Positions 1-64,000 of a stretch of 64,000 nucleotides of DNA are shown one piece after another. Numbering within the stretch: the stretch's first letter is position 1; every line of letters begins with the position of its first letter. Origin of the DNA: Marinitoga aeolica. GTDB lineage: Bacteria; Thermotogota; Thermotogae; Petrotogales; Petrotogaceae. The position numbers were made by a program, and so were the translations under genes. Under the pieces are notes generated by a model. It was not told where the DNA came from, searched no databases, and worked only from the letters and a program-made list of their open reading frames with translations. The DNA lies in contig NZ_CP069362.1 in NCBI RefSeq assembly GCF_029910535.1, positions 1,798,001 through 1,862,000 on the forward strand, written 5' to 3'.

Positions 1-1
1 T

Positions 2-346
2 ATTGCTATGTATCATCATGAAAATTATGATGGAAGTGGATATCCGTTTGGATTATCTGGTGAAGAAATTCCTATTGAAGCCAGAATAGTAGCTCTTGCG
101 GATATTTATGATGCTCTGAGAAGTGAAAGGCCATATAAAGATGAATATGATCATAAGGAAGCATATAATATCATAGTATATGGAGATTTTAAAACAAAAC
201 CGTCAATTTTTGATCCTGAAGTATTAGAAATATTTAAAAAGTATCATATTGAATTTGATAAAATATATACTGAATATAAAAAAATGGAGATTAAAAATAG
301 AAATATTGAAAGCAAAAAAATAAAAGAATTAAAAAAAGTGAATTAA
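2..346 (+). CDS. HD-GYP domain protein, C-terminal fragment (5' end outside window)
   Basis: The reading frame is open from the first bases, so the gene begins upstream and only about 114 residues are visible. They contain the hallmark HHENYDGSGYP (the HD-GYP signature, residues about 5-15 of the fragment), followed by RIVALADIYDALRSERPYK and FDPEVLEIF, all typical of the C-terminal half of HD-GYP phosphodiesterases. Family members hydrolyse cyclic di-GMP, using an Fe or Mn pair held by His and Asp residues that mostly lie in the missing part. The Lys-rich tail after FKKYH is ordinary. Any N-terminal sensor domain lies outside the window, so the signal sensed is unknown. Confidence 0.88.
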   Translation: MAMYHHENYDGSGYPFGLSGEEIPIEARIVALADIYDALRSERPYKDEYDHKEAYNIIVYGDFKTKPSIFDPEVLEIFKKYHIEFDKIYTEYKKMEIKNRNIESKKIKELKKVN

Positions 347-420
347 CATTATTTTTTCAATTACTTAATTCTGTTTTATTAATTATTTAGTATTTTAGAT
401 TTGAAAAGTAAATAAGTGAA

Positions 421-547
421 CTCTTCCTATATAATCCTGGGAATATGGCTCGGGAGTTTCTACCAAACAGCCGTAAACTGTTTGACTATAGGAAGAGAGT
501 TGTGGATTTTAACAATAATCGCACCTCTCTTCCTGAGAGGTTTTTTT
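421..547 (+). ncRNA. Purine riboswitch, guanine/hypoxanthine class, with transcription terminator
   Basis: The aptamer spans 421-497. P1 is the 11-bp pair CTCTTCCTATA (421-431) with TATAGGAAGAG (487-497). Between them lie the conserved core strings TATAATCCTGG, ATATGGC, GTTTCTACC and CCGTAAA, and the 3' core GACTATAG. The specificity base in GAC-TA is C, as in guanine riboswitches; adenine types carry T there. The terminator is CCTCTC (524-529), a 5-base loop, GAGAGG (535-540) and seven T. GGAAGAGAG (491-499) is perfectly complementary to CTCTCTTCC (525-533), giving an antiterminator that excludes both P1 and the terminator. Ligand binding should therefore switch the downstream permease off. 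Confidence 0.95.
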
Positions 548-680
548 ATTTTATATGTAATATGAATATACGATTAAAGTTTACTTTATTTTAAAACTAT
601 AGAAAAAATTTAGCAAACAAATAACTATACAATATTGTTAAGGTTTTTTTATAATTATATAACTCAGGAGGTGTTAAGGG

Positions 681-2024
681 GTGGAAAAGTTTTTCAAGTT
701 AAAGGAGAATGGAACAACAGTAACCACTGAGATTTTAGCTGGGTTAACTATTTTTTTGAGTATGGCATATATATTATTTGTTAACCCAAGCATTTTGGTA
801 ACGGCGATGGCACCTGGTGCAGGCCCAGAAACATCAGTGTATGCACAATATTTTGGTGCTTTGATGGTGGCAACTATTTTTGGTGCTGCAACAGCTACTT
901 TAGTAATGGGGCTTTATGCTAATTATCCATTTGCATTAGCACCAGGTATGGGTTTGAATGCATATTTCACATACACAGTAGTCCTTAAAATGGGTATTCC
1001 ATGGCAGATAGCTTTAGGAGCAATTTTTGTTGAAGGTATTATTTTTATTATATTAACCGCATCTGGAGCAAGAACATTTGTGGTAAGAGTAATACCTCAA
1101 AACATAAAATTTGCAACAAGTGCTGGTATTGGTTTGTTTATTGCATTTATTGGCTTAAAGAGTGCTAACATTATAGTATCTAATCCCGCAACATTTGTTG
1201 GATTAGGCGATTTAACAAAGCCGGATTCTCTATTAGCAATTATAGGATTAATTTTAACAGCTGTATTATTTGCTTTAAGAGTTCCTGGGTCAATTTTGTT
1301 AGGTATTATTTTAACAACAATTATAGGGGCCTTTCCGGTATTTGGGGTTACTCATTATCAGGGTATTATAGGTAAGATACCAAGTATTGCTCCTACTTTT
1401 CTTAAAATGCAACTTACCTGGGGAGATTTAATAACCGGATCATTCTGGGTTGTAGTTTTAACATTTTTCTTTGTTGACTTCTTTGATACATTAGGAACAT
1501 TAACAGGTTTGGCTCAAAGTGCTGGTTTTATTAAAAAAGGGGAAAGTGATTTTCCAAGATCAAACAGAGCATATATGGCAGATGCTATTGGAACTACTGT
1601 TGGTGCTTTATTTGGAACATCTACAGTTACTACATACATTGAAAGTGAAACTGGTATTGCCCAGGGTGGAAGAACTGGTTTGACTTCTGTAACAGTAGCT
1701 GTTTTAATGTTGTTAATGCTTTTCTTCTCACCATTAGGGTTGACGATTCCTGCAGCAGCAACGGCTCCGGCATTGATTTTTGTTGGGTCTTTAATGCTTA
1801 AAAATTTAGTTAATATAAAGTGGGAAGATACAACAGAAGCAGTTCCAGCATTTATTACAATTATAATGATGCCTCTTACATATTCTATTGCTAATGGTAT
1901 TGCTCTTGGTTTGGTAGTATATCCATTAGTTAAGGTTTTTTCTGGAAAAGGAAAGGAAATACATTGGTTCAACTGGTTCCTTGCTTTAGCCTTTGTATAT
2001 TATTTGGTTTTCTTACAACATTAA
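681..2024 (+). CDS. NCS2-family hypoxanthine/guanine permease (AzgA/PbuG type)
   Basis: A 447-residue integral membrane protein with about 12-14 hydrophobic segments, matching the AzgA branch of nucleobase:cation symporters. Recognisable motifs are the N-terminal GLTIFLSMAYILFVNP, APGMGLNAYF near residue 86-95, and VDFFDTLGTLTGLA near 262-276, where the family keeps substrate-contacting acidic residues. The start is GTG at 681, seven bases after AGGAGGTG. A guanine-class riboswitch directly upstream supports uptake of guanine or hypoxanthine rather than adenine or uracil. It stands alone between the riboswitch and its own terminator. Confidence 0.93.
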   Translation: MEKFFKLKENGTTVTTEILAGLTIFLSMAYILFVNPSILVTAMAPGAGPETSVYAQYFGALMVATIFGAATATLVMGLYANYPFALAPGMGLNAYFTYTVVLKMGIPWQIALGAIFVEGIIFIILTASGARTFVVRVIPQNIKFATSAGIGLFIAFIGLKSANIIVSNPATFVGLGDLTKPDSLLAIIGLILTAVLFALRVPGSILLGIILTTIIGAFPVFGVTHYQGIIGKIPSIAPTFLKMQLTWGDLITGSFWVVVLTFFFVDFFDTLGTLTGLAQSAGFIKKGESDFPRSNRAYMADAIGTTVGALFGTSTVTTYIESETGIAQGGRTGLTSVTVAVLMLLMLFFSPLGLTIPAAATAPALIFVGSLMLKNLVNIKWEDTTEAVPAFITIIMMPLTYSIANGIALGLVVYPLVKVFSGKGKEIHWFNWFLALAFVYYLVFLQH

Positions 2025-2026
2025 AA

Positions 2027-2062
2027 AATTATCCCCTCGGTTAATGAGGGGGTAATTTTTTA
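2027..2062 (+). terminator. Rho-independent terminator of the purine permease
   Basis: AATTATCCCCTC (2027-2038) pairs with GAGGGGGTAATT (2046-2057) with a single G-T wobble over a 7-base loop, followed by a T-run. It begins three bases after the permease stop codon and also sits at the 3' side of the convergent gene at 2072. Confidence 0.9.
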
Positions 2063-2071
2063 TCTTGTTTT

Positions 2072-2815
2072 TTAATTTTTGAGTATTTCTAAAAAAATAT
2101 AAAAAATCCTTTCTTCGCCTTCTTCATGGATTAAGTGACTATGAGTTAATGTAAATAGCAAAGTTTCAATGTTTGAAATCTTTCCATTAAAGACTTTTTC
2201 TGAGAAATTTTTTAATAAATAACGTAATTCTTTTCTTGCTGTGTTTAAATTTAATTTGATTGAGTTTTTTTCAAATGGTTTAATAATTTTTTCTGAAAAT
2301 ACTATATATAAATCATAATTATTGTAATTTTTGAAAATATAAAGTCTTCCAATTTTTTCGTTTTTCAAAGTCGATAATTCATTTATATCGAAATTTTCTA
2401 TATAATTTAAATTTATTCCGTTTTCAGTTAGTTTTATACCCACAGAAAACAATGATTTAAGTTCATCAATATCAAAAACTTTTTTTAATAGTCGTTTTAA
2501 AATCAAATTTTTAATTTTTAAAACTGTATTATATGAAACTTCCAAATCTTCAGAAATTCTTTTTATTAACCTTCCTTTTGAAAGTTCGTGAATTATTTTT
2601 AAGAATTTTAAAGGTTTTATTCTTATATCCTTAAAAATTGTACCATTATATTTAGACCATTCTCTTCTGCAACTCTTGCACTTAAAATGATTTCTTCTAA
2701 TTGAATAAACTTCTGTACTACCGCAATACGGACAAACTTTATTTATTTTTAATACACCAATATCAATTAAAAAATTCTCTGCTTCTATATCATTTTTCAA
2801 TTCTTCGATATTCAT
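2072..2815 (-). CDS. Transposase-derived zinc-ribbon/HTH protein (IS1595/ISXO2-like N terminus)
   Basis: 247 residues. The N-terminal part holds a zinc ribbon, CPYC (residues 28-31) and CKSC (46-49), with REWSKYNGTIFKD after it, as in the zinc-ribbon domain of IS1595/ISXO2 transposases. A helix-turn-helix-like stretch (residues about 75-105, RLIKRISEDLEVSYNTVLKI) follows. The C-terminal half lines up only loosely with the catalytic region: I see no convincing DDE or DDN/K triad, and it is shorter than a full transposase. No terminal inverted repeats flank the gene. It is therefore better read as a domesticated DNA-binding protein than an active transposase. It is divergent from the MMPL operon, and the gap contains two copies of a 13-bp repeat that could be its operator. 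Its role is not known. Confidence 0.6.
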   Translation of the reverse strand: MNIEELKNDIEAENFLIDIGVLKINKVCPYCGSTEVYSIRRNHFKCKSCRREWSKYNGTIFKDIRIKPLKFLKIIHELSKGRLIKRISEDLEVSYNTVLKIKNLILKRLLKKVFDIDELKSLFSVGIKLTENGINLNYIENFDINELSTLKNEKIGRLYIFKNYNNYDLYIVFSEKIIKPFEKNSIKLNLNTARKELRYLLKNFSEKVFNGKISNIETLLFTLTHSHLIHEEGEERIFYIFLEILKN

Positions 2816-2864
2816 AAACTCACCCCTTCATTTTATATTTTACCACATTAATCAAGACTTAATT

Positions 2865-2959
2865 ATTTGCCACCAAAATTTTCTTTATTTTTAAACAATA
2901 ATGAAACAATCGAGGAGTAAAGTATATGTCGAAATAAGTATTTAACATTTGCCACCAAA
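2865..2959 (+). promoter_or_regulatory. Two direct copies of a 13-bp motif, possible operator
   Basis: ATTTGCCACCAAA occurs at 2865-2877 and again, identically, at 2947-2959, 82 bp apart. The second copy ends against the AAAGGAGGG ribosome site of the MMPL gene; the first lies 50 bp upstream of the divergent zinc-ribbon gene. GC-rich identical 13-mers are unlikely by chance in so AT-rich a gap. Function as a binding site is inferred. Confidence 0.5.
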
Positions 2960-2970
2960 GGAGGGAGAGT

Positions 2971-5700
2971 ATGAAAATAAACAAGAAGAGTTCGATATTT
3001 ATCGTTATATTAATATCGCTACTTACAGTATTTTTTGGCTTCTATGCAGCAAAAGTTAGTGTTAAAGATAATATAGCAAGTTATGTTCCCAAGAATGATC
3101 CAGACAAAAAGATATATGATGAAGTTGCAGATGAATTCGGATTAAACGGAATTATACTTACAGGTGTAAAGTTTGATAATGCATATAAACATTTTGGTGA
3201 AATAAATGCATTGACAGAAAAATTAAAAAAATTAAATGTAGTGGATAATGTTATTTCACCAGTCAATGCCCCAAGAATTAGCGTTACAGAAGACGGAGAT
3301 ATATCTGTTGGAAATTTGAAATCCAGTTATGATTTTTCAACAGATGATTCATATGACTTTGAGAAATTGAAAAATGAGTTATTAAATGATGATATGATAA
3401 AAGGTAAATTTATTTCAGAAGATGGAAAAAGTGTATTGTTTGCCATAGGATTAAAGAAAGATGTAGAAGAAAAATCCGCTGGATTAATGGTTAAAAATGT
3501 ATTTAAAGACGCAAATGTTGATTATTACATTTTCGGGACAGCGATCGCAAATAGAGAAATTGAAGAAATAGTAAAAGATAATTTATTAAAATTAATTCCT
3601 ATTGTATTGATTCTTGTTATGCTTGTTCTTTACTTTAGTTATAAAAATATAGCCGGAGTAATTTTACCTATTATCTCTGTGTTAATAGCAGATATATGGA
3701 CTGTTGGAATAATGTATCTTTTAGGTATTAATTTTAATATTACAACATCAGCAGTGCCAATAGCTGTAGTTGGTATAGGAACAGCATATTCCATTCATAT
3801 TATTAGTAAATATTATGAAGAATTACATAGAGGGATCTCTGCAGCAGATGCAGTTAATGAAACATTAAAACATGTTGGTACAGCGGTAGTATTAAGCGCT
3901 TTAACTACTATAGCTGGATTTTTATCATTATTAACAGCTGATTTGACTCCTGTATGGCAGTTAGGTATTTTTACATCATTAGGAATAGCTTTAGCTTTAT
4001 TAATGGCTACAGTTTTTGTACCTGCTATGTTAATGATTTTTCAACCTAAATCAAATGCTAATCTTTCAGAAGAAGGTGAAAGTCATTTATTAAAAACTTT
4101 TACAAGTAAAATAATTCATCATAGAGCAATTACGTTATCAATTATTTTAGTTTTAATATTATCAACAACTTTCTTTATACCAAAAATTAAATCTGATATG
4201 CAAATTGAAAACTTTATGAGCGAAAAAACTCATATGGTTCAAGGTTCTAAATTTTTGAGAAAGAATTTTGGTGGAAATGATTATATTTTTATAGATTTTC
4301 TCGCAAAAAAAGATAATACATTTAGAGATTTTTACTTTAATAGAACAATAAGAGATATTTCGTTGTTTGCAAAAAAATATTCTGTAGTATCTCAGATTAC
4401 TAATATAGGTGATGTTGTAGCGAATTTAACAGAAGGATTTACAGGTCATGAATATGTTCCCGGTTCTAATTATGCAATGGAACAAAACTATATGTTAATT
4501 GAAGGTAGTGAAGGAATAGATAAAATATTATCACCAGAAAAAAATGAAGCAATTTCTCAGATTATGGTAAATACAAAAAGTTTTAGCGATGTAAAGGTTT
4601 TAGAAAAAGCATTGAAGGAATATATTGACAAGAATATTATAAAAGAATACAAAGTAGAAGATTTTGATATAGAAAATCCAGAGCATATAAAAGTGTATGG
4701 TAAAGAAATAAAACAATTTGTTATTTCGAGAAATGGTCATTACAATGAAGATATTTTAAATACAATGATAGAAGCTAAATCAAAAGATATTGAAGAACTT
4801 GTATCAAATTTAGATAAAAAATCTTTATTTAACATGTTCAATGATTATCTTAAATACAATGATGAAGATAACATTGATTATGAAACATTTTTAAACTTAG
4901 TTAATGGTGGAAAAGTTGAAGATTATATTTCTGAATATTATGAGTATTTTTTATACGATTACGAACCAAATATAAGAGCTGATTATGCAAAAAACAAATT
5001 GTCTTCTTTAAATATAAATTTATCAGAAAAAGCATTAGATGAATTAGCTCAATATGTGAATGATGAACAGGTTCCTGTGGAAGGTGGGAATAATGTTCTT
5101 GAAGTTAGAGTAACTGGAATTCCTGTTTTAACAAATAAGGTTAACGATATGGTTTTTGATAATCAAAAAGAAAGTATGTTGTTAGCTTATGCGATGGTAT
5201 TCATATTGTTTGCAATTCAAATGCATTCAATAATTTTAGGATTATTAGCATTAATTCCAATAACATTAACAATTATTGTAAACTTTGGAATAATGGGATT
5301 AACAGGTATTTCATTAAATGCAGCAACTGTTACTATAGCATCCATCACTATAGGTACTGGTATTGATTATACAATTCATTATTTATCAAGATTTAAAAAG
5401 GAATATAGAGAAAATAAAGACAAATTTAAGGCAGCTATAAGAACTTCTGCCACATCAGGAAGAGCAATATTAATCAATTCATTGGCAGTTATCTTAGGTT
5501 TCGCAACATTTATCTTTTCTGAAATAGGAATGCTTAAGCAATTTGGTATTTTAACAGCAACAGCAATGATTGTAGCGCCATTTTTAACTTTAACTATATT
5601 CCCTGTTTTAATGACTATGTTAACTGACAAATTATTAACTAAATTTTCCAAAGAATCAGTTATAAAAAGAAAATTAAAAAGTAGGAGGGTGAAAGCATGA
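2971..5700 (+). CDS. MMPL/RND-family exporter (HAE3-like)
   Basis: 909 residues. There is an N-terminal membrane anchor (7-27), an extracytoplasmic loop, a first block of five or six membrane helices (about 200-355), a second helix at about 385-405, a large second loop (about 405-735) and a final helix block (735-895). This is the duplicated RND plan without an obvious membrane-fusion partner. The helices carry TTSAVPIAVVGIGTAYSIH and TIGTGIDYTIHYLSRFK, matching the MMPL signature with a GxxxDY/H proton-relay element. The start follows AAAGGAGGGAGAGT. It overlaps the LolA-like gene by four bases and probably forms an envelope transport unit with the next two genes. The cargo is likely lipid or lipoprotein; this is inferred from the neighbours. 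Confidence 0.85.
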   Translation: MKINKKSSIFIVILISLLTVFFGFYAAKVSVKDNIASYVPKNDPDKKIYDEVADEFGLNGIILTGVKFDNAYKHFGEINALTEKLKKLNVVDNVISPVNAPRISVTEDGDISVGNLKSSYDFSTDDSYDFEKLKNELLNDDMIKGKFISEDGKSVLFAIGLKKDVEEKSAGLMVKNVFKDANVDYYIFGTAIANREIEEIVKDNLLKLIPIVLILVMLVLYFSYKNIAGVILPIISVLIADIWTVGIMYLLGINFNITTSAVPIAVVGIGTAYSIHIISKYYEELHRGISAADAVNETLKHVGTAVVLSALTTIAGFLSLLTADLTPVWQLGIFTSLGIALALLMATVFVPAMLMIFQPKSNANLSEEGESHLLKTFTSKIIHHRAITLSIILVLILSTTFFIPKIKSDMQIENFMSEKTHMVQGSKFLRKNFGGNDYIFIDFLAKKDNTFRDFYFNRTIRDISLFAKKYSVVSQITNIGDVVANLTEGFTGHEYVPGSNYAMEQNYMLIEGSEGIDKILSPEKNEAISQIMVNTKSFSDVKVLEKALKEYIDKNIIKEYKVEDFDIENPEHIKVYGKEIKQFVISRNGHYNEDILNTMIEAKSKDIEELVSNLDKKSLFNMFNDYLKYNDEDNIDYETFLNLVNGGKVEDYISEYYEYFLYDYEPNIRADYAKNKLSSLNINLSEKALDELAQYVNDEQVPVEGGNNVLEVRVTGIPVLTNKVNDMVFDNQKESMLLAYAMVFILFAIQMHSIILGLLALIPITLTIIVNFGIMGLTGISLNAATVTIASITIGTGIDYTIHYLSRFKKEYRENKDKFKAAIRTSATSGRAILINSLAVILGFATFIFSEIGMLKQFGILTATAMIVAPFLTLTIFPVLMTMLTDKLLTKFSKESVIKRKLKSRRVKA

Positions 5701-6458
5701 AAAGAAAGGCAGTATTAATGACAGTTGTATTGATTTTAACTTCTTTTGTATTTGCTATTACAGGTCAGGAAGTACTTGATAATGTAAAGGATGCACATGA
5801 TAACTTTAAAACAGAAAAATCTTTGATAATAATGAAATTAAAAGATTCAAATGGAGATATAAGGGAAAGAGAATTTGATATGTATTTAATGCATTCAGGT
5901 GATGATTCATTGGCTTTAGTAAGATTCAACAAACCATCAGAAGTTAAAAAAATTACATTATTGACTTTATCTGATGATGAAATATATTTATATATGCCAG
6001 CATATAGAAAGACAAAGAGGATTTCTGGTGGAGCAAAGAACGGAAAATTTGTGGGATCAGATTTTAAATATAACGATATCTCTTTATTGTATAACGAACA
6101 AACTGATGATTATGATGCTAATTTAATAAAAGAAACAGATAAAGAATATGTTGTTGAAGTTATTCCACATGAAAAAGACAATGATTATGGAAGAATAGTT
6201 ATGACAATAAAAAAGGATCATATGTTATTTGAAAAAATTGAATTTTATAATCATGAAAATAAGTTAATTAAGATAATGAATTTTAAAGATGAAAAAGATT
6301 TTGATGGTCATATTTTAGCAACAACTATTGAATTAAACAATTTAGAAGAAAACCATTCAACAATTCTGGAAATAAAGGAAGTAGAATTTGATATTCCAAT
6401 TACAAAGAAATTCTTTGATAGAAGAAATATATCAAAACCAGTATTGAAATATAAATGA
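5697..6458 (+). CDS. Outer-membrane lipoprotein-sorting protein, LolA-like (PF17131-type)
   Basis: 253 residues with a signal peptide (1-19, ending VFA). The mature part reads as the half-barrel LolA-like fold: FDMYLMHSGDDSLALVRF, DEIYLYMPAYRKTKRISG and GSDFKYNDISLL are typical of the family found next to MMPL/RND exporters. The start ATG overlaps the MMPL stop (ATGA), so the two are translationally coupled. By analogy the protein would carry a lipid or lipoprotein across the periplasm between the MMPL pump and the outer envelope. The cargo has not been shown. Confidence 0.82.
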   Translation: MKRKAVLMTVVLILTSFVFAITGQEVLDNVKDAHDNFKTEKSLIIMKLKDSNGDIREREFDMYLMHSGDDSLALVRFNKPSEVKKITLLTLSDDEIYLYMPAYRKTKRISGGAKNGKFVGSDFKYNDISLLYNEQTDDYDANLIKETDKEYVVEVIPHEKDNDYGRIVMTIKKDHMLFEKIEFYNHENKLIKIMNFKDEKDFDGHILATTIELNNLEENHSTILEIKEVEFDIPITKKFFDRRNISKPVLKYK

Positions 6459-6472
6459 TGGGGGTGTAAAAG

Positions 6473-8062
6473 ATGAAAGAAAGACTATTATTAATCTTAA
6501 TGATATTATCGACACTTGTAATTTTCGGTTTTAACGGTGATTTGCAATATTTTTATGGATATAATTTTTCTGAAGATGCATCAACTACAATAAGTGGTTT
6601 AAAAACAAATATAACTTTTGAAAATTCTTTAGATACATTGTATTATAAATTATCTCTTGATTTATTTAAATTAAAAAATGGAAAAACAAATTTTGATTTT
6701 GATAGTAGTAATTATTCAATATTTTTACCTTCAAAAATGTATTTAATAAAACCTAATGTGCCATGGATGTTATATGTTTTAAATGAAGCATATGCTGATA
6801 TATATTTTGATGAAGCAACTGTAAGATTTGGAAGATTTATTTTAAATAATGGTAGTTCTACATTATACAGCCCTTCAGTTTTGTTAAGTGCACATGATGG
6901 ATTAAATCCATTTGAAAATTATAAAACATTGCCAGTAGAAGGAATTAATATAAATGGTTATTTGGGTGATTATGTATATGATTTAACAGTAATTCCAGAA
7001 ACATATGATAATATACCTGATTTTGTATTATATCCAAAAACTATAAATGAAAATATCATTTTGGAAAATGCAGCAACACTGACTTATCAATTTACTGAAA
7101 GCAAAAAAGAAGTTGAAAAAGCAACTGAAGATCTTATAGCTCAATTAACAAACGCTGGATTAGATCAAAATACAATAACTGCGATGTTAGCAGATCCGGA
7201 ATCATTAAAAAACGCTGGTTTGACAGAAGAACAAATTTATCAAGTATATGCCGGTCAAACATTAATGACATTACCTTCAACTTATGAAGTAAATATAATA
7301 ACTGCTGAAGCAACAGATATAGATGAATTAAATGTAAAAAATATGAATTATGCAGCAAAAGTGTCTTTCAATGTTTTAGGATACGATTTAAAAATGGGAT
7401 TTGTACATGATCATTATCATTTCATGGTTCCAGAAGAAATAAATATAAATTATTCTGATGACGGAACAGGCATTTCAAATACAGTAATGTATAGACCAGC
7501 AAGAAATTCTGTTACTTTAGATGTTCAAGGCATTTCAAATTTCTTTGATTCAATTAGTTATCATGGTGAAGCAGCATTTATTATGCCAGAGAAAAATTAT
7601 GTAACAGTAAATACCAATTATTATGTTCCAAATACTTCAAAACCAACAGAAACAATTTTAACAAAAGATTCAACTGAAGTAGAAATATTTGATAAATATT
7701 ATGTAAAAGTAATTGGAGGTATAGAATATACAAAAGGTGAAGACTTTACTTTAGGAATAGAAGGATTTAATGGATTACCAACTGAAGAATTAAAAGATCA
7801 TATTTCATTTGGCGGAGATGTATATATTAAAGCTAAATATTCAAATATCTCAATAGAAGGTTTAGGATTAGCAGCTTTTTCAAAAATTAATGGTGAATAC
7901 AAACCAGGATATATGACAAATTTAAAAATTACTTATTCTGGAATAGACAATTTTGAACCATCAATGCAATTAAAATATGCTTATGCTGAAGGTGATGATC
8001 ATTCTTTAAAATCAATGGAAGAATTAAACTCAATCTCCTTAAATATTAAAATATACTTTTAA
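6473..8062 (+). CDS. Secreted, probable outer-membrane beta-barrel protein
   Basis: 529 residues with a signal peptide (1-20, LSTLVIFGFNG). The mature chain alternates short hydrophobic beta strands and Asn/Ser/Tyr-rich turns and ends in an aromatic terminal strand (SLNIKIYF), as outer-membrane barrels do. A helical insert at about 205-265 (ATEDLIAQLTNAGLDQNTIT region) breaks the pattern. It starts 14 bases after the LolA-like gene with GGGGGTG as ribosome site, so it is the third gene of the MMPL operon. I do not recognise a named family. A role as the outer-envelope partner of the exporter is inference. Confidence 0.55.
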   Translation: MKERLLLILMILSTLVIFGFNGDLQYFYGYNFSEDASTTISGLKTNITFENSLDTLYYKLSLDLFKLKNGKTNFDFDSSNYSIFLPSKMYLIKPNVPWMLYVLNEAYADIYFDEATVRFGRFILNNGSSTLYSPSVLLSAHDGLNPFENYKTLPVEGININGYLGDYVYDLTVIPETYDNIPDFVLYPKTINENIILENAATLTYQFTESKKEVEKATEDLIAQLTNAGLDQNTITAMLADPESLKNAGLTEEQIYQVYAGQTLMTLPSTYEVNIITAEATDIDELNVKNMNYAAKVSFNVLGYDLKMGFVHDHYHFMVPEEININYSDDGTGISNTVMYRPARNSVTLDVQGISNFFDSISYHGEAAFIMPEKNYVTVNTNYYVPNTSKPTETILTKDSTEVEIFDKYYVKVIGGIEYTKGEDFTLGIEGFNGLPTEELKDHISFGGDVYIKAKYSNISIEGLGLAAFSKINGEYKPGYMTNLKITYSGIDNFEPSMQLKYAYAEGDDHSLKSMEELNSISLNIKIYF

Positions 8063-8094
8063 AAACACCTGCGCTCAAGCGCAGGTGTTTTAGT
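8063..8094 (+). terminator. Rho-independent terminator of the MMPL operon
   Basis: A perfect 12-bp stem, AAACACCTGCGC (8063-8074) with GCGCAGGTGTTT (8079-8090), has a TCAA loop and starts directly after the stop codon. Its T tail is cut short by TAGTTTGCAAAC, the edge of repeat element A. Confidence 0.9.
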
Positions 8095-8420
8095 TTGCAA
8101 ACAAACTCAAAATTAAATACAAAGTATTTTCAAAATTGGAATCAAAATAAAACTCATTCAAACGCTTGATTGCTAATCTGAAAAAATTAATCATTCTCGG
8201 TTTCCGTTCAGACTCGCATCCATGCTCGGCTTCACTCAAAATCACGTCCATGTGATTTTGGAAACCTCCATTCATAATTTTTTCAGGCAATCTTCGAGTT
8301 TTCATTCGTTTTATTTTTGAATTCCAATATATTCAATTCTATTCATGTTTTTTTCGGGAATTTTCAAGGATTTTTTCATATTATTTTTTTCATATTTTAT
8401 TTTGTCGACAGTCTGAACTC
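8091..8420 (-). repeat. Structured intergenic repeat element, copy A
   Basis: Read on the minus strand, this gap aligns with copy B at 37071-37315. Both contain GACAAAATAAAATAT, TGAAAATTCCCGAAAAAA, a 9-bp hairpin with a 6-base ATGGAY loop, AGYGAARCCGARC, a second small hairpin and CGAGAATGA. In copy A the first hairpin is at 8237-8260, the second at 8216-8225, and the closing stem is GGTTTC (8199-8204) with GAAACC (8261-8266). Copy A has about 60 extra bases between the A-rich lead and the closing stem. The 71-codon open frame across it is not conserved in copy B and is not called as a gene. Confidence 0.7.
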
Positions 8421-8450
8421 GTTTTTCGACACAAGTGTTTTTTATTATTA

Positions 8451-8459
8451 TGATATAAT
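8451..8459 (+). promoter_or_regulatory. Extended -10 promoter of dxr
   Basis: TGATATAAT (TG at 8451, TATAAT 8454-8459) is a perfect extended -10 element, 32 bases before the dxr start. No good -35 is visible at 17 bp, which an extended -10 can tolerate. Confidence 0.6.
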
Positions 8460-8490
8460 AAATAAAACAAGGAATTGAAGGAGGATTAAT

Positions 8491-9615
8491 ATGAGAATAG
8501 CAATCACAGGCGTTACAGGCTCAATTGGTACTCAAACTTTAGAAGTTTTGGAATTTTTAAAAACAAAAAATTTCGATTTTAAATTAGTAGGTATAAGTGC
8601 TGGAAGCAACGTTAAAAAAATGATTGAAATAATAAAAAAGTGGAAGCCAGAATACGCCGCTCTTGAAAATGCTGAACTTGAAGAATTTAATGAAACAAAG
8701 GTATTAACTGGAAAAGATTCAACAATAGAAATGTTAGAAAAATCCAAGCCAGACTTTGTTTTAGTAGCTACAGGTGGAGCAATTGGTATTAAACATACAT
8801 TAAAAGCTATTGAAGTATCAAAAAGAATTGGATTAGCCAATAAAGAGTCAATAGTTTGTGGTGGAAAAATGTTGCTTGAATATGCTAAGAAAAACAATAC
8901 GGAAATCATTCCTGTTGATAGTGAACATAGTGCTTTATTTCAATTAAAATTAGGTGATGAAAAGCCTTCTAAAATAATTATAACAGCTTCTGGTGGTGCT
9001 TTAAGAGATTGGCCTCTTGATAAGCTCAACGAAGTATCTGTTAAAGATGTATTGAATCATCCTGTGTGGTCAATGGGGAAAAGAATTACAGTAGATTCAG
9101 CTACTATGGTAAATAAAGGATTAGAAGTAATTGAAGCTTATCATTTATTTGATTTGAAAAAGGAAAATATAGATGTTTTAATTAATAGAAATAGTCATAT
9201 ACATGCTATAGTAGGTTATCCAGATGGTGTTATGAAATTCCATTATGGTATTCCAAATATGACAATACCAATTGCATATTCCATAACTTATCCTAAAAGA
9301 ATATATGAATATCATTATCCGGATTTAACATTAGAGTCAATAAAATTTGAAAAGGTTGATTATAATAGATATCCTGCTTTAAAATTAGCTTTTGATATTT
9401 TAGGAGATCAAAAACTTCAAATTGTTTATAATGCAGCTGATGAAGTTGCTGTTCAATTATTTTTAGAAGGGAAAATCAAATATACAGAAATTTATAAATT
9501 AATATATCAAGCGATTAATAAATTTATAAATAAAAATATAAAAATTAATAATTTTAGTGATATAATATTAGTAGATAACAATACAAAAAATTTTGTGAAA
9601 GGAATGGTATTATGA
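8491..9615 (+). CDS. dxr: 1-deoxy-D-xylulose 5-phosphate reductoisomerase
   Basis: 374 residues, about the normal length. The protein converts DXP to 2-C-methyl-D-erythritol 4-phosphate with NADPH, the first committed step of the MEP isoprenoid pathway. The N-terminal nucleotide fold is [11 protein letters not shown] (residues 6-16). The catalytic and metal region has [30 protein letters not shown] and [28 protein letters not shown]. The C-terminal helical domain ends in the expected [14 protein letters not shown]. The start follows AAGGAGG. The gene overlaps the next by ATGA, an unusual coupling to a chemoreceptor. A prenyl synthase that would use MEP products lies at 43262-44119. Confidence 0.97.
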
Positions 9616-11795
9616 AAAAAATTAAATTTCATCAAACTATGGGGTTCAAAACCATATTCATGGTATCTTTAGTAGTCGCATTAGCGTTTTTGATGAATGG
9701 ATTTATTTCATATTATAATATGAAAAAATTAACGGATGATTTTGTTAAAGAAGGCCTAATGAAACAAAGTGTAGAAAATATTTCTGCTACCATTGAAACA
9801 TTTAATGAGGGATTAAAAACATTAGAAAATACCTTGAGAAACGATGAAATAAATAGAATGAAAACGATAAATGATGCAACAAAAAGCTTGGTAAATGATA
9901 TACTTGAAGATATGAAAAGTGGAAAAATTAATGAAGAAGAAGCAAAAAATAAAATAAAAGAAGAATTAAGAAAGATAAGATTTGACAATGGTCAGGGTTA
10001 TTATTTTATATATGATGAAAATGGTGTAAATGTTATGCATGCGGTTAAACCATCGTTAGAAGGGAAAAATTTATATAATTTACAGGACAAAACAGGAATT
10101 TATTTAATTCAAGAGTTGATAAATGAGGCTAAAAAAGCTTATGAGAATAATGACAGTGGAGTAGTTGTATATTATTGGCCCAAACCAGGAGAACCTGAAG
10201 ATAAATTGTTTCCAAAATTAGGAGTATCGTTTTGGATTCCAGAATTTAAATGGATGGTCGGAACAGGAGTATATATTGATGAAATCGATAAAAAGATTCA
10301 AGCAAAAAAAGAGGAATTTTTAAATAAATTATATAATGAATTATATTCAAGATCATATGTTGGAAGTAATACATACCCAATTGTTTATAATAAAGATGGA
10401 TCATTCTTTATGTATAAAGATAAATCAAAAATAGGGACAAAATCTTCGGCAAAAGATCCAAAATCAGGAAAAATTATATCTCAATTAGCAATGGAAACGA
10501 AGAATGGATTTTACGAATATATGTATCCAAAAGTCAAAGGTTCAGATAAGTTATATAAAAAACTTGCTTATGTGAAAAATGTGGGTGATTTATATGTTGT
10601 TTTAGCAGTTTATGAAGACGAAATTTATCAACCATTAACGAAGTCAAATATGATAAATATAATAGTTTTACTTGCAACCATTATTATAATTATAATAGTT
10701 ATATCTATTTCTATAAAAATATTGATTTCAAAACCTATTCATAAATTAATAGAAAATATTGGTAAGATTGAAAAAGGTATATTAAATGAAAAAGTTGAAG
10801 TTACATCTAAAACAGAAATAGGATTATTAGAACATTCTTTTGAAAATATGAGAAAATCATTAAAAGAATTAATTTCTTCTTTAATAAACGGAAATGAGAT
10901 GATAGATAAAGGAAAAAATAAGGTTTTAGAAAGCGCAGATGAATTAAAAGAAATAGTAGAAAATGTTGAAAAATCACTTGAAGTAGCTTCTGAAGAGTCT
11001 GATAATGCAGCATCTTCTATAGAAGAAACAACATCTGGTATTGAAGAAGTAGCATCAGCAGCACAAATGGTAAGTTCTGCAGCACAGGATTTAAGTCAAA
11101 AAAGTAATGAGGTCGAAAACTCTATTAAGATTGGTGAAAATAGCATTGAAGAGATTCATAATATAGCAAATGAAGCAAAAATTGCTGCAGGGGATAATGC
11201 AGAAAAAGTAAAAGAATTACAGGAAAAATCCGCTAATATTGGTGAAATAGTGGATACTATAGTAAGTATAGCAGAGCAAACTAATTTATTAGCTTTGAAT
11301 GCAGCAATAGAAGCAGCAAGAGCAGGCGAGGCTGGAAAAGGATTTGCTGTTGTAGCAGATGAAATTAGAAAATTAGCTGAGGAAACAAGAAAGGCAACAG
11401 AAAATATTTCAGAATTATTAAAAGGAATAAAAGATGAAGCGGATGCAGTAGGTGAAAAATCCACATCATTATCAAAAATAATTGAAAAAGTTTCTATTAA
11501 AAGCGAAGAAGTATCTGAAGAATTTAGAAATATTAAAGACGCAATTGAAAATATAGTATCCATGGTTGATGGGTTGGCATCAAGTTCTGAAGAACAAAGT
11601 GCATCTACTGAAGAAATGGCGGCAGCAATGGATCAAGCTTCTAAAAATGTAATTAATGTAAATGAGTATATTAGAAGTTCAAAAGATAATTTTGCAAATA
11701 TTGAAAATAGAAGTAAAGAATTACAGAATGTTTCTAAAGAATTGGAAGATGCAGTTCAAAATATGAAAATCTTAATTGAAAAGTTTAGAATATAA
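9612..11795 (+). CDS. Methyl-accepting chemotaxis protein with double Cache_2 sensor
   Basis: 727 residues. A first membrane helix (about 14-35) and a second (about 345-368) bound an extracytoplasmic region of about 310 residues. It has two Cache_2-type parts: [24 protein letters not shown] with [12 protein letters not shown], then [21 protein letters not shown] with [15 protein letters not shown] follows the second helix ([17 protein letters not shown]), then a long coiled coil with the hairpin-tip signature [19 protein letters not shown]. It has no CheR-docking pentapeptide at the C terminus. Small organic acids are common ligands of this sensor class, but the ligand here is unknown. The start overlaps the dxr stop. 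Confidence 0.93.
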
Positions 11796-11823
11796 AGGAC
11801 TGGCGCAAGCCAGTTCTTTTTTA
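11796..11823 (+). terminator. Rho-independent terminator of dxr-mcp
   Basis: AGGACTGGC (11796-11804), GCAA tetraloop, GCCAGTTCT (11809-11817) with one G-T wobble, then a T-run. Confidence 0.85.
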
Positions 11824-11892
11824 TTATAATCAAATTTCTTAAGAATTATGTTCAATCTAAAAGTATATTTAACAAATTATTAAAATAATGTC

Positions 11893-11921
11893 TTGAAAAG
11901 TCCATATGAGGGTGTTAAAAT
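11893..11921 (+). promoter_or_regulatory. Promoter of the clpX-tsaD-dus-aroE operon
   Basis: TTGAAA (11893-11898), a 17-bp spacer and TAAAAT (11916-11921), with TG one base before the -10. This leaves a leader of about 28 bases before clpX. It is a near-consensus vegetative promoter. Confidence 0.65.
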
Positions 11922-11955
11922 AAATTGAAACTTATTAAAGTAGGAGGATTTATAT

Positions 11956-13191
11956 ATGAAAGAAAAACATTGTTCATTTTGCGGAAGACCAGCAAGTAAA
12001 GTAGAAACTTTAATAGCTGGACCAGGTGTGTATATTTGTAATGAATGTATAGAATTATTTTCTGATTTAATAGAAGAGGAATATGCTAAAGAAGAACCAA
12101 AAAACGCTAAATTAAATGAAAATAAAAAGTTACCAACTCCAGCTGAAATTAAAGCAGAATTAGATAAATATGTTATAGGTCAAGAACATGCTAAAAAAAC
12201 TATTTCAGTAGCAGTATATAATCATTATAAAAGAGTATTTTATGGAAACACTCATGATGATGTTGAAATAGAGAAATCAAATGTGTTATTAATTGGTCCA
12301 ACTGGAACAGGTAAAACATTAATGGCACGAGTTTTAGCAAAAATTTTAGGAGTGCCTTTTGCTATTGCTGATGCTACACCTTTAACGGAAGCGGGATACG
12401 TTGGCGAAGATGTGGAAAACATTATTTTAAGATTATTACAATCCGCCAATTTTGATCCTAAAAAAGCACAAATGGGTATTATATATATAGACGAAATTGA
12501 TAAGATTACAAGAAAATCTCCAAATCCATCTATAACAAGAGATGTTTCTGGTGAAGGTGTTCAACAAGCATTATTGAAAATTGTTGAGGGAACAATTGCT
12601 AATGTGCCACCTCAAGGTGGAAGAAAACACCCTTATCAAGAATTTATAAAAGTTGATACTTCTAACATATTGTTTATTGCAGGTGGAGCGTTTGATGGTT
12701 TAGATGAAATAATTAAACAAAGAATTTTAACAACAACCATGGGTTTTGGTTCTGAAGTGAAAAGTAAAAATGATATGAAATTAGGAGAACTTTTAAAACA
12801 TGTAACACAAGATGATTTAGTACATTATGGTTTAATTCCGGAATTTGTTGGAAGATTCCCTGTTGTAACAACATTAAATGATTTAAGTGCAGAAGATTTA
12901 GTAAAAATTATAAAAGAACCTAAGAATGCAATTTTAAAACAATATCAAAAAATGTTGGAATTAGATGGAATTGAATTAGAATTTACAGATGAAGCATTAT
13001 TAGAATTAGCTAAAGAAGCATTAGAAAGAGGAACAGGTGCAAGAGCATTAAAGAGTGTGTTTGAAGATGTTATGTTAGATATAATGTTTGAAGCCCCAAG
13101 TAAAAAAGGTATAGTTGAAAAAGTAATAATAGATGAAGATGTTGTGAAAGGGGAAAAAGAACCAATTATGATTGAGCGGGAGAGTGCATAA
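11956..13191 (+). CDS. clpX: ATP-dependent Clp protease ATP-binding subunit ClpX
   Basis: 411 residues, full length. The N-terminal zinc-binding domain has Cys 6, 9, 28 and 31 (CSFCGRP ... CNEC). The AAA+ core has Walker A GPTGTGKT (about 115-122), Walker [11 protein letters not shown], the ClpX string [16 protein letters not shown], and [11 protein letters not shown] near the pore/sensor region. The C-terminal lid ends with [22 protein letters not shown]. ClpX unfolds substrates for ClpP, which is not in this window. The start follows TAGGAGG. The stop overlaps the tsaD start by one base (TAATG), so these are one operon. Confidence 0.98.
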
Positions 13192-14195
13192 TGGAACCTA
13201 TAATATTTTCAATTGAAACTTCCTGTGATGAAACAGCAGTTGCAATATTGAGGGGGAAAAATGAGGTTCTTTCTCATTTAGTAGTTTCTCAAATTGACAT
13301 TCATAAGGTTTTTGGCGGAGTTGTGCCAGAAATTGCAGCAAGAAAACATCTTAATTACTTAAATAATTTGACAGAAAAAGCTTTTGAAGAAGCGGAAATA
13401 GAACCAGAAGAAATTTCTGCTATTGCAGTTACATATGGCCCCGGATTAGTCGGGGCTTTGCTTATTGGATTAAACTTTGCAAAAGGATTAGCTCTGAATT
13501 TAAATAAACCTTTAATAGGAGTTAATCATTTATATGGTCATATTTATGCGAATTTTTTAGCTTTTCCAGAATTAAAACCGCCATTTTTAGTATTATTAGT
13601 ATCTGGTGGTCATACAATGATTTTACATGCAAAAGATTATTTGCATTTTGAAATAATTGGTCAAACTATGGATGATGCTGCAGGGGAAGCTTTTGACAAA
13701 GTAGCCAGAATGCTTAATCTTGGATATCCTGGAGGACCTAAGATTGATGAATTGTCTCAAAAAGGAGAACCAATATATGAGTTTCCTAAGCCGTTATATC
13801 ATAAAGGATATGATTTTAGTTTTAGTGGATTAAAAACAGCGTTATTATATTTCACAAAAGAAAATGAGAATTATAAAATTGAAGATGTTGCAGCTTCATT
13901 TCAAAAAGCATTAATAGATACGTTAATACATAAAACAATAAAAGCTTCAAAAGATTTAAAAATCAATGATATTATTATAGCGGGTGGTGTTGCTGCAAAT
14001 TCATATTTAAGAGAGAAAATTAATGAAGAAAAATCAAGAAATAAGAAATTAAATATATATTTCCCACCATTGAATTTATGTACAGATAATGCTTTAATGA
14101 TTGCAAGAGCTGGATATGAAAAATATATAAGAAATCAGTTTGCTGATTTAAATTTAGATGCAGTTCCAAACTTGGGGTTGAAAGATATATGTTAA
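13191..14195 (+). CDS. tsaD: tRNA N6-adenosine threonylcarbamoyltransferase TsaD
   Basis: 334 residues of the ASKHA-fold Kae1/TsaD family. With TsaB and TsaE it transfers threonylcarbamoyl to A37 of ANN-decoding tRNAs. Motifs: N-terminal SIETSCDETAVAIL; the metal-binding NHLYGHIYANF near 112-122; LLVSGGHTMI; GEAFDKVARMLNLGYPGGP; and the C-terminal CTDNALMIARAG. The start overlaps the clpX stop and the stop overlaps the dus start by seven bases, so the genes are translated as a chain. TsaB and TsaE are not in the window. Confidence 0.97.
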   Translation: MEPIIFSIETSCDETAVAILRGKNEVLSHLVVSQIDIHKVFGGVVPEIAARKHLNYLNNLTEKAFEEAEIEPEEISAIAVTYGPGLVGALLIGLNFAKGLALNLNKPLIGVNHLYGHIYANFLAFPELKPPFLVLLVSGGHTMILHAKDYLHFEIIGQTMDDAAGEAFDKVARMLNLGYPGGPKIDELSQKGEPIYEFPKPLYHKGYDFSFSGLKTALLYFTKENENYKIEDVAASFQKALIDTLIHKTIKASKDLKINDIIIAGGVAANSYLREKINEEKSRNKKLNIYFPPLNLCTDNALMIARAGYEKYIRNQFADLNLDAVPNLGLKDIC

Positions 14196-15079
14196 AAGGT
14201 AAGATAGGTTTAGCACCTATGGCTGATTATACAGATTATGCTTATAGAGAGTTATGTAGAGAATATGGTGCAGAATTTACATTTACAGAGATGATTAGTG
14301 TGGAAGCTTTGATAAGAGATAAAAAAGAGAGTTTTCAGATGCTTCCTAAAGAAAATGAAAAGAATATAGGAATACAATTATTTGGAGCGAATATTGAAAG
14401 TTTCGTAAAAGCAGGTTTAATGGTTCAAAATTATGGTGATTGGATAGATATTAATGCAGGTTGTCCTGTTAAAAAAGTAGTGAAAAAAGGTGCAGGTTCA
14501 GCTCTTTTAAAAGATTTAAATAAACTTGGAGAAATAATAAAAGCATTAAAAAATACAGTTGATATTCCTGTTGGAGTCAAAGTGAGATTGGGATTTGATG
14601 AGGATATAGGAGAAAAAATTATAAATACTGTTCAGGAAAATAATGCTGATTATGTAATTGTTCATGCAAGAACTCAAAAGCAATTATATTCAGGTCAATC
14701 TAATTGGGAAAGGTTTAAAGATTTAAGCGAAATATGTAATATACCGCTTGGTGCAAGTGGCGATATATACTCTTATAATGATGCTAAAGTATTAATTGAG
14801 GAATATGGTGTGGATTTTGTAGTAGTTGCAAGGGGAAGTATTGGAAATCCCTGGATTTTTTCTAATAGAAAACCAGACATTGAAGAATTAAAAGAGACTA
14901 TGATAAAACATGCTAAAATGATGATAGATGATTATGGTGAAGAAAAAGCAATACGAAGATTTAAGAAAATTTTTATTGGTTATACAAAAGGATTAAAAAA
15001 TGCTCGAGAATTAAGAAAAAAAGTGGCATATATAAACTCATATGGTGATTTATTAAATGTAGTAAGTGAACTAAAATAA
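14189..15079 (+). CDS. dus: tRNA-dihydrouridine synthase
   Basis: 296 residues. An FMN-binding TIM barrel starts with KIGLAPMADYTDYAYREL, and the catalytic Cys is in INAGCPVKKVVKKGAGSALL (near residue 92). DIPVGVKVRLGF and VVARGSIGNPWIF complete the Dus pattern. The enzyme reduces uridines in the tRNA D-loop using NADPH and FMN. The start ATG lies inside the 3' end of tsaD. Which of the DusA/B/C specificities applies cannot be told from the sequence; bacterial single-copy enzymes are usually DusB-like. Confidence 0.93.
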   Translation: MLKGKIGLAPMADYTDYAYRELCREYGAEFTFTEMISVEALIRDKKESFQMLPKENEKNIGIQLFGANIESFVKAGLMVQNYGDWIDINAGCPVKKVVKKGAGSALLKDLNKLGEIIKALKNTVDIPVGVKVRLGFDEDIGEKIINTVQENNADYVIVHARTQKQLYSGQSNWERFKDLSEICNIPLGASGDIYSYNDAKVLIEEYGVDFVVVARGSIGNPWIFSNRKPDIEELKETMIKHAKMMIDDYGEEKAIRRFKKIFIGYTKGLKNARELRKKVAYINSYGDLLNVVSELK

Positions 15080-15093
15080 TATGTAAAGGTGTG

Positions 15094-15864
15094 ATGAATA
15101 TACTACGATTTGGAATAGTGCAGTATCCGAAAAAATTAAGCATGTCAGAGAAAGTGTTTAACAAATATTTTCAAGAAATAAATATTGATGCTGTTTATGA
15201 AGGGATTAATATAAATCCAAGTGATTTTGATTTTAAAATAAAAGATGTTTTGAATAATTATTATGGTTTGAATATAACCGTTCCTTATAAAGAGAGAATT
15301 TTCAAATATCTGAATGCAGCTACTGATAGTGCTATTTTTTTATCCGCAATAAATACAATACATAAAGGTATTGGTTATAATACTGATTGGATAGGTTTTT
15401 ATAATTCTATAATAAATGAAGACTTAAACGGAGATATATTGGTATTGGGTGCAGGTGGAGCAGCAAAGGCTATATTATATGGATTGTATAAAATAGGAAT
15501 AGATAGAGTAAAACTTATAAATAGAACATATGAAAGAGCAATTGAATTAAAAAAATTGTTTAATAAAAAAATTAAAATTGAGATTGAAAAATATGAAAAA
15601 ATAAACACAATAATTAATGATGTGGATATATTTATAAATACAACTTCGTTAGGAATGTTCAATGAAAGATTACCAGTTAAACTAAATGAAAAATTAAGTT
15701 TAGTATATGATGTGGTTTATTTTCATACACCATTGCAGAAAAAAGCAGAAAGTCTTGGAATAAAGACAATTAATGGAAAAATGATGTGGTATTATCAAGC
15801 AGTTGAGAATTTAAAAATTTGGAATTTATTTAATGAAGAAAAATTTTTGAAAATTAAATTATAA
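15094..15864 (+). CDS. aroE: Shikimate dehydrogenase
   Basis: About 256 residues. It reduces 3-dehydroshikimate to shikimate. The N-terminal substrate domain has KKLSMSEKVF in place of the usual SxSxxxHN; the Ser pattern is kept but the His/Asn end is altered. NITVPYKE carries the catalytic Lys (residue 66) and YNTDWIGF the catalytic Asp. The NADP domain has GAGGAAKAILYGL, INRTYERA and INTTSLGM. GTG at 15091 and ATG at 15094 are both in frame; ATG leaves better room for AAAGG. It is the last gene of the clpX operon and is cut off from aroC by the IS3-damaged locus. Confidence 0.9.
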   Translation: MNILRFGIVQYPKKLSMSEKVFNKYFQEINIDAVYEGININPSDFDFKIKDVLNNYYGLNITVPYKERIFKYLNAATDSAIFLSAINTIHKGIGYNTDWIGFYNSIINEDLNGDILVLGAGGAAKAILYGLYKIGIDRVKLINRTYERAIELKKLFNKKIKIEIEKYEKINTIINDVDIFINTTSLGMFNERLPVKLNEKLSLVYDVVYFHTPLQKKAESLGIKTINGKMMWYYQAVENLKIWNLFNEEKFLKIKL

Positions 15865-15868
15865 GATA

Positions 15869-15899
15869 AAAATGAGGCGAAAGCCTCATTTTATTTTTA
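15869..15899 (+). terminator. Rho-independent terminator after aroE
   Basis: AAAATGAGGC (15869-15878), GAAA tetraloop, GCCTCATTTT (15883-15892), then a T-rich tail. Confidence 0.9.
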
Positions 15900-15901
15900 T
15901 A

Positions 15902-15910
15902 TGGTATAAT
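15902..15910 (+). promoter_or_regulatory. Extended -10 promoter of the AAA-ATPase/nuclease gene
   Basis: TGGTATAAT (TATAAT 15905-15910) is a perfect extended -10. Transcription would start near 15917, inside or just before the GGAGGTGG ribosome site, giving a very short leader. Confidence 0.5.
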
Positions 15911-15929
15911 TGAATTGGAGGTGGAAACG

Positions 15930-17441
15930 ATGAAAAAATTACCAATAGGAATACAGGATTATAAAAAAATAATAGAAGGAAATTATATATATGTAGATAA
16001 AACAAAATATATATATGACTTAATAAGTTCAGAAGTACCAATATTTCTATCTCGTCCAAGAAGATTTGGAAAGAGCTTAACGATATCGACATTATATTAC
16101 ATATTCAAAGGTGAAAAAGAATTATTTAAAGATACATATCTATATAACAAATGGGAATTCAAAGAATATCCAATAATAAGGATAAGCTTATTAGATACAG
16201 CAAGTAACACAGAAGAAGAATTAAAAGAAGGATTATTGAAGATAATAAAAAAAGAAGCAATGAAAAATGAAATAGAAATAGAGAGTAATCATTATAAATA
16301 TGCATTTGATGAATTAATATATAAATTATCCAAAAAAGGTAAAGTAGTAATATTAGTAGATGAATATGAAAAACCGATATTAGATAATATAAATAACAAA
16401 GAAAAAGCAGAAAAATATAGAGAAATACTAAGAGATTTTTATGTAACTGTAAAATCTAATGATGAATATTTAAAGTTTATATTCATAACAGGAATAACAG
16501 AATACACACTAAAAAGTGTGTATTCGGGTTTAAATAATTTAATGAAGATTTCTTTTGATAAAAATTATTCAAATTTTTTGGGTTTTACCCAAAAAGAATT
16601 AGAATATTATTTCAATGACCATATAGAAGAAACAGCAAAAGAAATGGGGATAAGTAAAGAAGAATTATTAAAAGAAATAAAAACATATTATAATGGATTC
16701 TCATTTGATGGAGAACATTTTGTATATAATCCATTTTCAGTATTAAGATTCTTTGATGAAAGGAAATTTCAAAATTATTGGTTTGAAAGTGGATCACCAT
16801 CATTCATATACGAATACGTAAAAGGAAGAAAAATAGAATACGAAGATTTAGTAAAATACACAGTAGATTCATTAGACTTTACAACAAGAGAAATAGAAGA
16901 AGCAAATGCAAATATATTCTTTGCACAAGCAGGATACTTAACCTTTAAAGGAATAAAAAAATATGGAATAACAGAAAAGTATATCTTAGACTATCCAAAT
17001 CTTGAAGTAAAAAATAGTTTTTCAAAACTAATATTAGAAGCAAATTATAGCCTAAACGAAGAATCATATGAAAAAATATATGAAATATATGAATTAGTAG
17101 AAGAAAATAAGATAGAGGAATTAATAGAAGAAATAAAAAGGATAATAAGTGCAATACCGTATAACTTACATCAAAAAAGAGAAAGTTATTATCACTCATT
17201 AATATATACAATATTAGCCTCAGCAGGATTAAACGTAACAGCAGAAGAATTAACAAATCTTGGAAGAATAGATTTATTATTAGAGCATAATGACAAAATA
17301 TACTTATTTGAAATAAAACTAGATAAAAGCGCTAAAGAAGCAATAAATCAAATAAAAGAAAAGAAATATCATGAAAAATACAAAATTAAAAATAATGAAA
17401 TATACATAATAGCGGCTTGCCCCCTGGATATTGGAGAATAA
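15930..17441 (+). pseudogene. AAA-ATPase-like / PD-(D/E)XK nuclease fusion (DUF1703 type), 3' end replaced by IS3 insertion
   Basis: An AAA-ATPase-like domain (PF09820 type) begins with MKKLPIGIQDYKKI. The Walker A variant is RPRRFGKSL (about 45-53) and Walker B is VVILVDEYEKPI. The C-terminal PD-(D/E)XK domain (PF08011 type) keeps GRIDLLL and YLFEIK with a downstream Gln. GGAGGTGG at 15917-15924 fixes ATG 15930 as the start rather than the upstream TTG. The last native codons encode NEIYII; after base 17411 the frame runs into the IS end and adds AACPLDIGE. The lost tail sits at 18934-18993. Ile is written almost only as ATA, unlike neighbouring genes, which suggests acquisition by transfer. 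The nuclease core is intact, so the product may still work. Function in this family is unproven. Confidence 0.88.
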
Positions 17442-17452
17442 ATAAGGAAAAC

Positions 17453-18448
17453 TCATTTTTTCACACAAACAATAAAATCATTAAATTTAATAGATTTAAT
17501 TTCGTCTAAGTTAGAATCAATATCTTGATTAGAAAAAAGATTAAAAACAAAATCAGGAGTAAAATAATTTAAAGAACCGTGAGGCCTTAAATTATTGTAA
17601 AAATAAATGTATGAAATATAGTAATTATAAACATCATCAATATGTTCAAATTCAATAGATTCAACAAATTCACGTTGAACACTAGAATGAAAAGATTCAA
17701 TATAAGCTTGAGAATTAGGATTATTTTTGTAACCAAATTCATGAATAATATTTAATTCATCCATAAAAGCAGCAGTAATTTTAGCTTTAAATTGTGGTCC
17801 ATTATCTGTCCTAATAATGAGATTATCAGGAGTAGCACCTCTAAAATTAATAGCTTTTCTTAAAGTTGAAATAAAATCTTTAGCTTTAATAGAATTACCA
17901 ATATAAACACCAACAACAGCCCTATCAAAACTATCGATTATAGTAAGTATTGCGATATAACCATCATATTTAGTGGGGATAAATTTAATATCTGATTCCC
18001 AGTATTGATTAGGTCTGGTAATATCGTGATTTTTAGGTCTTCTTTTAGGATGTTTTGGATGATGACGATAATTTCTAATAAGATTTAATTCTTTTCTTAA
18101 TCTATGAATCTTTTTGTGATTAATAATAATATTATACTTGTGTCTAAAAATAGCAGCTAACTTCTTAGAACCAAGAGTTTTGTAAAAGAACTCAGGATTC
18201 AAAGGGTCATCAATAGATAACAAATCAACAAGCAATTGTTTAATATAATCATCAGAAACTTTTTTACCGTCAGCAGTATAGGAATGACCTTTAAAATAAG
18301 ACTTTCTGGTTCTTTTAACAACAAAAAACAACCTGGTATTATAATAAAAAGAACTGGAACTAATGTTATAACGATTGAGTAAAAAAGAAGTAGAAACACC
18401 AAAATCTCTATATTTAAAAACAATCAAAAGATTACCAATAAAAGTCAC
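17453..18448 (-). CDS. IS3-family transposase OrfB (DDE integrase core)
   Basis: 331 residues counted from GTG 18448. An HTH_21-like N-terminal part (KIHRLRKELNLIRNYR) is followed by the rve catalytic core: first Asp in QYWESDIKFIP, second in IIRTDNGPQF, and Glu in NSQAYIESFHSSVQ, so the DDE triad is intact. The C-terminal NNLRPHGSLNYFTP is the usual IS3 ending. The GTG overlaps the orfA stop (GTGA) in the -1 frame. The functional product is probably the OrfAB fusion made by frameshifting, and the GTG may not be a real start. Confidence 0.93.
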   Translation of the reverse strand: MTFIGNLLIVFKYRDFGVSTSFLLNRYNISSSSFYYNTRLFFVVKRTRKSYFKGHSYTADGKKVSDDYIKQLLVDLLSIDDPLNPEFFYKTLGSKKLAAIFRHKYNIIINHKKIHRLRKELNLIRNYRHHPKHPKRRPKNHDITRPNQYWESDIKFIPTKYDGYIAILTIIDSFDRAVVGVYIGNSIKAKDFISTLRKAINFRGATPDNLIIRTDNGPQFKAKITAAFMDELNIIHEFGYKNNPNSQAYIESFHSSVQREFVESIEFEHIDDVYNYYISYIYFYNNLRPHGSLNYFTPDFVFNLFSNQDIDSNLDEIKSIKFNDFIVCVKK

Positions 18449-18849
18449 TTTTTCCAGTTGTGTTTTTTTTTCAAAAAGTTAATCTCATCTTCTTGCATTT
18501 TAATAAGCAACTCTTTTTCAATAAGAAGACGTTCATAATATTCAATTTTTTTCTTTAAAGAATTAGTATCATTGGAATTATTATCAGGTTTAACAATACC
18601 AGCAGACTCATAAATAAAAGGAGGAACCTTAGAAATATCAGAAATAATGGACTTAGGCCTTCCTTTCTTAGAATTGAAGATATTGTCATCATAACCAGAA
18701 TCTTCATATTTTTTAACCCATTTATGTAAAGTATGAGGGGAAGGAATACCATTCTTACTAGCAATATCGGATAAAGACTTATCAGAATTAAGATATTCTT
18801 TAACAACTTGAAGTTTGAAATCAGGAGAATACTTATTTCTATTTTTCAT
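18445..18849 (-). CDS. IS3-family transposase OrfA (HTH)
   Basis: 134 residues from ATG 18849, which sits after AAAGGGGTG; an ATG 18 bases further upstream overlaps that ribosome site and is less likely. KYSPDFKLQVVKEYL and GIPSPHTLHKWVKKY form the HTH_Tnp_1 domain that binds the IS ends. The C-terminal part is a leucine-zipper-like coiled coil (KKKIEYYERLLIEKELLIKM). It ends in a Lys-rich stretch encoded by a run of nine A (18463-18471 on this strand), a likely -1 slippery site into orfB. Confidence 0.92.
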   Translation of the reverse strand: MKNRNKYSPDFKLQVVKEYLNSDKSLSDIASKNGIPSPHTLHKWVKKYEDSGYDDNIFNSKKGRPKSIISDISKVPPFIYESAGIVKPDNNSNDTNSLKKKIEYYERLLIEKELLIKMQEDEINFLKKKHNWKK

Positions 18850-18933
18850 ACCAAACACCCCTTTCATTCCTTTAGTTTAATGATATCATTTTCTTATTTT
18901 TTCTCCAAATATTCCATGGGGTGATTACGAATA

Positions 18934-18993
18934 GGAATAAATATAAATTCAGAAAAGAGAAATATTGAAGATTATATTATAGAAAAAATATAA
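18934..18993 (+). pseudogene. Detached 3' end of the AAA-ATPase/nuclease gene
   Basis: Directly after the IS right end and the AATA duplication, the bases read in frame as GININSEKRNIEDYIIEKI and a stop. This is the expected C-terminal strand and helix of DUF1703-type nucleases (I-G-I-N-F then E-K-R-N-I). Joined to ...NEIYII at 17411, it restores an uninterrupted protein of about 513 residues. Confidence 0.88.
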
Positions 18994-19032
18994 TAATTAA
19001 TATAGGCTATAAATAAAGCAATTATTTTAGTT

Positions 19033-19061
19033 TATAATATATAAAATTTCGCGAAGCGAAA
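19033..19061 (+). promoter_or_regulatory. Promoter -10 and 5'-UTR hairpin of the aroC operon
   Basis: TATAAT lies at 19033-19038. About nine bases later comes a perfect hairpin, TTTCGC (19047-19052), GAA loop, GCGAAA (19056-19061), which would form the very 5' end of the mRNA, just before TTTAGGAG. No clear -35 is seen. Confidence 0.5.
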
Positions 19062-19077
19062 GTTTAGGAGTGGTTTT

Positions 19078-20148
19078 ATGAACTTTATTATATCAGGAGA
19101 TTCTCATGGACCTATGATGATAGGTACAATAACTAATATTCCAGCAGGGCTAAAAATAGATATTGATAGTATTAATGAAGATTTAAAGAGGCGTCAGAAA
19201 GGTTATGGGCGTGGTAAAAGAATGAAAATAGAAAATGATAAAGTTGAAATCGTTTCAGGTATCTGGAAAGGTTATACAACTGGAGCACCGTTAACTTTGA
19301 TCATTCAAAATAAAGGAAGTAATACAGAAAAAGAAGTTAGAAGTGTTCCAAGACCAGGACATGGTGATTACAATGCATATATGAAGTACAAAATTCCAGA
19401 TTTGAACATCTATACTGAGAGAAATAGTGCAAGATGGACTGCGGTATTAACGGCATTGGGGTCTATAGGAAAGCAATTTTTAAAAGAATTTAATATTGAA
19501 ATAAATGGATACGTTAAAAATATAGGAAAAATGAATATTAAGGATGGAGAAATAACCGAAGAAGTAAAAAAATATATTGATGAGATGAAAAATAGAGGCG
19601 ATACATTAGGTGGTACAGTAAAAGTAGTTGCAAAAAACGCAAAAGCTGGTATAGGTGGATATTCAACTGTTTTTGAAAGATTGGATTCAAAAATAGGAAA
19701 AGTATTTATGTCAATACCATCTGTAAAGGGTATTATTATAGGTAATGAAGATTTTTCTTTAACTGGTAGTGAATACCATGATGAATTTTATATAGAGGAA
19801 AATAAAATTAAAAGAAAAACCAACAATGCTGGCGGAATAGAAGCAGGATTTACAAATGGTGAAAACATAGAAATAACCGTATTTTTAAAACCAATTCCAA
19901 CATTGGGAAATCCCCTTAATTCTGTGGATTTAAAAGAAAAAAAGGAAGTGAAATCCCCATATATAAGATCTGATGTCACTGTAATTCCATCAAGTATAAT
20001 AATTTTTGAAAATGCTTTAGCTTTAATTTTAATGGGGAGTATAATAGAAAGATTTGGAAATGATAATATAGATGAATTAGTAAGGAGGTACAATAGTGCC
20101 AATTTATTTGATTGGAATGATGGGTTCTGGAAAGACAACAATAGGTAA
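19078..20148 (+). CDS. aroC: Chorismate synthase
   Basis: 356 residues. It converts EPSP to chorismate with reduced FMN, the last step of the shikimate pathway. Motifs: ISGDSHGPMMIGTITNIPAG, RRQKGYGRGKRMKIE, SARWTAVLTALGSIGK (variant of the ARETA region), and FTNGENIEITVFLKPIPT near the C terminus. RSDVTVIPSSIIIFENALA carries the last conserved Asp. The start follows TTTAGGAGTGG. The 3' end overlaps aroKB by 53 bases, showing tight coupling. Some signature positions differ from enterobacterial AroC, but the length and order are normal. Confidence 0.93.
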   Translation: MNFIISGDSHGPMMIGTITNIPAGLKIDIDSINEDLKRRQKGYGRGKRMKIENDKVEIVSGIWKGYTTGAPLTLIIQNKGSNTEKEVRSVPRPGHGDYNAYMKYKIPDLNIYTERNSARWTAVLTALGSIGKQFLKEFNIEINGYVKNIGKMNIKDGEITEEVKKYIDEMKNRGDTLGGTVKVVAKNAKAGIGGYSTVFERLDSKIGKVFMSIPSVKGIIIGNEDFSLTGSEYHDEFYIEENKIKRKTNNAGGIEAGFTNGENIEITVFLKPIPTLGNPLNSVDLKEKKEVKSPYIRSDVTVIPSSIIIFENALALILMGSIIERFGNDNIDELVRRYNSANLFDWNDGFWKDNNR

Positions 20149-21553
20149 AATTTTAAGTGATATTTTAAATAAAAAATATATTGATATCGATGAAAAGATA
20201 GAAAAAAATGAAAATATGAAAATAAAAGAAATATTTTCCCAAAAAGGGGAAGAATATTTTAGAGAAATGGAGAGTAGAATACTTGAAAAAACAGAGAATG
20301 AAGATGCGATTATTTCAACAGGTGGAGGAATAATATTAAAAGAGAAAAATAGAAAAATTTTAAAGAAGCATAAAACGTTATTCTTATATGTTCCAATGGA
20401 GGAATTAATAAAAAGAGTAGAGGTAAAGAATAGACCGCTATTGAAAGAGGGAAAAGAAAAATTATATGAAATATGGGATAAAAGAAAAGAATTATATGAG
20501 GAATTTGAAAAGATAAACTTATCAAATTTAAATCCATATGAATCTGCAGCGAAATTATTATATTCTATATTAGAATCCGCTCAAGAAAAAATAGATAATG
20601 ACTTTCAAAATGTAGTTTTAAAGATTAAGGGATTAAATGATTTAAAAGACAAAAATAATGTATTTGTTAATAAAGATGTATATAGGATATATAATGATAA
20701 ATTCAATAATGTATATATTTTAGAAAATGGTGAAAAAATAAAAAAGATAGATAATGTAAAAAAAATATATAAATATTTAATAAAAAACAATGTAGGTAGA
20801 AATGATACAATTTATGCAGTTGGTGGAGGTACAGTAACAGATTTAATTGGATATATTGGAGCTACGTTTAAAAGAGGAATTAAATTTCAATTTTATCCTA
20901 CCACATTATTATCTCAAGTTGATGCTTCAATAGGTGGGAAAAATGCAATAAATTTTGAAGGAATAAAAAATGTTATAGGAACATTTAAAGTTCCGAATAA
21001 TGTAATTATAGACCCTTTAACAGTGATTTCGCAAAAAGAAGAAAATTATTTAGAAGGTATAATCGAAGCTTTTAAAATTGCAATTATCAATGGGAATGTT
21101 TCGTTATTTTTGAACAACATAGAAAAAATAAAAAAAAGAAATTTAAATTTAATTACAGATATTATAAAATATGCTGTAAAAGTAAAACTCGATATTGTTA
21201 CCAAAGATCCTTTTGATAACGATATAAGGAAATTGTTGAATTTGGGACACACATTAGGGCATGCTTTTGAAAGCTATACAGGTATTTCACATGGTCTTTC
21301 TGTAGGTTGGGGGATAAAGAAAGAAATAGAATTTTTTAGTAAAGAGATTAAGTTAAAGGATAAAAATATTATTTTCGAATTTTTAGAACAAATTATGCCA
21401 GATGATGTTTTAAACAAAAAAATCAATATAAATAATTTATTAGAATATATTTTTCAAGATAAAAAAATAATCAATAAAAATAAAATTGATATTCCAATAA
21501 TTAAAAACATAGGAAATGTTGAATTAAAAAGTATAGGTCTATTTTTGCAGTAA
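20096..21553 (+). CDS. aroKB: Fused shikimate kinase / 3-dehydroquinate synthase (AroK-AroB)
   Basis: 485 residues. Shikimate kinase occupies about 1-160, with the P-loop GMMGSGKTT (7-15), DEKIEKNENMKIKEIF and STGGGIILK. 3-Dehydroquinate synthase fills about 190-485: AVGGGTVTDLIGYIGATFKRG, PTTLLSQVDASIGGKNAIN, the metal-ligand region NLGHTLGHAFE, and HGLSVGWGI. Both active sites look complete. The fusion is the arrangement known from Thermotoga and supports assignment to Thermotogota. The start is GTG at 20096 after AAGGAGGTAC, inside aroC. It catalyses steps two and five of the pathway, so the fusion is not between consecutive enzymes. Confidence 0.95.
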   Translation: MPIYLIGMMGSGKTTIGKILSDILNKKYIDIDEKIEKNENMKIKEIFSQKGEEYFREMESRILEKTENEDAIISTGGGIILKEKNRKILKKHKTLFLYVPMEELIKRVEVKNRPLLKEGKEKLYEIWDKRKELYEEFEKINLSNLNPYESAAKLLYSILESAQEKIDNDFQNVVLKIKGLNDLKDKNNVFVNKDVYRIYNDKFNNVYILENGEKIKKIDNVKKIYKYLIKNNVGRNDTIYAVGGGTVTDLIGYIGATFKRGIKFQFYPTTLLSQVDASIGGKNAINFEGIKNVIGTFKVPNNVIIDPLTVISQKEENYLEGIIEAFKIAIINGNVSLFLNNIEKIKKRNLNLITDIIKYAVKVKLDIVTKDPFDNDIRKLLNLGHTLGHAFESYTGISHGLSVGWGIKKEIEFFSKEIKLKDKNIIFEFLEQIMPDDVLNKKININNLLEYIFQDKKIINKNKIDIPIIKNIGNVELKSIGLFLQ

Positions 21554-21615
21554 CAATATTGGAAAGGTTGAGTTAAGAATAAAAATAATAAAAAAATTTA
21601 TGGAGGAAGTATGAT

Positions 21616-22071
21616 ATGATATTAATAGTTAATGGTCCTAACCTTAATATGTTAGGGAAACGTCCTAAAGAAGTATATGGGAACTTTACTTATGAAGATT
21701 TAGTTAAAAAAATAAATAACTGGTCTGAAAAAAATGGTATTCCTGTTGAAGTTTTTCAATCAAATATTGAAGGAGAAATAATAAACAGACTTCAAAAAGA
21801 AAATTATAAAGGACTAATAATTAATGCAGGTGCTTATACACATTATAGTTATGCAATAAGAGATGCATTGGAAATTTTAAAATTACCAAAAATAGAATTG
21901 CATATTTCTAATATATATAAACGAGAAGAATTTAGAAATAAAAGTGTGATAGCCCCTGTGTGTGATGGACAAATTACAGGGTTAGGACTCGATGGATATC
22001 TTCTGGCATTGGAGTATCTGAAAAAATTATTATGGAAAGAGGTAGAAAATGGTAAAATTAGAAAAGTTTAG
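21616..22071 (+). CDS. aroQ: 3-dehydroquinate dehydratase, type II
   Basis: 151 residues, normal for the dodecameric type II enzyme, which dehydrates 3-dehydroquinate by trans elimination. LIVNGPNLNMLGKRPKEVYG holds the catalytic Tyr and Arg loop; NAGAYTHYSYAIRDAL and ELHISNIYKREEFRNKS carry the substrate Asn, the catalytic His and the Arg. The start follows TGGAGGAAG. The last 23 bases overlap the DEAD-box helicase start. With aroC and aroKB it forms a three-gene shikimate block. Confidence 0.96.
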   Translation: MILIVNGPNLNMLGKRPKEVYGNFTYEDLVKKINNWSEKNGIPVEVFQSNIEGEIINRLQKENYKGLIINAGAYTHYSYAIRDALEILKLPKIELHISNIYKREEFRNKSVIAPVCDGQITGLGLDGYLLALEYLKKLLWKEVENGKIRKV

Positions 22072-23641
22072 AGAGTTAGGTTTATCAGAAGGGACATTAA
22101 AAGCATTGAAAAAGAAAGGTTTTGAAGAGCCGACACCGATACAGGAAAAAGTTATACCATTATTATTGGCTCAAGATGTTGATATTATTGGACAAGCACA
22201 AACAGGAACAGGTAAAACTGCTGCATTTGGACTGCCTTTAATTGAAAAATTAAAACCTTCAAAGAAAGTAAAAGCTATAATCTTAACGCCAACAAGAGAA
22301 TTAGCAGTACAGGTTGCTGAAGAAATAAATTCTTTAAAAGGTAGCAATAAATTAAATGTTTTACCTATATATGGTGGGCAATCCATAGAAAACCAAATTA
22401 GCAGATTAAAAAAAGGTGTAGATATTGTTGTAGGAACACCAGGTAGGGTTTTAGATCATATAAGAAGAAGAACACTAAATTTAAGTTATGTAAAGTATTT
22501 TATTCTTGATGAAGCTGATGAAATGTTGGACATGGGTTTTATAGATGATGTTGAAGAAATATTATCAAATGCTCCAGCTGATAGGCAAATCTTATTATTT
22601 TCAGCAACAATGCCTTCAAGAATTATATCTTTAGCTAAAAAACATATGAAAAATTATAAAATTATTTCTGTAAAACCAGAGCAATTAACAACAGAATTAA
22701 CAGAGCAAATATATTTTGAAGTTTCAGAACAGGATAAATTTGAGGCATTATGTAGAATTATAGACATTGAACCGGAATTCTATGGCCTTGTATTCTGTAG
22801 AACTAAAGTAGATGTAGATACAGTATCTAATAGGTTAATTGATAGAGGATATAATGCAGAAGCATTACATGGAGATTTATCTCAATATCAAAGAGAAAGA
22901 ATATTAAAAAAATTCAAATCAAAAAGAGCAAATATATTGGTAGCTACAGATGTTGCAGCAAGAGGTATAGATATTAATGATTTGACTCATGTTATCAATT
23001 ATTCTTTACCTCAAAATCCAGAATCCTATGTTCATAGAATTGGAAGAACTGGCAGGGCTGGAAAAGAAGGAACAGCTATAACTTTTGTAACACCTGAAGA
23101 ATATAGAAAATTATTGTTTATTAAACGAATTTCAAAAAGCAATATTAAAAAAATGCCTATACCAAAGGTTAAAGATGTTATAGAAACCAAGAAATTAAGG
23201 ATAAAAAATGAAATAAATAGTATTTTAGAACATGGAACATATGAAAATTATATGTCTTTAGCAAAAGAAATGCTTGAGGATCATGACCCTCAGGAAGTAA
23301 TGGCAGCAGTATTAAAATACGCATTTCAAGATGAACTTGATGAAAGAAATTACAGGGAAATTAAAGAGGTTTCTTCTGTTGATAAAAAAGGAAAAACAAG
23401 ATTATTTGTTGCGTTAGGAAGAGATGATGATTTAACAATAGAAAAATTAAAGAATATGATAAAAGAATATACAAATATCCAAAATATATATTTAAAAGAC
23501 GTTAGAATACTTGATAAATTCTCATTTATGACTGTACCATTTGAAGAAGCAGAAATAATTTTACAGGCATTTAAAAAGAAAAAGAGAGGCAGAAAGCCTA
23601 TAATATCAAAAGCAAAAGAAAAAAAGAGAAAGGCGGACTAA
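22049..23641 (+). CDS. DEAD-box ATP-dependent RNA helicase (CshA/DeaD type)
   Basis: 530 residues. All helicase motifs are visible in order: the Q motif (EEPTPIQEKVIP), AQTGTGKTAAF (motif I), PTRELAVQV (Ia), GTPGRVLDHI (Ib), DEADEMLDMGF (II), SATMP (III), HGDLSQYQRERIL, ATDVAARGIDI (V) and HRIGRTGRAGKEG (VI). After about residue 440 there is a DbpA-like RNA-binding domain (TRLFVALGRDDDLTIEKLKNM), then a basic tail (KKKRGRKP). Expected roles are ribosome assembly and mRNA turnover. The start overlaps aroQ, so it is read from the shikimate operon, and the next gene begins two bases after its stop. Confidence 0.94.
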   Translation: MVKLEKFRELGLSEGTLKALKKKGFEEPTPIQEKVIPLLLAQDVDIIGQAQTGTGKTAAFGLPLIEKLKPSKKVKAIILTPTRELAVQVAEEINSLKGSNKLNVLPIYGGQSIENQISRLKKGVDIVVGTPGRVLDHIRRRTLNLSYVKYFILDEADEMLDMGFIDDVEEILSNAPADRQILLFSATMPSRIISLAKKHMKNYKIISVKPEQLTTELTEQIYFEVSEQDKFEALCRIIDIEPEFYGLVFCRTKVDVDTVSNRLIDRGYNAEALHGDLSQYQRERILKKFKSKRANILVATDVAARGIDINDLTHVINYSLPQNPESYVHRIGRTGRAGKEGTAITFVTPEEYRKLLFIKRISKSNIKKMPIPKVKDVIETKKLRIKNEINSILEHGTYENYMSLAKEMLEDHDPQEVMAAVLKYAFQDELDERNYREIKEVSSVDKKGKTRLFVALGRDDDLTIEKLKNMIKEYTNIQNIYLKDVRILDKFSFMTVPFEEAEIILQAFKKKKRGRKPIISKAKEKKRKAD

Positions 23642-23642
23642 T

Positions 23643-24068
23643 ATGAAAGTACAAAAAGGAAGTGTAGTGAAATTACATTACAAAGGAACATTAAATGATG
23701 GAACTGTATTTGACTCATCAGAAGGAAGAGAACCATTAGAATTTACTGCAGGCGCAGGGCAGGTAATTCCAGGTTTTGATAAAGCAGTTATGGATATGGA
23801 AGTTGGAGAAAAAAAGACGTTCACAATTCCAGCTGCAGAAGCATATGGTGATTACTCAGAAGACAAAGTTTTTGAATTGCCAAGACAAAGCTTTCCACCA
23901 AACATCAACGAAGCTTTAGGTCAAACAGTACAATTAGGCGATCAGTCAGGAAATGTATTTTTAGCTAAAATTTTAGAAGTTACAGATGAAACAGTAAAAA
24001 TGGATACTAATCATCCATTAGCTGGAAAAGACTTAACTTTTGAAATTGAAATTGTAGAAATTAATTAA
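23643..24068 (+). CDS. slyD: FKBP-type peptidyl-prolyl isomerase, SlyD-like
   Basis: 141 residues. An FKBP domain (VKLHYKGTLNDGTVFDSS, GAGQVIPGFDKAVMDMEVGEKKTF) is split by an insert-in-flap segment (about 75-120), the SlyD arrangement, and ends with HPLAGKDLTFEIEIVEI. There is no His/Cys-rich metal-binding tail, as in short SlyD proteins. It acts as a cytoplasmic prolyl isomerase and holdase chaperone. It starts two bases after the helicase stop and ends 27 bases before the U32 gene. Confidence 0.93.
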   Translation: MKVQKGSVVKLHYKGTLNDGTVFDSSEGREPLEFTAGAGQVIPGFDKAVMDMEVGEKKTFTIPAAEAYGDYSEDKVFELPRQSFPPNINEALGQTVQLGDQSGNVFLAKILEVTDETVKMDTNHPLAGKDLTFEIEIVEIN

Positions 24069-24095
24069 TCAATTTCATTCATAGGAGGAAAGACG

Positions 24096-25310
24096 ATGAA
24101 AAAAGTTGAGTTGCTTTCCCCTGCTGGTAATATGGAAAAATTAAAAATGGTTTTCCGCTATGGTGCTGACGCAGCTTACCTTGGCGGAAAATTTTTCAAT
24201 TTAAGAGCATTAGCAGGGAATTTTTCAAATGAAGAGATTATAGAAGCAGTAAAATATGCACATTCTTTAGGAAAAAAAATATATGTTACATTAAATATAA
24301 TTGCTCATAACAACGAAATAGAAAAGGTTGCAGATTATGCAAAATTTCTTGAATCTGCTGGCGTTGATGCTGTAATTGTAGCAGATTTAGGTATATTCAA
24401 AGTTGTTAGAGATAATACTAATTTAGAGATAAATGTGAGTACCCAGGCAAGTAATACAAATTGGATGAGTGTTAAAGTATGGAAAGAAATGGGAGCTAAA
24501 AGAATTATTTTAGCGAGAGAGCTTTCATTGAAAGAAATTAGAGAAATTAGAGAAAAAGTTCCAGATGTTGAACTTGAAGTGTTCATACATGGCGCAATGT
24601 GTATGTCTATATCTGGAAGATGTTTATTAAGTAATTATTTAACAGGTAGAGATGCAAATAGAGGCGCATGTGCTCAACCATGTAGATGGAAATATCATCT
24701 GGTTGAAGAAAATAGGCCTGGGGAATATTACCCGATTTATGAAGATGAACGTGGCACGTTTATAATGAATTCACGCGATTTGTGTACAATAGAATTTATA
24801 GATCAGATTTTAGACACAGGTATTGATAGTCTAAAAATAGAAGGTAGAATGAAGGGTATATATTATGGTGCAATGGTAACTAAAGTATACAGAGAAGCTA
24901 TAGATAGATATTATGAAGGAAACTTTAAATATGATCCTAAATGGATGGATATGTTAAATTCTGTAAGCAATAGAAAATACACAAAAGGATTCTTTTTTGG
25001 AAATCCTGGTTCAGAAGGTCAAAATTATGATTCATCATCATATAATAAAACTCATGACATAGTAGCAAAAGTTATTGGAAAGTCTAAAGATAATAAAAGT
25101 GTTCTTGAAATTAGAAGTAAAGTAAATGTAGGCGATGAAATTGAGATTATAAAACCAAAAGGAGATCCTATTAAAGTGGTTATGCCAGAAATGATTAAAA
25201 TGAGAAAAGGGCAAGAAGAAGGCAAAATAGAAACAGCAAATCCAAACGTAATTGTTAAAGTGGATCTTGATTTAGAAGAAATGGATATATTGAGGAAAAA
25301 GATAAACTAA
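24096..25310 (+). CDS. Peptidase U32 family protein (TrhP/YegQ-like)
   Basis: 404 residues. The U32 pattern includes VELLSPAGNMEKLKMVFRYGADAAYLGG, FIHGAMCMSISGRCLLSNYLTGRDANRGACAQPCRW and SLKIEGRMKGIYYGAMVTKVYREAID. The clustered Cys match residues kept in E. coli TrhP (YegQ), which takes part in 5-hydroxyuridine formation at tRNA U34 and is not known to act as a protease there. A small C-terminal beta domain (about 325-395) is present. The ribosome site is TAGGAGG. It is the last gene of the aroC-to-U32 run and is followed by a terminator. Confidence 0.88.
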   Translation: MKKVELLSPAGNMEKLKMVFRYGADAAYLGGKFFNLRALAGNFSNEEIIEAVKYAHSLGKKIYVTLNIIAHNNEIEKVADYAKFLESAGVDAVIVADLGIFKVVRDNTNLEINVSTQASNTNWMSVKVWKEMGAKRIILARELSLKEIREIREKVPDVELEVFIHGAMCMSISGRCLLSNYLTGRDANRGACAQPCRWKYHLVEENRPGEYYPIYEDERGTFIMNSRDLCTIEFIDQILDTGIDSLKIEGRMKGIYYGAMVTKVYREAIDRYYEGNFKYDPKWMDMLNSVSNRKYTKGFFFGNPGSEGQNYDSSSYNKTHDIVAKVIGKSKDNKSVLEIRSKVNVGDEIEIIKPKGDPIKVVMPEMIKMRKGQEEGKIETANPNVIVKVDLDLEEMDILRKKIN

Positions 25311-25335
25311 GCCACAGCATTTGCTGTGGCTTTTA
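25310..25335 (+). terminator. Rho-independent terminator after the U32 gene
   Basis: AGCCACAGC (25310-25318), ATTT loop, GCTGTGGCT (25323-25331), TTTT. It may serve the convergent gene at 25357 only weakly. Confidence 0.88.
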
Positions 25336-25356
25336 AATTATTTAAGAATGATATTA

Positions 25357-26505
25357 TTACATTATAATATTTTCAATAAAGTTTTTTAAGTTATTAAACT
25401 GTTCAGCAAAAGATGGATTTATAATATTCCATATTAGATTTTCTTGATCTAAAATAACTTTTGTGGAATAGATTAATTTATTTTTAGGAGATATAATCAT
25501 AAAAGTTTTTGGTAATAATACTTTCATTTTTTGTTGGATTTCGTCAAATTCATTTTCCATATTAATTGGAATAATTTTTATGTTTGGGTAAGTATTCTTG
25601 ATATTATTTAAAACATCAGTATAACTACCATTGCAACAATTTTTATTATAAAGATACATATATTGAATTTCTACATTTTTTATATTAATATGATTCAAAT
25701 AAGCAAGAACAGTTTTTATTTCATCATTAAAAATTCCAGAAACAAGGATTTTCCACTTGCCTTTTTCTATTTTTAATTCTTTATTGGAATATAAAATATC
25801 TTCGGGAATATCACTGTTAACAACAGGATTAATTATATTTTCATTTGTTTTTTCAAAAGTTAATTCATCTCCGTTACTAGATATACTTGTAACAATATAA
25901 CTTTCTCTGTCAATTTGGAAATATTTATTAAATATTTCATAACTTTCGAAAATTCCATCATTATTTAAATCAATACCGGCAATAAAATTATTGAGATCAA
26001 ATATACCATCAGAATTTGTTTCAGATATAAAAAGTTTATATTTTTCTCCATTTAAATCCACTAAACCTTCTTTCCTGGTGATTCCAAAAAACCCCCATTT
26101 ATCTTGACATTTTTTTATTATAATATAATAAGGTTCAGAGTTGCCATTTGAAATAATATATAGTTTTGAAAGAATTACAGGTGTATTTTCATCATATCTT
26201 ATTATTTTATTTGATGAATAATCATCCGTAAAGTTTTTATTCCTATTACTATCAACTATTGCTATTTCTTTTCCATTTGAAATTCCAATTATAACATTAT
26301 AATATGAATTAGCTATATAAATCCTTCCAAATCTTATATTTTCAAGTGATGGATAAACTAATAACTCTGAAGAATTATTATGTAATTCTATAGGAACAAA
26401 TAATGTTTGCATCATACCAGGAACAACATTTTCTAAAGAAACAGAAAAAGAAGCATAGATAAATATAGGTATAAATAACAAAATTAAAAAAATCATTTTT
26501 TTCAT
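25357..26505 (-). CDS. Secreted protein of unknown function; calcium-type loops and possible degenerate thioredoxin-like C terminus
   Basis: 382 residues with a signal peptide (1-18, IFIYA|SFSV). Two Asp-rich loops resemble EF-hand/dockerin calcium sites: DSNRNKNFTDD (about 84-94) and DLNNDGIFESYE (about 175-186). From about 240 the chain reads like a TlpA/thioredoxin fold (KGKWKILVSG ... LLPKTFMIISPKNKLIYS, with a Pro where the cis-Pro sits). The WCxxC active site is missing; instead NCCNG appears around 287-291. The thioredoxin reading is an inference from pattern only. The gene follows the Cys-rich small protein by 12 bases and is probably co-transcribed with it. Confidence 0.55.
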   Translation of the reverse strand: MKKMIFLILLFIPIFIYASFSVSLENVVPGMMQTLFVPIELHNNSSELLVYPSLENIRFGRIYIANSYYNVIIGISNGKEIAIVDSNRNKNFTDDYSSNKIIRYDENTPVILSKLYIISNGNSEPYYIIIKKCQDKWGFFGITRKEGLVDLNGEKYKLFISETNSDGIFDLNNFIAGIDLNNDGIFESYEIFNKYFQIDRESYIVTSISSNGDELTFEKTNENIINPVVNSDIPEDILYSNKELKIEKGKWKILVSGIFNDEIKTVLAYLNHINIKNVEIQYMYLYNKNCCNGSYTDVLNNIKNTYPNIKIIPINMENEFDEIQQKMKVLLPKTFMIISPKNKLIYSTKVILDQENLIWNIINPSFAEQFNNLKNFIENIIM

Positions 26506-26517
26506 TATTCCGCCCCC

Positions 26518-26886
26518 TTAATCACAGCAACTAATATTTTTATAGCAATATGCCTCACTTCCAGCTGGATGACAGTCAATAGTACCAGAAACATTACCAT
26601 AGCCATCAAAACTTTTACTTGAATTACAAAGAGTAACATTAAAAGAATTTTTACAATACATCGACATATTTAAAGTTACAGGTAATGGAGATCCATACTC
26701 GGTATAATGTTCTGCTGAAGCTTCAACAGACCATATAAAGTCTCCTAAATACATAGGTCCTAAAATCATTGTTACTGAACATCCTGGATCAACTACTTCC
26801 GGTTGTGGAAGATTATTAAGATTTGCTAACATAGAACTTGTGATTAACAATACAATCATAATGAATAAAAAATGCCTAAATTTCAT
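26518..26886 (-). CDS. Small secreted cysteine-rich protein, unknown
   Basis: 122 residues from ATG 26886, chosen because AAAGGGAGGG sits just before it; the longer open frame upstream is AT-rich noise. There is a signal peptide of about 21 residues (LLITSSMLA). The mature chain of about 100 residues has seven Cys, spread through PGCSV, MYCKN, TLCNS, IDCHP and AYCYKNISCCD, and ends in Cys-Cys-Asp. Such a Cys density is unusual for a secreted protein of a strict anaerobe and suggests disulfides, metal binding or thioether chemistry. I recognise no family. It is the first gene of a two-gene unit with the protein at 25357. Confidence 0.6.
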   Translation of the reverse strand: MKFRHFLFIMIVLLITSSMLANLNNLPQPEVVDPGCSVTMILGPMYLGDFIWSVEASAEHYTEYGSPLPVTLNMSMYCKNSFNVTLCNSSKSFDGYGNVSGTIDCHPAGSEAYCYKNISCCD

Positions 26887-27228
26887 AAAATCCCTCCCTT
26901 TAAAAAATGTTAATTTTTTAGAACGATAATTATAATATTTTACATATATGATATAATTATATATAATAATTATAATATTTATCACATGGTTTTCAAATTA
27001 TTAGCTTATCAAAAAATAGATATAATAATAATTTAGTAGTACTTTATTTGTCAAATGTATTTTTTATTAGTTTTTAACATATTTTGAATTTAATGATTTT
27101 TTGAAAATTAATCTATATAGCAACTTCTATACTTTCAATTAATTAATCAATGATAAAATTTTCAATAATATAATAATTATAAAAAAATATTAAAATTCGA
27201 TTACGTTTCTATGTCTGGGGGTAGGATA
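26887..27228. other. AT-rich divergent intergenic region
   Basis: 342 bases without a gene between the divergent Cys-rich protein and the gene at 27229. It contains many TATAAT-like strings, and a 15-bp direct repeat ATAATTATAATATTT at 26926-26940 and 26966-26980. Promoters for both directions must lie here, but I cannot choose one with confidence. Confidence 0.5.
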
Positions 27229-28767
27229 ATGAAAAATATAAATGTTAAAGAGTTTAGGGAATTGCTTTTTTATTGTGATTATTCGAAACCAATAATAAAT
27301 ATTTTAAAAGAAAATATTGAAGACAAAGAAAAAAAATCATTTTTTCAAAATTTAATTAGAATTTGGAATTTTGAGTCGGGTGATTTTATTTATTATCAAA
27401 ATAAAGAGAAAGATATGATTTCTATGATTTCATTGAGAGAAATAATTAGATTTTTTAGGATAAAAAGATTAATAGATTTTAAATATTATAATACCGCAAA
27501 AAAAGAAATCAATATATTAAAAAGAAATTTATCGCATTTACCAGCATACATCAGGGAAATAATTATACCTACTATAGTATTTATTAGTATTGAAAGTTAT
27601 GAAAAAACTTTAATAAGGAAATACAATAAAAAAGCTTATTCAAATGATTTTTTAGAATTATTATATTTAAAAATATTGCTTGAAAAAAATAAGGGAAAAA
27701 AATATTATAATGAGTTAGACAATATTTTATCTAAAATGTACGAATATTCTCTTGAATTAAAACATCCACATTTGATATGTAAAACTCTGGAAGATACTAT
27801 TAAAGTTTTTAAAGAAAAGGATAAAATAAAAGTATATTATGCATATAAACTACTTCAATATTATACTGGATATTATTTTGATGATTTTTTTAGAATAACA
27901 AAATGGTTAAGTCTAACTTTTGAAAATCAACTTTTAAATAATGATATTAGTATATTTTTTACTGCACAGATATTATTTGAATATAATAAAAATCATAAAT
28001 TAGAAAACAAAAAAATAAGAAAGTATTTACCTAACTTAAAAGCAAAAAAATATATTCTTGATAAAGGTTTAAAAGATTTTATTTCTAAAAAAACAGGAGA
28101 AAAAATAAAGTCAAAATTTATAAATTCTAAAAAGGTTAAAGAACTTATAAATAATAATAATGTTAAATATCTTTCAAAAAAACCTTATGCAATTAAAAAT
28201 GAGTTATATAAAATACAAATAAAAGATATTTTTAATATTAATATAAAAAAATCAAAAAAAATGAAGAAAAATATGATTATTTCCAATTTCATAGCAACTG
28301 TAATTTCATATGTAAATAAACCTAGGTTTTTAAAAAAATCATTATTATCCCTAATTCTTATTGGAAATAAAGCGAATATTATAAAATATTTTTCTGGTAG
28401 TCATGACAAAATGCTTTTTTTTAATATAATGATTTCAGAAAATATAATTAATTGTGATAGTCCATTTATATTAGGAAGAAAAAAAATCCTTTTAAATATT
28501 TTAAAAGATTTAAAGAATGTAAAAGATTTTATATATACATATTTTAACCTTAAAATATATAGGAAGTATAAATTTGATATTTTTTTAAGAAACAGTGCAA
28601 GATATAATGGGGTAGTAGGAAAAGAATATCTGCACTATGGGCAAAATGAAGTATTAATAAGAATAAGTAAGAAATATAATATAGAATTAGATAATCTAAT
28701 TTTTGGATATTATAGTTTTGATTTTCGAGAAAGAATTTTATTAAACGAAATTTTGGAAAAGTTCTAA
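27229..28767 (+). CDS. Large Lys-rich protein of unknown function
   Basis: 512 residues from ATG 27229; GGGGGTAGG directly precedes it, so the ATG 18 bases upstream is unlikely. There is no signal peptide or clear membrane segment. The chain is strongly helical and basic, rich in Lys, Ile, Asn and Tyr, with recurring aromatic-containing helices that suggest a solenoid of degenerate TPR-like repeats in the first 280 residues. A Lys-rich linker follows, then a C-terminal helical part ending SFDFRERILLNEILEKF. I recognise no catalytic motif. Base composition is even more AT-rich than its neighbours. It is divergent from the Cys-rich unit. Confidence 0.6.
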   Translation: MKNINVKEFRELLFYCDYSKPIINILKENIEDKEKKSFFQNLIRIWNFESGDFIYYQNKEKDMISMISLREIIRFFRIKRLIDFKYYNTAKKEINILKRNLSHLPAYIREIIIPTIVFISIESYEKTLIRKYNKKAYSNDFLELLYLKILLEKNKGKKYYNELDNILSKMYEYSLELKHPHLICKTLEDTIKVFKEKDKIKVYYAYKLLQYYTGYYFDDFFRITKWLSLTFENQLLNNDISIFFTAQILFEYNKNHKLENKKIRKYLPNLKAKKYILDKGLKDFISKKTGEKIKSKFINSKKVKELINNNNVKYLSKKPYAIKNELYKIQIKDIFNINIKKSKKMKKNMIISNFIATVISYVNKPRFLKKSLLSLILIGNKANIIKYFSGSHDKMLFFNIMISENIINCDSPFILGRKKILLNILKDLKNVKDFIYTYFNLKIYRKYKFDIFLRNSARYNGVVGKEYLHYGQNEVLIRISKKYNIELDNLIFGYYSFDFRERILLNEILEKF

Positions 28768-28788
28768 TAACTGAATCAATATTTAAAT

Positions 28789-28800
28789 TCTGGCGCCAGA
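28789..28800. promoter_or_regulatory. GC-rich perfect palindrome, possible operator
   Basis: TCTGGCGCCAGA (28789-28800) is a perfect 12-bp inverted repeat in an otherwise very AT-rich 74-base gap. The flanks are also partly symmetric (ATTTAAAT / ATAATTAAAT). It lies 41 bases before the next start. It could be a regulator site or a DNA-methylation target; no T-run follows, so it is not a terminator. Confidence 0.4.
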
Positions 28801-28841
28801 TAATTAAATCAAAAAGATTTTAGAATAAGAAGGGGGTTATT

Positions 28842-29363
28842 ATGTTTTTACTAGGTAATTTGTTATTTATATTATTTGGTATTGTATCATTTATTTTAAA
28901 GCGAAAATACAAAGATATGTTTTATAGGTATTATCCTATTTTATTATTAGCATGGACAATAATAGGATTATATTTCAAATTTCACTTTATCACATTATTA
29001 GGACCTGTTTTTATCACAGCTTTTGAATATAAAAGAATTAATAATAATCATGTAGGAATTTTGCTAATTACGGTAGGTTTATTCTTTATTTTTACCATAT
29101 TTGGAGTTGACAAAATTTTATCATTATATCTAATATCATTAATTTTAATAAACTATTTTATTATTTCTCTATATAAGAATGTAATAGCTATATTACTTCT
29201 TTCTTTATTATTTGTTTTTTCTAATTCTATTTTTAAATTTTCTTCGCTTGAAACCAGAATTTTATTATATAAGATTTTTTCATTATATTTACTAATAGCT
29301 TTATTTATTTATATATATACAATGATGGCAAAAATTTTAAAAAGAAAAGATATTTTAAAATAA
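28842..29363 (+). CDS. Small integral membrane protein, unknown
   Basis: 173 residues with about six closely spaced hydrophobic helices and short polar loops; almost no soluble domain. The N terminus (MFLLGNLLFILFGIVSFILKRKY) and the basic C terminus (MMAKILKRKDILK) suggest both ends are cytoplasmic. The ribosome site is GAAGGGGG. It follows the 27229 gene by 74 bases and shares its direction. I do not recognise the family. Confidence 0.6.
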   Translation: MFLLGNLLFILFGIVSFILKRKYKDMFYRYYPILLLAWTIIGLYFKFHFITLLGPVFITAFEYKRINNNHVGILLITVGLFFIFTIFGVDKILSLYLISLILINYFIISLYKNVIAILLLSLLFVFSNSIFKFSSLETRILLYKIFSLYLLIALFIYIYTMMAKILKRKDILK

Positions 29364-29393
29364 CAAACGGCTCTGCATTTGCAGAGCCGTTTG
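29364..29393. terminator. Bidirectional Rho-independent terminator
   Basis: A perfect 13-bp stem, CAAACGGCTCTGC (29364-29376) with GCAGAGCCGTTTG (29381-29393), and an ATTT loop. It lies between the plus-strand membrane protein and the minus-strand peptide operon and can serve both, although the T-run is short on each side. Confidence 0.75.
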
Positions 29394-29409
29394 AGTATAG
29401 ACAGTATTT

Positions 29410-30402
29410 TTATTTATTGAATAAATGACAACTAACTTCATGTTGATCATCTAATTTTATTGTTTGTGGTTCTTCAACTTTACATATATCCATTGCATAT
29501 GGACATCTTGGATGGAATCTACATCCTTTTGGTGGATTTACTGCATTTGGAACCTCGCCTTTAGGAATAATTTTCTTTTTTTGTAATTTTGGATCTGGTT
29601 CAGGGACAGCAGAAATTAATGCTTTAGTATATGGATGTGCGGGATTCCTATATATATCTTCAAAAGTTCCAATTTCTACTATTTTTCCAAGATACATAAC
29701 TGCAATTCTATCACATATATATTTGGTCGTTGCTAAATCATGCGTAATAAATAAATATGTAAGATTAAATTCTTCTTTTAAATCAATCATAAGTTTTAAA
29801 AGTTGCGATCTAACAGATACATCAAGCATAGCAATTGCTTCATCAGCTACAACAAATTCAGGTTTTAATACTAAAGCTCTTGCTATAACAACACGTTGTC
29901 TTTGACCACCAGATAAATCTCTTGGATATCGATTATAATATTCTTCTGCAGGTTTTAAATTAACTCTTTCCATAATTTCATAAACAAGCTTTTTTTGTTC
30001 AGAATAATTTTTCCCAATTTTATGAATTTGCAGTGCATGACGAATAGCTTCGCCTATTTTCATATAAGGATTTAATGCCGCCATTGGATCCTGGAAAATA
30101 ATTTGTATTTTCTTTCTGAACTTCCTTAATTCCTCATTAGACAATGAAGTTATATCAATATCGTTAATTTTTATTGTACCTGATGTGGGTTCTAATAATC
30201 TTAGAACCATTCTTCCGGTAGTAGTTTTTCCAGAACCAGATTCTCCTACTAATCCCAGAGTTTCACCTTTTTTTATAGTAAAAGAAATATCATCAACCGC
30301 TTTAACATATTTTTGTTCTTTTCCAGTTAAAAATTCTGAAATGGATCTTTTTAAAGGAAAATATTTTTTTAGATTTTTTACTTCGATTAATGCATCACTC
30401 AT
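29410..30402 (-). CDS. Oligo/dipeptide ABC transporter, ATP-binding protein (OppF/DppF)
   Basis: 330 residues. Walker A is GESGSGKTT, the ABC signature LSGGQRQRV and Walker B FVVADEAIAML; the H-loop is ITHDL. The Walker B Glu is kept in DEA. The C-terminal oligopeptide extension contains CRFHPRCPYAMDIC, with the four Cys that can hold an Fe-S cluster in this family. The insert KRSISEFLTGKEQ after the first strand is typical of the F subunit. The start overlaps the oppD stop by four bases. It is the last gene of the five-gene peptide uptake operon. Confidence 0.93.
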   Translation of the reverse strand: MSDALIEVKNLKKYFPLKRSISEFLTGKEQKYVKAVDDISFTIKKGETLGLVGESGSGKTTTGRMVLRLLEPTSGTIKINDIDITSLSNEELRKFRKKIQIIFQDPMAALNPYMKIGEAIRHALQIHKIGKNYSEQKKLVYEIMERVNLKPAEEYYNRYPRDLSGGQRQRVVIARALVLKPEFVVADEAIAMLDVSVRSQLLKLMIDLKEEFNLTYLFITHDLATTKYICDRIAVMYLGKIVEIGTFEDIYRNPAHPYTKALISAVPEPDPKLQKKKIIPKGEVPNAVNPPKGCRFHPRCPYAMDICKVEEPQTIKLDDQHEVSCHLFNK

Positions 30403-31367
30403 ACTCTCACCTTCTCATCTTTATACAACCAGCATTTTACTCTTGTTCCATCTACTTCAAATTCAGGTGGAACTTCTTTATGACAAATATCTTTTGCATA
30501 TGGACAACGAGATGCAAATCTACAGCCCTTTGGTGGTTTAACTAAATTTGGTAAATCTCCTGGAATATATCTTAATTCTCTGTCATCAATATTAGTATTT
30601 GGTATTGATTTTAATAATGCTTGAGTGTATGGATGTTTTGGTTCATAATATATTTTTTCTGCTGTAGAAAGTTCAACAAGATGACCAGCATACATAACTC
30701 CAATTCTATCCGCTAATTCTGCAACAACCCCTAAATCATGGGTTATTAGGATCATAGACATTTTATGTTCATCCTTTAATTTTTTCAATACTTCCATAAT
30801 TTGAGCTTGAACAATAACATCTAATGACGTTGTAGGTTCATCTGCAATAACTATTTCTGGTTTTAATACTAATGATAAAGCTATCATAACCCTTTGACGC
30901 ATTCCACCAGAAAATTGAAAAGAATATTCATTCATACGAATAGGGTCTATACCAACATCCGATAATATTTTTCCTGACATTTCAAGAGCTTCATCTTCTG
31001 GAATTTCTGGATAATGAGCTTTTATTGTTTCTAAAAATAAATCTTTTACCTTCATAATGGGATTTAATGATGTCATTGGATCCTGAAAAATCATAGAAAT
31101 ATGTTTCCCTCTAATTTTTCTCATTTCTTTTTCATTATAATCAGCTATATTTTTACCCTTAAAATTTATTTCACCAAGTATTTTTGCATTTTTTGGAAGT
31201 ATTTTCAATAATGATTTTCCTAATGTGGATTTTCCACACCCTGATTCTCCGACGAGTCCAAGTGTTTCATTTTCTGAAAGATCGATATTTACATTTTGAA
31301 CAGCACTAACATAACCATTTTTTACTTCATAATTTATATTTAAGTCTTTTATTTGTAATATCATCAA
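30399..31367 (-). CDS. Oligo/dipeptide ABC transporter, ATP-binding protein (OppD/DppD)
   Basis: 322 residues. Walker A is GESGCGKST, the signature FSGGMRQRV, Walker B EIVIADEPTTSLD and the switch ITHDL. The C-terminal Cys motif CRFASRCPYAKDIC matches that in the F subunit. It forms the heterodimeric ATPase with the protein encoded at 29410. The start lies three bases after the upstream permease stop, within the same minus-strand operon. Confidence 0.93.
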   Translation of the reverse strand: MMILQIKDLNINYEVKNGYVSAVQNVNIDLSENETLGLVGESGCGKSTLGKSLLKILPKNAKILGEINFKGKNIADYNEKEMRKIRGKHISMIFQDPMTSLNPIMKVKDLFLETIKAHYPEIPEDEALEMSGKILSDVGIDPIRMNEYSFQFSGGMRQRVMIALSLVLKPEIVIADEPTTSLDVIVQAQIMEVLKKLKDEHKMSMILITHDLGVVAELADRIGVMYAGHLVELSTAEKIYYEPKHPYTQALLKSIPNTNIDDRELRYIPGDLPNLVKPPKGCRFASRCPYAKDICHKEVPPEFEVDGTRVKCWLYKDEKVRV

Positions 31368-31370
31368 GCG

Positions 31371-32246
31371 TCACCTTCTTTCACGAATAGTAGGATTCAA
31401 TAGTTCATTAAGTCCTTCACTGAATAAGGAAAATCCTAAAACTATAGTAATTATAGCCATACCAGGATATAATATTCCCCACCATGCACGTGATAGAACA
31501 AATCTTTGGCCATTACTTAAATCATAACCCCAATCAGGAGTAGGTGGAGCAATTCCTAAACCTAAAAAGCTTAAACCGGCCTCTGTCATAATAGCATCAG
31601 CTAAGTTCATAGATAAAACAACAACAACAGAAGGCAATACGTTTGGAAGAATATATTTAAATAATATTTCCCAATTTTTTGCTCCAATAGCTCTTGCTCC
31701 TTCGACATATAATTCGTTTTTAATACCAGAAACTTGATTTCTTATTACTCTAAAATATGTAGGAGTATAAACAACAGCAATAGATAAAGCAATATTAATC
31801 ATACCAGGTCCTAATACCGCTGCAATAGCTATTGCCAGAATTAAACCAGGGAATGAATATATTGCATCCATAATTAAAGTAAGAATTCTATCTAATGGAC
31901 CTCCAATATAACCAGATAATAACCCCAATGGAATTCCAAAGACAGAAGCAAACCCAACAGAAATAAAAGCAATAGATAGAGCAATTCTTGCTCCATACAT
32001 TATTCTGCTGAAAATATCTCTTCCAAGGTTATCTGTGCCAAAAATAAAATGATTATTTGGAGCACTTAAAGCTCTACCAACTCTTTGAATTGGATTATAA
32101 GGTGCTAATTGTGGTGCAAAAATAGCCATTAATATATAAAATAACAAAATCATAGCACCTATAAAAGTGATCCAGCCAGTCCCGGTTTTAAATAAATCTT
32201 TGAAAAATGAAGCTATTTTATGTGATAAAAATTTTTCTTCCATCAT
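31371..32246 (-). CDS. Oligo/dipeptide ABC transporter permease (OppC/DppC)
   Basis: 291 residues. The N-terminal OppC_N helix region (WITFIGAMILLFYILMAIFAP) is followed by NHIFGTDNLGRDIFSRIMYGARIALSI-like sequence and five more helices. The EAA loop is GARAIGAKNWEILFKYILPN. The ending LSEGLNELLNPTIRER is usual. The start follows GAGGTGAT. It pairs with the OppB-type permease encoded just upstream. Confidence 0.92.
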   Translation of the reverse strand: MMEEKFLSHKIASFFKDLFKTGTGWITFIGAMILLFYILMAIFAPQLAPYNPIQRVGRALSAPNNHFIFGTDNLGRDIFSRIMYGARIALSIAFISVGFASVFGIPLGLLSGYIGGPLDRILTLIMDAIYSFPGLILAIAIAAVLGPGMINIALSIAVVYTPTYFRVIRNQVSGIKNELYVEGARAIGAKNWEILFKYILPNVLPSVVVVLSMNLADAIMTEAGLSFLGLGIAPPTPDWGYDLSNGQRFVLSRAWWGILYPGMAIITIVLGFSLFSEGLNELLNPTIRERR

Positions 32247-32252
32247 ATCACC

Positions 32253-33260
32253 TCAATATCTAACTCTTGGATCTATAAGTGCATTAATTATATCAACAAC
32301 AATACTAATAACTATGACAAAAAACGCAAAAAATACAATTGTTCCCTGTATAGCAGGAAAATCTCTATACCTTATTTTCATAACCAAATAACTTCCTAAT
32401 CCTGGCCATGAAAATGTTGTTTCTGTCAAAACCGCACCTGCTAATAATATAGCTAATTGAAGTCCCATTACTGTTAATATAGGAACCATTGCATTTCTTA
32501 ATGCATGTTTATATAACACTCTTCTTTGGCTTATTCCACGTGCTCTTGCAGCAGTAGAAAAATCTTGAGATAACATCAATATAGTGTTATTTCTCACCAT
32601 TCTTAAAAAAATACTTGAAATTACCAACCCAAGCGTAATACCAGGCATTAATAAATGTTTTAGAACATCAATAAATGCTTCCCAATTCCATGTTATTATA
32701 GAATCGAGTAAGAAAAATCCTGTTTTGGTATCGAGAGATACGATAGGTGATAATCTTCCTGCAACAGGTAGCCATCTTAAAACCATTCCAAAATAATATT
32801 GCATCATTAAACCAAACCAAAATACAGGAATAGCATATATAAAAACAGAATATACTCTTGCAGAAACATCAAATATCCCATCTCTATGCGCCGCTGCCTC
32901 AGCGCCCCAGAAAATACCAATCAGAACTGCTACTAAAAATGCAAACAGTGTTAATTCTACTGTTGCTGGAAATCTATCTTTTATTTCATTCCATACTGGT
33001 CTTGAAGTTAAAGTGGATTTACCAAGATCTCCTTTCAATAAATCTCCAACATAATCAAAAAATTGAACTATGATTGGTTTATCCAATCCTAATTCATGAC
33101 GTTTTTGATCTATAACTTCCTGTGGAGCTTTACCCCCTAAAATTGCAAGAACAGGATCTCCTGGTATTATTCTAAGAACAAAAAATATAACAATCAATAG
33201 TATAAACATCATAGGGATTGCTAATAAAATTCTTGTGAGTATGTAATCTTTTAAGGACAC
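32253..33260 (-). CDS. Oligo/dipeptide ABC transporter permease (OppB/DppB)
   Basis: 335 residues with six membrane helices. The N terminus, DYILTRILLAIPMMFILLIV, then RIIPGDPVLAILGGKAPQE and ELGLDKPIIVQFFDYV, is the standard OppB start. The EAA loop is ARARGISQRRVLYKHALRNA, and GAVLTETTFSWPGLG follows. The C terminus ends in NALIDPRVRY. A terminator-like hairpin separates it from the binding-protein gene, so it is probably made at a lower level. Confidence 0.92.
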   Translation of the reverse strand: MSLKDYILTRILLAIPMMFILLIVIFFVLRIIPGDPVLAILGGKAPQEVIDQKRHELGLDKPIIVQFFDYVGDLLKGDLGKSTLTSRPVWNEIKDRFPATVELTLFAFLVAVLIGIFWGAEAAAHRDGIFDVSARVYSVFIYAIPVFWFGLMMQYYFGMVLRWLPVAGRLSPIVSLDTKTGFFLLDSIITWNWEAFIDVLKHLLMPGITLGLVISSIFLRMVRNNTILMLSQDFSTAARARGISQRRVLYKHALRNAMVPILTVMGLQLAILLAGAVLTETTFSWPGLGSYLVMKIRYRDFPAIQGTIVFFAFFVIVISIVVDIINALIDPRVRY

Positions 33261-33272
33261 CAGTCATCACCT

Positions 33273-33302
33273 CTTTTAAAAACCCCGCCATTTGGCGGGG
33301 AG
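33273..33302 (-). terminator. Attenuator hairpin between the binding-protein and permease genes
   Basis: CCCCGCC (33283-33289) pairs with GGCGGGG (33294-33300) across an ATTT loop. On the minus strand the stem is followed by five T, as in a Rho-independent terminator. It lies between the oppA-type stop and the oppB-type start; partial read-through would give more binding protein than permease. Confidence 0.8.
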
Positions 33303-33306
33303 ATTA

Positions 33307-34806
33307 TTATTTCTTTTCAATAAGATAATATCTAAATATTTGTGTAGGTTCTAATAATACACCTTTTATGTTCTTTTGTGTAGCAACTACTGCAACACCC
33401 TGCCATAATGGAATATTTGGAACGTCTACAACTAAATGATTTTGAACTTGATCATAAAGATCTGATCTTGTATTTTGATCAACACAAACTCTTGCAGCTT
33501 TCATAACAGCTTCTGTTGTTGGGTTTTCATAGAAGCTCCCCATTGATTTTGCACCATTTACACTTAAGAATGGCCATAAATAATCGTCTGGATCAATATA
33601 ATCTGGATACCAACCTAATAAGAATAATCCCATTGTACCATTTAAGAAATAATCTACATATGTTGACCATTCTGCATATTTAATATTAACCTTTATAATA
33701 CCTGTTTCTTCTAATGATTCTTTTAATACTTGAGCAACATCTGCTTCAGTTGTACCATAATGTGTAGGTGAATACCATAAGTCTATTGTTAATGGCTTAT
33801 CTGTCCAATATCCAGCTTGTTGTAGTAATCTCTTTGCCGCTCTTAAATTTCTTTTTGGGAATATATCTTCATGACTCCACATTCCCATTGGAACCATTGA
33901 ATATAATGGTTGAGCTAATCCAACAAATACATCATCAACTATTCTCTGTCTATCAACAGCATACATTATAGCTTTCCTTACAAGAGGATTTGAGAATGGA
34001 GCTTGTTTTGTGTTTAATACTAAATATCTTATTTGAGGACTGCTACCTTTTATAACATTAATATTTGGATTATTTTCAAGATCAGAAATATCCCTTGGAT
34101 CTAAATGTCTAAATGCAATATCAATTTGACCTGTTTCTAAAGCCAATCTCAAAGTTGCAGCGCTTTCATAGAATGTAATAACAACTTTATCAACTTTTGG
34201 TGCTGGCCCAAAATATTTATCATTCTTTTCTAAAACAATTCTAACATCTCTTATCCATTCAGCAATTTTGTATGGTCCTGATGAAGAAGGAGCTCCTTCA
34301 TAAAATGCATTTTCAGGATATAAATTTGGGTTTACAGGCCATGCTACAGTATATCCTAAAACAGATAAAAATGCAGAGAATGGATATTTCAATTTAATTT
34401 GGAATGTATATTTATCAACAACTTTAGTGCTATCAACGATATCTGTTAATAAAAATGCAGGATCACCATTTAATTTCATAGCTCTGTCAATAGAATATTT
34501 CATAACAGAAGCATCAATAGCAGTTCCATCCTCGAATTTAGCATCCTTTCTAAGATGGAATGTGTAAACTAAACTGTCAGGAGAAACTTCCCAACTTTCT
34601 GCTAACGATGGAATGAGATTAGAAGTATTTACTTCATAATCAACTAATCCTGTTAATACATTCTGCAAAATATTACTGGAAAAATAATCATAACATTTTG
34701 CAGGATCTAATGTCCTAATTTTATCAGTTGTACCAACAACTAATACTTTTGATGAAAAAGCCAAAATAGAAACAACTAACAATAAAACAAGTAAAACTTT
34801 CTTCAT
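33307..34806 (-). CDS. Peptide ABC transporter substrate-binding protein (family 5)
   Basis: 499 residues. The signal peptide (about 1-17, VVSILAFS) has no lipobox Cys, so the protein is probably secreted or periplasmic rather than a lipoprotein. The SBP family 5 order is seen: TLDPAKCYDYFSSNILQNVLTGL, SLAESWEVSPDSLVYTFHLRKDAKFEDG, SGPYKIAEW, then FSNPLVRKAIMYAVDRQRIV. The ligand may be a peptide or, as in several Thermotoga homologues, an oligosaccharide; the sequence does not decide. The ribosome site is AAGGGAGGG. It is the first and most highly expressed gene of its operon, judging from the attenuator that follows. Confidence 0.92.
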   Translation of the reverse strand: MKKVLLVLLLVVSILAFSSKVLVVGTTDKIRTLDPAKCYDYFSSNILQNVLTGLVDYEVNTSNLIPSLAESWEVSPDSLVYTFHLRKDAKFEDGTAIDASVMKYSIDRAMKLNGDPAFLLTDIVDSTKVVDKYTFQIKLKYPFSAFLSVLGYTVAWPVNPNLYPENAFYEGAPSSSGPYKIAEWIRDVRIVLEKNDKYFGPAPKVDKVVITFYESAATLRLALETGQIDIAFRHLDPRDISDLENNPNINVIKGSSPQIRYLVLNTKQAPFSNPLVRKAIMYAVDRQRIVDDVFVGLAQPLYSMVPMGMWSHEDIFPKRNLRAAKRLLQQAGYWTDKPLTIDLWYSPTHYGTTEADVAQVLKESLEETGIIKVNIKYAEWSTYVDYFLNGTMGLFLLGWYPDYIDPDDYLWPFLSVNGAKSMGSFYENPTTEAVMKAARVCVDQNTRSDLYDQVQNHLVVDVPNIPLWQGVAVVATQKNIKGVLLEPTQIFRYYLIEKK

Positions 34807-34891
34807 ACTATCCCTCCCTTATATAATGATGTATGTAAAAATAATACTACTGAAATGTAAAATTTAACAAACTTTATTTTTTTATAATCAT

Positions 34892-34921
34892 ATTATAACA
34901 CAAAAAATATCTTATTTACAA
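34892..34921 (-). promoter_or_regulatory. Promoter of the peptide ABC operon
   Basis: On the minus strand TTGTAA (34916-34921), an 18-bp spacer and TATAAT (34892-34897) preceded by TGT form an extended -10 promoter, about 85 bases before the binding-protein start. Confidence 0.55.
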
Positions 34922-34927
34922 GAGGGA

Positions 34928-34965
34928 AAAATAAAAAAGTGCAATTTCACTTGAAATTGCACTTT
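34928..34965 (-). terminator. Rho-independent terminator of the ABC exporter operon
   Basis: A perfect 13-bp stem, AAAGTGCAATTTC (34936-34948) with GAAATTGCACTTT (34953-34965). On the minus strand it is followed by a T-rich run, fitting termination of the genes that end at 35018. Confidence 0.85.
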
Positions 34966-35017
34966 AAATGTATTTAAATGCTTATAAACAAAGAATTTTA
35001 TAAATTAAATATTATTA

Positions 35018-35806
35018 TTATTTTTTTAAATATCCTAATACAACTTCTCTAAAATCTGGAGCTCTTCCTATATTTTCGTCTGTTTTTACTAAAATTCCGT
35101 CATCTAAAGGGGTTATTATTTCCATTTCTTCTGTCATTTCACTCTGTTTAACAATTTTATGAGCAGATAATGCTTTTTCTATATTTCCTTCAAACGTAGT
35201 TTTTCCAGAATTTATTATAGCAAATCTTGTTGCAATTAATTCTACTTCTTCTATATGATGGGTAGACATTATTACCATATTTTCATTATTAGAAACAAAT
35301 TCTTTTAGCATCTTTAAAATTTTATCTTTTTTAACTGGATCAATATTTTGTGTAGGTTCATCTAAAATCATTATTTTGGGCTGAGAAGCAAACATTAAAA
35401 TTATATAAAATAATGTTTTCATACCTGAAGAATAAGTATGAACAGGTTTATTTATTGGTAAATTAAATTCCATCATTAATTCTTTATATTTTTTATCATT
35501 CCAATTTGGATATAATATTTTCCATAATTCTGCATAATCATATGGAAATAAACCTTTAAATGTAATTCTATCTTCCAATAAAACAGTTATATTTCTCTTT
35601 CTAAACTTATTTAATTTTTTGCCATTTATTAAAATTTTTCCTTCATCTGGTTTTAAATCTCCATATATACATTTTAATGTAGTTGTTTTTCCTGCACCAT
35701 TTGGCCCAACTAATACATATATATCTCCGGGATTAATAGTAAGATTAACGTCAATTAGTGCTGGTTTTGGTCCATATGATTTTTCTAAATTTATAACTTC
35801 TATCAT
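35018..35806 (-). CDS. ABC-2 type transporter, ATP-binding protein
   Basis: 262 residues from ATG 35806, which follows GAGGTGATTAAT; the 11 codons upstream lie inside the preceding gene's end. Walker A is GPNGAGKTT, the signature region is a loose YSSGMKTLF instead of LSGGQ, Walker B is KIMILDEPTQNIDP and the switch is MSTHHIEE. The weak signature motif with a kept Walker B is common among CcmA/YtrB-like exporters. The C-terminal segment (KIVKQSEMTEEMEII) is a short regulatory extension. It works with the permease at 35812. The substrate is unknown. Confidence 0.88.
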   Translation of the reverse strand: MIEVINLEKSYGPKPALIDVNLTINPGDIYVLVGPNGAGKTTTLKCIYGDLKPDEGKILINGKKLNKFRKRNITVLLEDRITFKGLFPYDYAELWKILYPNWNDKKYKELMMEFNLPINKPVHTYSSGMKTLFYIILMFASQPKIMILDEPTQNIDPVKKDKILKMLKEFVSNNENMVIMSTHHIEEVELIATRFAIINSGKTTFEGNIEKALSAHKIVKQSEMTEEMEIITPLDDGILVKTDENIGRAPDFREVVLGYLKK

Positions 35807-35811
35807 ATTAA

Positions 35812-36447
35812 TCACCTCAATGAATTTGTAATTAGCCATGCTACAATTATTAAGACAAAAATGAGACCAATAATAGTAAATAATTTATTTTTATTTTTTG
35901 TATAATTAGATGAATCAGAAAAATGAAAAATTATCATTACAGAAAAAAATAAGAATAGTGAGATAAGATTTATAAATATATTTTTTTGAGTAACCAAACT
36001 ATAATTTTTTATCATATCATTAGATTTTAAGAATAAATCTACTAACCAAATAGAAATAGGTATATATATTCCACCTAAACCTTTAATTGAAGATAATACG
36101 CTTAAACTATAAAAAAAAGCAAAAAACAATAAACTTCCAAATAAACCCATCCAATCCGAATTTTTTGTTATTCCAAAATATAAAGCTTTTGAAAAAAAGA
36201 GTAAACTTGCTCCAAATATATAATATGATAAATAAAAATCCATTCTGGATATAGGCAAAGTTGCAATTAAGGAATAATTTTTATTTTCTATCTCTCGTGT
36301 CAATAATGTAGAAGCAAAAACAACTGCAAATAAATTTCCTAAATCATTTGGTAAAAAAAGTAATATAGAAATAAATATTAAATAATATGATCTTTGCCTA
36401 AATTCTTTTTCAAAAACAAATCTTATAGTTTTTATCATTATAATCAC
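35812..36447 (-). CDS. ABC-2 type transporter permease
   Basis: 211 residues with about six membrane helices. The N terminus (IKTIRFVFEKEFRQRSYYLIFISILLF) and the early LTREIENKNYSLIATLPISR are typical of ABC-2 permeases, where the latter is the coupling region. It is shorter than many relatives, so the transporter may be a homodimer or pair with the small protein at 36452. The start follows GAGGTGATTATA. Five bases separate it from the ATPase start. Confidence 0.75.
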   Translation of the reverse strand: MIIMIKTIRFVFEKEFRQRSYYLIFISILLFLPNDLGNLFAVVFASTLLTREIENKNYSLIATLPISRMDFYLSYYIFGASLLFFSKALYFGITKNSDWMGLFGSLLFFAFFYSLSVLSSIKGLGGIYIPISIWLVDLFLKSNDMIKNYSLVTQKNIFINLISLFLFFSVMIIFHFSDSSNYTKNKNKLFTIIGLIFVLIIVAWLITNSLR

Positions 36448-36451
36448 CTCA

Positions 36452-36676
36452 TTATTTTATCGTTAGAACAAAATTAAAATCTGGAATATAATTTGTAATT
36501 ATTAAAACAAATATAGCAAAGAAAATAATTAGATATAACCATTTACCTTTTTCAAATACCATGGAAAAAACAACAGCGGCCAATGCCTCTAAAACTATTG
36601 GTAATATTGGTATTTGTGAAAAAAAGACACCTAAAATAGCTATAAAAATAGCAGCATAAAAAATTAATATTTTCAT
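36452..36676 (-). CDS. Small membrane protein of the ABC exporter operon, unknown
   Basis: 74 residues, nearly all hydrophobic, with two or three helices (MKILIFYAAIFIAILGVFF, LEALAAVVFSMVF, LYLIIFFAIFVLIITNYI). The ribosome site is AGGGGTGT. It lies between the STAS gene and the permease with gaps of 4 and 11 bases, so it is almost certainly co-expressed. It could be an accessory subunit; no family is recognised. Confidence 0.6.
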   Translation of the reverse strand: MKILIFYAAIFIAILGVFFSQIPILPIVLEALAAVVFSMVFEKGKWLYLIIFFAIFVLIITNYIPDFNFVLTIK

Positions 36677-36687
36677 AAAAACACCCC

Positions 36688-36996
36688 TTATTTATTGATA
36701 TTGAAAACTTCTTGGAGCTTTAATAATGCGAACAATTTTTTAATTTTTTCATTCATATTTATTAGAACTAACTCTTTTCCCATTTCTTTTAATTTTCTTT
36801 GAAGGGAAATAAGCTGTCCTATTCCAGTACTATCAATTGTTATTAATTCTCTAAAATCCATAATTATTGTATTTATATCCTTTTTGGTTATTAGAGGCTT
36901 AACCTCATTTTCAAAATCATGAATATCATACAATGTAAATTCTCCAATAATTTTAACTGTATAAATCTTATTTCTTTGTACTTTTATTATTTTCAT
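36688..36996 (-). CDS. STAS-domain anti-sigma factor antagonist (SpoIIAA/RsbV-like)
   Basis: 102 residues, a single STAS domain. IMDFRELITIDSTGIGQLI carries the conserved DSTGIG, whose Ser is the phosphorylation site in SpoIIAA and RsbV. NTIIMDF and ELVLINMNEKIKKLFALLKL complete the fold. The usual partner kinase (SpoIIAB/RsbW) and sigma factor are not adjacent. Instead it heads an ABC exporter operon, which suggests a partner-switch input to transport or envelope stress. This link is inferred from position only. Confidence 0.85.
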   Translation of the reverse strand: MKIIKVQRNKIYTVKIIGEFTLYDIHDFENEVKPLITKKDINTIIMDFRELITIDSTGIGQLISLQRKLKEMGKELVLINMNEKIKKLFALLKLQEVFNINK

Positions 36997-37049
36997 AAAT
37001 CACCTCATTAATTAAAAATAATTTCAATATATATTATATCATATCACAA

Positions 37050-37070
37050 AAACCTCCTTTTCAGGAGGTT
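37050..37070 (-). terminator. Terminator hairpin, left copy of 21-bp direct repeat
   Basis: The hairpin AACCTCC-TTTTCA-GGAGGTT is preceded on the plus strand by a run of five A, so on the minus strand it ends in TTTTT and can stop transcription from tatD, or from a promoter inside the repeat element, before the STAS gene. An identical 21-bp copy lies at 37316-37336. Confidence 0.7.
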
Positions 37071-37315
37071 ATATTACAAACCGTTGACAAAATAAAATAT
37101 AAAAAAATAATATGAGTGAATCTTTGAAAATTCCCGAAAAAATGTGAATGAAGCCTGGCAATTTTGCATGGATGCAAAATTGAGCGAAACCGAACATGAA
37201 TGTGAGTTTTCGTGACAGGCGAGAATGAACATTTTTGAGGAATAAGAATTTTCACTGGATGAACAAATATTATTTTGATTATTTTATTTTGTACTTTGTC
37301 TACAAACTGAAATAT
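37071..37315 (+). repeat. Structured intergenic repeat element, copy B
   Basis: 245 bp between two identical 21-bp terminator hairpins. The ends are imperfect inverted repeats: ATATTACAAACCGTTGACAA at the left and, inward from the right, ATATTTCAGTTTGTAGACAA; both continue into AATAAAATA. Inside are the closing stem GCCTG (37153-37157) with CAGGC (37216-37220), hairpin 1 CAATTTTGC-ATGGAT-GCAAAATTG (37159-37182) and hairpin 2 ACATGAATGT (37194-37203). These match copy A with compensatory changes. The 64-codon open frame across it is not conserved. It may be a MITE-like element, a structured RNA, or both. Confidence 0.7.
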
Positions 37316-37336
37316 AAACCTCCTTTTCAGGAGGTT
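37316..37336 (+). terminator. Terminator hairpin, right copy of 21-bp direct repeat
   Basis: The same hairpin as 37050-37070, here followed on the plus strand by TTTTTTG. The minus-strand tail after it is short, so it is a poor terminator for tatD. The two copies divide the two T-runs of what looks like one original bidirectional terminator. Confidence 0.75.
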
Positions 37337-37344
37337 TTTTGTTG

Positions 37345-38103
37345 TTAAATATCAAATATTTTTCTTGAATTTTCTACTAAAATTTGTGAAGTATCTTCTA
37401 TATTCATATTTTTAATTTCAGCTATTTTTTGTATTACGTATTTCACATATGTAGGATTATTCTTCTTTCCCCTAAAAGGAACTGGTGTTAAAAAAGGTGA
37501 ATCTGTTTCTGGTAATATATATTCAATAGGTGTATTTTTTACAACTTCTACTAATGTATTATTATTTTTAAAGGTTATAGGACCATCAATACCAATATAA
37601 AATCCAAGATCTAAGAACTTTTTGGCCGTTTTCCAATCAGCAGAAAAGCAATGTACAACACCCAATTTATCTGGTAATCCTTCATTAATCAATATGTTAA
37701 ATGCATCATCGTAAGCTTCTCTTATATGTAAAATCAAAGGTAAGTTTAATTCTTTAGCTATTTGAATTTGATTTATAAATGAAGAAAACTGATCTTTTTT
37801 AGATGTGTATTCCCTGTAATAATCTAAACCTATTTCCCCAATAGCAATAACCTTCTCATTTTGTGCAAGAATCTTAATTGTATCAAAATCTTTATTTGAT
37901 AAATTAGATGAATCATTTGGATGGATGCCTACTGAGCAATAGATATTTTCATAAGAATTAGCTAACTCTACAGTTTTAAAAGAGTTTTCTACGTTTATTC
38001 CAACTTCTATTACAAATTCCATATTTTCTTTTTCAAATGAATTAATTATTTCATTCTTATTGTCTATTAAATTTAAATGGCAATGTGTGTCCACTAATTT
38101 CAA
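37345..38103 (-). CDS. tatD: TatD-family deoxyribonuclease
   Basis: 252 residues. A metal-dependent TIM barrel: VDTHCHLN (metal His pair near residues 5-7), AIGEIGLDYYREYTSKKDQ (Glu ligand), LPLILHIREAYDDAF, VVHCFSADWKTAK, and the final ETDSPFLTPVPFRGKKNNPTYV with the catalytic Asp. TatD proteins have 3'-5' DNase activity. The start lies three bases after the cupin stop, and lgt is further upstream on the same strand. Confidence 0.95.
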   Translation of the reverse strand: MKLVDTHCHLNLIDNKNEIINSFEKENMEFVIEVGINVENSFKTVELANSYENIYCSVGIHPNDSSNLSNKDFDTIKILAQNEKVIAIGEIGLDYYREYTSKKDQFSSFINQIQIAKELNLPLILHIREAYDDAFNILINEGLPDKLGVVHCFSADWKTAKKFLDLGFYIGIDGPITFKNNNTLVEVVKNTPIEYILPETDSPFLTPVPFRGKKNNPTYVKYVIQKIAEIKNMNIEDTSQILVENSRKIFDI

Positions 38104-38106
38104 TTA

Positions 38107-38469
38107 TCATTCCCCTCCACTTTTTGGAATTACACAAATAAATTGACTTTCACCATCATTAATATTTTTAAATTGATGTTCAACATTTGGCGGAACAAAA
38201 ACAAAATCTCCTTCTTCAGCAACAATGTATTCTTCACCATTAAATACTTCTAATTTACCTTTTAATACAAATACTTCGTGTTCCCAATTATGTGTATGTT
38301 TTGGGGAAAAACCATCTTTTTCTAAAGTAAATAATCTCATAACAAAATTTGGAGCACCTAACTTATTTCCAATTAAAACCCTTTTATGTGCCCCCTTTAC
38401 AGTTTTACCACCGTCATCATATGTAATTGGTTCAACATCCATAGCTTTTCCAATATAAGCTTTTTCCAT
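38107..38469 (-). CDS. Cupin-domain protein
   Basis: 120 residues, one small cupin barrel. The metal-binding signature is SPKHTHNWEHEVFVLKGKLEVFNG (His, His, Glu) and later VPPNVEHQFKNI (the last His). Such single-domain cupins have varied or unknown roles. It sits between lgt and tatD on the minus strand with a close fit to tatD. A specific substrate cannot be given. Confidence 0.85.
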   Translation of the reverse strand: MEKAYIGKAMDVEPITYDDGGKTVKGAHKRVLIGNKLGAPNFVMRLFTLEKDGFSPKHTHNWEHEVFVLKGKLEVFNGEEYIVAEEGDFVFVPPNVEHQFKNINDGESQFICVIPKSGGE

Positions 38470-38501
38470 AATCTACCTCCTCAACAGAAGACTTATAAAT
38501 T

Positions 38502-39377
38502 TTAATTTCTTTGATATTTTTTTAGCGTAAAATACATTATTATACCAATAAATATAAATAAAATACTAATTAATACAGCAACTTTCATTCCCGCGAACAT
38601 TAATGAATCTGTTCTTAAAAGTTCTATCCATGCCCTTCCAGCAGAGTATAAAATTAGGTATAAAGAAATAATCTCTCCATCAAATTTCTTTTTATTTCTT
38701 GCATAATAAAATAAAAATAGAAATATTCCTAAATCCCATATTGATTCATATAAAAATGTAGGATGAAAATATTCGAATTTTTCATATCCTGGCATTCTAT
38801 ATGGAGCTGGAATATACATTTTCCACGGAAGGTTTGTAGGACCACCGTAAGCTTCGTAATTAAAAAAGTTTCCCCATCTTCCAATTGCCTGTCCCAAAGG
38901 TAATACGTGAGCCATTAAATCTAACCCTTTTAAAAAACTAAAAGTTATATTTTTTTTCAATTTGGTATAAAGATATACTGATAATAAAGCTCCCAAAATT
39001 CCACCATGTATAGCCATCCCACCATGCCATGTTTTAAATATTTCAGAAGGTGTTTTGGAATATATTTCCCAATTAAAAGTTACATAATATAATCGAGCGC
39101 CAATAATTGCGAAGACAATTCCTATTATAACAGCTGTAGATAAATCATCCTCGGAAATATTCCACATTTTTGCAGTATTGTTAGCCAGATAAAAACTAAG
39201 AAAAACTCCTGTTGCTATAAGTAGTCCATACCATCTAATTTGTAAATTTCCTAAGGTTAATAATACAGGATTTAAAATAATCTTGCCAGAAAATACACCA
39301 GGTAATAAAAAAATTATCAAAAGTAAAATAAAAGATGTAGAAATGATAAAAACATTTTTAAATAGTTTATCTTGCAT
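38502..39377 (-). CDS. lgt: Prolipoprotein diacylglyceryl transferase
   Basis: 291 residues from ATG 39377 after AAGGGGGTAC; the longer frame upstream runs back across the divergent promoter region towards the tRNA gene and is not real. Seven membrane helices are visible. Signature: VLPLGQAIGRWGNFFNYEAYGGPT, with the conserved Arg and Asn, plus HGGMAIHGGILGAL and YHPTFLYESIWD-like FHPTFLYESIWDLGIF. It moves diacylglycerol from phosphatidylglycerol to lipobox Cys residues. The C-terminal RAWIELLRTDSL is typical. Confidence 0.95.
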   Translation of the reverse strand: MQDKLFKNVFIISTSFILLLIIFLLPGVFSGKIILNPVLLTLGNLQIRWYGLLIATGVFLSFYLANNTAKMWNISEDDLSTAVIIGIVFAIIGARLYYVTFNWEIYSKTPSEIFKTWHGGMAIHGGILGALLSVYLYTKLKKNITFSFLKGLDLMAHVLPLGQAIGRWGNFFNYEAYGGPTNLPWKMYIPAPYRMPGYEKFEYFHPTFLYESIWDLGIFLFLFYYARNKKKFDGEIISLYLILYSAGRAWIELLRTDSLMFAGMKVAVLISILFIFIGIIMYFTLKKYQRN

Positions 39378-39388
39378 AAAGTACCCCC

Positions 39389-39417
39389 TTGAAAAATTTT
39401 TCGAAAAATGATATAAT
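39389..39417 (+). promoter_or_regulatory. Promoter of tRNA-Gly
   Basis: TTGAAA (39389-39394), a 17-bp spacer, and TATAAT (39412-39417) with TG one base before it. The tRNA begins 12 bases after the -10. It overlaps the divergent lgt leader. Confidence 0.75.
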
Positions 39418-39428
39418 AAATAACCGAT

Positions 39429-39504
39429 GCGGGTGTAGCTCAGTTGGTAGAGCATCAGCTTCCCAAGCTGAGGGTCGCGGGTTCGAGTCCCGTCGCCCGC
39501 TCCA
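39429..39504 (+). tRNA. tRNA-Gly (anticodon CCC)
   Basis: A 76-base cloverleaf including an encoded CCA. The acceptor GCGGGTG pairs with CGCCCGC (one G-U). The D arm is GCTCAGTTGGTAGAGC; the anticodon stem CAGCT/AGCTG encloses TTCCCAA with CCC at 39462-39464. The T arm has GCGGGTTCGAGTCCCGT. It reads GGG codons, rare in this AT-rich genome. Confidence 0.97.
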
Positions 39505-39507
39505 TTT

Positions 39508-40722
39508 TTATTCTATCATAAGGTGATCCCTATTCTTATCGGCAAAGATTTCTTTAAAAATGGCGTGTAAATCAGCTTTTGAAAAAATTCCACCTTTCTT
39601 TGCTACTTCTTCATCGATTTTTTCCAAGCTTTCTAACCCTTTGACGTTTGAAACAATTATAGCTCCTTCTGGTTCAGACATAATTTTATTATATTTTGTG
39701 ATTACATCTATATTTGGTTTAATAGTTTCTATATTATCTAAATTATCCATTTTTTCATTTTCTATAAAAGATTCAATATTATCATTTTCGTTTTTAATTT
39801 CCTCTTCGATTTCACTTTCGTTTGCATTTTTAGTTTCAATTTCGGAATGTTCTTCTGTATTTTCTGGAATTACGTTTTCTTCTTCTAAAACATCTTCGAT
39901 ATCTATATTAATATCTTTATTTTCTTCAGGTAAAGATTCTTCTAATAAGGAATTAACATCAAGTTCTTCCAGATTAGTTTCAACAGTTTCAACGGATTGA
40001 TTATTTGGAACATTAATAGGTTCAATGGGTTCACTTTCATCTATATCCATTTTCTTTTTCATTTTTTCATATTCATTCCATAGTTCTTCTAACTCATCTA
40101 TTTTTACTTCAAGTATTTCTTCCACAGGAATAGAAGCTTCTTCCTCAACTTCTTCGAGTTCGAGAGGTTCTTCGATAGTTTTAACTTCTGTTACTTTTTT
40201 ACCAAATGAATATTTCTTTAGAATAAAAAAGTAAATTAAAAACGCCATAACTGCTACAACGAAAAATATTACGAATGAAACTAATATGTAATAAAACCAA
40301 CCAATCTTCAAATTATTATTTGTAGTGGCTTCAGTAGCTGGTAATGAAGATTTTATTTTTAAAGATTCAAAATGTAAGTTTTCCTGAATATTTCCTTCTT
40401 CTATGCTTTTTAGAGCAAGTGCGACTTTTGGATCACTTGCATAATCTTTTAAATAATTTTTTGCCTCCTTATACTTTTTTAAATAAAATTTTGTCCAACC
40501 CAGCATATATCTAATATCAGGATATTTTATTTCAATTTCAGCGGAAAGTTTTAGAGCTTCTTCAAAAAATCTTTCGGCGCTTTTATATTCACCAGTTTGA
40601 AAAGCACTTTTTCCGTTAAAATAATATACTTCTGCCTTATCCAGAAATGTCTGGCTGTATAAGGACAATATTGATAGTAAAAATAGAATTAAAAAAATTT
40701 TTTTTAATAATGAGCTATCCAT
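39508..40722 (-). CDS. Membrane protein with periplasmic TPRs and long acidic cytoplasmic tail, unknown
   Basis: 404 residues. A signal peptide or anchor (about 6-23) is followed by two or three TPR-like units (SAFQTGEYKSAERFFEEALKL, YMLGWTKFYLKKYKEAKNYL), a membrane helix (about 143-170) and then about 235 residues rich in Glu, Asp and Asn. The acidic stretch looks disordered and ends in a more ordered helix (GGIFSKADLHAIFKEIF). It overlaps the upstream pseudo-lipase gene by 19 bases, so the two are coupled. Its stop lies three bases from the convergent tRNA. No enzymatic role is seen; an adaptor or scaffold is possible. Confidence 0.6.
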   Translation of the reverse strand: MDSSLLKKIFLILFLLSILSLYSQTFLDKAEVYYFNGKSAFQTGEYKSAERFFEEALKLSAEIEIKYPDIRYMLGWTKFYLKKYKEAKNYLKDYASDPKVALALKSIEEGNIQENLHFESLKIKSSLPATEATTNNNLKIGWFYYILVSFVIFFVVAVMAFLIYFFILKKYSFGKKVTEVKTIEEPLELEEVEEEASIPVEEILEVKIDELEELWNEYEKMKKKMDIDESEPIEPINVPNNQSVETVETNLEELDVNSLLEESLPEENKDINIDIEDVLEEENVIPENTEEHSEIETKNANESEIEEEIKNENDNIESFIENEKMDNLDNIETIKPNIDVITKYNKIMSEPEGAIIVSNVKGLESLEKIDEEVAKKGGIFSKADLHAIFKEIFADKNRDHLMIE

Positions 40723-43259
40723 AACTCAAATCCCCCATCTTTTTTTATAAAAATTAAGAATGAATTTTTATCATAATACGTAACATCAATAATGTCTAAC
40801 TTGTTAAATGTTTGATATTCACCAGGAAATACTTTGTTTTTCATATCAATATATGTAATATAGTTTTTATCAAAAATCCATAGTTTATCATTATTCTCTA
40901 ACATTTTTAGTTTTCCAACATCGCTGTCACCAAGAATTTGAACCTTTGAATTTTTTGTATCATATACCAATAATTTATAATCTGAGGTTAGAAGGTATAT
41001 GTAGTAGGAGCGTGAAAAATAATCTACAAAATAATCAATATCTTTTTTTATTATACTTTCAATTCCAGATTTAGTTACAACAGTTTTCCATTGTCCATCT
41101 TTTCTTTTTAATATTTTGTCTCCTAAAATTATATAATAGTCATTATTTAATACTTTTAAACCAATAAACAATTTTTTAGTGTCAATAAGTTGATCATTCT
41201 CGGAAATTTTAGCCAGTCCATCAGCGTAATCAACATAAATATATTTTCTTATTTCCGGTAAATAAAAAACATTATCATGAATATCAAAATCAATGTTTCT
41301 AATCTTGATAAATTCATGTGAACTATTGTCAATAGCATAAACGCCATCATTTGTTGTGACATATAGTCTGTTTTTATATTCTAAACTACCTAAGGTTTTT
41401 TTATTCAAAATATTTTTTCCATCCAGATCAAAAATCCCTTTATTTGTAATCAAGAGGACGTTACCATTTAGATTATAAATTTTTCCATATGTAATATTAT
41501 TTAAATATAGTAATTGTTCTGAAAAATTTAATAAATTTTCTTTTTGATATTTTATAGGTTTTTTATAGATTTCAGAAATAACTTCTTTTTTCTTTTCTTC
41601 AGTAATAATTTTTTTAGAGAGTTCTTTTTTGTTTTCTGGAAAGTTATCATCTTTAATTTCTGGTATATTGACTTTCTCTATTCCATAAGAAAGATTTTTT
41701 TGTAACAATTTTAGAACATTGTTATCAGAAAACAATTTATTATATGGCAGTTTAAATGTATACATTTTAGCACCATCAAGTTTTGCGCTGTCGATTGTAA
41801 CCAAACCGTCACCATATCCGCTAATAAATTCAGGATAAAAGGTAGCTAATTTAGTATTTTTTATATGGATAGTAATATCTGGTATAGTGCCAGTATAAAT
41901 ATAATATTTAATATCTTTTCTTCTTTCTAATGAATTTATTTTTTTAATAAATTTAGAATCTGGTAATAGTTCTTTATAATATGAAGAAATAAGTTCGATT
42001 TTAGATGAAATGTTTAAAAACAAAGAGTTATATTCTTCTTTATTAAGTCCATAGGTTAATTCTATAACCTCAGGACTTTTTTTATAAATAACGTTATAAT
42101 AAATTGGATTAACTGTATTTATTCCTTTGTTTGGTGGTGAAAACATACTGATAGTTCTAACATTTTTAATCTCAGGATGTTTTTCTAAAGCATAACGAAC
42201 AATTAAGCTTCCAATACCTTGAGTTATTATGTCGAATTGTTTATTTTGTTTAGCCTTTAGTTCTGAAGCAAAACGTTCAGCTTCAAATTCAAGATAGCTG
42301 TTTGACCCTGTTCTGATATAATATCCAAAAAACGCATCCATATAACTTTTGGGTTTTGTTTCCAATAATGGATATTTATAATACCATATGGTTCTATTAG
42401 GGAAATATAAACTCCATACATTTTCTCCATATATATTGTTTATGGTTTGTGTGTTGGGTATAAAACCAAGAAAGTTATTATCTATACCTGGTACTAATAA
42501 CAAATCAGGTTCTAAAGAAGGTGGCTTATCTATTAATGTTTTTAAACCAAAAGAAACTTCTTTGGGACTAGGATCAACATATAATCCAAATTTTGAAAAA
42601 TGAAAGGTATTTGCCTGAACAACATATGAACCTAATGATTCATCTTTATATATTTCACATCCTGGTAATTTTTTTATTATGGGTGGATTATCATCTGAAG
42701 CATAAATAATTGAGAAATTATTAAAATTATCACCATAATAAAGATCCATGGGAATTCTATATTTGATTTTAATAGGTTTTAAAGATGATTCTTCTTTTTT
42801 ATCATCTGGGATTATTTCATAAATTGGGCCATAAAAGTTCCCCATAGTTTTTAAATTTTGATATTCTGCTGAGTTTTCTTTTAATGGTTTTATTGTAAAA
42901 GTTTTTTTATATTGAAAAGCATCTGGAGGAACATATAAAAATAAATCTGATATAGAAGCAGATTTAGCTTCTTTTTCGATTTTTAATCTTTTTGTAGTAA
43001 AACGAGGAATAAAGAAAATAATGCCAACAATTAATATGATAAAAAGCAAAAAACCTCCAAGCAACACTATCTTTTTCTTTTTCTCAAGCTGCTTGAAGTT
43101 TTTAATATTATTTATTATCTCTTTTAAGTTTATTTTTTTTCCTTTTTCTGCTTTTTTAAATTTAACCTTTTTAAAGATTCCCAACAATTTACTTAAATCG
43201 AACTTTTTCTCTTTTTTTAGCTCATTATTTTTTTCTTTTTTCTTTTCTTTTTTAGCCAT
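40704..43259 (-). CDS. Membrane-anchored alpha/beta-hydrolase-like pseudoenzyme with C-terminal beta-propeller
   Basis: 851 residues from ATG 43259, which has AAAGGA at proper spacing. A very basic cytoplasmic tail (1-63) precedes one membrane helix (about 64-88). The middle, about 240-530, resembles lipases of the LCAT/PGAP1 type: DIITQGIGSLIVRYALEKHPE stands where GHSxGG is expected, so the nucleophile Ser is Gly; SGYGDGLVTIDSAKL keeps the acid; the His segment reads LPYNKLFSD, lacking His. All of this points to a dead active site. From about 575 on, short repeated beta strands (GVYAIDNSSHEF, YYIILGDKIL, YKLLVYDTKN) suggest a propeller. Function unknown. Confidence 0.6.
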   Translation of the reverse strand: MAKKEKKKEKNNELKKEKKFDLSKLLGIFKKVKFKKAEKGKKINLKEIINNIKNFKQLEKKKKIVLLGGFLLFIILIVGIIFFIPRFTTKRLKIEKEAKSASISDLFLYVPPDAFQYKKTFTIKPLKENSAEYQNLKTMGNFYGPIYEIIPDDKKEESSLKPIKIKYRIPMDLYYGDNFNNFSIIYASDDNPPIIKKLPGCEIYKDESLGSYVVQANTFHFSKFGLYVDPSPKEVSFGLKTLIDKPPSLEPDLLLVPGIDNNFLGFIPNTQTINNIYGENVWSLYFPNRTIWYYKYPLLETKPKSYMDAFFGYYIRTGSNSYLEFEAERFASELKAKQNKQFDIITQGIGSLIVRYALEKHPEIKNVRTISMFSPPNKGINTVNPIYYNVIYKKSPEVIELTYGLNKEEYNSLFLNISSKIELISSYYKELLPDSKFIKKINSLERRKDIKYYIYTGTIPDITIHIKNTKLATFYPEFISGYGDGLVTIDSAKLDGAKMYTFKLPYNKLFSDNNVLKLLQKNLSYGIEKVNIPEIKDDNFPENKKELSKKIITEEKKKEVISEIYKKPIKYQKENLLNFSEQLLYLNNITYGKIYNLNGNVLLITNKGIFDLDGKNILNKKTLGSLEYKNRLYVTTNDGVYAIDNSSHEFIKIRNIDFDIHDNVFYLPEIRKYIYVDYADGLAKISENDQLIDTKKLFIGLKVLNNDYYIILGDKILKRKDGQWKTVVTKSGIESIIKKDIDYFVDYFSRSYYIYLLTSDYKLLVYDTKNSKVQILGDSDVGKLKMLENNDKLWIFDKNYITYIDMKNKVFPGEYQTFNKLDIIDVTYYDKNSFLIFIKKDGGFELWIAHY

Positions 43260-43261
43260 TC

Positions 43262-44119
43262 TCATTTCCTTTCAATTAAGGATTTTATTTTTTGTAATTC
43301 TTCAATAAAGTCAATAAATTTTAGGCTTAAAAGTATTGAAATTGTTTCACTGAATAAATTATTGGCATAAATTTTAGCTTTTTCTGGAGATAAGATTTTT
43401 AAGAATGTAAATTTGTTTTCATCTCTATTTAAATCCTTTCCAACATCTTCGAAATTTCCATATATATCTTTTAAATCATCATAAATTTGAAAAGCTATTC
43501 CAAAATTCTTACCTGCTTTTTTTAAAGAATTGAATTCCTCTTTTTTATTTAACAATAATGGTGAACACGCAAAGGAAAATTCAAATAGTGCCGAGGTTTT
43601 TTTTCTATACATATTTTCTATATCTGACTTTGTTGGTTTGATTATATTTTTCTCAAATGCTACATCTAAAGTTTCACCTTCGATTAGGTTTAATATTGTT
43701 TCAGAAAAAAAAGCGTTTAAATATCTCGATTCATTATCATCAAATTCTGCAAATATTTTAAAGGGTAAAATAAAACCCAGATCTCCTGTTAAAATAGCTC
43801 TCCACTCACTAAATTTTTTATGATTTGACATATTGCCACGACGATAGTTGCTATTATCTATGGCTGGTAGATCGTCGTGTATTAATGAGGCCGTATGAAT
43901 AATTTCAGTTGCAAAACCTATTTTAAGAAGTTTTTCTTCATCTATATCATAATATCGTCCAATATTGTAAATTATCCATGGGCGTAATCTTTTTCCTCCA
44001 GAAAAAAAAGAATATTCCAGTGAAGTTTTTAAAAGATTAGATAAATCTAAAGATTCAAAAAAAGAATGAGATTTTTTATCAAATAAATTTTTAAAATCAC
44101 TTATTTTCATCGTTTTCAT
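43262..44119 (-). CDS. Polyprenyl synthetase (farnesyl/geranylgeranyl diphosphate synthase type)
   Basis: About 285 residues. The first Asp-rich motif is LIHDDLPAIDNSNYRRG and the second FQIYDDLKDIYG, with GGKRLRPWI near the N terminus and GEWRAILTGDLGF-like WRAILTGD between. It condenses isopentenyl diphosphate with allylic diphosphates. The two extra residues in the first motif (DDLPAID) fit bacterial short-chain synthases. Several in-frame ATGs exist (44140, 44128, 44119, 44110); 44119 has the best spacing from GAAGGG. Whichever is used, the start lies inside the nuclease gene upstream. Confidence 0.9.
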   Translation of the reverse strand: MKTMKISDFKNLFDKKSHSFFESLDLSNLLKTSLEYSFFSGGKRLRPWIIYNIGRYYDIDEEKLLKIGFATEIIHTASLIHDDLPAIDNSNYRRGNMSNHKKFSEWRAILTGDLGFILPFKIFAEFDDNESRYLNAFFSETILNLIEGETLDVAFEKNIIKPTKSDIENMYRKKTSALFEFSFACSPLLLNKKEEFNSLKKAGKNFGIAFQIYDDLKDIYGNFEDVGKDLNRDENKFTFLKILSPEKAKIYANNLFSETISILLSLKFIDFIEELQKIKSLIERK

Positions 44120-44648
44120 TATTTTCATTCCCTTCATCAAAAAAATGCTTCTTTATAGTATCAATATCAAAATTTTCCAGGAACTCCTTGAATTCTTTTC
44201 TTTTATTTTCCTCATTTTCGGAATCATGGTCTTCTATGGGGATAAAAGATATATCTATTCCATTATCGATAGCTAACTTATCTTTAACGTATATGGGTAT
44301 CTTACTTTTAATAGCTAATATTAATGCATCAGATGGTCTTGAGTCAATTACTATTTCGTTATCATCCTTTTCAAGGAAAATGTTGGAATAATATATATCA
44401 TTTTCCATGTTATTTATTTCTATTTTTTTTAAAGAATATCCTTCATTTTCTAATATATTCAGTAAAAGGTCATGAGTTAATGGCCTTGGAGTTTTTTGCT
44501 CATTAATAGCCAGGGCTAGATAAGTTGCTTCACAAGCTCCTATCCATATTGGAAGACCTATATGTGTGTTTTCTATTCGTAAAAAAACAACAGGGGAATT
44601 GGAAACTTTATCTAAACCCATTGTTATCACATCAACTTTTTTTAACAT
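44097..44648 (-). CDS. Bifunctional nuclease family protein (DUF151/BFN)
   Basis: 183 residues from ATG 44648, overlapping the plsC stop as TGATG. The BFN domain fills about 1-140: VVFLRIENTHIGLPIWIGACEATYLALAI, TPRPLTHDLLLNIL and DSRPSDALILAIKSKIPIYV. The last is the conserved SRPSDAxxLA element. Thermotoga maritima TM0160 is a structural example of the family. The acidic tail (about 140-183) includes a UVR-like helix KRKEFKEFLENF. The nuclease role is taken from family knowledge. Confidence 0.92.
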   Translation of the reverse strand: MLKKVDVITMGLDKVSNSPVVFLRIENTHIGLPIWIGACEATYLALAINEQKTPRPLTHDLLLNILENEGYSLKKIEINNMENDIYYSNIFLEKDDNEIVIDSRPSDALILAIKSKIPIYVKDKLAIDNGIDISFIPIEDHDSENEENKRKEFKEFLENFDIDTIKKHFFDEGNENNENDENK

Positions 44649-45418
44649 CAAATCACTTCCTTTTTATCTTTATTGACTTCAGAAGCAATTAAATTGTATA
44701 CATAGTCTATTAAATCAGATTCATTTTCGTATTCTTTAGGATCTATTGCTTTAAATATTTTAACTTTAATTTTATGAGGCTTTATTAAATGCTCACCTTT
44801 TTTATTCATATAATAAGTTCCATCAATAGAAACAGGGACTATTTTAATACCATATCTATAGGGTATCATTAAAGACCCTTTTTTAAATTTTTTTACATTT
44901 CCATCTAAAGTTCTTGTTCCTTCAGGGAAAAGTGCTAATTTTCTGCCTTCTAATAATTTTTTTCTTAACTCCCTTAAAGCTTTTGCTGCCTGAGAAGGAT
45001 TTTTTCTATCAATAAAAACTGAACCTAATGATTTAATAAAAGAAGATATAATTGGAGCTTTTTCTAATTCTTTTTTAGCTATAAACCCAACAGGATGAAC
45101 ATATCCTATAATTAGGGGGATATCAAATAAACTTTGATGATTTGCTACAACTATATAAGGGCTGTTTTCTAATTCTCTCAAGTCTATTTCTTTTTCCACA
45201 TCAACTTTTATTCCCATTAATTTAAAAGATCTTTTACCAAAATTATAAACCACTTTCCTTAAATATCTCTCTGAAATGTTTTCTCCTTTTATTAATTTCA
45301 ATAATTTTGAAATTAATAAAACTATAGAACCGTATATTACAACATATCCTAAAAAACCTATGTAAAACCATATAGTTAATAAAATGGTATGTATATAAAA
45401 AATTATTTTTTTCATCAT
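44648..45418 (-). CDS. plsC: 1-acyl-sn-glycerol-3-phosphate acyltransferase
   Basis: 256 residues. An N-terminal membrane helix (about 5-35) is followed by the acyltransferase blocks: VVANHQSLFDIPLI (HX4D, catalytic), GSVFIDRKN (block II), LALFPEGTRTLDG (block III) and VPVSIDGTYYM (block IV). It makes phosphatidic acid from lysophosphatidic acid at the inner membrane. The start overlaps the thiI stop (ATGA) after GAGGTG; a second ATG follows directly, so either may be used. Confidence 0.94.
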   Translation of the reverse strand: MMKKIIFYIHTILLTIWFYIGFLGYVVIYGSIVLLISKLLKLIKGENISERYLRKVVYNFGKRSFKLMGIKVDVEKEIDLRELENSPYIVVANHQSLFDIPLIIGYVHPVGFIAKKELEKAPIISSFIKSLGSVFIDRKNPSQAAKALRELRKKLLEGRKLALFPEGTRTLDGNVKKFKKGSLMIPYRYGIKIVPVSIDGTYYMNKKGEHLIKPHKIKVKIFKAIDPKEYENESDLIDYVYNLIASEVNKDKKEVI

Positions 45419-46632
45419 AACACCTCATTATCAGAAAAAATATAATTTTCGAGTACTCTACCATTTTTTATTACATAAACCAAACTCTTATTTAAAACAT
45501 CATTTTCTAGTTTTTCTAAATCATTTATTCTTTCCTCATATTTTTTTAATTTATCACTGTAAGATTTGGTAGCAGGATTTTTAGGTAAAAATGCTACACA
45601 GCTATCCTTATAAGGCCATATTGAAATATCATAAGTGCCTATTTCTTGAGATTTATTAACTATTTCCAGTTTTTCATATCCCACTAAAGGTCTTAAAATT
45701 AACATATTAGTTGCGTCTGATATGGTTATCATATTTTCCAATGTTTGAGAAGCCACCTGGCCTAAATTTTCTCCTGTGATTAAAGCCTGGCTGTTGGTAT
45801 GTTTAGCTAACTTAGAAGCTATTCTTAGCATGGATCTTCTTTGTAAAATCAAAGAATAACTTTCCACATTTAAATTTTTAATTGCAATTTGAACATCTGT
45901 AAAAGGTATAATATAATGATAAAATTTAAATGGGTAATATTCACTCAATTTTTTACTTAATTCAATTAATTTCATTATTGTTTTTTCATTATTACTTGGG
46001 GGGCTATAAAAAGAAATTGCATTTAATTTCATTCCACGTTTCATCATTATCCATGCAGCAACTGGACTGTCAATTCCGCCAGATAGCATTATACTTGCTT
46101 TTCCTCCGGCGCCAACGGGATATCCTGCGAAACATTCTATATTTTCAAAGTAAACAAAGGATACTTCATGTCTAATTTCAACTCTAATTAAATAATCTGG
46201 ATTATGAACATCTACAGATAAATTTGGAAACTCTTTTAAAATATCTGCACCAAGATTTTTATTTAGATCGAAACTTCTAATAGGAAAAAATTTATCGGTT
46301 CTTCTCGCGTCTATTTTGAAGGAACCAGAAATTATATTTTTGTTTTTTAATAATTTTATTATGTTATTTTTTATATCTTCATAATCCTTTTTTACTTCTA
46401 TAGCTGGAGATATGGATTTAATACCAAAAACTTTTTTTAAAGAATTTAACATAGTTTCATCTATTTTCTCATTTTCTTTAGGAGTTACTATAATTCTTCC
46501 GTATATTTTTTTAGCATTTACTTTATGGTTCAATTGAAGAACTATGTTATTCATTAGCTTACTTTCAAACACTTTTCTGTTTTTGCCCTTTGTACCAATT
46601 TCACTATATTTTATCACAACAAAATCATACAC
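45415..46632 (-). CDS. thiI: tRNA 4-thiouridine synthetase ThiI
   Basis: 405 residues. It has an N-terminal ferredoxin-like and THUMP region (KYSEIGTKGKNRKVFE, up to about 165), then the PP-loop AANH domain with IMLSGGIDSPVAAWIMMKRG and ITGENLGQVASQTLENM. The C-terminal rhodanese domain found in E. coli ThiI is absent, as in many Gram-positive and Thermotogota proteins, so sulfur must come by another route. The start is GTG at 46632 after GAGGAGGA. It leads the six-gene overlapping minus-strand operon. Confidence 0.95.
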   Translation of the reverse strand: MYDFVVIKYSEIGTKGKNRKVFESKLMNNIVLQLNHKVNAKKIYGRIIVTPKENEKIDETMLNSLKKVFGIKSISPAIEVKKDYEDIKNNIIKLLKNKNIISGSFKIDARRTDKFFPIRSFDLNKNLGADILKEFPNLSVDVHNPDYLIRVEIRHEVSFVYFENIECFAGYPVGAGGKASIMLSGGIDSPVAAWIMMKRGMKLNAISFYSPPSNNEKTIMKLIELSKKLSEYYPFKFYHYIIPFTDVQIAIKNLNVESYSLILQRRSMLRIASKLAKHTNSQALITGENLGQVASQTLENMITISDATNMLILRPLVGYEKLEIVNKSQEIGTYDISIWPYKDSCVAFLPKNPATKSYSDKLKKYEERINDLEKLENDVLNKSLVYVIKNGRVLENYIFSDNEVL

Positions 46633-46659
46633 TTTTATTCCTCCTCTATGTATATTATA

Positions 46660-47508
46660 CTATACTTTTAATTTTTCAAAACCTTGTCCAAAAACTCCTG
46701 CTGCAGAAGACATTGAAATAAATGCATTTTTATCATGTTTTTTGATAATTTTTAAAACAATAGGTAGTTCTTTTCTTTTTATAATAGTTAAAATAATATT
46801 TTTATTTTCTTTTGTGTACCATCCTGTACCTTGTATGACGGTAACGCCTCTTCCAAGTGTTTTTGTGATTTCATCTGCAATATAACCATAGGATTCAGAA
46901 AAAACAAATAATTGAACAGAAGACTTTCTACCCTCTAAAACAAGATCGGTTGCATATCCTGCTATTGCCATAGTTACATAACCATATATAATTTTTTCAA
47001 AAGAACCAAAAATGAAAATTGAACTACCAATAATTATTATATCAAATAGAAACATGGTTCTTCCTGGACTAACATTTTTATATTTATTTATGATCATCAC
47101 AATTATTTCCGTGCCGCCAGTAGTGCCTCCGGCCAAAAATACGATTCCAATCCCAGTTCCTAATAATATACCTCCAATTACGGTTGATAAAAATTCATCA
47201 TAAATAATTGGAGAGTGGAAATAACCTTGTAAAAAAGTAATAAAAAAACTTGAACTTGCTATTCCATATATAGTTTTAAACCCAAATGATTTCCCAATTA
47301 TTTTCATTGCTGCATATAATAAGACTATATTCATTAATAAATAACTTATACCTACTGGGATTCCAGTAACATAATAAATCATTGTACCTATTCCGCTTAA
47401 TCCACCACCCACAATTTTCCATGGAATCAAAAATAGAGTCCAACCTATAGCATTAATAAAGGTTCCAGAAGTAATAAAAAAAAGTTCCTTTATAGTTTCT
47501 TTTTTCAA
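46660..47508 (-). CDS. YitT-family membrane protein (DUF161/DUF2179)
   Basis: About 282 residues from TTG 47508, which has AAAGGAG eight bases upstream; a TTG at 47526 would overlap that site. Five or six membrane helices fill the first 200 residues (GTFINAIGWTLFLIPWKIVGGGLSGIGTMIYY and GGTTGGTEIIVMII). The C-terminal DUF2179 domain starts at VQLFVFSESYGYIADEI and includes GRGVTVIQGTGWYTKENKNIILTII. The family function is not established; the soluble domain may bind a small ligand. The gene lies 27 bases upstream of thiI, so it may be read with it. Confidence 0.9.
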   Translation of the reverse strand: MKKETIKELFFITSGTFINAIGWTLFLIPWKIVGGGLSGIGTMIYYVTGIPVGISYLLMNIVLLYAAMKIIGKSFGFKTIYGIASSSFFITFLQGYFHSPIIYDEFLSTVIGGILLGTGIGIVFLAGGTTGGTEIIVMIINKYKNVSPGRTMFLFDIIIIGSSIFIFGSFEKIIYGYVTMAIAGYATDLVLEGRKSSVQLFVFSESYGYIADEITKTLGRGVTVIQGTGWYTKENKNIILTIIKRKELPIVLKIIKKHDKNAFISMSSAAGVFGQGFEKLKV

Positions 47509-47665
47509 TTCAAAGTCTCCTTTCAAATTAATTATAACTAATTATATCAAAATAATTTTAATTTACGGGTATTATTGTTAAAAATTTTTGATTTTTATAG
47601 TATAATATAAATAGTTATAATGTTTTTTCTAAAATTTTCTGCTTTTTTCATTGAGGAGTGATTAT

Positions 47666-50419
47666 ATGATAAATGAATTATTAAAAAATTTTTCTAATGA
47701 AAAACCATCAAATTTATTAAAAACAATATTAAATGATACAGCAAAAAGTTTGTCGAAAAAATTTAATAGAGATATATTTATATTTATTCATGAACCTCCA
47801 AGAAATTTAATTAAATTATTGGGCGCATCAAAAAATTGTGAAGCTGTTGAGAAATTTAAAATATATTTTCCTGATAATAAAGGATTATATGAAGACTTAA
47901 TGGAAAGAAAAACACGTAAGATTACAATAGATGAATATGAAGAGTTGAAATGTCTAAATGTAGAAAATATTTATTTAATGCCAATTGTTTTAAATGGTTC
48001 ATTAATAGGTGCTTTTGGTGTGCCAGATGAATTTGAAGGAGAAAAATTAAAAGAATTTTATAATGAAACAGAAAGTTACGGAATCATATTAAAATTAACG
48101 ATGGAATTTCTTGTATTAGAAGAAACAAGAAATAGATTAGAATATATAGAAGAAATTACGGATTTATTTGAAAATATTCTTGATGAAAATACTCTGATGA
48201 GAAGAACAATGGAAACAATAAAAAACATGTTACATGCTCAGGGACTATTATTATGGAAAATTGAAGGGAATAAATTAATTTTAAAAGAATATATAGGTTT
48301 TTCAGAAGAAGATATCAAAAAAAATATATTGGACGATACACTTTCGCTTGAAGGACTATGTAAAAAAAATAAAAAACCATTTTTGGTTGTGGGAAAGAGT
48401 AGATTTGAAAAGTTTGATGTTCCGCTTAATACTGAAATATTATCAGCACTCTATGCGCCAATAATAATTGATAATATTGAATATGGCATAGTAAGTGTAT
48501 ATAATCGTAAAGAAGGATTTGGATTCAGACCATATAAGCATTTTGATAATTTTGATTTATCTTCACTGAGAAATATTACAAGAAGATTAGGATTGGCATT
48601 GAGTAGAATATATCTTTATGATAAATTAAAAGATGAGATTGAGAAATTAATTACATTAAAAAAGAACCACGAAAATTTAATTAAAATCCAAAGAGAACAT
48701 CTGGATAAATTGAATTCATTACATAAAATCAGTCAGGCTGTTAGATCAACATTTGATAAAAACAATGCAGTAAAAATAATGTTAATGGGGTTAACAAGTG
48801 TTAGAGGATTGAAGTTTAATAGAGCACTATATCTTGAAAGAGATAGAACTCGAGGTATTTTAATTCCGAAAATTTGGGTTGGACCGTCTGACGATGAAAA
48901 TGTTGAAGCTATATGGAAAGAGGCAAATAAAAGAGCATTAAAATATGGAGATATTGTTCAGTATTTAAGAGAAGAAGCTATACAGTTACCTTCTAATAAC
49001 AAATTAACACAAAATGTAAAAAATAAAATAATCGTGTATAAGGGTCAAACAATTTTAGAAAGAGCTGTAACGAAAAAGCATATAATTCATGTTGTTCCAC
49101 AAATGATTAAATTGAAAAATGATGAGCTTCAATATCTTTATGACATAATAAAATATGATGAATTTGTAATTATACCAATAACTGGGAAATGGGAAACAAA
49201 AGGTGTAGTTATAGCAGATAACAAATTTACTGGTCAGGAAATTACTTCTGTTGATATTGAAATATTAAGATTATTTCAAGATAGTATAGGACTTTCAATA
49301 GAAACTATTGAAAATTACGAAGAATTGAAAGATAAAACCAAATCTTTGGAAGAACAAAAAAATTTGATAGATTTTTATAGAAGATTTAATGAAAATATTT
49401 TACAAAACCTTGCACTTGCTGTAATTGTTATAGACAGAAAAGGAAAGATTTTAGAATGGAATAAAAAAGCAGAGTTATTTTTTGACAAAAGCAGAGAACA
49501 AATTGTTGGAGAAAGTGCGGAAATATTAAAAGAAAAATTAGGAGTAGATGTTATTAATTCTATAGAAAGTATTTTTTTCACACGAGAAGAAATGAAGATG
49601 CCAAAATATGTAATATATCAGGGTAATGAAGAGAAAGTTTTTGACATTCAATTAGCTCCTTTATGGAATAGAGATCTGGATGTAATAGAAGGAGTTATTG
49701 TTACCTTTGATGATGTTACAGAAAATTATAAAATGGAAAAAGAGATCGCTCGAAGGGAAAAATTAGCAGCGATAGGAGAAATGACAGCCAGGGTGGCTCA
49801 TGAAATAAAAAATCCTTTAACTATAATTGGTGGATTTGTTAATAGAATGATGAAAAAATTAGATCAACCAGAAAAAATAAAACAATATTCTCATATTATT
49901 ATGGATGAATTATCGCATTTGGAAAGTATTGTTTCTGAAATATTGGAATTTAGTAGAGGGAGTAGAATACCTACTTTTGAATATATTGATATAAACTCTA
50001 TGATTAATGAAATTATATTGATGTATAGAGATTTTCTACATCAAAAAAATTTAGAGTTGAAATTTGAAAAAATGTTTGATAAAATAGATGTAAAATGTGA
50101 TAGAAGTAGAATAAAGCAAGTGCTAATTAATTTAATTAAAAATGCAATTGAAGCAACAAATGAAAAAAATTATATATATATAAAAACAGGTATTGAAAAT
50201 GATTACGTTTATTTTCAGATTGAAAATAATGGGGTTCCTATTCCGGAAGAAGAACAAAACAAAATTTTCTCGCCGTTTTTTACTACAAAGGTTCAAGGAA
50301 CAGGTTTAGGATTACCTATTTGTAAAAAAATAATAGAAGAAGAACATAAAGGTAAACTTTATTTAGTAAAATCAGATGAACAGTCTACTATTTTTAGGTT
50401 TGAATTACCTTTAAATTAA
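47666..50419 (+). CDS. Soluble sensor histidine kinase with GAF repeats and a PAS domain
   Basis: 917 residues from ATG 47666 after GAGGAGTG. No membrane helices are seen. Three GAF-like domains (about 20-150, 165-315 and 360-555; the third is larger and divergent) precede a PAS domain (about 575-690: LAVIVIDRKGKILEWNKKAELFF ... GVIVTFDDVTENYKMEKEI). The H-box is IGEMTARVAHEIKNPLTIIGGF, with the phospho-acceptor His near residue 710. HATPase_c shows LINLIKNAIEAT (N), FSPFFTTKVQGTGLGLPICKKII (F, G1/G2). It is followed 18 bases later by its likely response regulator. The ligand is unknown; the multi-GAF plan suggests several inputs. Confidence 0.92.
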   Translation: MINELLKNFSNEKPSNLLKTILNDTAKSLSKKFNRDIFIFIHEPPRNLIKLLGASKNCEAVEKFKIYFPDNKGLYEDLMERKTRKITIDEYEELKCLNVENIYLMPIVLNGSLIGAFGVPDEFEGEKLKEFYNETESYGIILKLTMEFLVLEETRNRLEYIEEITDLFENILDENTLMRRTMETIKNMLHAQGLLLWKIEGNKLILKEYIGFSEEDIKKNILDDTLSLEGLCKKNKKPFLVVGKSRFEKFDVPLNTEILSALYAPIIIDNIEYGIVSVYNRKEGFGFRPYKHFDNFDLSSLRNITRRLGLALSRIYLYDKLKDEIEKLITLKKNHENLIKIQREHLDKLNSLHKISQAVRSTFDKNNAVKIMLMGLTSVRGLKFNRALYLERDRTRGILIPKIWVGPSDDENVEAIWKEANKRALKYGDIVQYLREEAIQLPSNNKLTQNVKNKIIVYKGQTILERAVTKKHIIHVVPQMIKLKNDELQYLYDIIKYDEFVIIPITGKWETKGVVIADNKFTGQEITSVDIEILRLFQDSIGLSIETIENYEELKDKTKSLEEQKNLIDFYRRFNENILQNLALAVIVIDRKGKILEWNKKAELFFDKSREQIVGESAEILKEKLGVDVINSIESIFFTREEMKMPKYVIYQGNEEKVFDIQLAPLWNRDLDVIEGVIVTFDDVTENYKMEKEIARREKLAAIGEMTARVAHEIKNPLTIIGGFVNRMMKKLDQPEKIKQYSHIIMDELSHLESIVSEILEFSRGSRIPTFEYIDINSMINEIILMYRDFLHQKNLELKFEKMFDKIDVKCDRSRIKQVLINLIKNAIEATNEKNYIYIKTGIENDYVYFQIENNGVPIPEEEQNKIFSPFFTTKVQGTGLGLPICKKIIEEEHKGKLYLVKSDEQSTIFRFELPLN

Positions 50420-50437
50420 TTTTTGGGAGGGGTTAAC

Positions 50438-50794
50438 ATGGCAAGAATATTAATTGTCGATGATGAAGATAATATTAGGCTTTTATTAAAAGAAGAATTA
50501 GAAGATATAGGTCATGAAGTGGTTGAAGCAAATTGTGCAAAAAAAGCTTTAGAGATTTTGTCAAAAGATCAAAACTTTGATATTATTTCATTGGATATAG
50601 AAATGCCTGAAATGAATGGTTTGGAATTAGCTGCAGAAATTAGAAAAAAATATCCAAATAAAAAGATTATTTTAATGACAGCTTATAGCCATTATAAGAG
50701 TGATATGGCATCATGGGCAGCAGATGCTTATGTGGTAAAATCTTTAGATTTAACAGAATTCAAAGATACTATAAATAGACTTTTACAAATTTAG
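50438..50794 (+). CDS. Single-domain response regulator (REC only)
   Basis: 118 residues from ATG 50438 after GGGAGGGG. The receiver fold is complete: ILIVDDEDNIR (acidic pair), IISLDIEMPEMNGLEL (phospho-acceptor Asp near 53), ILMTAYSHY (Thr) and AYVVKSLDLTEF (Lys). There is no output domain, so it must act by protein contact, like CheY or Spo0F. It directly follows the kinase, its probable partner, and precedes ileS by 15 bases. Confidence 0.93.
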   Translation: MARILIVDDEDNIRLLLKEELEDIGHEVVEANCAKKALEILSKDQNFDIISLDIEMPEMNGLELAAEIRKKYPNKKIILMTAYSHYKSDMASWAADAYVVKSLDLTEFKDTINRLLQI

Positions 50795-50809
50795 TGGAGG
50801 TGCTTTACA

Positions 50810-53560
50810 TTGGATTATAAAGATACGTTGAATTTACCCAAAACATCATTTAAGATGAAGGCAAATTTAAAAAACAAAGAACCAGAAACATTAAAAAAAT
50901 GGGAAGAAATGAATCTTGAGCATTATGTTAGAAAAGAAAGAGAAAATGCTCCTACATATATTTTGCATGATGGACCTCCATATGCAAACGGACATATTCA
51001 TTTAGGGCATGCTTTAAATAAAGTGTTAAAAGATATAGTAGTTAAATATAAAACAATGCAAGGATATAATGCTCCGTATGTACCAGGATGGGATACACAT
51101 GGGCTTCCAATTGAACACAAGGTTACTACGGATTTAGGTGAAAAAGCAAAAACAATGTCAAAACTTGAAATAAGAAAATTATGTGAAGATTATGCTTTAA
51201 ACTTTGTAAATATTCAAAAAGAAGAATTCAAAAGACTTGGAGTTAGAGGAGATTGGGAAAATCCATATGTTACTTTAAAACCAGAATATGAAGCTAAGGT
51301 ATTGGAAATATTGAAAAAAATGGTAGAGGATGGAAATGTATTTAGAAATAAAAAACCTATATATTGGTGTCCAAGTTGTGAAACAGCTTTAGCTGAAGCA
51401 GAAATAGAATATCATGATCATACTTCTCATTCAATATATGTAAAATTTGAAATGATCGATGAACCAAATACTTTTGTTGTTATATGGACAACAACACCAT
51501 GGACATTACCAGCAAATGTTGCAATAGCTGTTCATCCTGATTTTGATTATGTAAAGGTAAAAGTAGGAGAAGAAAAATGGATTTTAGCAAAAGGACTATT
51601 GGATAATTTATTAAAGGTTGCTGAAGTTAGTGAATATGAAATAGTGGATGAATTTAAAGGTAAAGAACTTGAATACAAAAAAACAAAACATCCATTTATG
51701 GATAGAGAATCATTGATAGTATTAGCTGATTATGTAACTCTTGAAGATGGTACAGGATGTGTTCATACAGCTCCCGGTCATGGTGCTGAGGACTATCAAA
51801 CGGGTTTAAAATATAACCTTCCAATTTTATCACCTGTAAATCATGAAGGTGTGTTTACAGAAGAAGCTGGAAAATATAAAGGGTTGCACATTTGGAAAGG
51901 TAATAAAATTATAATAAATGATTTAAAAGAATCTGGCCATTTAATTGCTCAAACAGATATTAGACATTCATACCCACATTGTTGGAGATGTAAAAACCCT
52001 GTTATTTTTAGAGCAACAGAGCAATGGTTTATCTCTGTAGATAAAAATAATTTAAGAGAAAAAGCTTTAAAAGAAATTAAAAAAGTAAATTGGATTCCAG
52101 ATTGGGGAGAAAATAGAATTACTGCAATGGTTCAAGATAGACCAGATTGGTGTATATCCAGACAAAGAGCTTGGGGAATCCCAATCCCTGCATTATATTG
52201 TGAAGATTGTGGAGAAACATTCTTAGATCCTAATGTATTAGATAATGTAATTAATATAGTAGAAAAAGAAGGAACAAATGCATGGTATGAAAGACCTGTT
52301 GAAGACTTCTTACCCGAAGGATACAAGTGTCCAAAATGTGGCGGGACACATTTCAAAAAAGAAGAAGATATTTTAGATGTATGGATTGATTCTGGATCAT
52401 CATGGGATGCTGTAGTAAATGTTAGAGATGATTTGAAAAAATATCCTGTAGATTTATATTTAGAAGGTACTGATCAACACAGAGGTTGGTTCCAAAGTTC
52501 ATTATTCTTATCTGTAGCAAAAAATGGAATTGCTCCATATGAAACAGTTTTAACTCATGGTTTTATTAAGGATAAAGATGGAAAGAAAATGTCAAAATCA
52601 TTAGGTAACGTCATTAGCCCATTTGATGTTATAGACCAATATGGTGCTGATATATTAAGATTATGGGTAGCTTCCAGTGATTATAGAGGAGATATTAGAG
52701 TATCCTTCGATATCTTAAAACAACAAACTGAAGTATATAGAAAATATAGAAATACCATAAGATTTTTATTAGGTAATACATCAGATTTTAATCCTGAAAC
52801 AGATGCAGTTCCTTATGAAGAGATGGAAGAATTGGATAAATGGGCATTAATGAAAATTCATCAATTAATAGAAAAAGTTACTGAAGCCTATGAGAAATAT
52901 GAATTTTTCAGAGTTCACCATTTAATAAGTAACTTCTGTACAGTAGAGATGAGCTCTATATACTTAGATATAATAAAAGATAGGGTATATACAGAACTAC
53001 CAAAATCAAGATTAAGAAGATCAGCTCAAACAGTTATGTACGAAGCATTAGTAGCATTAACAAAACTTATGGTTCCATTATTGGCATTTACAACAGAAGA
53101 AATTTATTCATATTTACCAACTAAAAAATATGAAACTGTTCAGTTAGAAGAATGGCCAAAAGTTAATGAAAAATATTTCGATAAAGGATTAGAAGAAAAA
53201 TGGAATAAAATATTCCAATTAAGAGAAGATATAACTAAAGCTTTAGAGGAAAAGAGAAGAGAAAAATTCATTGGTCATCCATTAGATGCTAAAATAATTG
53301 TTGAACCAAAATCTGAAGAATTAAAAGAAATATTAGGCGCATATGATCCATATTTTGTAGCAGACTTATTTATTACTTCTCAATTTGAGTTAGGAACAGT
53401 TGATGAAGGATACGAAGGTGAATATGCTAAAATAAAAGTAGTAAAAGCTGAAGGTAAAAAATGTGAAAGATGTTGGAAAATTCATCCAGAAGTTGGAAAA
53501 AATGAAAAATATCCAGATGCATGTCCAAGATGTGCCAATGTATTAGAAAAACTAAAATAA
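50810..53560 (+). CDS. ileS: Isoleucyl-tRNA synthetase
   Basis: 916 residues. A class I synthetase with HIGH-type [16 protein letters not shown] (about 57-72) and KMSKSLGN (about 598-605). The editing domain (CP1, about 195-395) has [21 protein letters not shown] and [16 protein letters not shown]. The C-terminal zinc finger keeps CERCW ... CPRC. Another CxxC pair ([14 protein letters not shown]) lies in the CP region. It is the typical bacterial form. The start is TTG at 50810 after GGAGGTG. No T-box leader is present; expression is probably shared with the kinase/regulator pair. Confidence 0.97.
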
Positions 53561-53572
53561 TATAAAGAATAT

Positions 53573-53606
53573 AAAAAGTGCTGCATTATAAGCAGCACTT
53601 TTTTTA
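53573..53606 (+). terminator. Rho-independent terminator of ileS
   Basis: A 12-bp stem, AAAAAGTGCTGC (53573-53584) with GCAGCACTTTTT (53592-53603), with a 7-base loop and T-run; possibly bidirectional for the convergent prmC unit. Confidence 0.9.
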
Positions 53607-53628
53607 AAATAAATATTTTTAAGTAAGT

Positions 53629-54456
53629 TTATTTATTTGGTAATTTTTCAACAAATCTTTTTACCCCGAATGAATCTTTATAAACTTTTATAATACCAAA
53701 TTTAGATAAGATTTTAACAGTTTTATCTATATTAAACTCTGTTGTTTCAAATAAAAAGTGTTTGGATTTCAAGATTTCAGGATAATTATTTGATAGTTTA
53801 TAAAAGAAATCTTGACCGTCTTCACCAGCTTCAAGGGCTATTTTGGGTTCGTATTTTAAAGCAGAATTTTTATCAAAAAAATCTTTTTCTACATAAGGAG
53901 GATTAGATACAATAAACTCTATATTATTAAGTATATTATTAGGGACATTTTCAAAAATATCACTTTGTATAAACTTTATATTTACATTATGATTTTTAGC
54001 ATTTTTTTCTGCAACTTCTAATGCTTCTTTTGAAATATCCACTCCATAAATTGTAGAGTCTGAAAATATTTTTTTTAAAATAATAGCAATAACTCCACTT
54101 CCAGTACCTATATCCATGATATATTTATAATTATTTTTTATTATTATATCTTTTGCAATATTTATTAAATCTTCAGTTTCTATTCTTGGTATTAGTACGT
54201 TGTTATCAACATAAAATCCATAGTTATAAAAAATAACTTTATTTGTTATATATTCAAGTGGATAGTCATCCAAAATAATTTTTTTTAATTTATTTAATGT
54301 ATTTTCAGAAATAATAAAATCTTTTTCTATTAAAATATTGGAAAGATTTATGTTTTCTATTTCAGAAATTACTTTTGCAACAAAATAAAGGGGATTATTA
54401 ATCCCCTTTTTAATAAAAATATTTTTATATTCCTTGATAATTTCTTTTAATGTCAT
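53629..54456 (-). CDS. prmC: Peptide chain release factor N5-glutamine methyltransferase
   Basis: 275 residues. The N-terminal helical domain recognises release factors (up to about 85). IPRIETEDLI is the PrmC-specific loop, YIMDIGTGSGVIAIIL the SAM site, and FIVSNPPYVEKDFF the NPPY active site that holds the Gln of the GGQ motif. The start overlaps the DUF59 gene stop by four bases. It is the last gene of a minus-strand run from rnhB. Confidence 0.95.
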   Translation of the reverse strand: MTLKEIIKEYKNIFIKKGINNPLYFVAKVISEIENINLSNILIEKDFIISENTLNKLKKIILDDYPLEYITNKVIFYNYGFYVDNNVLIPRIETEDLINIAKDIIIKNNYKYIMDIGTGSGVIAIILKKIFSDSTIYGVDISKEALEVAEKNAKNHNVNIKFIQSDIFENVPNNILNNIEFIVSNPPYVEKDFFDKNSALKYEPKIALEAGEDGQDFFYKLSNNYPEILKSKHFLFETTEFNIDKTVKILSKFGIIKVYKDSFGVKRFVEKLPNK

Positions 54457-54752
54457 ATTCCTAAAATTGTTCTTACCTCATCTGAAGCTTTTGAAGGATC
54501 CCATGGTGGATCAAAAGTTAATTCAACATTAACACTATTAACTCCTTCAATAGAACCCACTTTATTTTTTGCATCTTCAGTTATGAATCCTGCTAAAGGG
54601 CACATAGGGGTTGTTAATGTCATTAATACATGTACGTTATTTTCTTCATCTATATTAACATCGTAGATAAGCCCTAATGAAACAACATCAAATCCAACTT
54701 CCATATCATATACATTTTTTAATGCATCCATCACTTGTTCTTTAGTTACCAT
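54453..54752 (-). CDS. DUF59/MIP18-family metal-sulfur cluster assembly factor
   Basis: 99 residues from ATG 54752, nine bases after AAAGGAG; an ATG three codons earlier touches the ribosome site. LKNVYDMEVGFDVVSLGLIYDV is the family start; TLTTPMCPLAGFI has the conserved Cys region, and VNVELTFDPPWDPSKAS closes the domain. The family (SufT, PaaD, MIP18) helps to mature Fe-S proteins. No other Suf genes are adjacent. It overlaps the SurA-like gene by 11 bases. Confidence 0.93.
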   Translation of the reverse strand: MVTKEQVMDALKNVYDMEVGFDVVSLGLIYDVNIDEENNVHVLMTLTTPMCPLAGFITEDAKNKVGSIEGVNSVNVELTFDPPWDPSKASDEVRTILGI

Positions 54753-55773
54753 TTGTCTCATCTCCTTTAAAATATTTCGAATTTATAATAACTTCAGAAT
54801 CATTTTTGAATTGTTGGAAATCTGAAGAAACTAACTTATCAAATAATTTTTTAGCTTTCTCATCTTTTAAATTCTTAATTATATCAGGCCTTGCTTCTTC
54901 AAACGTCATTTGAGTTTTTGGATATTTCTTTTCTATTTTTATTAAAGCATAAGAATCATTATTATATTTCATAGGTTTTAATATAGCTCCCGGAAATGAT
55001 GATCTAATTGTTTTAAGAAAATCACTTTGTTCATTATCAATATTTACTCTCATCATTGTAGCTTCATTCGATGAAATTTTATTTTTATAAATATCATCAA
55101 ATGTATAGTATCCATCAATTATTTTTTGATAAGCCAATGATGCATCATCAGAAGAATTTAATAATACGAGTTTAATATCAGCAGCTTGCGGTTTAAAATA
55201 TTTATCTTTATTTTTATCATATTCATCTCTAATCTCATTTTCTGAAACTGTTACATTATCAATTAGATATTGGTATATTGCAGAAACAGCACGTTGATAC
55301 AGTTTATCATGATATATATTATAAATATATTGTTCTTTGTTTTCAAAACCTTTGGATATTAAATATAACAAAATATCATTTTCTGAAAGTTTTGAGGAAT
55401 TAAAAATACTCTCAACTTGGGATTTTATAGAATTATATAATTCATTTCTTTTCAAATCTAAACCTTTAATTTTTTCTGTAAATTGAATAAATAAAATTTC
55501 TCCAGCTAATTTATCTAATTTTGTTTTTTCATATTTTTGAATTACACTATTTCCTTCAGTACTTCCAACTAATATTTTATAAAAAGTATTATTTAATTTA
55601 TTTATACTTCTCAATATTTCAAGTGTTTTGGCCTGTGATTGAAAATAATCGTAATTTATTGATTCTCCATTAATAACAGCTATAGTTTTAGCCTCGAGAT
55701 CTTCGTATTTCACAATAGCAAAAGAAGTAAAAACGAATAATAATATGAATACCAGCAATAAAGTTTTTCTCAT
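54742..55773 (-). CDS. SurA-like periplasmic chaperone with degenerate parvulin region
   Basis: 343 residues with a signal peptide (1-18, LFVFTSFA). The N-terminal helical region (VINGESINYDYFQSQ, then several helices) resembles SurA/PrsA chaperone domains. The C-terminal half has EIRDEYDKNKDKYFKPQAADIKLVLL and an end segment MTFEEARPDIIKNLKDEKAKKLFDKLV, as around a PpiC parvulin. The parvulin core itself is short and lacks the usual LxxGGDLG motif, so isomerase activity is doubtful. The start overlaps the mazG stop by one base. An outer-membrane protein folding role is likely by family. Confidence 0.75.
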   Translation of the reverse strand: MRKTLLLVFILLFVFTSFAIVKYEDLEAKTIAVINGESINYDYFQSQAKTLEILRSINKLNNTFYKILVGSTEGNSVIQKYEKTKLDKLAGEILFIQFTEKIKGLDLKRNELYNSIKSQVESIFNSSKLSENDILLYLISKGFENKEQYIYNIYHDKLYQRAVSAIYQYLIDNVTVSENEIRDEYDKNKDKYFKPQAADIKLVLLNSSDDASLAYQKIIDGYYTFDDIYKNKISSNEATMMRVNIDNEQSDFLKTIRSSFPGAILKPMKYNNDSYALIKIEKKYPKTQMTFEEARPDIIKNLKDEKAKKLFDKLVSSDFQQFKNDSEVIINSKYFKGDETNGN

Positions 55774-56450
55774 TATAAATCCTCCCCACCTTCATTTTTT
55801 TTATATTCTTCAATAAAATGTTTTGCTGCTTTTGAAATTAATGAATCTATGTTTATATTATTTTTAACATAGAAATATATCAAATGTGTTAAAAAATCAA
55901 TATTATATCTTTTATTTGATTTTTCATTTTTTATATTTTTTAAGTCATCAATTAATAAATCTATAATATCCTCATTTTCGTATGGATCATAACTTACAGA
56001 TAAGGAATTTTCAATTAATCGTCTTAGATTCATTAAAGGAGGCATACCAGGATTATACTCTCCTATTTTTGAAAATTCTTTTTTTCCTTTTTCTTTAGCT
56101 TTTAATTTTTCCCATTGCTCGTAAGAATATTCACCTTTGCTTTCAAAAACATGTGGATGTCTTTTAACCAATTTCTCATTTAACTTTTCTATGACATCAT
56201 TAATAGTAAAATCATTATTTTCTTTTGCTATTTGCGAATGAAAAACCACTTGCAACAAAACATCTCCTAATTCTTCTATTAAATAATTTTTATCTTTGCT
56301 ATCAATGGCATGAACTAATTCATAAGCTTCTTCTATAACATATGGCTTTAAACTTTCATGAGTTTGTTTTTTATCCCACGGGCAACCATTTTCTGAACGT
56401 AAAGTTTCCATTATCTCTAATAATTTTTTAAAATTCTCTAATTCTTTCAT
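55773..56450 (-). CDS. mazG: Nucleoside triphosphate pyrophosphohydrolase MazG
   Basis: 225 residues. The first MazG domain is well kept: LRSENGCPWDKKQTHESLKPYVIEEAYELVHAI, then LIEELGDVLLQVVFHSQIA, giving the EExxE and EExxD metal sites. KLVKRHPHVFE is also typical. The second MazG repeat of E. coli MazG is reduced to a short helical tail, so it is nearer to single-domain forms. It removes non-canonical NTPs or lowers (p)ppGpp. The start follows GTAGGAGGT. It lies eight bases after the rnhB stop. Confidence 0.94.
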   Translation of the reverse strand: MKELENFKKLLEIMETLRSENGCPWDKKQTHESLKPYVIEEAYELVHAIDSKDKNYLIEELGDVLLQVVFHSQIAKENNDFTINDVIEKLNEKLVKRHPHVFESKGEYSYEQWEKLKAKEKGKKEFSKIGEYNPGMPPLMNLRRLIENSLSVSYDPYENEDIIDLLIDDLKNIKNEKSNKRYNIDFLTHLIYFYVKNNINIDSLISKAAKHFIEEYKKNEGGEDL

Positions 56451-56458
56451 AGTACCTC

Positions 56459-57118
56459 CTACAATCCTATCTTCATTAATCTCATAGAATTGAAATCATC
56501 TTTATTATATTTTATCTCATTTTTCAATAATAATGTTTTTATAGGATTAAATGTTATTCTATAAAAATTTTTTATACCATATTTTTTTATATTTTCTATA
56601 TGCTCTTTGGTTGGATATCCCTTATGTTTCTGAAAATTATACTCTGGGTATTTTTCACCTAATTCGACCATAATTCTATCCCTATATACTTTTGCTAAAA
56701 TTGATGCAGCCCCTATAATTTTAGATTTTGAATCTCCTTTTACAATACACTCATAATTTTCTATATTGAGTTTAAAATTTTTTCCATCTATTATAATATA
56801 TTTATTTTCAATATTATAATCTTTTAAAACTCTTTTTATTCCTAAAGTTGTTGCAGAAAAAATGTTGTATAAATCTATCTCCTCGGGGGTAGCTATTTCT
56901 ATGGAATATTTAAAATTTTCCACAATAATTTTATAAGCATCATTTCTGTTTTTTTCTGTCATTTTTTTTGAATCATTTGAAATCTTTTCTAATAATTTAA
57001 GTTGTTTTTCATTTTCAACCAATACTGAACCTATTACAACCGGTCCTGCTAAAGGTCCTCTACCAGCCTCATCTACTCCAATAATTTTACCATATTTTTT
57101 TAAATATTCTAAATCCAT
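56459..57118 (-). CDS. rnhB: Ribonuclease HII
   Basis: 219 residues from ATG 57118; AGAGGTGG lies before it, and the ATG 21 bases upstream is less likely. Motifs: IIGVDEAGRGPLAGPVVIG (DEG active site), SNDSKKMTEK, YIIIDGKNFK and GDSKSKIIGAASILAKVYRD (the last catalytic Asp). It removes RNA from RNA-DNA hybrids and single ribonucleotides. The C-terminal tail after KHKGYPTKEH is normal. First gene of the rnhB-mazG-surA-like-DUF59-prmC run. Confidence 0.95.
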   Translation of the reverse strand: MDLEYLKKYGKIIGVDEAGRGPLAGPVVIGSVLVENEKQLKLLEKISNDSKKMTEKNRNDAYKIIVENFKYSIEIATPEEIDLYNIFSATTLGIKRVLKDYNIENKYIIIDGKNFKLNIENYECIVKGDSKSKIIGAASILAKVYRDRIMVELGEKYPEYNFQKHKGYPTKEHIENIKKYGIKNFYRITFNPIKTLLLKNEIKYNKDDFNSMRLMKIGL

Positions 57119-57248
57119 ATTCCACCTCTTCTTAGACATAAGAAATTAATTTTTATCACATATTATTATTACAAATTAATATGAAAAAATTCTTAACATT
57201 TATGGTAAAATTAAATATCGAGAAAATTACTTTACAGGAGGGAATAAA

Positions 57249-58436
57249 ATGAACTTTTCAAAAAGAGTGTTAAACATGCAGGCATCACCAATTAGAAAAT
57301 TAATTCCTTATGCAGAAAAAGCAAAGAAAGCTGGGAAAAAAGTTTTACATTTGAATATTGGACAACCAGATATTGAAACACCAAAAGCATTTTTTAATTA
57401 TATAGAAAATAATAAATCTGAAGTTGTGGCTTATACCCATTCCGCTGGCTTGTTTGAGCTAAGAGAAGCTTTTTCGAATTATTATAATAAACACGATATA
57501 CCATTTACACCTGAAGAGATTATAGTTACTAACGGAGGAAGTGAAGCAATTATTTTTGCTTTAGGAGCAATAGCTGATCCTGGAGATGAAATTATTGTAA
57601 TTGAGCCATTTTATGCAAATTATAAAGGTTTTGCAGAAATGATGAATGTAAAACTTGTTCCTGTAAGAGCATTACCAGAAACAGGATATGCTGTTCCAGC
57701 TATGGAAGAATTTGAAAAAGTTGTAACAAACAAAACCAAAGGAATTATTTTTTCAAATCCATCTAATCCAACTGGTGCTGTGTATTCTGAAGAAGAATTA
57801 AGAAGGATAGTAGACTTTGCTAAGAAATATGATTTATTCATTATATCAGATGAAGTATATAGAGAATTTACATTTGATGGAACAAAACATATATCTACAA
57901 TGAGATTTGAAGAATATGATAGAACCATAGTTGTAGATAGTATTTCAAAAAGATATAGTGCTTGTGGTGCAAGAGTGGGAGTTTTTGCTACGAAAAATAA
58001 GGATTTATATAATCAGGTAATGAAAATGGCACAATCAAGATTATGTCCTCCAATGATGGCACAATTGGGAACCATAGGATTGTTAGAAATGGATGATTCT
58101 TATATTGATGAAGTATATAAGGAATATGATAAAAGAAGATTGGCTGTATATGAAGAATTGTCAAAGATTGAAGGTGCAGTATTTCAGAAACCAAAAGGAG
58201 CTTTTTATGTTTCTGTGAAATTACCAATAGATAATAGTGAGGAATTTGTGAAATGGGTTCTTACTGAATTTAGCATAGATAATACAACTGTAATGGTGGC
58301 ACCTTTAACCGGATTTTATGCAACACCAAATTCTGGAGAACAAGAAATTAGAATTGCATACGTTTTAGATAGCGAAAAGTTAAAATTTGCAACATATATA
58401 TTGGCAGAAGCTGTAAAAGCATATAATAATAGGTAG
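57249..58436 (+). CDS. PLP-dependent aminotransferase, class I/II (aspartate aminotransferase-like)
   Basis: 395 residues. PLP Lys is in VVDSISKRYSACGARVG (near residue 235); other sites are LNIGQPDIETP, TNGGSEAIIFALGAI, FSNPSNPTGAVY and the terminal IRIAYVLD Arg motif. This is the I-alpha aminotransferase group, close to aspartate and aromatic enzymes of thermophiles, but the substrate cannot be chosen from sequence alone. The start follows CAGGAGGG. The next gene starts eight bases after the stop, so both are co-transcribed. Confidence 0.92.
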   Translation: MNFSKRVLNMQASPIRKLIPYAEKAKKAGKKVLHLNIGQPDIETPKAFFNYIENNKSEVVAYTHSAGLFELREAFSNYYNKHDIPFTPEEIIVTNGGSEAIIFALGAIADPGDEIIVIEPFYANYKGFAEMMNVKLVPVRALPETGYAVPAMEEFEKVVTNKTKGIIFSNPSNPTGAVYSEEELRRIVDFAKKYDLFIISDEVYREFTFDGTKHISTMRFEEYDRTIVVDSISKRYSACGARVGVFATKNKDLYNQVMKMAQSRLCPPMMAQLGTIGLLEMDDSYIDEVYKEYDKRRLAVYEELSKIEGAVFQKPKGAFYVSVKLPIDNSEEFVKWVLTEFSIDNTTVMVAPLTGFYATPNSGEQEIRIAYVLDSEKLKFATYILAEAVKAYNNR

Positions 58437-58444
58437 GTGATATT

Positions 58445-59077
58445 TTGAAAGGTGAAATAATTAAAGCTATAGAATATCTTGAAAAAAAAGGTTTAATAAA
58501 AGGTACATGGGGAAATTTAAGTGTTAGGGTGGATAATAAAATTTATATAACCCCATCTGGAGTACCATATGATATATTGAAGGAAGATGATATATCTATC
58601 TTAGATTTTGAAACAGAAAAACATATTGAGGGATTAAAACCATCAAGTGAAAAAGCATTACATTTGGAAGTTTATAAAAATTTTCCTGAAATAAAAGCGG
58701 TGGTACACACACACAGTTTATATGCTTCAATTTATTCGGCTTTGAGAAAGCCAGTTCCATGTTATATTGAAGATCAGGCGCAAATAATAGGTGGGGAAAT
58801 TCCTGTTGCTGAATACAAATTGCCAGGAACACTTGATCTGGCACTTGAGGCAGTAAAAAAATTTAAGCTTGGAGTATATGGTATATTGTTAGCCAATCAT
58901 GGTATAGTATCTATAGGAAGAAGTTTAAAGGAAGCATTAATTGCAGCAGAAATTATAGAAAAAAGTGCAAATATTGCATATAATGTTGAGTTAATGGGTG
59001 GAGGACATAAATTATCAGAAGAAGATATAAAATGGATGAGAAATTTATATATAGCCTCTTATAGCAAAAATATTTGA
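58445..59077 (+). CDS. Class II aldolase/adducin family protein
   Basis: 210 residues. The family sites are present: [10 protein letters not shown] (phosphate loop), [34 protein letters not shown] (catalytic acid and two zinc His) and [17 protein letters not shown] (third His). This is the fold of L-fuculose-phosphate aldolase, ribulose-phosphate 4-epimerase and MtnB. The substrate remains open; pairing with an aminotransferase is compatible with methionine salvage or a sugar aldolase. The start is TTG at 58445 after TAGGTGAT. Confidence 0.88.
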
Positions 59078-59126
59078 AATCATAAAAAGCTTATTCTTTT
59101 ATAATTTTTCAAAAAAGTTAAATTTA

Positions 59127-59135
59127 TGGTATAAT
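59127..59135 (+). promoter_or_regulatory. Extended -10 promoter of the second chemoreceptor
   Basis: TGGTATAAT (TATAAT 59130-59135), 36 bases before the start. The candidate -35 TTTCAA at 17 bp is weak. Confidence 0.5.
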
Positions 59136-59171
59136 AATATTACATTACCGAAAACAAAAAGGAGGGGAAAT

Positions 59172-61154
59172 ATGAAGAGTTTAAAGAGTCAAATGATATG
59201 GATAATTATTTTAATTTCTGTAGTTCCTATGGTTGTTTTTACTACTATTAGTACGTATCAAAATTATAACAAAGCATATAATAACATTACAGGACATTTG
59301 GAATTTTCAACAAAAAATCGTGCAGAAATTTTAAAAACATATTTTAAACCCATATTTGATATGGCAGATATGTTATCTGATGATGCAAATGTTAAAGGGG
59401 CCTATTCTAATAAATATAATGAGAGAACATGGTTATTGAAAAATTTTGATAATATTGTAAAAAAATATGGTAATTTTGACGCAGTGTATATAGGATTAAA
59501 AGATAAAACTATGTTAATGAAACCAGATGTTGATTTACCTGCAGGATATGATCCAACTATAAGACCATGGTATAAATCTGCTATAGCAAAACCTGGGAAT
59601 GTAGTTGTTTCAGAACCATATGCAGATGCTTCAAGTGGAAATATATTAATTACGGTATCAAAAACAGTAAAAGATGAGAATGGGCAAATAATAGGAGTAT
59701 TAGGAATCGACTTATCAATAAAAAATATAGTTGATTCGTTTTTAGGAGATCAGATTTTTGAAGAAGAGGTCCCATATATTATAAATGAAAAAGGGATAAC
59801 TTTAATTCATGAAGATCCTGATAAATGGGGTTTAGATGTTAGTTCTATGGAATTCTTTACTAACGCAACTTCTCAAAGTGGTGTAGTGGAATATACATAT
59901 AATAATGTTACTAAACTTGCCTTTTATTATAAAATACCAGAATTAGGTTGGACAGTATATACTGCAATACCTAAAGCTGTAATTCAAAATACTGTATGGA
60001 AACAAACATATATTTATATCATAATTTTTGGAATTATCATAATTCTCGCACTTGTAATTGGAATAATGTTTGTCAATAATAGTATTGTAAAACCAATCTC
60101 AAAGATGACTCAGGAAATGGAAAAAGTTGGAAAAGGAGAATTAAATGTTAGAGTTGAACTAAATTCTAAGAATGAATTAGGGAAATTAGCTCAAATAATG
60201 AATCAAACTATACAGTCTCTGGCTTTGCTTGTTAAAAAAGTAAAAGATTCATCAGAAACATTGATTCAGACCTCAACAGAAGTAGCTTCTGCTATTGATA
60301 AAAGCGTAAGTGTGAATCATAATATTTTTACTGAGGTAGAAGAAATTAATGCCAAAGTTCAGGATGCATCATCATCATTGGAAGAAACAACAGCAGGAGT
60401 AGAAGAAATAGCAGCAGCTGCACAAAGTGTTTCTAAATCCACTCAAGAAGTTATGGAAAGAACAACAGAAACTTCTAAATTAGCAAAAGATGGTGCTAAA
60501 AACGTAGAAGAAGTAAAGGAAAAAATAAATGATGTAAATGAAAAGGCAAAAGAAAATGCTAAAACAGTAAAATCTCTGGCTAATGAAACAGCAAATATTC
60601 AAGAAATTGTTGAAACAATAAATTCAATTACTGAACAAACAAATTTATTAGCATTAAATGCAGCAATAGAAGCAGCAAGAGCAGGAGAAGCAGGTAAAGG
60701 GTTTGCTGTCGTTGCAGATGAAATAAGGAAATTAGCAGAAGAAAGTAAAAAAGCAACAGAAGAAATAGCAATAATATTAGGTAAAATTCAAGAAAGTGCG
60801 AAAGAGGTTGATATAGAAACGGAAAATGTAGTAGAAAGTATTACAGAGACAAATAAGATGGTATTTCAAATTGCAGAACAATTTGAAAGTATTACAGATA
60901 AAATAGAACAAATTTCTATGATGATTGATAATACAGCAGCATCAGCTGAAGAACAAACGGCATCAACAGAAGAAATAGCAGCGGCAACTGATACAGCTAA
61001 CAAAGCAGTTTTAAGTGTTTCAGAAGATGTTGTGTCATTTAAAAATGAAATAGCAGAACAAAATAAAGATTTTGAAAATGTTGCAAAGGCATCGAAAGAG
61101 TTATCAGATTTAAGTGAAGAGCTCAATGAATTAATTAAACAATTTAAAATTTAA
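59172..61154 (+). CDS. Methyl-accepting chemotaxis protein with dCache_1 sensor
   Basis: 660 residues. TM1 (about 8-28) and TM2 (about 278-300) bound a dCache_1 ligand domain with [31 protein letters not shown] and [13 protein letters not shown], the amino-acid-receptor type pattern. HAMP ([21 protein letters not shown]) follows, then the coiled-coil signalling domain with the tip [19 protein letters not shown]. The DxxR-YD region in the sensor is reminiscent of amino-acid binding, but that needs testing. There is no CheR-docking tail. It is monocistronic with its own promoter and terminator. Confidence 0.93.
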
Positions 61155-61162
61155 CAAATAAA

Positions 61163-61192
61163 AATAAGGAAGAGCTTTCGCTCTTCCTTATT
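61163..61192. terminator. Bidirectional Rho-independent terminator
   Basis: A perfect 13-bp stem, AATAAGGAAGAGC (61163-61175) with GCTCTTCCTTATT (61180-61192), and a TTTC loop. It separates the chemoreceptor from the convergent HAD gene and overlaps the first bases of its stop codon. Confidence 0.85.
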
Positions 61193-61871
61193 ATATTAAT
61201 AAATTCAATAATTCATCGTAATTTTTAACTTTTTTACAATTAAGATGGGTATAGACAGATTTTGGATCATATAAAATAAAATCCATTCCAGCATTTTTAG
61301 CTCCAAGATAATCTGAATCAGGATTATCCCCAATATAAACAGAATTTTCAATTGGAATACCCGATAATTTAGCTGCTTCATAAAAGATTAGGGGATCTGG
61401 TTTGGGTTTCCCAACTTTTTCGGAAGTTAAAATAAATTCAAAATATTTATGTAAATTTAAAGCTTTACTTCGACCCTGTTGAACTTTTTCCACACCATTA
61501 GTAATAGCTGCCATTCTTTGACCATTTTTCTTTAAAATTTTTAATAGCTCTTCAGCTCCATCAAAGAAAAAACCAAGTTGAGAAAGATGTTCTAAATAAA
61601 TATTTGAGGCTTCTTTTATGTCATATTTGGAATTTAAACCGATTCTTTCGAAAAATTCTCTGAATCTTTCAATAACAATAACTTCTTTAGGATATTTTCC
61701 TTCTGAAAACAAATTCCACCATTTTTCATTGATAGGTTTATATGTTTCCAGATATTTTTCTTTAGGTTCAATAGAAAAATGTTTTAACATGTTAAATAAT
61801 GCAATTTTTTCAGATTTTTCAAAATCCAGTAAGGTGTGATCTAAATCAAAATAAACAATTTCGTATTTCAT
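61191..61871 (-). CDS. HAD-superfamily hydrolase (YjjG-like)
   Basis: 226 residues. The nucleophile motif is VYFDLDHTLLDFEKSE (DxD), motif II is AAITNGVEKVQQGR, the Lys is in EKVGKPKPDPLIFYEA, and the acidic motif is YIGDNPDSDYLGAKNAGMDFI. A helical cap follows motif I. It is close to the YjjG branch of pyrimidine 5'-nucleotidases, which clear non-canonical nucleotides; substrate remains inferred. The start lies two bases after the methyltransferase stop. Confidence 0.9.
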   Translation of the reverse strand: MKYEIVYFDLDHTLLDFEKSEKIALFNMLKHFSIEPKEKYLETYKPINEKWWNLFSEGKYPKEVIVIERFREFFERIGLNSKYDIKEASNIYLEHLSQLGFFFDGAEELLKILKKNGQRMAAITNGVEKVQQGRSKALNLHKYFEFILTSEKVGKPKPDPLIFYEAAKLSGIPIENSVYIGDNPDSDYLGAKNAGMDFILYDPKSVYTHLNCKKVKNYDELLNLLI

Positions 61872-61873
61872 AT

Positions 61874-62467
61874 TTACTCCTTTCTTACTATAAAATAATA
61901 GAATGAATTTTTTAAATGTCCATACTCTAATAAGTTGAATCCTGCATATTGAATATATTCTAAAGGCTTTCTTATCATAGATGAACCAACAGTGGGATAA
62001 GTAAGTATGTTTGTTAAATATAAAACAATATCTTTTAATAGCTGTCCAGTTAATCCATGTTCTACAAATATACCTTTTCCATCGTGCTTTAATACTCTTT
62101 TGACATTTTTCATAGACTCATAAGGATTTTTTACTGAACAAAAGACATCTATAGATAAAATAGTATCAAAAGTGTTATCATCAAAAGATAAATCTTCCAC
62201 TGAAGAGTGAACAAATTCAAGATTAAGGTCATTCCTTTTTTTAGATTTTTCTTTAGCTATTTTTAACATTTCTATACTTTTGTCTATTAAAACAACATGA
62301 GAATTGGGAGGATAGTATTCTATATTATGACCTGTTCCAACAGCTAAATCCAACGTATATCCCTCAATTTTTGGAACAAAATTTTTTCTAAAATCATTCA
62401 TTGTGGATTTTTCTAATGGGTAAAGAAGAGTATCATATATATTTGCTATAAAATCATATCTGGTCAT
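61874..62467 (-). CDS. SAM-dependent class I methyltransferase
   Basis: 197 residues. TLDLAVGTGHNIEYYP is the glycine-rich SAM loop, VVLIDKSIEMLKIAKEKSK the acidic ribose contact, and FDTILSIDVFCSVKNP the post-II motif, as in UbiE/YcgJ-like enzymes. The substrate is unknown. It is the first gene of a two-gene minus-strand unit with the HAD phosphatase. Confidence 0.87.
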   Translation of the reverse strand: MTRYDFIANIYDTLLYPLEKSTMNDFRKNFVPKIEGYTLDLAVGTGHNIEYYPPNSHVVLIDKSIEMLKIAKEKSKKRNDLNLEFVHSSVEDLSFDDNTFDTILSIDVFCSVKNPYESMKNVKRVLKHDGKGIFVEHGLTGQLLKDIVLYLTNILTYPTVGSSMIRKPLEYIQYAGFNLLEYGHLKNSFYYFIVRKE

Positions 62468-62626
62468 ATAATCACCTCATATTAATTATATCATATTTGT
62501 TTAAAAATATAGATAATTCTCTTTTATTAGTTATTATAGCTTTTTATAATTTAATATAAATGTTGCATTTTCATTTTTTTTTTGATATTATATTTAATGC
62601 AAAAAAATTTATGAGGAGGGTGAAGT

Positions 62627-63565
62627 ATGAGAAAAGTTCTTATTGTGTTATTAGCAGTTTTATTTTCTGCTTTGATTTTTGCAAATGCAGAGTATTATGT
62701 AGTAAAAAGTGGGGATAGTTTGTCAAAAATTTCTGAAGTTACAGGTGTAAGTATTGATAAATTGATTAAATACAATAACATTCAAAACCCAGATCTTATT
62801 GTTGTTGGACAAAAATTAAGATTAATGCCAGAATATACACAAAAAGATTTAAATGAACAAATGGTTTTGGCAATGGACTGGTATCAAACATCTGGTGAAA
62901 TGAAAGCTTTGGCTTATCAAGCATTTAATGTTGCAAAAATGGTTTTTGATAATGATTTAGCAAATAATAATGATCCAATGAAAAGAGCAGTTATAGTTGA
63001 TATTGATGAAACTATCTTAAATAACAGCCCATATGATGCAGGGCATATTGATACAAATCATGCATACCCAACAGGTTGGAATGATTGGTGTAATGCAGCA
63101 CTAGCAACAGCATTACCTGGAGCTGTAGAATTTTTAAATTATGTTGTTGAAAAAGGTGCAGATGTATATTATATTTCAAATAGGAAAGTTGCTGTAAAAG
63201 AAGGAACTATGAAGAATTTAAAAGCTTTAGGATTCCCTCAAGTTACAGATGATCATGTCTTATTAAGAACTGATACATCCGATAAAGAACCAAGAAGAAA
63301 AATGGTAGAAAAAGATCATAGAATTGTATTATTAATGGGAGATAATTTAAATGATTTTACATCAGTATTTAGACATAAAGGATTAAAAGAAAGAAATGCT
63401 TTAGTTGATCAATTTAAAAATGAATATGGAGTAAAATTCATCTTATTACCAAATCCAATTTATGGTGACTGGGAAGGTGCAATTTACAATGGAAATTGGG
63501 GTTTAAGCCCAGAAGAAAAGAGCAAAACAAGAAAATCAGTTATAACAAAATGGCCAGAACAATAA
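62627..63565 (+). CDS. Secreted LysM domain fused to acid phosphatase of the e(P4) type
   Basis: 312 residues. A signal peptide (1-20, AALIFANA-like ending) without a lipobox Cys is followed by a LysM domain (about 22-66: YYVVKSGDSLSKISEVTGVS ... NPDLIVVGQKLRL) and then a class-B-like HAD acid phosphatase (about 75-312). The phosphatase has AVIVDIDETILNNSPYDA (DxDxT nucleophile), VYYISNRKV and LLMGDNLNDF. Family members are 5'-nucleotidases of the outer surface, usually anchored as lipoproteins; here LysM may replace the lipid anchor by binding peptidoglycan. The start follows GAGGAGGG. Confidence 0.9.
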   Translation: MRKVLIVLLAVLFSALIFANAEYYVVKSGDSLSKISEVTGVSIDKLIKYNNIQNPDLIVVGQKLRLMPEYTQKDLNEQMVLAMDWYQTSGEMKALAYQAFNVAKMVFDNDLANNNDPMKRAVIVDIDETILNNSPYDAGHIDTNHAYPTGWNDWCNAALATALPGAVEFLNYVVEKGADVYYISNRKVAVKEGTMKNLKALGFPQVTDDHVLLRTDTSDKEPRRKMVEKDHRIVLLMGDNLNDFTSVFRHKGLKERNALVDQFKNEYGVKFILLPNPIYGDWEGAIYNGNWGLSPEEKSKTRKSVITKWPEQ

Positions 63566-63579
63566 TTTCTAAAATATTT

Positions 63580-63604
63580 ACAGCCTCCTTTTAAGGAGGC
63601 TGTT
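63580..63604 (+). terminator. Hairpin terminator after the LysM-phosphatase gene
   Basis: ACAGCCTCC (63580-63588) pairs with GGAGGCTGT (63595-63603) over TTTTAA. The T tail is broken after two T by CAGTTTGTTGCCAAAC, which resembles an end of repeat elements A and B. Confidence 0.75.
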
Positions 63605-63643
63605 CAGTTTGTTGCCAAACATAGACATATTTTTAATGCAGCG

Positions 63644-64000
63644 CATTAAAAATAAACAAAAAGATTTTTAATAAAAGAATTTAAATTTTGCGAAGCAAAT
63701 GCTATGCATTAAAAATAAACAAAAAGATTTTTAATAAAAGAATTTAAATTTTGCGAAGCAAATGCTATGCATTAAAAATAAACAAAAAGATTTTTAATAA
63801 AAGAATTTAAATTTTGCGAAGCAAATGCTATGCATTAAAAATAAACAAAAAGATTTTTAATAAAAGAATTTAAATTTTGCGAAGCAAATGCTATGCATTA
63901 AAAATAAACAAAAAGATTTTTAATAAAAGAATTTAAATTTTGCGAAGCAAATGCTATGCATTAAAAATAAACAAAAAGATTTTTAATAAAAGAATTTAAA
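63644..64000. repeat. Tandem array of a perfect 63-bp repeat (at least 5.6 copies)
   Basis: The unit starts CATTAAAAATAAACAAAAAG and ends TTTGCGAAGCAAATGCTATG; copies repeat every 63 bases (for example at 63644, 63707, 63770) with no change that I can see, and the array runs past the window end. Each unit holds two overlapping hairpins: TTTGC-GAA-GCAAA and AATGC-TAT-GCATT. All forward frames and the minus-strand frames I checked contain stops, so it is not coding. The first unit is preceded by AATGC-AGC-GCATT, a variant of the second hairpin. No spacers separate the units. Confidence 0.95.

Follow-up and report, generated by a model that had tools for sequence, protein, structure and literature searches.

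A hairpin-flanked MITE in Marinitoga aeolica, its probable mobilisation by an IS1182-family transposase, and its TwoAYGGAY-type RNA cargo

Terminator targeting by elements of the IS1182 family is already known. IS1272 and TnSha1 of Staphylococcus insert at hairpins, often terminators, which are targeted by structure rather than sequence (PMC4923244; PMC5678879), and hairpin terminators are also the sites of ISCbo5 of Clostridium botulinum group III, which inserts at gene ends and for which a surrounding hairpin has been described (PMC3098183). The direct repeats listed for the family in ISfinder range from 2 to 60 bp (quoted in PMC7335449). The present locus, a small element between two copies of a terminator hairpin in M. 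aeolica, resembles these systems in its target. It lies in a stretch of 64,000 nucleotides, hereafter the window, to which all coordinates refer unless otherwise stated.

The element, its insertion site and its family

The minus strand carries both genes adjoining the insert, which we take, from sequence inspection and the initial annotation, to encode a TatD-like protein and a STAS-domain protein. The features of the site are as follows.

36688-36996, minus strand: gene for a presumed STAS-domain protein, left neighbour
37050-37070, no strand assigned: left copy of the target hairpin, which retains the minus-strand T-run and is the terminator of the minus-strand gene on its right
37071-37076, no strand assigned: ATATTA, six bases from left hairpin to left tip, mirrored by 37310-37315
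37077-37309, plus strand: MITE of 233 bp, delimited by aligning its tips with those of the genome's 35 other paired copies
37077-37091, plus strand: left tip, CAAACCGTTGACAAA (family consensus CAGACTGTTGACAAA)
37084-37111, plus strand: promoter-like TTGACA-16-AATAAT beginning in the left tip, by consensus match only
37295-37309, minus strand: right tip, CAGTTTGTAGACAAA as read on that strand
37310-37315, no strand assigned: AAATAT, six bases from right tip to right hairpin
37316-37336, no strand assigned: right copy of the target hairpin, which retains the plus-strand T-run
37345-38103, minus strand: presumed TatD-like gene, upstream, whose terminator is the target

The initial annotation had described perfect 21-bp direct repeats of a terminator hairpin, and the hairpin AAACCTCCTTTTCAGGAGGTT is indeed identical at both positions, with a start-to-start spacing of 266. 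Its assignment of a minus-strand T-run to the left copy and a plus-strand T-run to the right one agrees with a terminator scan of positions 36950-37450, in which exactly two terminator-like sites were found (shuffled mean 0.1), the left hairpin scoring on the minus strand and the right on the plus. The imperfect inverted ends that it named (GTTGACAAA and GTAGACAAA) are present and recur elsewhere in the genome (2.44 Mb), to which the 245-bp insert, used as a query, gave dozens of matches. The insertion itself thus stands, and its length of 245 bp gives way to the 233 bp obtained by comparison of sibling tips. Similarly, the proposal of a non-autonomous element with a long target duplication holds, except that the duplication has no fixed length: the whole hairpin is duplicated, and it differs from site to site.

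In keeping with a MITE, the window copy is 233 bp long, has inverted tips and contains no ORF of at least 80 aa; it is 91-93% identical to nine siblings. Tip mapping placed 36 paired copies with tips CAGACTGTTGACAAA and CAGTTTGTAGACAAA in the genome, in addition to orphan ends, a search that covered the stretches around tips and transposases and so undercounts copies without recognisable tips. A direct repeat of 17-31 bp is retained in 19 of the 36, formed by a different hairpin in each, and from copy to copy the hairpins that form the flanking repeats are unrelated in sequence (examples are AAATCCCCTCTAATTTTAGAGGGGATTT, AAAGGAGTTCAGAAGAACTCCTTT, ACCAGCTGTAAATACAGCTGGT and AAGCGCCCAAAGGCGCTT). 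Under a strict script rule, 16 of these 19 repeats are flush hairpins, compared with chance rates at the same lengths of 0.35% in random genome segments and 2.3% in nearby flank segments. By mechanical ORF calls, each of the 36 copies has a neighbouring gene that points towards it and usually stops 5-50 bp short of the tip; divergent genes surround none of them. Some copies have unlike hairpins on their two sides.

A second family copy, 325 bp long and in minus orientation, lies at 8091-8415 of the window; a strong hairpin adjoins one of its sides, and the hairpin at the other is unlike it and decayed. Elsewhere in the window are a purine riboswitch (407-508, 90.1 bits) and tandem 63-bp repeats, 98% alike, which run from 63572 up to the window edge at 64000.

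Probable helper transposase and duplication of the target hairpin

No IS1182 transposase was found in the M. aeolica genome, so the helper would be lost or external. In the congener G006, a decayed element flanked by a duplicated hairpin carries a PF05598 transposase remnant between tips CAGACTGTTAACAAA and CAGATTAAATACAAA. With the N-terminus of this remnant as query, nine near-identical elements of 1,577 bp were recovered from two other Thermotogae genomes (G074 and G076; same class, another family), and their tips, CAGACTGTTGACAAAG and CAGATTGTTGACAAA, are those of the MITE. The encoded protein is an IS1182 transposase, scoring 478.8 bits against NF033551 (curated cutoff 270) and also matching PF05598, PF13751 and PF01609; in a plasmid collection its nearest named relative is the transposase of ISEfa7, an IS1182-family element of Enterococcus faecium, at about 54% identity across 90% of the query length. 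Six of the nine copies lie between exact hairpin duplications measuring 20-28 bp; in one the hairpins at the two ends are unlike, and the other two show non-hairpin repeats of 7 and 10 bp. In these elements (L216-L224) the transposase frame meets no stop codon before the right tip and enters the target DNA, and a TATAAT stands 18 bases after the TTGACA of the left tip.

The pattern extends to a survey of IS1182 elements in eighty relatives, mainly Firmicutes, from a bacterial genome collection, with Firmicutes IS boundaries anchored on the tip sequence. A direct repeat of at least 15 bp was present in 57 Firmicutes copies, and in 57 of 57 it was a flush hairpin of 19-34 bp; among them are copies in Neobacillus drentensis (13/13), Romboutsia timonensis (5/6) and Bacillus sp. 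OV166 (12/12 of those with both tips). The remaining Firmicutes copies have mostly unlike hairpins at their two ends, or ends that were not resolved (as in Thermoanaerobacter), and some have short non-hairpin repeats. Such short repeats, together with those at two of the nine Thermotogae IS copies, indicate that hairpins are preferred and not required.

The shared tips and shared target pattern make it highly probable that an IS1182-family DDE transposase, acting in trans, mobilises the MITE, the window copy included, and duplicates the target hairpin. The transposase would recognise the hairpin by shape and not by sequence, probably as a cruciform extruded in supercoiled DNA; the 3' ends of the element would probably then be joined, strand by strand, at the hairpin's 5' feet, a step that corresponds to the hypothetical pathway b of PMC5678879, and filling of the resulting long gaps would copy the whole hairpin to both sides. 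Gap filling of this kind would cause repeat length to track hairpin length, and because length tracks in this way while sequence is free, we infer that the enzyme senses the hairpin itself. An insertion may be tolerated because the site lies downstream of a gene and a working terminator is left on each outer side.

A different helper could be sought in the genome's own transposases. Elements of the IS1634 family are known for long, variable repeats, and M. aeolica has two intact transposase genes with PF01609 matches which we presume to belong to that family; around the copies in the relative G003, moreover, long repeats occur, one of which contains a hairpin. That these enzymes mobilise the MITE family is nevertheless very improbable, since their tips are CCTGAGTTTGACAGC-like and not CAGACTGTTGACAAA, the repeats of the G003 copies are mostly non-hairpin, and the exact MITE tips are found on IS1182 elements; on tip sequence they were ruled out as helper. 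The G003 copy in question is L186, whose long direct repeat encloses a terminator hairpin. No shared tips were seen for an IS110-family gene (identified by inspection) near a G006 copy, which was likewise set aside as helper.

The window site departs from a simple duplication in that each tip is separated from the 21-bp repeat by 6 bp. These bases, ATATTA and AAATAT, mirror each other just inside the hairpins and lie outside the element proper. The outer bases at the hairpins match empty sites in other relatives, and in G003 an ATATAAACC hairpin occurs with no element beside it; originally, the duplicated target may have been longer than 21 bp, its outer halves having changed later. Alternatively, similar terminators could have given rise to the paired hairpins through recombination or slippage, without transposition. 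The unexplained inner flanks lend this some support, as do the copies with unlike hairpins on each side, which show that rearrangements occur, but dozens of sites combine exact tips with unrelated hairpins and require a tip-specific enzyme, and we give an origin without transposition only a slight chance.

Transposition into a pre-existing hairpin by an IS1182-type enzyme also accords with the sites in relatives. The initial annotation had looked to closely related strains for an empty site between tatD and the STAS gene, and in four relatives (G001, G003, G004 and G006) a single hairpin occupies that position, with no insert. The flanking tatD is conserved in all four, the adjoining STAS gene is clear in G003 and G004, and matches to both genes bracket the empty site in those two. 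At a second MITE site (position 676837 of the M. aeolica genome) G001, G003 and G006 retain the right-hand gene and have beside it one hairpin without an insert. These orthologous single hairpins refute the notion that the hairpins are the element's own terminator at each end, for which the chance is smaller still: a hairpin does stand at both ends of every well-kept copy, but its sequence and length differ at every site.

The TwoAYGGAY RNA cargo

Between the tips of the window copy lies a fold of the TwoAYGGAY type, with the following parts.

37111-37257, plus strand: TwoAYGGAY-type RNA fold (RF01731), 33.4 bits against a gathering score of 43, partly decayed
37168-37173, plus strand: first hairpin loop, ATGGAT (CANGGANG, CsrA-like)
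37196-37201, plus strand: second loop, ATGAAT, the sole one among 34 cores without GGA

The genome contains 25 matches to RF01731, of which 11 (siblings) exceed the gathering score of 43, and four congeners contain 3 to 23 each; none was found in two other congeners or in 14 more distant relatives. Sixteen of the 25 are inside paired-tip elements, and most of the others belong to a second repeat type, which has ends of another kind; in some copies a different core occupies the space between the same tips. Examples of the second repeat type (L012, L015-L017, L019 and L020) share the TwoAYGGAY interior, some with TTGTCCAAAAAG outermost. A further element (e1356155, genome positions 1356155-1356505) is seemingly nested: inside its IS1182-type tips comes sequence of the second repeat type, followed by a TwoAYGGAY core.

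Across the 34 cores both loops conform to CANGGANG, with free middle positions and a GGA that varies in the second loop of the window copy alone. One stem contains tandem G-A mismatch pairs, as reported for the TwoAYGGAY family (PMC4333381). Among 18 distinct cores, pairing is 99.6% and six pairs have double changes, although the covariation in helix 1 involves two states only and may represent a single event.

The loops CANGGANG resemble CsrA sites, binding of TwoAYGGAY RNA by CsrA has been predicted (PMC4333381), and csrA is encoded in the M. aeolica genome. The elements might be imagined as self-spreading genes for a putative CsrA-titrating RNA, a reading that we regard as unlikely. The left tip would then supply a promoter hexamer, the interior a two-site RNA and the duplicated hairpin a terminator; each insertion would build a complete small-RNA gene and raise the dose of a sponge for a global regulator. 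Promoter-like matches in the left tip are no commoner than in shuffled sequence, and a bias of the RNA towards the sense of the upstream gene was not found, 17 of 24 copies flanked by genes in the same direction being antisense (p = 0.064).

Comparison with known systems

What is added here to terminator targeting by IS1182 elements is a quantified rule of whole-hairpin duplication, novel with respect to the open-licence literature, together with a MITE derivative and its cargo. Whole-hairpin duplication, which the published model for IS1272 contained as one theoretical branch, becomes a rule in 57 of 57 long-repeat Firmicutes IS copies, and also describes most long-repeat IS and MITE copies of Thermotogae. 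A shape-reading transposase could serve to insert DNA safely behind genes, and an RNA family of unknown function is now placed inside mobile elements.

With IS1272 the hairpin is lost by deletion or replacement and no target duplication results, whereas the MITE and its IS relatives duplicate the hairpin whole; hairpin replacement of the IS1272 type does not describe our copies, in which a hairpin stands on both sides of MITE and IS alike. As deletion and duplication of hairpins thus occur within one transposase family, the geometry of strand joining becomes testable. ISCbo5 differs in being an autonomous IS, with no MITE and no RNA cargo, and the main text of PMC3098183 contains no rule for repeat length. 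The RNA, finally, shares with the TwoAYGGAY family (RF01731) the two AYGGAY hairpin loops, the tandem G-A pairs and, in siblings of the window copy, scores over the gathering score; the family has been reported from gut metagenomes, gammaproteobacteria and Clostridiales (PMC2864571), whereas here it appears as a multi-copy passenger of Thermotogae mobile elements.
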